Shown one piece after another: positions 1-11,857 of a DNA stretch of 11,857 bases. The position numbers and the translations under genes were made by a program. A model generated the notes under the pieces. The model searched no databases. It was not told the DNA's origin and worked only from the letters and a program-made list of their open reading frames with translations. Source of the stretch: Deltaproteobacteria bacterium (lineage in GTDB: Bacteria; Desulfobacterota; UBA8473); assembly GCA_030621455.1 (NCBI GenBank), contig JAUXHQ010000025.1, forward strand, positions 1 through 11,857. Direction: 5' to 3'. The stretch's first letter is position 1. Every line of letters begins with the position of its first letter.

Positions 1-769
1 GAAGGAACGTTTCGGGGCCACGGATCCCAGGGCCATGCTTCTCAGGCTTCATGTTCAGACAGATGGAAACACCCTCACAGCGGAGCAGGCCTTGAACAAT
101 ATCACTCGGGTAGCTTTCCAAAGTATGGCTTCTCTTTTGGGGGGTGTCAGTTCCTTACATTCCGACTCTTATGATGAAGCTATCTGCATCCCCACGGAAG
201 AATCGTCTATGATCTCCTTAAGAACCCAACAGATACTCCTTGAAGAGACTGGGATCGCAGATACGATAGACCCTCTGGCCGGGTCCTACTATGTGGAGTG
301 GTTGACCAAACAGTTAGAAGAAAAAGCCATGAAGCTTATCGAGAAGATCGATGACATGGGCGGTATGCCTGCGGCTATAGAAAGTGGCTGGCTGCAGCAG
401 CAGATGGATGATTCGGTGAACCGGTACTGGGACGGCATAAGGAAAAAGGAAAGGACTGTTGTTGGCTTGAACAAATACAGGATTGAGGAAGAGATAAGGG
501 TTAAGGCATTCAAGGTAGATCCTGCCTGTGAGAAGAAGCAGTTAACCAGGCTGAGAAAAGTTAAAGAAGAAAGGGATAATGAGAAGGTCAAGGAAAGTTT
601 GGGGGCGATCCGGGATGCAGTTAAAAAGGGGAAAAATATTGTGCCGCCAAGTATTGAAGCTGTGAAGACCTATGCCACTCTTGAAGAGGTTATGGATGCC
701 CTCTTCGGGGATAAAGTTAAAGCTTATCGAGAGGTTATCAGGACGAGACACAGACAGATCACGGTGTGA
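1..769 (+). CDS. Acyl-CoA mutase large (catalytic) subunit, C-terminal part; 5' end outside window
   Basis: This is the C-terminal 255 residues of a methylmalonyl-CoA mutase family large subunit, read from base 2 with no stop upstream; about 300 N-terminal residues lie outside the window. The family moves a carbonyl-CoA group between neighbouring carbons through an adenosylcobalamin radical. Family signatures are clear: LHVQTDG near the start keeps the His and Gln equivalent to His328 and Gln330 of the Propionibacterium enzyme, then come LNNITR, GGVSSLHSDSYDEA with the conserved Glu, and DPLAGSYYVEWLT. The protein ends without a cobalamin domain, so it belongs to the split type, like isobutyryl-CoA or 2-hydroxyisobutyryl-CoA mutase large subunits. 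The B12 subunit gene follows directly. The residues that decide substrate (Tyr89 and Arg207 positions) are outside the window, so the substrate cannot be called. ATG codons inside, such as that at 35, are not the start. Confidence 0.93.
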   Translation, partial: KERFGATDPRAMLLRLHVQTDGNTLTAEQALNNITRVAFQSMASLLGGVSSLHSDSYDEAICIPTEESSMISLRTQQILLEETGIADTIDPLAGSYYVEWLTKQLEEKAMKLIEKIDDMGGMPAAIESGWLQQQMDDSVNRYWDGIRKKERTVVGLNKYRIEEEIRVKAFKVDPACEKKQLTRLRKVKEERDNEKVKESLGAIRDAVKKGKNIVPPSIEAVKTYATLEEVMDALFGDKVKAYREVIRTRHRQITV

Positions 770-836
770 CCCGGGCTAACACTTGAGAGAATCCCTTTTT
801 AAGGTAGATAAATAAAGATTGTCAGCATATGAGACT

Positions 837-841
837 GGAGG
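837..841 (+). promoter_or_regulatory. Ribosome binding site GGAGG deciding the B12-subunit start
   Basis: GGAGG lies 10 bases before ATG 852 and within the stretch that a TTG start at 819 would translate. It therefore supports the shorter 128-residue product. Confidence 0.7.
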
Positions 842-851
842 ATTGCAGAGT

Positions 852-1238
852 ATGGAAAAAAAAGTGAGGGTCTTGTTGGCTAAGCCAGGCCTCGATGCCC
901 ATGATATGGGTATGAAGCTCATAGCCAGAGCGTTGAAGGATGCCGGAGCGGAGATAGTATACGGTGGTATTTACGTAACACCTGAAGAGATCACCAAGAC
1001 TGCTGTGGAAGAAGATGTGAATGTGCTGGGTTTAAGCTTCCATTCATCAACACACTTGGTGGTTGTTCCGAAGGTGATGAAGCTCTTGAAAGAAAAGGGT
1101 GGACAAGATTTGACGGTGGTTGTGGGCGGATGTATCCCTCTTGAAGACATCCCCGAGTTGAAGAAGCAAGGTGTACGGGGGGTATTCGGATCAGGGAGCG
1201 ATCTGGACGAGATTGTTAATTTTATGGTGGCACAGTAG
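852..1238 (+). CDS. B12-binding small subunit of a split acyl-CoA mutase
   Basis: This 128-residue protein is the cobalamin-binding subunit that docks on a mutase large subunit and supplies the cobalt-ligating histidine. The base-off/His-on signature D-x-H-x-x-G is present as DAHDMG at residues 15-20, with His17 as the lower cobalt ligand. It is followed by LGLSFHSS (Ser62) and VVVGGCIP (Gly92-Gly93), which line the nucleotide-tail pocket. The usual first motif reads GLDGHDRG, so Ala and Met here are mild variations. The late loop reads FGSG, like the FGPG loop of methylmalonyl- and isobutyryl-CoA mutases; from memory, it lacks the Asp that marks the 2-hydroxyisobutyryl-CoA type. I chose ATG 852 because GGAGG at 837-841 sits 10 bases upstream. 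An in-frame TTG at 819 would add 11 residues but has no ribosome site. It is the only B12 subunit in the window and lies between two large-subunit genes, so it may serve either or both. Confidence 0.93.
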   Translation: MEKKVRVLLAKPGLDAHDMGMKLIARALKDAGAEIVYGGIYVTPEEITKTAVEEDVNVLGLSFHSSTHLVVVPKVMKLLKEKGGQDLTVVVGGCIPLEDIPELKKQGVRGVFGSGSDLDEIVNFMVAQ

Positions 1239-1362
1239 AGGCTGGTGAGGTATCCCTTTCTCTGGTGACTGCCTATCAATTAATAAACGGATTACTCCCT
1301 CTGGCCTTGTGAAATTTAATATCTGAAAACCTATAGATGTCTATACTTAAGCACGCAGACTT

Positions 1363-1367
1363 GGAGG
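1363..1367 (+). promoter_or_regulatory. Ribosome binding site GGAGG for the divergent mutase subunit
   Basis: GGAGG lies 8 bases before ATG 1376 and inside the reading frame that would start at ATG 1337. It favours the 562-residue product over the 575-residue one. Confidence 0.7.
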
Positions 1368-1375
1368 TTGAAAAG

Positions 1376-3064
1376 ATGATTGACACGGTTGATGCCCAAA
1401 AAAGAGAGGGGGAAAAAGCCGACGGTTTAATGGAGGCATATTTTGAAAAACCAAAGAGGCTAACCACATGGTCAGGATTTCCTGTCAAGGATATCTATAC
1501 CCCGGATGATGTAAAAGGGATTGACTACGAAAGAGATGTGGCCGATGCAGGGGAATATCCCTATACACGGGGTATCCATTCAGATATGTACAGAGGCAGA
1601 TACTGGACCATGCGTGAAGGTAGTGGATATGCCAGGGGTGAAGATACCAACAAGCGGCTTAAGTTCCTTGCAAATCAGGGAGTTGGCGGTTTCAGTATCT
1701 TTCGGGACCTCCCGACCGTTTGGGGGATCGATGCGGACCACCCCTTGGCTGAAGGAGAAGTTGGAGTATGTGGCGTAAACCTTACCTCATTGAAGGATAT
1801 GGAGGAAGTGTTAGACGGCATAGCCCTAGATAAGGTCAGTGTTGCCCTACTTTGTGCCTCATCTCTGGCCCCTGTAATATTCTCTCAATATGTAACAGTT
1901 GCAGAGAAAAGAGGGATAGATATTGCGAAGTTGAGAGGAACGATTGCAAATGACCCTTTGCACTCCCGCTATTGTTATGGAAAGCTGGCGAATCCGATAG
2001 ATCTCAGTGTAAAACTCTCCGTGGATATAATAGAGTTTTGCACCAACAACATGCCCTTTTGGAATACGAATTCCGTAAATGCCTATGACATGAGAGAGAC
2101 GGGTATAAACGCACCCGAAGAAATTGCCTTCGGCTTTGGGATTGCAATGGAATATATAAGAAGAGCGCTGGAACGTGGCCTGGATGTGGACGATTTTGCA
2201 AGTAGAATATCCTTCTACTTTTCAGCAGGTATAGATTTTTTTGAGGAAATAGCTAAATTGAGGGCCGCCAGGAGGATGTGGGCAAAGATCATGAAAGAAG
2301 AATTCGGGGCAAAGAAGTCCAGCTCATGGAAGTTCAGGTTTGGCGTCCATACGGCAGGTTCTTCTCTTGTACCGCAACAGTCTTTGAACAATATTATTCG
2401 AATCTCTATAGAGGCCTTAGTTGCCGTGCTGGGTGGCGTGCAGTCTCTCCATTGTTGTTCTTATGATGAACCGATAGCCCTTCCTTCCGAAGGCTCTCAG
2501 CAGATCGCTGTCAGAACACAGCAGATTCTCGCTTATGAAACCGGGATAACAAACACTGCCGATCCTCTTGGTGGATCGTACTTTATAGAAAACCTGACGA
2601 GCAGAATTGAAGAAGAGTCGGTGAAAATAATTCAAGAAATAGACGAGATGGGTGGTATGGCAGAGGCTATGAGGAAGGAGTGGGTGGACCAAAAGATAGA
2701 CGAGGCTGCCCTCCAGTTCCAGGAGGAAATTGAAAACAAGGAACGCGTGATAGTGGGTGCAAATGCCTTTTCTCACGGTCCGGAAGAGACGACCCCGGGG
2801 GATGTACACAGGATTCCTCCTGAAACAGAGCGGAAGCAGATAGCTAACGTGAAGAGGCTTAGGGAGGAACGAGACAGGAACAAGGTCAAGGTGTCCATCG
2901 GCCGGTTGAGAGAGAAGACCCTTATGGGGGACACTGAAAACCTTATCCCCTCTATTGTTGAAGCATTAAAGGCCTATGCTACCATCGGTGAGATACAGGG
3001 CACTATTCGGGAAGCATATGGATTGAGTTATGATCCTTTCAACATACTCAACCCTTCGCATTGA
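1376..3064 (+). CDS. Divergent B12-dependent acyl-CoA mutase-like large subunit with altered active site
   Basis: This 562-residue protein is full length for a split-type mutase large subunit and has no cobalamin domain. Family landmarks run in order: YPYTRG (61-66), YWTMREGSG (76-84), GEDTNKR (88-94), DLPT (111-114), GTIANDP (188-194), MPFWN (226-230), FRFGVHTAG (320-328), LGGVQSLH (352-359), DPLGGSYFIE (396-405) and DEMGGM (423-428). My ungapped motif alignments to the Propionibacterium methylmalonyl-CoA mutase, made from memory, give Tyr89 as Gly82, Gln197 as Ala191, Arg207 as Tyr201, His244 as Asp238, His328 as Gly323, Gln330 as His325 and Asn366 as Cys361. Tyr243 (Tyr237) and Glu370 (Glu365) are kept. 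A changed substrate or a non-catalytic partner role is inferred. The frame is open throughout and the rest of the fold is conserved, so it is not an obvious pseudogene. Start ATG 1376 has GGAGG at 1363-1367; an in-frame ATG at 1337 adds 13 residues without a ribosome site. Confidence 0.9.
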   Translation: MIDTVDAQKREGEKADGLMEAYFEKPKRLTTWSGFPVKDIYTPDDVKGIDYERDVADAGEYPYTRGIHSDMYRGRYWTMREGSGYARGEDTNKRLKFLANQGVGGFSIFRDLPTVWGIDADHPLAEGEVGVCGVNLTSLKDMEEVLDGIALDKVSVALLCASSLAPVIFSQYVTVAEKRGIDIAKLRGTIANDPLHSRYCYGKLANPIDLSVKLSVDIIEFCTNNMPFWNTNSVNAYDMRETGINAPEEIAFGFGIAMEYIRRALERGLDVDDFASRISFYFSAGIDFFEEIAKLRAARRMWAKIMKEEFGAKKSSSWKFRFGVHTAGSSLVPQQSLNNIIRISIEALVAVLGGVQSLHCCSYDEPIALPSEGSQQIAVRTQQILAYETGITNTADPLGGSYFIENLTSRIEEESVKIIQEIDEMGGMAEAMRKEWVDQKIDEAALQFQEEIENKERVIVGANAFSHGPEETTPGDVHRIPPETERKQIANVKRLREERDRNKVKVSIGRLREKTLMGDTENLIPSIVEALKAYATIGEIQGTIREAYGLSYDPFNILNPSH

Positions 3065-3162
3065 CAAGTCATAACGAGCAACAAGAAATAAGCGGCCAAC
3101 TGCAACGACGAAACAAAAGTAGAGAAATATATGCATACTAATTAATTCCAGGGAGGTCTTTG

Positions 3163-4314
3163 ATGAGTCTTGAGTTTACCGCAGAACAGGACATGTTGAG
3201 AGAGAGCGTTAGGAAGATGGCCAGGGAGAAAATTGCTCCCCGTGCTGCGGAGATTGACGTTACCGATGAATTTCCATGGGATATGGTCGATCTCCTGGAA
3301 GAACAAGGAATCCTGAATATGGCAGTGCCTGAGGAGTATGGTGGGTCAGGAAGCGGTATTGTCATGATATGTGTGGCCGCGGAAGAAATTGCCAGAGCGT
3401 CCCTTTCAGTCTCTACCATGTTTATGGTGCAGACTATCGGTGGAATCCTGGTTATGAAAGCCGCCGGCACCAAAGAGCAGAAAGACTGGTATTTCCCACA
3501 GATAATCAGAGACAAGAAATTGGGGTGCCTCACCGTCACGGAGCCCGAGGCCGGTTCTGATGCAGCTTCTATGAGAACAAGGGCAGTATTGAAGGGAGAT
3601 CACTATCTGGTAAGCGGGACGAAATGCTTCATAAGTCTTGGTGGTGTAGCGAGCTTTTTTTCCTTGTTTGCAGTGACGAATCCCGGGAAGAAACATGCCG
3701 GCATTTCAGCGTTTATTGCGGAGAAAGATACGCCAGGATTCGCCATAGGTAAACACGAGAACGAAATGGGGCAGAGGGGCACTGCGATGACTGAACTCAT
3801 ATTCCAGGATGCCGTTGTTCCGGAGAAAAATCGTCTTGGCCCTGAGGGACAAGGCTTCCAGATTGTGGTGGGTGTGTTTAATCAGGCCAGGGTGCTTATG
3901 GCTGTAGAGGCCATAGGAGTGGCCCAGAGCGCTTTTGATTATTCTCTGAACTATGCAAAGGAGAGGATCTGCTTCGGTAAGCCGTTAACTGAATTCCAGG
4001 GTATTCAGTTCCAGTTTGCCGATATGATTACTCAGATAGAGGCGGCCAAGGGTCTGGTATATAGAGCGGCCAATATGATCGATAAAGGGTTAGATGTTGA
4101 GGAGATACCCAGGTTTGCGTCTATGGCTAAGTACCTCGCAACAAAGGTGGCTATGAGAGTAACCACGGAGGCTGTTGAAATACTTGGCGGTCACGGTTAT
4201 ACAAAGGATCATCCTGTGGAAAGAATGATGCGAGATGCAAAGGGCATTCAGATCTATGAAGGTCCCAGCAATATTCAAAGAATGATTATTGCAAAATCGT
4301 TATTGAGGACTTGA
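3163..4314 (+). CDS. Acyl-CoA dehydrogenase (short/branched-chain type)
   Basis: This 383-residue FAD enzyme introduces a trans-2 double bond into an acyl-CoA and passes electrons to electron-transferring flavoprotein. The length and motifs fit the SCAD/MCAD-like family. FAD and substrate contacts are seen in TEPEAGSDA (126-134). The C-terminal signature is [20 protein letters not shown] (341-360). The catalytic base is Glu366 in [10 protein letters not shown], the normal position for this family; isovaleryl-CoA and long-chain members carry the base elsewhere. Chain-length and branching preference cannot be read reliably. GGGAGG at 3151-3156 stands 6 bases before ATG 3163; a TTG at 3160 directly upstream is less likely. 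It sits 98 bases after the divergent mutase subunit and just before the PHP gene, so it probably oxidises a substrate or product of the mutase. No electron-transfer flavoprotein genes are in the window. Confidence 0.95.
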
Positions 4315-4331
4315 GGGAAAAGAGGTTTTCT

Positions 4332-4961
4332 ATGATTCCCAAGGTTGATCTGCATATTCACACAACGTTCTCTGACGGAAGGTGCACGATGCGAGAGGTC
4401 GTTAAGATAGCAGAAGAAAGAGGTATGGAATGCATAGCTTTTACTGACCATGCTTTTAATATGGATAACTTTGGCGTAAGCGAGGATACGATTGATGAAT
4501 ACATCCACGAAGCGAATCTGGTGAAGAAGGAGTCGTCCATCAAGGTTTTGATCGGACTCGAAGCAGAGATTCCAACAATAGACAAGGTTATGAGATACAG
4601 AGACAGGTTGGATCTGATTTTGATCTCCAATCATGGTCCTGTCAGGACTACTTTTTACAGTGCCATTGTCAGTATTATAAAGAACCATACTATAGATGTA
4701 ATCGCCCATCCATGGTATATCAACGACGCCGATTGGGATAAACTAATAGACGTGGCTTTAGAGTGGGATGTGGCTGTGGAGCTGAATAGCTTCAGAAAGG
4801 TACCGGAAGCACCTATAGTAGAACATATAGCCAGGAGGGGCCTGAAATTTAGTGTCGGGAGTGACGCACACTTTAAAAGTGAGATAGGAAAGGTAGGGTG
4901 GGCTTACGAGATGTTGGATAATCTGGGTTTGGGGCCTGAGTCCCTTATAAGACTACCCTAG
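4332..4961 (+). CDS. PHP-domain metal-dependent hydrolase
   Basis: This 209-residue protein is a stand-alone PHP domain, a fold of trinuclear-metal phosphoesterases that includes YcdX, histidinol phosphatases and nucleotide phosphatases. All expected metal ligands can be placed: His8 and His10 in DLHIHT, Asp15, His40 in TDH, Glu77 in GLEAE, His101 in SNHG, His126 in AHPW, and Asp178 and His180 in SDAH. The domain fills the protein, with no signal peptide or membrane segment, so it should be a soluble cytoplasmic enzyme. The substrate is unknown and no phosphoester step is obvious in acyl-CoA breakdown. ATG 4332 lies only 17 bases after the dehydrogenase stop, with GAGG at 4322-4325, which implies co-transcription and possibly translational coupling. 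A TTG at 4311 overlapping that stop would add 7 residues and is less likely. Confidence 0.9.
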   Translation: MIPKVDLHIHTTFSDGRCTMREVVKIAEERGMECIAFTDHAFNMDNFGVSEDTIDEYIHEANLVKKESSIKVLIGLEAEIPTIDKVMRYRDRLDLILISNHGPVRTTFYSAIVSIIKNHTIDVIAHPWYINDADWDKLIDVALEWDVAVELNSFRKVPEAPIVEHIARRGLKFSVGSDAHFKSEIGKVGWAYEMLDNLGLGPESLIRLP

Positions 4962-5050
4962 AGCGTGTTCGAAGCGAATTTTTTCGACCTGGGCAGGTGT
5001 GCCGCTTGCCGGCTACTTATTTCGTTTGCTTCTTATGAACTACATTCTGG

Positions 5051-5080
5051 CAGAAGGGGTCAAATCCTTGACCCCTTCTG
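5051..5080. repeat. Perfect 13-bp inverted repeat (hairpin) in spacer
   Basis: The arms CAGAAGGGGTCAA (5051-5063) and TTGACCCCTTCTG (5068-5080) are exact reverse complements around a 4-base loop, ATCC. No run of T follows on the + strand, so a standard intrinsic terminator is not indicated. It ends 36 bases before the GTG start of the synthetase gene. It could be a repetitive extragenic palindrome, a transcript-stabilising hairpin or a regulator site. I see only one copy in this window. Confidence 0.85.
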
Positions 5081-5116
5081 ACCCGTAACATCAGGAAAGA
5101 TGGAAAGGGGCGGATC

Positions 5117-6553
5117 GTGAGTCATAACTTCGCAACAACTGAGAAGATGAAAGATAATCTTGACGCCATTTTCCACCCCAAGTCCATAGCCCTCGTTGGG
5201 GTCTCTCCTGACCCGCATAATTGGGCAGGTCAAACAATCCCCGAGGCTATCCTTGACTTCGGGTATGATGGGGATGTCTGTTTTGTGAGTAGAAGGACGA
5301 ATAAAATGTACGGGTTCAAAACGTATCCGAGTATCAGAGAAATACCCGGCCCGGTAGATTTGGTCATGTGTAGTGTTCCTGCTCCCTTCACTCCTCACAT
5401 TATGGAGGACTGTGTCGTTAAAGGCGTAAAGGCGGTTCATTTTTTTACTTCCGGCTTCAGTGAGATCGGTACGGAAGAGGGATGCAAATTGGAGGAAAAG
5501 ATCACCCGGATAGCCCGTAGTAACGGTATTAGAGTCATAGGGCCGAACTGTACCGGTCTGTACTGCCCGGAGTCAAAATTGTCCTTCAGCCCGTTATTCC
5601 CCAAGGAGAGAGGATCGGTTGGATGTCTCGTTCAGAGTGGTGGTCACAGCATACGGTTGGTCCGAACAGGGGCTGCGCGAGGGCTGAGATTCAGCAAAGT
5701 CGTGTCTTACGGCAATGGTTGTGACCTCAATGCGACTGATTTCCTGGAGTATCTGGGCAGTGATCCCGCTACAAAGGTTATAGCTGCGTACGTTGAAGGT
5801 ACGAAAGACGGACGAAGGCTTGCGGAGGTATTGAAGAAGACCGCTGAGATGAAACCGGTGGTACTCCACAAAGGGGGTCACACACAGGCCGGAACAAGGG
5901 CGGCTGCTTCTCATACCGGAGCGATTGCCGGTGAGGCGAGGACATGGGATGCCCTTTTCAGACAGACGGGAGTAATTCGTGTCCGCACTATAGATGAGCT
6001 TGTAGACGTGATTTTACCCTTCGCATTTATGCCTCCTTTGAAAGGGAAGAATGTAGCTGTCATAGGTTATGGGGGAGGTATGAGTGTCCAGGCAGCCGAT
6101 GACTGTGAGGGTGCCGGTTTGTCGGTTCCCTTGTTACCCACTGCCATACAAGATGAATTGAGGAGCTTTACTCCCGACGCCAATAACTCTGTCAGAAACC
6201 CTGTAGATACTCAATGGCTGGTTTGGGATCCTGACAAGTTTGTTGATACGGTGAGGATTGTTTCAACATGGGACGGAGTCGATTCTCTAATATTATACTT
6301 GCCATTGGACATGTTTCACATTAAGAACGAGGAGGAAGTATTAAATCGAATGGCGGAGTCGGTTATCGGTTCCAGGGACATCTGCTCAAAACCGATAGTG
6401 ATCGTATTCCACCAGGGTATCTCTCCCGAAATCCTTGTCAAGAGCATTGCAGTTCAGGATAGGTTCTGCTCTCTAAGGCTACCTGTCTATCCCACTCTTG
6501 GAAGGGCTGCTACAGCGATTAGCAAGTTCATCGGTTACCATCAGGACCACTAA
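5117..6553 (+). CDS. NDP-forming acyl-CoA synthetase alpha-type protein (CoA-binding and ligase domains, no ATP-grasp)
   Basis: This 478-residue protein resembles the alpha subunit of ADP-forming acetyl/acyl-CoA synthetases, which interconvert acyl-CoA plus ADP and phosphate with acid, CoA and ATP through a phosphohistidine. A CoA-binding Rossmann domain opens with FHPKSIALVGVS (19-30) and runs to about residue 145, ending at IGPNCTGLYCPE (141-152). A succinyl-CoA-ligase-like domain follows, with VQSGGHS, VSYGNGCDLNATDFLEYLGSD and the likely phosphorylated His266 in ASHTGAIAG (264-272). A third domain begins near GKNVAVIGYGGGMS (310-323) and has the NPVD motif (361-364). The ATP-grasp beta part that binds the nucleotide is missing and no gene for it is in the window. 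It may lie elsewhere, or the protein may use a partner in trans. GTG 5117 has AAGGGG at 5105-5110. ATG 5147 is an alternative start with a poorer site, and the conserved domain would survive either way. Confidence 0.88.
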   Translation: MSHNFATTEKMKDNLDAIFHPKSIALVGVSPDPHNWAGQTIPEAILDFGYDGDVCFVSRRTNKMYGFKTYPSIREIPGPVDLVMCSVPAPFTPHIMEDCVVKGVKAVHFFTSGFSEIGTEEGCKLEEKITRIARSNGIRVIGPNCTGLYCPESKLSFSPLFPKERGSVGCLVQSGGHSIRLVRTGAARGLRFSKVVSYGNGCDLNATDFLEYLGSDPATKVIAAYVEGTKDGRRLAEVLKKTAEMKPVVLHKGGHTQAGTRAAASHTGAIAGEARTWDALFRQTGVIRVRTIDELVDVILPFAFMPPLKGKNVAVIGYGGGMSVQAADDCEGAGLSVPLLPTAIQDELRSFTPDANNSVRNPVDTQWLVWDPDKFVDTVRIVSTWDGVDSLILYLPLDMFHIKNEEEVLNRMAESVIGSRDICSKPIVIVFHQGISPEILVKSIAVQDRFCSLRLPVYPTLGRAATAISKFIGYHQDH

Positions 6554-6655
6554 ATTCACCCGGGAATCTTCCTCAGATTGGCTCAAGAAGAACCTTTGAC
6601 GCCCGGTTAAAGGCGTAATAGTGATCGGTTACAATGTCTAATGTGAAAATTCTGC

Positions 6656-6684
6656 TTGACACCCATTGTCTGGTTTCCTATACT
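6656..6684 (+). promoter_or_regulatory. Sigma-70-type promoter (TTGACA, 17 bp, TATACT)
   Basis: A perfect -35 box TTGACA (6656-6661) is separated by exactly 17 bases from TATACT (6679-6684), five of six matches to the -10 consensus. Transcription would begin near 6691. It faces the acyl-CoA synthetase gene at 7130 and is the best promoter match that I noticed in the window. This is a sequence match only. Confidence 0.65.
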
Positions 6685-6861
6685 TTTTTAAACGTGTGAA
6701 AAAATATTATTAGTAATCCAATGATACTTCTCTATCTGCGGTTTAGAAATCATCCTGTTAATTCTCCTCCTGCTGCTCACCATCGACGTACCCTGCTTTC
6801 TGCCTATGGCAATGCAACGGATTTGACGCTTCTTTTAGACCCTCTCTAACTGTAATATCAA

Positions 6862-6873
6862 GTGAGGCCTCAC
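6862..6873. promoter_or_regulatory. 12-bp perfect palindrome, candidate operator
   Basis: GTGAGGCCTCAC is a perfect dyad about 170 bases downstream of the predicted transcription start and 256 bases before the synthetase gene. Regulators of acyl-CoA catabolism (TetR and GntR types) often bind short dyads, but no regulator gene is in the window and the position is inside the leader. A chance palindrome is possible. Confidence 0.3.
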
Positions 6874-6890
6874 ACGGTTAAGACACTGTC

Positions 6891-7061
6891 ATGAATGATA
6901 CGAATGTCTCTACCTCTGCCACCACTGACCAGATGATCCATAATGGGTTGTTGGAAAAAGTCACAGGAGATAGCCGTCGCGTAAATTTTAATAAATGGGA
7001 ACCAATGGAAGCCGGCATGATTGATTCCACCATGGTTTCCCATACCCTAAATAGACACTAG
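6891..7061 (+). CDS. Doubtful 56-residue small open frame
   Basis: An ATG-started frame of 56 codons ends at TAG 7059-7061. It encodes a mostly polar peptide beginning MNDTNVSTSATTDQ and ending TMVSHTLNRH, with no membrane segment or family motif that I recognise. There is no clear ribosome site before it and a stop codon lies just upstream in frame. It may be a chance frame, a leader peptide for the genes at 7130 onwards, or the remnant of a lost gene. Confidence 0.15.
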   Translation: MNDTNVSTSATTDQMIHNGLLEKVTGDSRRVNFNKWEPMEAGMIDSTMVSHTLNRH

Positions 7062-7129
7062 GCTGGATGCATTGGTTGAAATGATAGATGTGAGGATGAG
7101 AAAGGGACAGAGATCGGGCTGAAGTGATT

Positions 7130-8671
7130 ATGAAGATTAACGAGTTTAAGACCTACCGTGAGGCCATAGAGTCCTTCGAATGGGAGATGCTTTTTAACTT
7201 TTTCGATGGGGATGAAAATTGGCTCAATATTACCCACGAATGTATAGACCGTCATGTCAAAAAGGGTGTCGCCATCAGGATTAAATTCTCAGATGGTCAT
7301 ACCGAAAGTTATAGTTTCGGGAGTATTTCACTGTGGAGCTCCCGGTTTGCCAATTTTCTAGAACGGTCAGGGGTGAAAAAAGGGGATCGGGTAGCTTTGA
7401 TGCTCGAACCTTCCTTCGAATTCTACATGACCCTCTTCGGCGCCATGAAAAGAGGGGCGATTGCGGTTCCCCTCTTTACCCTTTTTGGCCCGGAGGGCAT
7501 TGAACAGAGGCTTAAGGATGCAAAGCCGAAACTCCTTGTGACTGAAAAAGAGATCGGCAAGAGGGTCCCCAACGATGTTGTACCTGAAATTGTGGAGACA
7601 GGACCTCTTTTCTTGAAAGCAGTCAAAGACCAACGCGATGTCTATCGACCACAGACATCGAGCAGCGACCTGGCCGTCTTTCAGTATACTTCCGGCACTC
7701 CGCGCCAATTCCCCGAAGCAATAAAGCACACTCACCGTAGCTGTGTGACCTTGATGCTGGCGGCCCTTTTCGGACTCGGACTCCGAGAGGGAGACAGGTA
7801 CTTCTGCCCATCGTCGCCGGCATGGGGCCATGGCCTGTGGCATGGGACGATTTCGCCACTCGCTCTCGGTATATCGACAGGGACTTATTCAGGAAAGTTC
7901 CGGGAAGAGAAGTTCCTTGAGGCCCTTGAAGAGTTCGAGATCACAAATGTCGCTGCCGCCGCCACGGTCTTCAGGAGAATCAAAAATTCCGGCTTATCGG
8001 GTAAATACCGTTTCCAGATCGAGAAGGTATCTTATACAGGCGAACCCATGGATTCGGGGACCTTTTCCTTTATCGAGGAAACCTTTGGTGTGAAACCTTG
8101 CAGCATGTACGGCACAACGGAAATAGGTGTGATCCTTGCCAATTTCCCTGGATTTATGGACTGGGTGGTAAAGCCGGGTTCCCTCGGGAAGCCGGTTCCA
8201 GGTTGGGAAGTGGGGATCATCGATGAGAAGGGAAGCCTTCTTCCTCCTGGAATAGTGGGAGAAATTGCCGTCAAGAGAAGGGAGGAGTGGTTTCGGGCAA
8301 AGGATGCGGGGATGATGGACGAGGATGGCTATTTCTGGCATAAGGGGAGATCGGACGATGTGATCATCTCTGCAGGTTGGACGATAAGCGCAGTTGAGAT
8401 CGAGGACTGTCTTATGAAAAACCCGGAGGTCATGGAGGCGGCGGTCATCGGCGTCCCTGACAGCGACAGGGGTCATATCGTAAAGGCCTTCGTACGAGTG
8501 AAAAACGAGAGAGAAGGGCTAGACAAAGAACTCCAGGAACATGTCCGAATGAGGCTCAGTATGCATGAATACCCCAGAGAAATCGAGTTCTTAAAGGAGC
8601 TTCCCAAGACCCCTGCTGGTAAGGTCAATCGCGATTTCCTTCGCAAGAGGGAAGCGCTGAATAAAGCATAA
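7130..8671 (+). CDS. AMP-forming acyl-CoA synthetase (ANL superfamily) with variant P-loop
   Basis: This 513-residue enzyme should activate a carboxylic acid to its CoA thioester through an acyl-adenylate, using ATP and CoA. The large N-terminal domain runs to about residue 400. It carries YTSGT (186-190), WGHGLWHGT (232-240) and MYGTTEIG (326-333). The small C-terminal domain carries GRSDDVI (406-412), GWTISAVEIE (416-425, where GYRI is usual) and PKTPAGK (492-498), whose final Lys498 is the adenylation lysine. The P-loop is unusual: after YTSGT the sequence reads PRQFPEAIKHTH, where most members have TGxPKGVxHTH, so the second Thr, the Gly and the PKG lysine are changed. The domain order otherwise resembles medium-chain acyl-CoA synthetases. 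ATG 7130 is chosen; GTG 7124 would add two residues and neither has a strong ribosome site. It is the first gene of the downstream group. Confidence 0.9.
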   Translation: MKINEFKTYREAIESFEWEMLFNFFDGDENWLNITHECIDRHVKKGVAIRIKFSDGHTESYSFGSISLWSSRFANFLERSGVKKGDRVALMLEPSFEFYMTLFGAMKRGAIAVPLFTLFGPEGIEQRLKDAKPKLLVTEKEIGKRVPNDVVPEIVETGPLFLKAVKDQRDVYRPQTSSSDLAVFQYTSGTPRQFPEAIKHTHRSCVTLMLAALFGLGLREGDRYFCPSSPAWGHGLWHGTISPLALGISTGTYSGKFREEKFLEALEEFEITNVAAAATVFRRIKNSGLSGKYRFQIEKVSYTGEPMDSGTFSFIEETFGVKPCSMYGTTEIGVILANFPGFMDWVVKPGSLGKPVPGWEVGIIDEKGSLLPPGIVGEIAVKRREEWFRAKDAGMMDEDGYFWHKGRSDDVIISAGWTISAVEIEDCLMKNPEVMEAAVIGVPDSDRGHIVKAFVRVKNEREGLDKELQEHVRMRLSMHEYPREIEFLKELPKTPAGKVNRDFLRKREALNKA

Positions 8672-8805
8672 AGGCGTCATTTGCCTGTGGCCGTCCATCC
8701 GCACCCTACCCTCGGGGCATATCTACATGCGCCATCACAGATTAGGGAACTGTCTCCAAATTTCCGGTTGAAGATCTTTATACTGCTGAATGAAGGGAGT
8801 GATAG

Positions 8806-9975
8806 ATGGGGAATGATCCAGTTGACATCACAAAATTAGACGAACATTTTCCGATAATTACGGAAGAGGCCCTTCAGGCTTTGAGGAGTCGGATTGGCAA
8901 GAAGGTTGAAAGTACGGTTGAACCCTGGGTCCGGGAGGCCACCGCAGATTCAATTCGGCACTATGCCTATGGAATCGGAGACGATAACCCACTCTGGACA
9001 GACCCGGACTATGCGGCCGATAGCCTTTATGGTACCCTCATTGCTCCCCCGACCTTTCTTTATGCGACGGACAGAATCATTAGTGGTTACGTTGGAGGCC
9101 TTCCGGGAGTACACGCCATGTTTGCCGGAAGCGACTGGCGCTGGTACCTACCAATAGAGGTGGGTACAAGAATCCAGGTGGAAGTGTACCTAAAAGACCT
9201 CGTGGAGCATGAGACGCGTTTTGCCGGTCGCGCGATTCAGCAGATTTACCACGGCGACTTTTTCGATAATGATGGAAAAAAGTTGGCCGAGTGCGACTCC
9301 TGGTGCTTCCGGACGGAGCGTGCAACGGCCAGGGAACAGGGAAAGAAATACAAGGACCTTAGACCCCGGAAGGTATACAGCAAGGAAGAGATCGAGAGGA
9401 TCACCGAATTATACGATAAGGAGGAGGTCCGAGGTAATAATACCCTTTACTGGGAGGACGTGAATGAAGGGTCTGTCCTCCCTACGATCCTCAAAGGCCC
9501 GATGACCGTCACCGGCTTTATCGCATTCGTACAGGGATGGGGAGGCCTTTATATCCGGTCCCATAAGATTGCCTTCCAACAATACGGGAAGCACCCCGGA
9601 CTTGGAATCCCGAATGCACACGGAATTCCGGATGTGCCCGAGAGGGTCCACTGGGAGGACGACTTCGCACAGGCTATCGGAACACCCGGGGCCTACGATT
9701 ATGGCCCTGAGAGGGTATCCTGGATGGGCCATCTGATGACGAACTGGATCGGAGATAATGGTTGGCTTTCCAGACTCCGTGCCCGGATCGTCCGTCACAA
9801 TCCGGTGGGGGATATTCTTTATATCTCCGGTAGGGTGAATCGGAAGTATCTGGAAGGAGACAGAGGACACGTTGAATGCAAACTAGTCGCCAGGAACCAG
9901 GATGGTGAGCTGTCTTGCGAGGCAGAGGCCACCGCCATCCTTCCACTGAGAGGTGAAAAAACCCCTTTACGCTAG
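8806..9975 (+). CDS. Two-domain MaoC/FAS1-like acyl dehydratase (hydratase-2 type)
   Basis: This 389-residue protein has a double hot-dog layout. The N-terminal half resembles the MaoC N-terminal (FAS1-like dehydratase) domain, with HYAYGIGDDNPLWTDPDYA at residues 52-70. It keeps the GDxNP core, but the position that is His in the R-hydratase motif D-x4-H is Trp64, as is common in this N-terminal family. The C-terminal half (about 215-385) contains PERVHWEDDFAQ, GAYDYGPERVSW and FxVVGD-like VGDILYISGRV, a pattern found in bacterial acyl dehydratases of unknown substrate. The probable job is hydration of a 2-enoyl-CoA or the reverse dehydration. AAGGGAG at 8793-8799 stands 6 bases before ATG 8806. 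It follows the synthetase by 134 bases and precedes an acyl-CoA dehydrogenase, consistent with one beta-oxidation-like pathway. Which half holds the catalytic dyad cannot be settled by eye. Confidence 0.85.
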   Translation: MGNDPVDITKLDEHFPIITEEALQALRSRIGKKVESTVEPWVREATADSIRHYAYGIGDDNPLWTDPDYAADSLYGTLIAPPTFLYATDRIISGYVGGLPGVHAMFAGSDWRWYLPIEVGTRIQVEVYLKDLVEHETRFAGRAIQQIYHGDFFDNDGKKLAECDSWCFRTERATAREQGKKYKDLRPRKVYSKEEIERITELYDKEEVRGNNTLYWEDVNEGSVLPTILKGPMTVTGFIAFVQGWGGLYIRSHKIAFQQYGKHPGLGIPNAHGIPDVPERVHWEDDFAQAIGTPGAYDYGPERVSWMGHLMTNWIGDNGWLSRLRARIVRHNPVGDILYISGRVNRKYLEGDRGHVECKLVARNQDGELSCEAEATAILPLRGEKTPLR

Positions 9976-10034
9976 GGCAGGAGTAACCTGCCATGAGTTA
10001 TTGAGAAGTCACTAATGAAGGAGGAATAGAAAGG

Positions 10035-11177
10035 ATGTCGTACACATTATCAGAAGAACAAGAGATGTTTCGCCAGACTCTCAGGAGGTTTGCAGAGGAG
10101 AAGGTTGCCCCCCGAGTGCCGCAGATGGACAAGGAAGACTTATTCCCAAGAGACCTCTACGAAGACATTGCTCGAATGGGGATTCCCGCCCTATTCTATC
10201 CATCGGAGTATGGTGGTTCAGATGCTGATCTGCTCACATGTTGCCTGGCATCGGAAGAGTTATGCAGGGTAAGCACTGCAATAGGCGCTGTCCTGGGAGT
10301 TGGACACGCCCTTTTTTCATCTTGTTTCAGGATATCGGCCACTAAAGAGCAAAAGGATAAGTACTTTCCGGACGTGGTTTCAGGAAAGAAGCTTTGCATG
10401 TTTGCGCTGACTGAACCGGATGCGGGTTCAGATATCGGGTCCATGAGGTCGAGAGCAGTCTTGGACGGTAATGAATATGTCTTGAACGGTGTTAAGAACT
10501 TCAATAGCGGTATGGACTTCGCCGACATGACCCTGGTTTATGCGATGACGGATCCAAGTGCTGGCATGAAAGGGATCAGCACCTTTCTTGTTGAAAAGGG
10601 GACACCGGGATTTTCGATTAGCGTGACCGGAAGGATGATGGGGTTTAGAGGTATTCATCACTGCGAATCGGTTTTTGAGGACTGTCGGCTGCCGAGGGAA
10701 AGCCTTATAGGGAAAGAAGGGGAAGGTTTTCGGGACGTGGTTAAGGTTATGGATGAAGGTCGTACTTTGTCCGGCGCTTCAGGTGTTGGAACAGCCCAGG
10801 GGGCATTGGATTATGCTATACGCTATGCAAAGGAAAGGGTTCAGTTTGGAAAGCCTATAACGGAGTTTCAGGCGGTAAGCCATAAGTTGGCAGATATGGC
10901 CATTATGACTGAGACGGCCAGGCATCTGATTTACAGGGCGGCGACAGTTGTCAGAGACCATACAAAGGAGTCTATGAAGCTTGCCACCATGGCAAAGTGT
11001 TATGGTACTGACGTGGCCATGAGTGTGGCTAGCCAGGCTGTAGATATCCTGGGGGGATATGGATACAGTGAGGAGTATCCGGTTGAGAGAATGATGAGGG
11101 ACGCAAAGGGTCTCCAGCTTTTTGAGGGTACCAATCAAATCCAGAGGAATGCCATTGCGAGGACGATATTGACCTAG
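10035..11177 (+). CDS. Acyl-CoA dehydrogenase (second copy in the cluster)
   Basis: This 380-residue FAD-dependent dehydrogenase desaturates an acyl-CoA at C2-C3. Visible motifs are TEPDAGSDIGSM (126-137) for FAD and substrate contact, YAKERVQFGKPI (264-275), [20 protein letters not shown] (339-358) and the catalytic Glu364 in LFEGTNQIQR. It is a clear homologue of the enzyme encoded at 3163-4314, but the sequences differ throughout, so it is not a recent duplication and probably has its own substrate. AAGGAGG at 10018-10024 and AAGG at 10031-10034 both precede ATG 10035. It lies 59 bases after the first MaoC-type gene and 62 bases before the second, as expected for one operon. Confidence 0.95.
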   Translation: MSYTLSEEQEMFRQTLRRFAEEKVAPRVPQMDKEDLFPRDLYEDIARMGIPALFYPSEYGGSDADLLTCCLASEELCRVSTAIGAVLGVGHALFSSCFRISATKEQKDKYFPDVVSGKKLCMFALTEPDAGSDIGSMRSRAVLDGNEYVLNGVKNFNSGMDFADMTLVYAMTDPSAGMKGISTFLVEKGTPGFSISVTGRMMGFRGIHHCESVFEDCRLPRESLIGKEGEGFRDVVKVMDEGRTLSGASGVGTAQGALDYAIRYAKERVQFGKPITEFQAVSHKLADMAIMTETARHLIYRAATVVRDHTKESMKLATMAKCYGTDVAMSVASQAVDILGGYGYSEEYPVERMMRDAKGLQLFEGTNQIQRNAIARTILT

Positions 11178-11239
11178 ATATTTTAACTGTTGCCTTTTTT
11201 TAAAAAACAAATGAACCAGGAAGAAAAGGAGGGTTAATT

Positions 11240-11857
11240 ATGCAGGCAAAATTCCGTTATCTTGAGGACTATGAGATTGGTCAGGAAGGACAAACGCTGA
11301 GTCGAACCGTAGGTGAGGCTGATGTATCAACCTTTGCTTACATCACTGCCGACTATGCCACCGTGCATCTGGATCGTCATATTAGTGCCGAGGGGCCTTA
11401 TGGAGAGAGGATCGCCCATGGGCTTCTCGGTTCAAGCCTTGTTCCCGGGATGATATCCCAGACTGCGCCTCAAATAGTGGGAAGAGACATTCCGGAAGCC
11501 GTCTTCTGTGGTTTTGAGACCAACTATCGAGGTCCCATCAAGGTAGGAGACAGCATCAGGATCAAGTGGCAAATTTCAGACAAGGTAGATGATCCGGTCC
11601 AGGATGGTTTTGGTCTTGTTAAAACCGGTTTCCAGGTTGTCAACCAGGATGGAGCTTCCGTATATAATGGTACATTAACTACCAAGGTTAAGAAAGAATC
11701 GGCTGGGGGGGATAGACTGCAGGTGAAAGCGGGGGTCCCCTGGCAGATTAGCTGGTTCGTTCTGGACACGGAAAAGACATACTACCTGGAAGACCTTGTG
11801 GTTGGCGAAGGAGAGGAGATAAAAGGGCGGACGTTTACTGAAGCCGATATCGTCAAT
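11240..11857 (+). CDS. Tandem MaoC-domain (hot-dog) acyl hydratase, 3' end outside window
   Basis: The visible 206 residues hold one full MaoC-like hot-dog domain (about 1-150) and the start of a second. The first domain opens with FRYLEDYEIGQE and has Asp38 and His43 spaced as in the catalytic D-x4-H dyad (DYATVH), followed by GERIAHGLL (55-63), a hallmark of hydratase-2 enzymes. The usual NP between the Asp and His is missing. After a linker, YYLEDLVVGEGEEIKGRTFTE (181-201) restarts the same domain pattern, so the whole gene should be about 300 residues or more. The predicted reaction is reversible hydration of an enoyl-CoA, but some tandem members act on other acyl thioesters. AAGGAGGG at 11227-11233 stands 6 bases before ATG 11240. 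The reading frame is open to the window end. Confidence 0.88.
   Translation, partial: MQAKFRYLEDYEIGQEGQTLSRTVGEADVSTFAYITADYATVHLDRHISAEGPYGERIAHGLLGSSLVPGMISQTAPQIVGRDIPEAVFCGFETNYRGPIKVGDSIRIKWQISDKVDDPVQDGFGLVKTGFQVVNQDGASVYNGTLTTKVKKESAGGDRLQVKAGVPWQISWFVLDTEKTYYLEDLVVGEGEEIKGRTFTEADIVN

Follow-up and report, generated by a model that had tools for sequence, protein, structure and literature searches.

How far can the active site of a B12-dependent acyl-CoA mutase be rewritten while the gene remains intact and the fold is kept? The question is raised by a large subunit encoded in an 11,857-nucleotide stretch of contig JAUXHQ010000025.1 (the window, meaning the whole stretch of DNA that was analyzed). 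The host is an anaerobic subsurface bacterium, and its own genome, G000, is a 1.92-Mb draft that is 78% complete. A sequence-only reading of this DNA had proposed that seven catalytic and substrate-binding positions are replaced in a protein of full length, and had taken this to suggest selection for something new: a bulky or non-carboxylate substrate, or a structural partner without catalysis. The gene lies in the following setting.

2..769, forward strand: C-terminal portion (255 aa) of a further mutase large subunit, distinct from that at 1376..3064 and truncated by the contig start (PF01642).
852..1238, forward strand: small, B12-binding subunit of 128 aa, whose loop reads KPGLDAHDMG (TIGR00640, 146.6 bits, cut-off 57.45; PF02310; motif scan).
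1363..1367, forward strand: Shine-Dalgarno-like GGAGG, 8 nt 5' of the ATG at 1376 (read from the sequence).
1376..3064, forward strand: acyl-CoA mutase large subunit (562 aa) with a rewired pocket (TIGR00641, 575.7 bits, cut-off 303.8; PF01642, 595 bits; PDB matches; AF2 model with VIA-align).
3163..4314, forward strand: acyl-CoA dehydrogenase, the next gene in the operon (PF00441, PF02771, PF02770).

The mechanical open reading frame of the mutase gene begins at 1337; we place the start at 1376 because of the GGAGG just upstream and because the eight nearest homologs, among the best 120 of 8000 proteins, are all 562 aa. Profile and fold alike assign the product to the MM_CoA_mutase large-subunit superfamily, and the family profiles, the AF2 structural match and intact orthologs bear out the view that fold and open frame survive the residue changes. 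The small subunit carries an intact K-x3-D-x-H-x2-G motif, that is, the DxHxxG loop with its upstream lysine. In methylmalonyl-CoA mutase (MCM) an SxL motif lies near the cobalamin tail; the small subunit reads GLSFHSSTHL at that place, and its cobalamin-tail pocket may be altered. Known RNA elements, riboswitches included, gave no hit at gathering score in the window or seven related loci. Farther along the window, a PHP-domain phosphoesterase-like frame (4311-4961) sits within a run of acyl-CoA genes, followed by an unpaired ADP-forming acyl-CoA synthetase subunit of the alpha type (5117-6553; CoA-binding and flavodoxin-like domains), for which no ATP-grasp partner was found among the nine window frames scanned. 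A hot-dog dehydratase frame of 389 aa has FAS1-like and MaoC matches (8806-9975), and a second frame, MaoC-like by eye, runs past the window end (11240-11857).

What has changed in the pocket can be listed against MCM, by HMM alignment and motif scan for most positions and by clade alignment for Arg110 and Glu365.

1619..1621, forward strand: Gly82, equivalent to MCM Tyr89.
1703..1705, forward strand: Arg110, equivalent to MCM Phe117; accompanies the loss of Gln197.
1946..1948, forward strand: Ala191, equivalent to MCM Gln197.
1976..1978, forward strand: Tyr201, equivalent to MCM Arg207.
2087..2089, forward strand: Asp238, equivalent to MCM His244.
2342..2344, forward strand: Gly323, equivalent to MCM His328.
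2348..2350, forward strand: His325, equivalent to MCM Gln330.
2453..2458, forward strand: Cys360-Cys361, equivalent to MCM Thr365-Asn366.
2468..2470, forward strand: Glu365, equivalent to MCM Glu370; kept in 273/273 aligned large subunits.

The seven residues named earlier (Gly82, Ala191, Tyr201, Asp238, Gly323, His325 and Cys361) are exact and correctly placed; Arg110 had been missed. Residue equivalence was drawn from pairwise HMM alignments to solved 2-hydroxyisobutyryl-CoA mutase (HCM) and MCM and from a multiple alignment. An offset in the motif alignments, a possibility raised by the sequence-only reading, is not seen: the motifs align without gaps, and the barrel strands and structural end points fall in register with them. 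In MCM numbering, used from here on, the changes extend to Phe117 (Arg), Ser164 (Ala), Thr166 (Leu), Phe287 (Tyr), Trp334 (Ser) and Thr365 (Cys), and the protein retains Tyr243, Glu247, Arg283, Ser362, His364, Glu370, Arg82, Thr85 and Arg87. Glu370, Tyr243 and Arg283 have roles in radical generation in MCM, where the Tyr89/Arg207 pair drives homolysis and holds the carboxylate and His244 is important for catalysis. Since the first three residues and the B12 loop are kept, radical generation with adenosylcobalamin would likely proceed as in MCM; with the Tyr89/Arg207 pair lost, substrate handling must differ.

The replacements are not peculiar to one protein. A midpoint-rooted FastTree phylogeny, for which 273 large subunits were used out of 285 non-redundant sequences (at least 450 aa), places the window protein in a 136-member clade and, within it, a 14-member subclade, both with support 1.0. 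An IQ-TREE analysis of 96 sequences recovers clade (31 members) and subclade (five members), each with an SH-aLRT of 100. The typed references (HCM, human MCM and canonical sequences of the MCM and isobutyryl-CoA mutase, or ICM, types) fall outside in both trees, so that a position within one of these characterized types, which the sequence-only reading had asked a tree to exclude, is not found.

Within the clade, Asp244 occurs in 131/136 members (Asn in five), Gly or Ala328 in 136/136, His330 in 132/136 and Cys366 in 135/136, counts that lean toward the window type because the clade's 118 non-redundant database proteins were selected for their similarity to the window protein, from the best 120 of 8000. 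All four features coincide in 129/136 clade members, seven deviating from the core, versus 0/137 other sequences; single changes do arise outside (Asp244 in 11/137, Gly/Ala328 in 3/137, Cys366 in 7/137). Position 89 is Val, Leu, Gly or Ala in 134/136 members and position 207 Gly or Tyr in 133/136, and Glu370, Tyr243 and Arg283 are each present in all 136. The window subclade has Gly/Ala89, Arg117, Ala197 and Tyr207 in 14/14. Arg117 itself is found in 28/30 clade sequences with Ala or Ser197 versus 0/106 with Gln or His197, a pairing that may reflect perhaps two events, as the sequences are related; it suggests that Arg117 assumes the anchoring role of the lost glutamine. A metal site built from Cys334, Cys365, Cys366 and His330 was considered and set aside: position 334 is Ser in 19/136 clade members and in the window protein.

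Organism names are attached to 16 of the best 120 proteins of 8000: nine are Deltaproteobacteria, Desulfobacteria/Desulfobacteraceae or Thermodesulfobacteriota, three Pseudomonadota, three Dehalococcoidia and one simply a bacterium. The Dehalococcoidia proteins (P0085, P0094, P0103) carry the signature V-H/Q-G-D-G-H-C-C. Across the phylum sample, 19/395 genomes, its own included, match the window protein at E <= 1e-170. Outside the clade, a Tectomicrobia mutase (L084) keeps Y-Q-R-H at 89/197/207/244 and reads F-G-V-C at 328/330/365/366; only the latter side has been rewired here, independently of the clade.

The gene is also under selection. Among seven relatives from the same family (G001-G007), window-type orthologs with 80-84% identity are intact in G002, G003, G004, G005 and G007; in the G006 assembly the ortholog is divided between two frames. 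Pairwise dN/dS lies between 0.056 and 0.094 (15 pairs, six intact genes). The window-type gene is under purifying selection, and the replacements are conserved across the clade. These values rule out gene decay for the five intact orthologs, the split G006 copy being excluded from the count.

The operon is shared in part. G003, G004 and G007 have the complete series partner large subunit, B12 subunit, mutase, dehydrogenase, and their full-length partner gene has 84-87% identity to the truncated 2..769 product over its 255 aa. Relatives of that product read V-Q-N-A-H-Q-S-D-E at positions 89/197/207/244/328/330/365/366/370. In G000 the contig start truncates the partner, and in G005 the partner is interrupted; a second large subunit adjoins the window-type gene in 5/6 genomes with a readable flank, these two counted. 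The dehydrogenase (83-89% identity) holds the same place in G003, G004, G006, G007 and, as a partial frame, G005; the G006 contig ends within the B12 gene. G002 departs from the pattern although it is 98% complete: neither partner nor dehydrogenase adjoins the mutase, and the match to the B12 subunit is confined to its residues 43-126. With these other parts of the operon missing, the G002 gene may be on its way out or reliant on another B12 subunit. G001 and G005 show the same layout in a sister subfamily with the signature V-A-G-D-A-H-S-C and a different type of partner; in G006 that layout can be followed as far as the end of the contig. Our gene picks favor long frames and miss short genes, some of which tblastn recovered. 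In G004 the mutase operon is immediately preceded (L133, 10516-15549) by genes for a CdhA-like CO dehydrogenase alpha subunit and a pair of LivK-like binding proteins, and G007 (L156) has the same CdhA-like and LivK-like gene clusters in the same order.

Outside the family, we considered 12 clade loci from 11 genomes, with each gene cluster typed by one representative. Asp244, Gly/Ala328, His330 and Cys366 recur in 11/12, the exception being L196 of G076 (N244-A328-Q330-T366). A B12 subunit adjoins the mutase or lies one gene off in nine loci, and two of the other three reach a contig edge there. MeaB-cluster genes occur in 3/12 (G385, G318 and G393), the G318 gene itself being typed as MeaB; an acyl-CoA dehydrogenase is present in 6/12, and at least one acyl-CoA dehydrogenase, enoyl-CoA hydratase, SDR or thiolase gene in 9/12. 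For clade genes of other subfamilies within the family, a B12 gene adjoins in 2/13 stretches and lies in the same run in one more (short genes can escape); the in-family stretches carry acyl-CoA catabolic genes, often thiolase, ChsH2-type OB protein and FAS1/MaoC-like dehydratases. Judged by gene content, the clade's neighborhoods are catabolic acyl-CoA settings. In G386, G373, G008, G082 and G018 (L188, L189, L190, L191 and L197) an FAD enzyme of the amine-oxidase/NAD_binding_8 type (~505 aa) adjoins the clade mutase and is possibly part of the same pathway.

The reading that we favor, and consider probably correct, is that 1376-3064 encodes the substrate-binding large subunit of a working adenosylcobalamin-dependent mutase that would act on a bulky acyl-CoA, dispense with carboxylate binding of the MCM style and feed beta-oxidation. 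The interpretation offered at the outset is partly supported: of its alternatives, the bulky substrate is the one favored here, and a non-catalytic role looks unlikely. Together with the 852-1238 subunit, the protein would break the Co-C bond homolytically and shift CO-SCoA from one carbon to its neighbor, the chemistry of MCM, ICM and HCM, but on a larger acyl group that no Tyr89/Arg207 pair holds. Asp244 and His330 would replace His244 and Gln330 beside the thioester and the adenosyl group, and Asp244 with His330 could fill the role of His244 at the thioester carbonyl. Gly/Ala328 and Cys366 would open the pocket; judged by residue size, the small side chains at 89, 328 and 366 should make it larger. 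In the window subclade, Arg117 would substitute for Gln197. The product would pass to the neighboring acyl-CoA dehydrogenase, and the simplest pathway reading is that a branched or quaternary acyl-CoA is thereby made oxidizable. Our best guess for the substrate is a branched or quaternary-carbon acyl-CoA, alicyclic or alkyl.

Other explanations have to be weighed against this. That the protein is an ordinary MCM, ICM or HCM seen through offset motif alignments has a next-to-negligible chance of being right; the protein does have 43-49% aligned identity to nine MCM- or ICM-type sequences, and its best solved relative is HCM, but motifs, barrel strands and structural end points agree, and both trees exclude it from these types. 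A possible arrangement, although we hold it unlikely, is a heteromeric mutase of the 2-769, 852-1238 and 1376-3064 products, in which two large subunits share one B12 subunit and each shapes or fills the other's site. The conserved order in G003, G004 and G007, with partners cut or interrupted in G000 and G005, points that way, as do the repetition of the layout by the sister subfamily with another partner type and the partner's own residues: Ala for His244, yet Gln197, His328 and Gln330 kept. Against it, the window-type gene is intact where the partner is absent (G002) or interrupted (G005), G002 being weakened as evidence because the dehydrogenase and the start of the B12 gene are also missing; moreover, only G318 among the 12 outside loci has further large subunits in the stretch (two).

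A purely structural subunit, comparable to the small MutA chain of heterodimeric MCM, would account for the loss of most known catalytic and substrate contacts beside a second large subunit. We judge it quite improbable; the protein scores 195.2 bits against TIGR00642, below the cut-off of 617.25, and its structural match to MutA is lower. Very improbable, in our estimate, is an alkyl- or arylsuccinyl-CoA mutase of a MasD-linked fumarate-addition hydrocarbon pathway, or one of the indoleacetate (IaaGH) type. G000 has 13 matches to glycyl radical enzymes (PF02901), at least three of which (on C288, C3 and C106; loci L124, L216 and L217) match the alkylsuccinate synthase MasD (9o8u) at 1294-1327 bits, and a mutase carrying Asp244 adjoins the C288 gene, on the opposite strand and convergent with it. 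Yet that mutase belongs to another clade in both trees, and the window holds no glycyl radical enzyme gene. Further, the window-type gene is probably not tied to fumarate addition because it persists intact in three drafts with no PF02901 match: G002 (98% complete), G005 (90%) and G007 (73%).

The window protein can be compared with several described systems. MCM (1req, 2xij) has the fold and Tyr243, Arg283, Glu247, Glu370, Arg82, Thr85 and Arg87 in common with the window protein, whereas all seven named positions are replaced; for the MCM label Tyr89, Arg207 and His244 it has Gly, Tyr and Asp. A structure of the H244A variant of MCM exists (1e1c), at the position where the window protein has Asp. 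The ICM types (IcmA, IcmF) resemble the proposal in using an acyl-CoA without a free carboxylate; the aligned ICM-type sequences, however, keep His244, His328, Gln330 and Asn366 and group with MCM in the tree. Against the Phe89, Gln207 and His244 of ICM, of which the Phe89/Gln207 pair marks the type, the window protein again reads Gly, Tyr, Asp; a canonical ICM-type copy is also found in G000, at C51. HCM (HcmA, PDB 4r3u) keeps Gln197, His244, His328, Gln330 and Asn366 and has Ile at 89 and an aspartate that is Asp117 in its own numbering, none of which the window protein has; at Ile89, that aspartate and His244 it reads Gly, Phe and Asp. To our knowledge, His244 and the contacts on the adenosyl side are generally taken to be fixed in such enzymes, and we know of no characterized mutase with the residue set seen here. 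A useful functional parallel is IaaGH of Aromatoleum, presented in PMC8360864 as a phenylsuccinyl-CoA mutase followed by the acyl-CoA dehydrogenase IaaF: a bulky-acyl mutase, then a dehydrogenase, although its substrate is a dicarboxylic CoA ester. Rational changes to first-shell residues of an HCM-type mutase gave inactive protein, according to PMC11599936, and PMC10811727 names mcmA for alkylsuccinate rearrangement.

The window enzyme has many relatives at home. PF01642 matches number 26 in G000 and 13-30 in each of the seven family relatives, some of them fragments. The window protein has 0-7 matches in 22 other genomes of the phylum, and first-look PF01642 counts outside the family, with at most three candidates per genome scored, reach no more than 16 among the rows listed for the 395 genomes. 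A chimeric bin is an unlikely source of this excess because all seven relatives have such counts, including G004, which is 100% complete in 50 contigs. Gln197, His244, His328, Gln330 and Asn366 are all kept in only 2/21 scored large subunits of G000 and 4/28 of G004, scoring having left out 5/26 G000 matches (fragments or split pieces) and 1/29 of G004; Glu370, alone among the pocket positions counted, is kept in 49/49. Outside the family, 73/74 loci, chosen by likeness to the window protein, keep all five canonical residues. As most copies in G000 and G004 are rewired and 73/74 outside loci are canonical, the rewiring reads as a lineage-wide radiation, of which the window enzyme is, on these residue counts, one product. 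Two or three large subunits sharing or alternating with B12 subunits occur at G000:C46 (L117), G004:C2 (L131), G004:C6 (L138) and G318:C189 (L193).

Glycyl radical enzymes are abundant in part of the same lineage, with 27 PF02901 matches in G001, 11 in G003, seven in G004 and two in G006. Given the 13 in G000, three of them MasD-like, the host probably lives anaerobically by breaking down hydrocarbons and complex acids. Two glycyl radical enzyme frames, G000:C226 and G001:C273, each contain one internal TAG and one TAA.

Our literature search, which covered few subscription papers, returned no description of the clade or of such a mutase expansion. What emerges is a conserved clade, uncharacterized within the literature searched, of acyl-CoA mutases whose active site has been rebuilt; it lies inside an exceptional family expansion. 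A more ambitious picture, which we offer tentatively, is that the mutases sharing D244-G/A328-H330-C366 would form a class not yet described, whose re-invented acid-base set would open quaternary or ring carbons of recalcitrant acids to anaerobic beta-oxidation; that the window subclade enzyme would be built from three polypeptides, a single B12 subunit flanked by large subunits of two kinds; and that it would be one product of a lineage-wide mutase radiation (13-30 PF01642 matches in each genome), which part of the lineage would have undergone together with a radiation of glycyl radical enzymes. A large conserved clade, and dozens of paralogs with replaced residues in one family, make it testable which residues radical acyl-CoA rearrangement needs. 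They also widen the range of substrates that B12 mutases are likely to accept, and may account for the ability of subsurface anaerobes to deal with branched or quaternary carbons.
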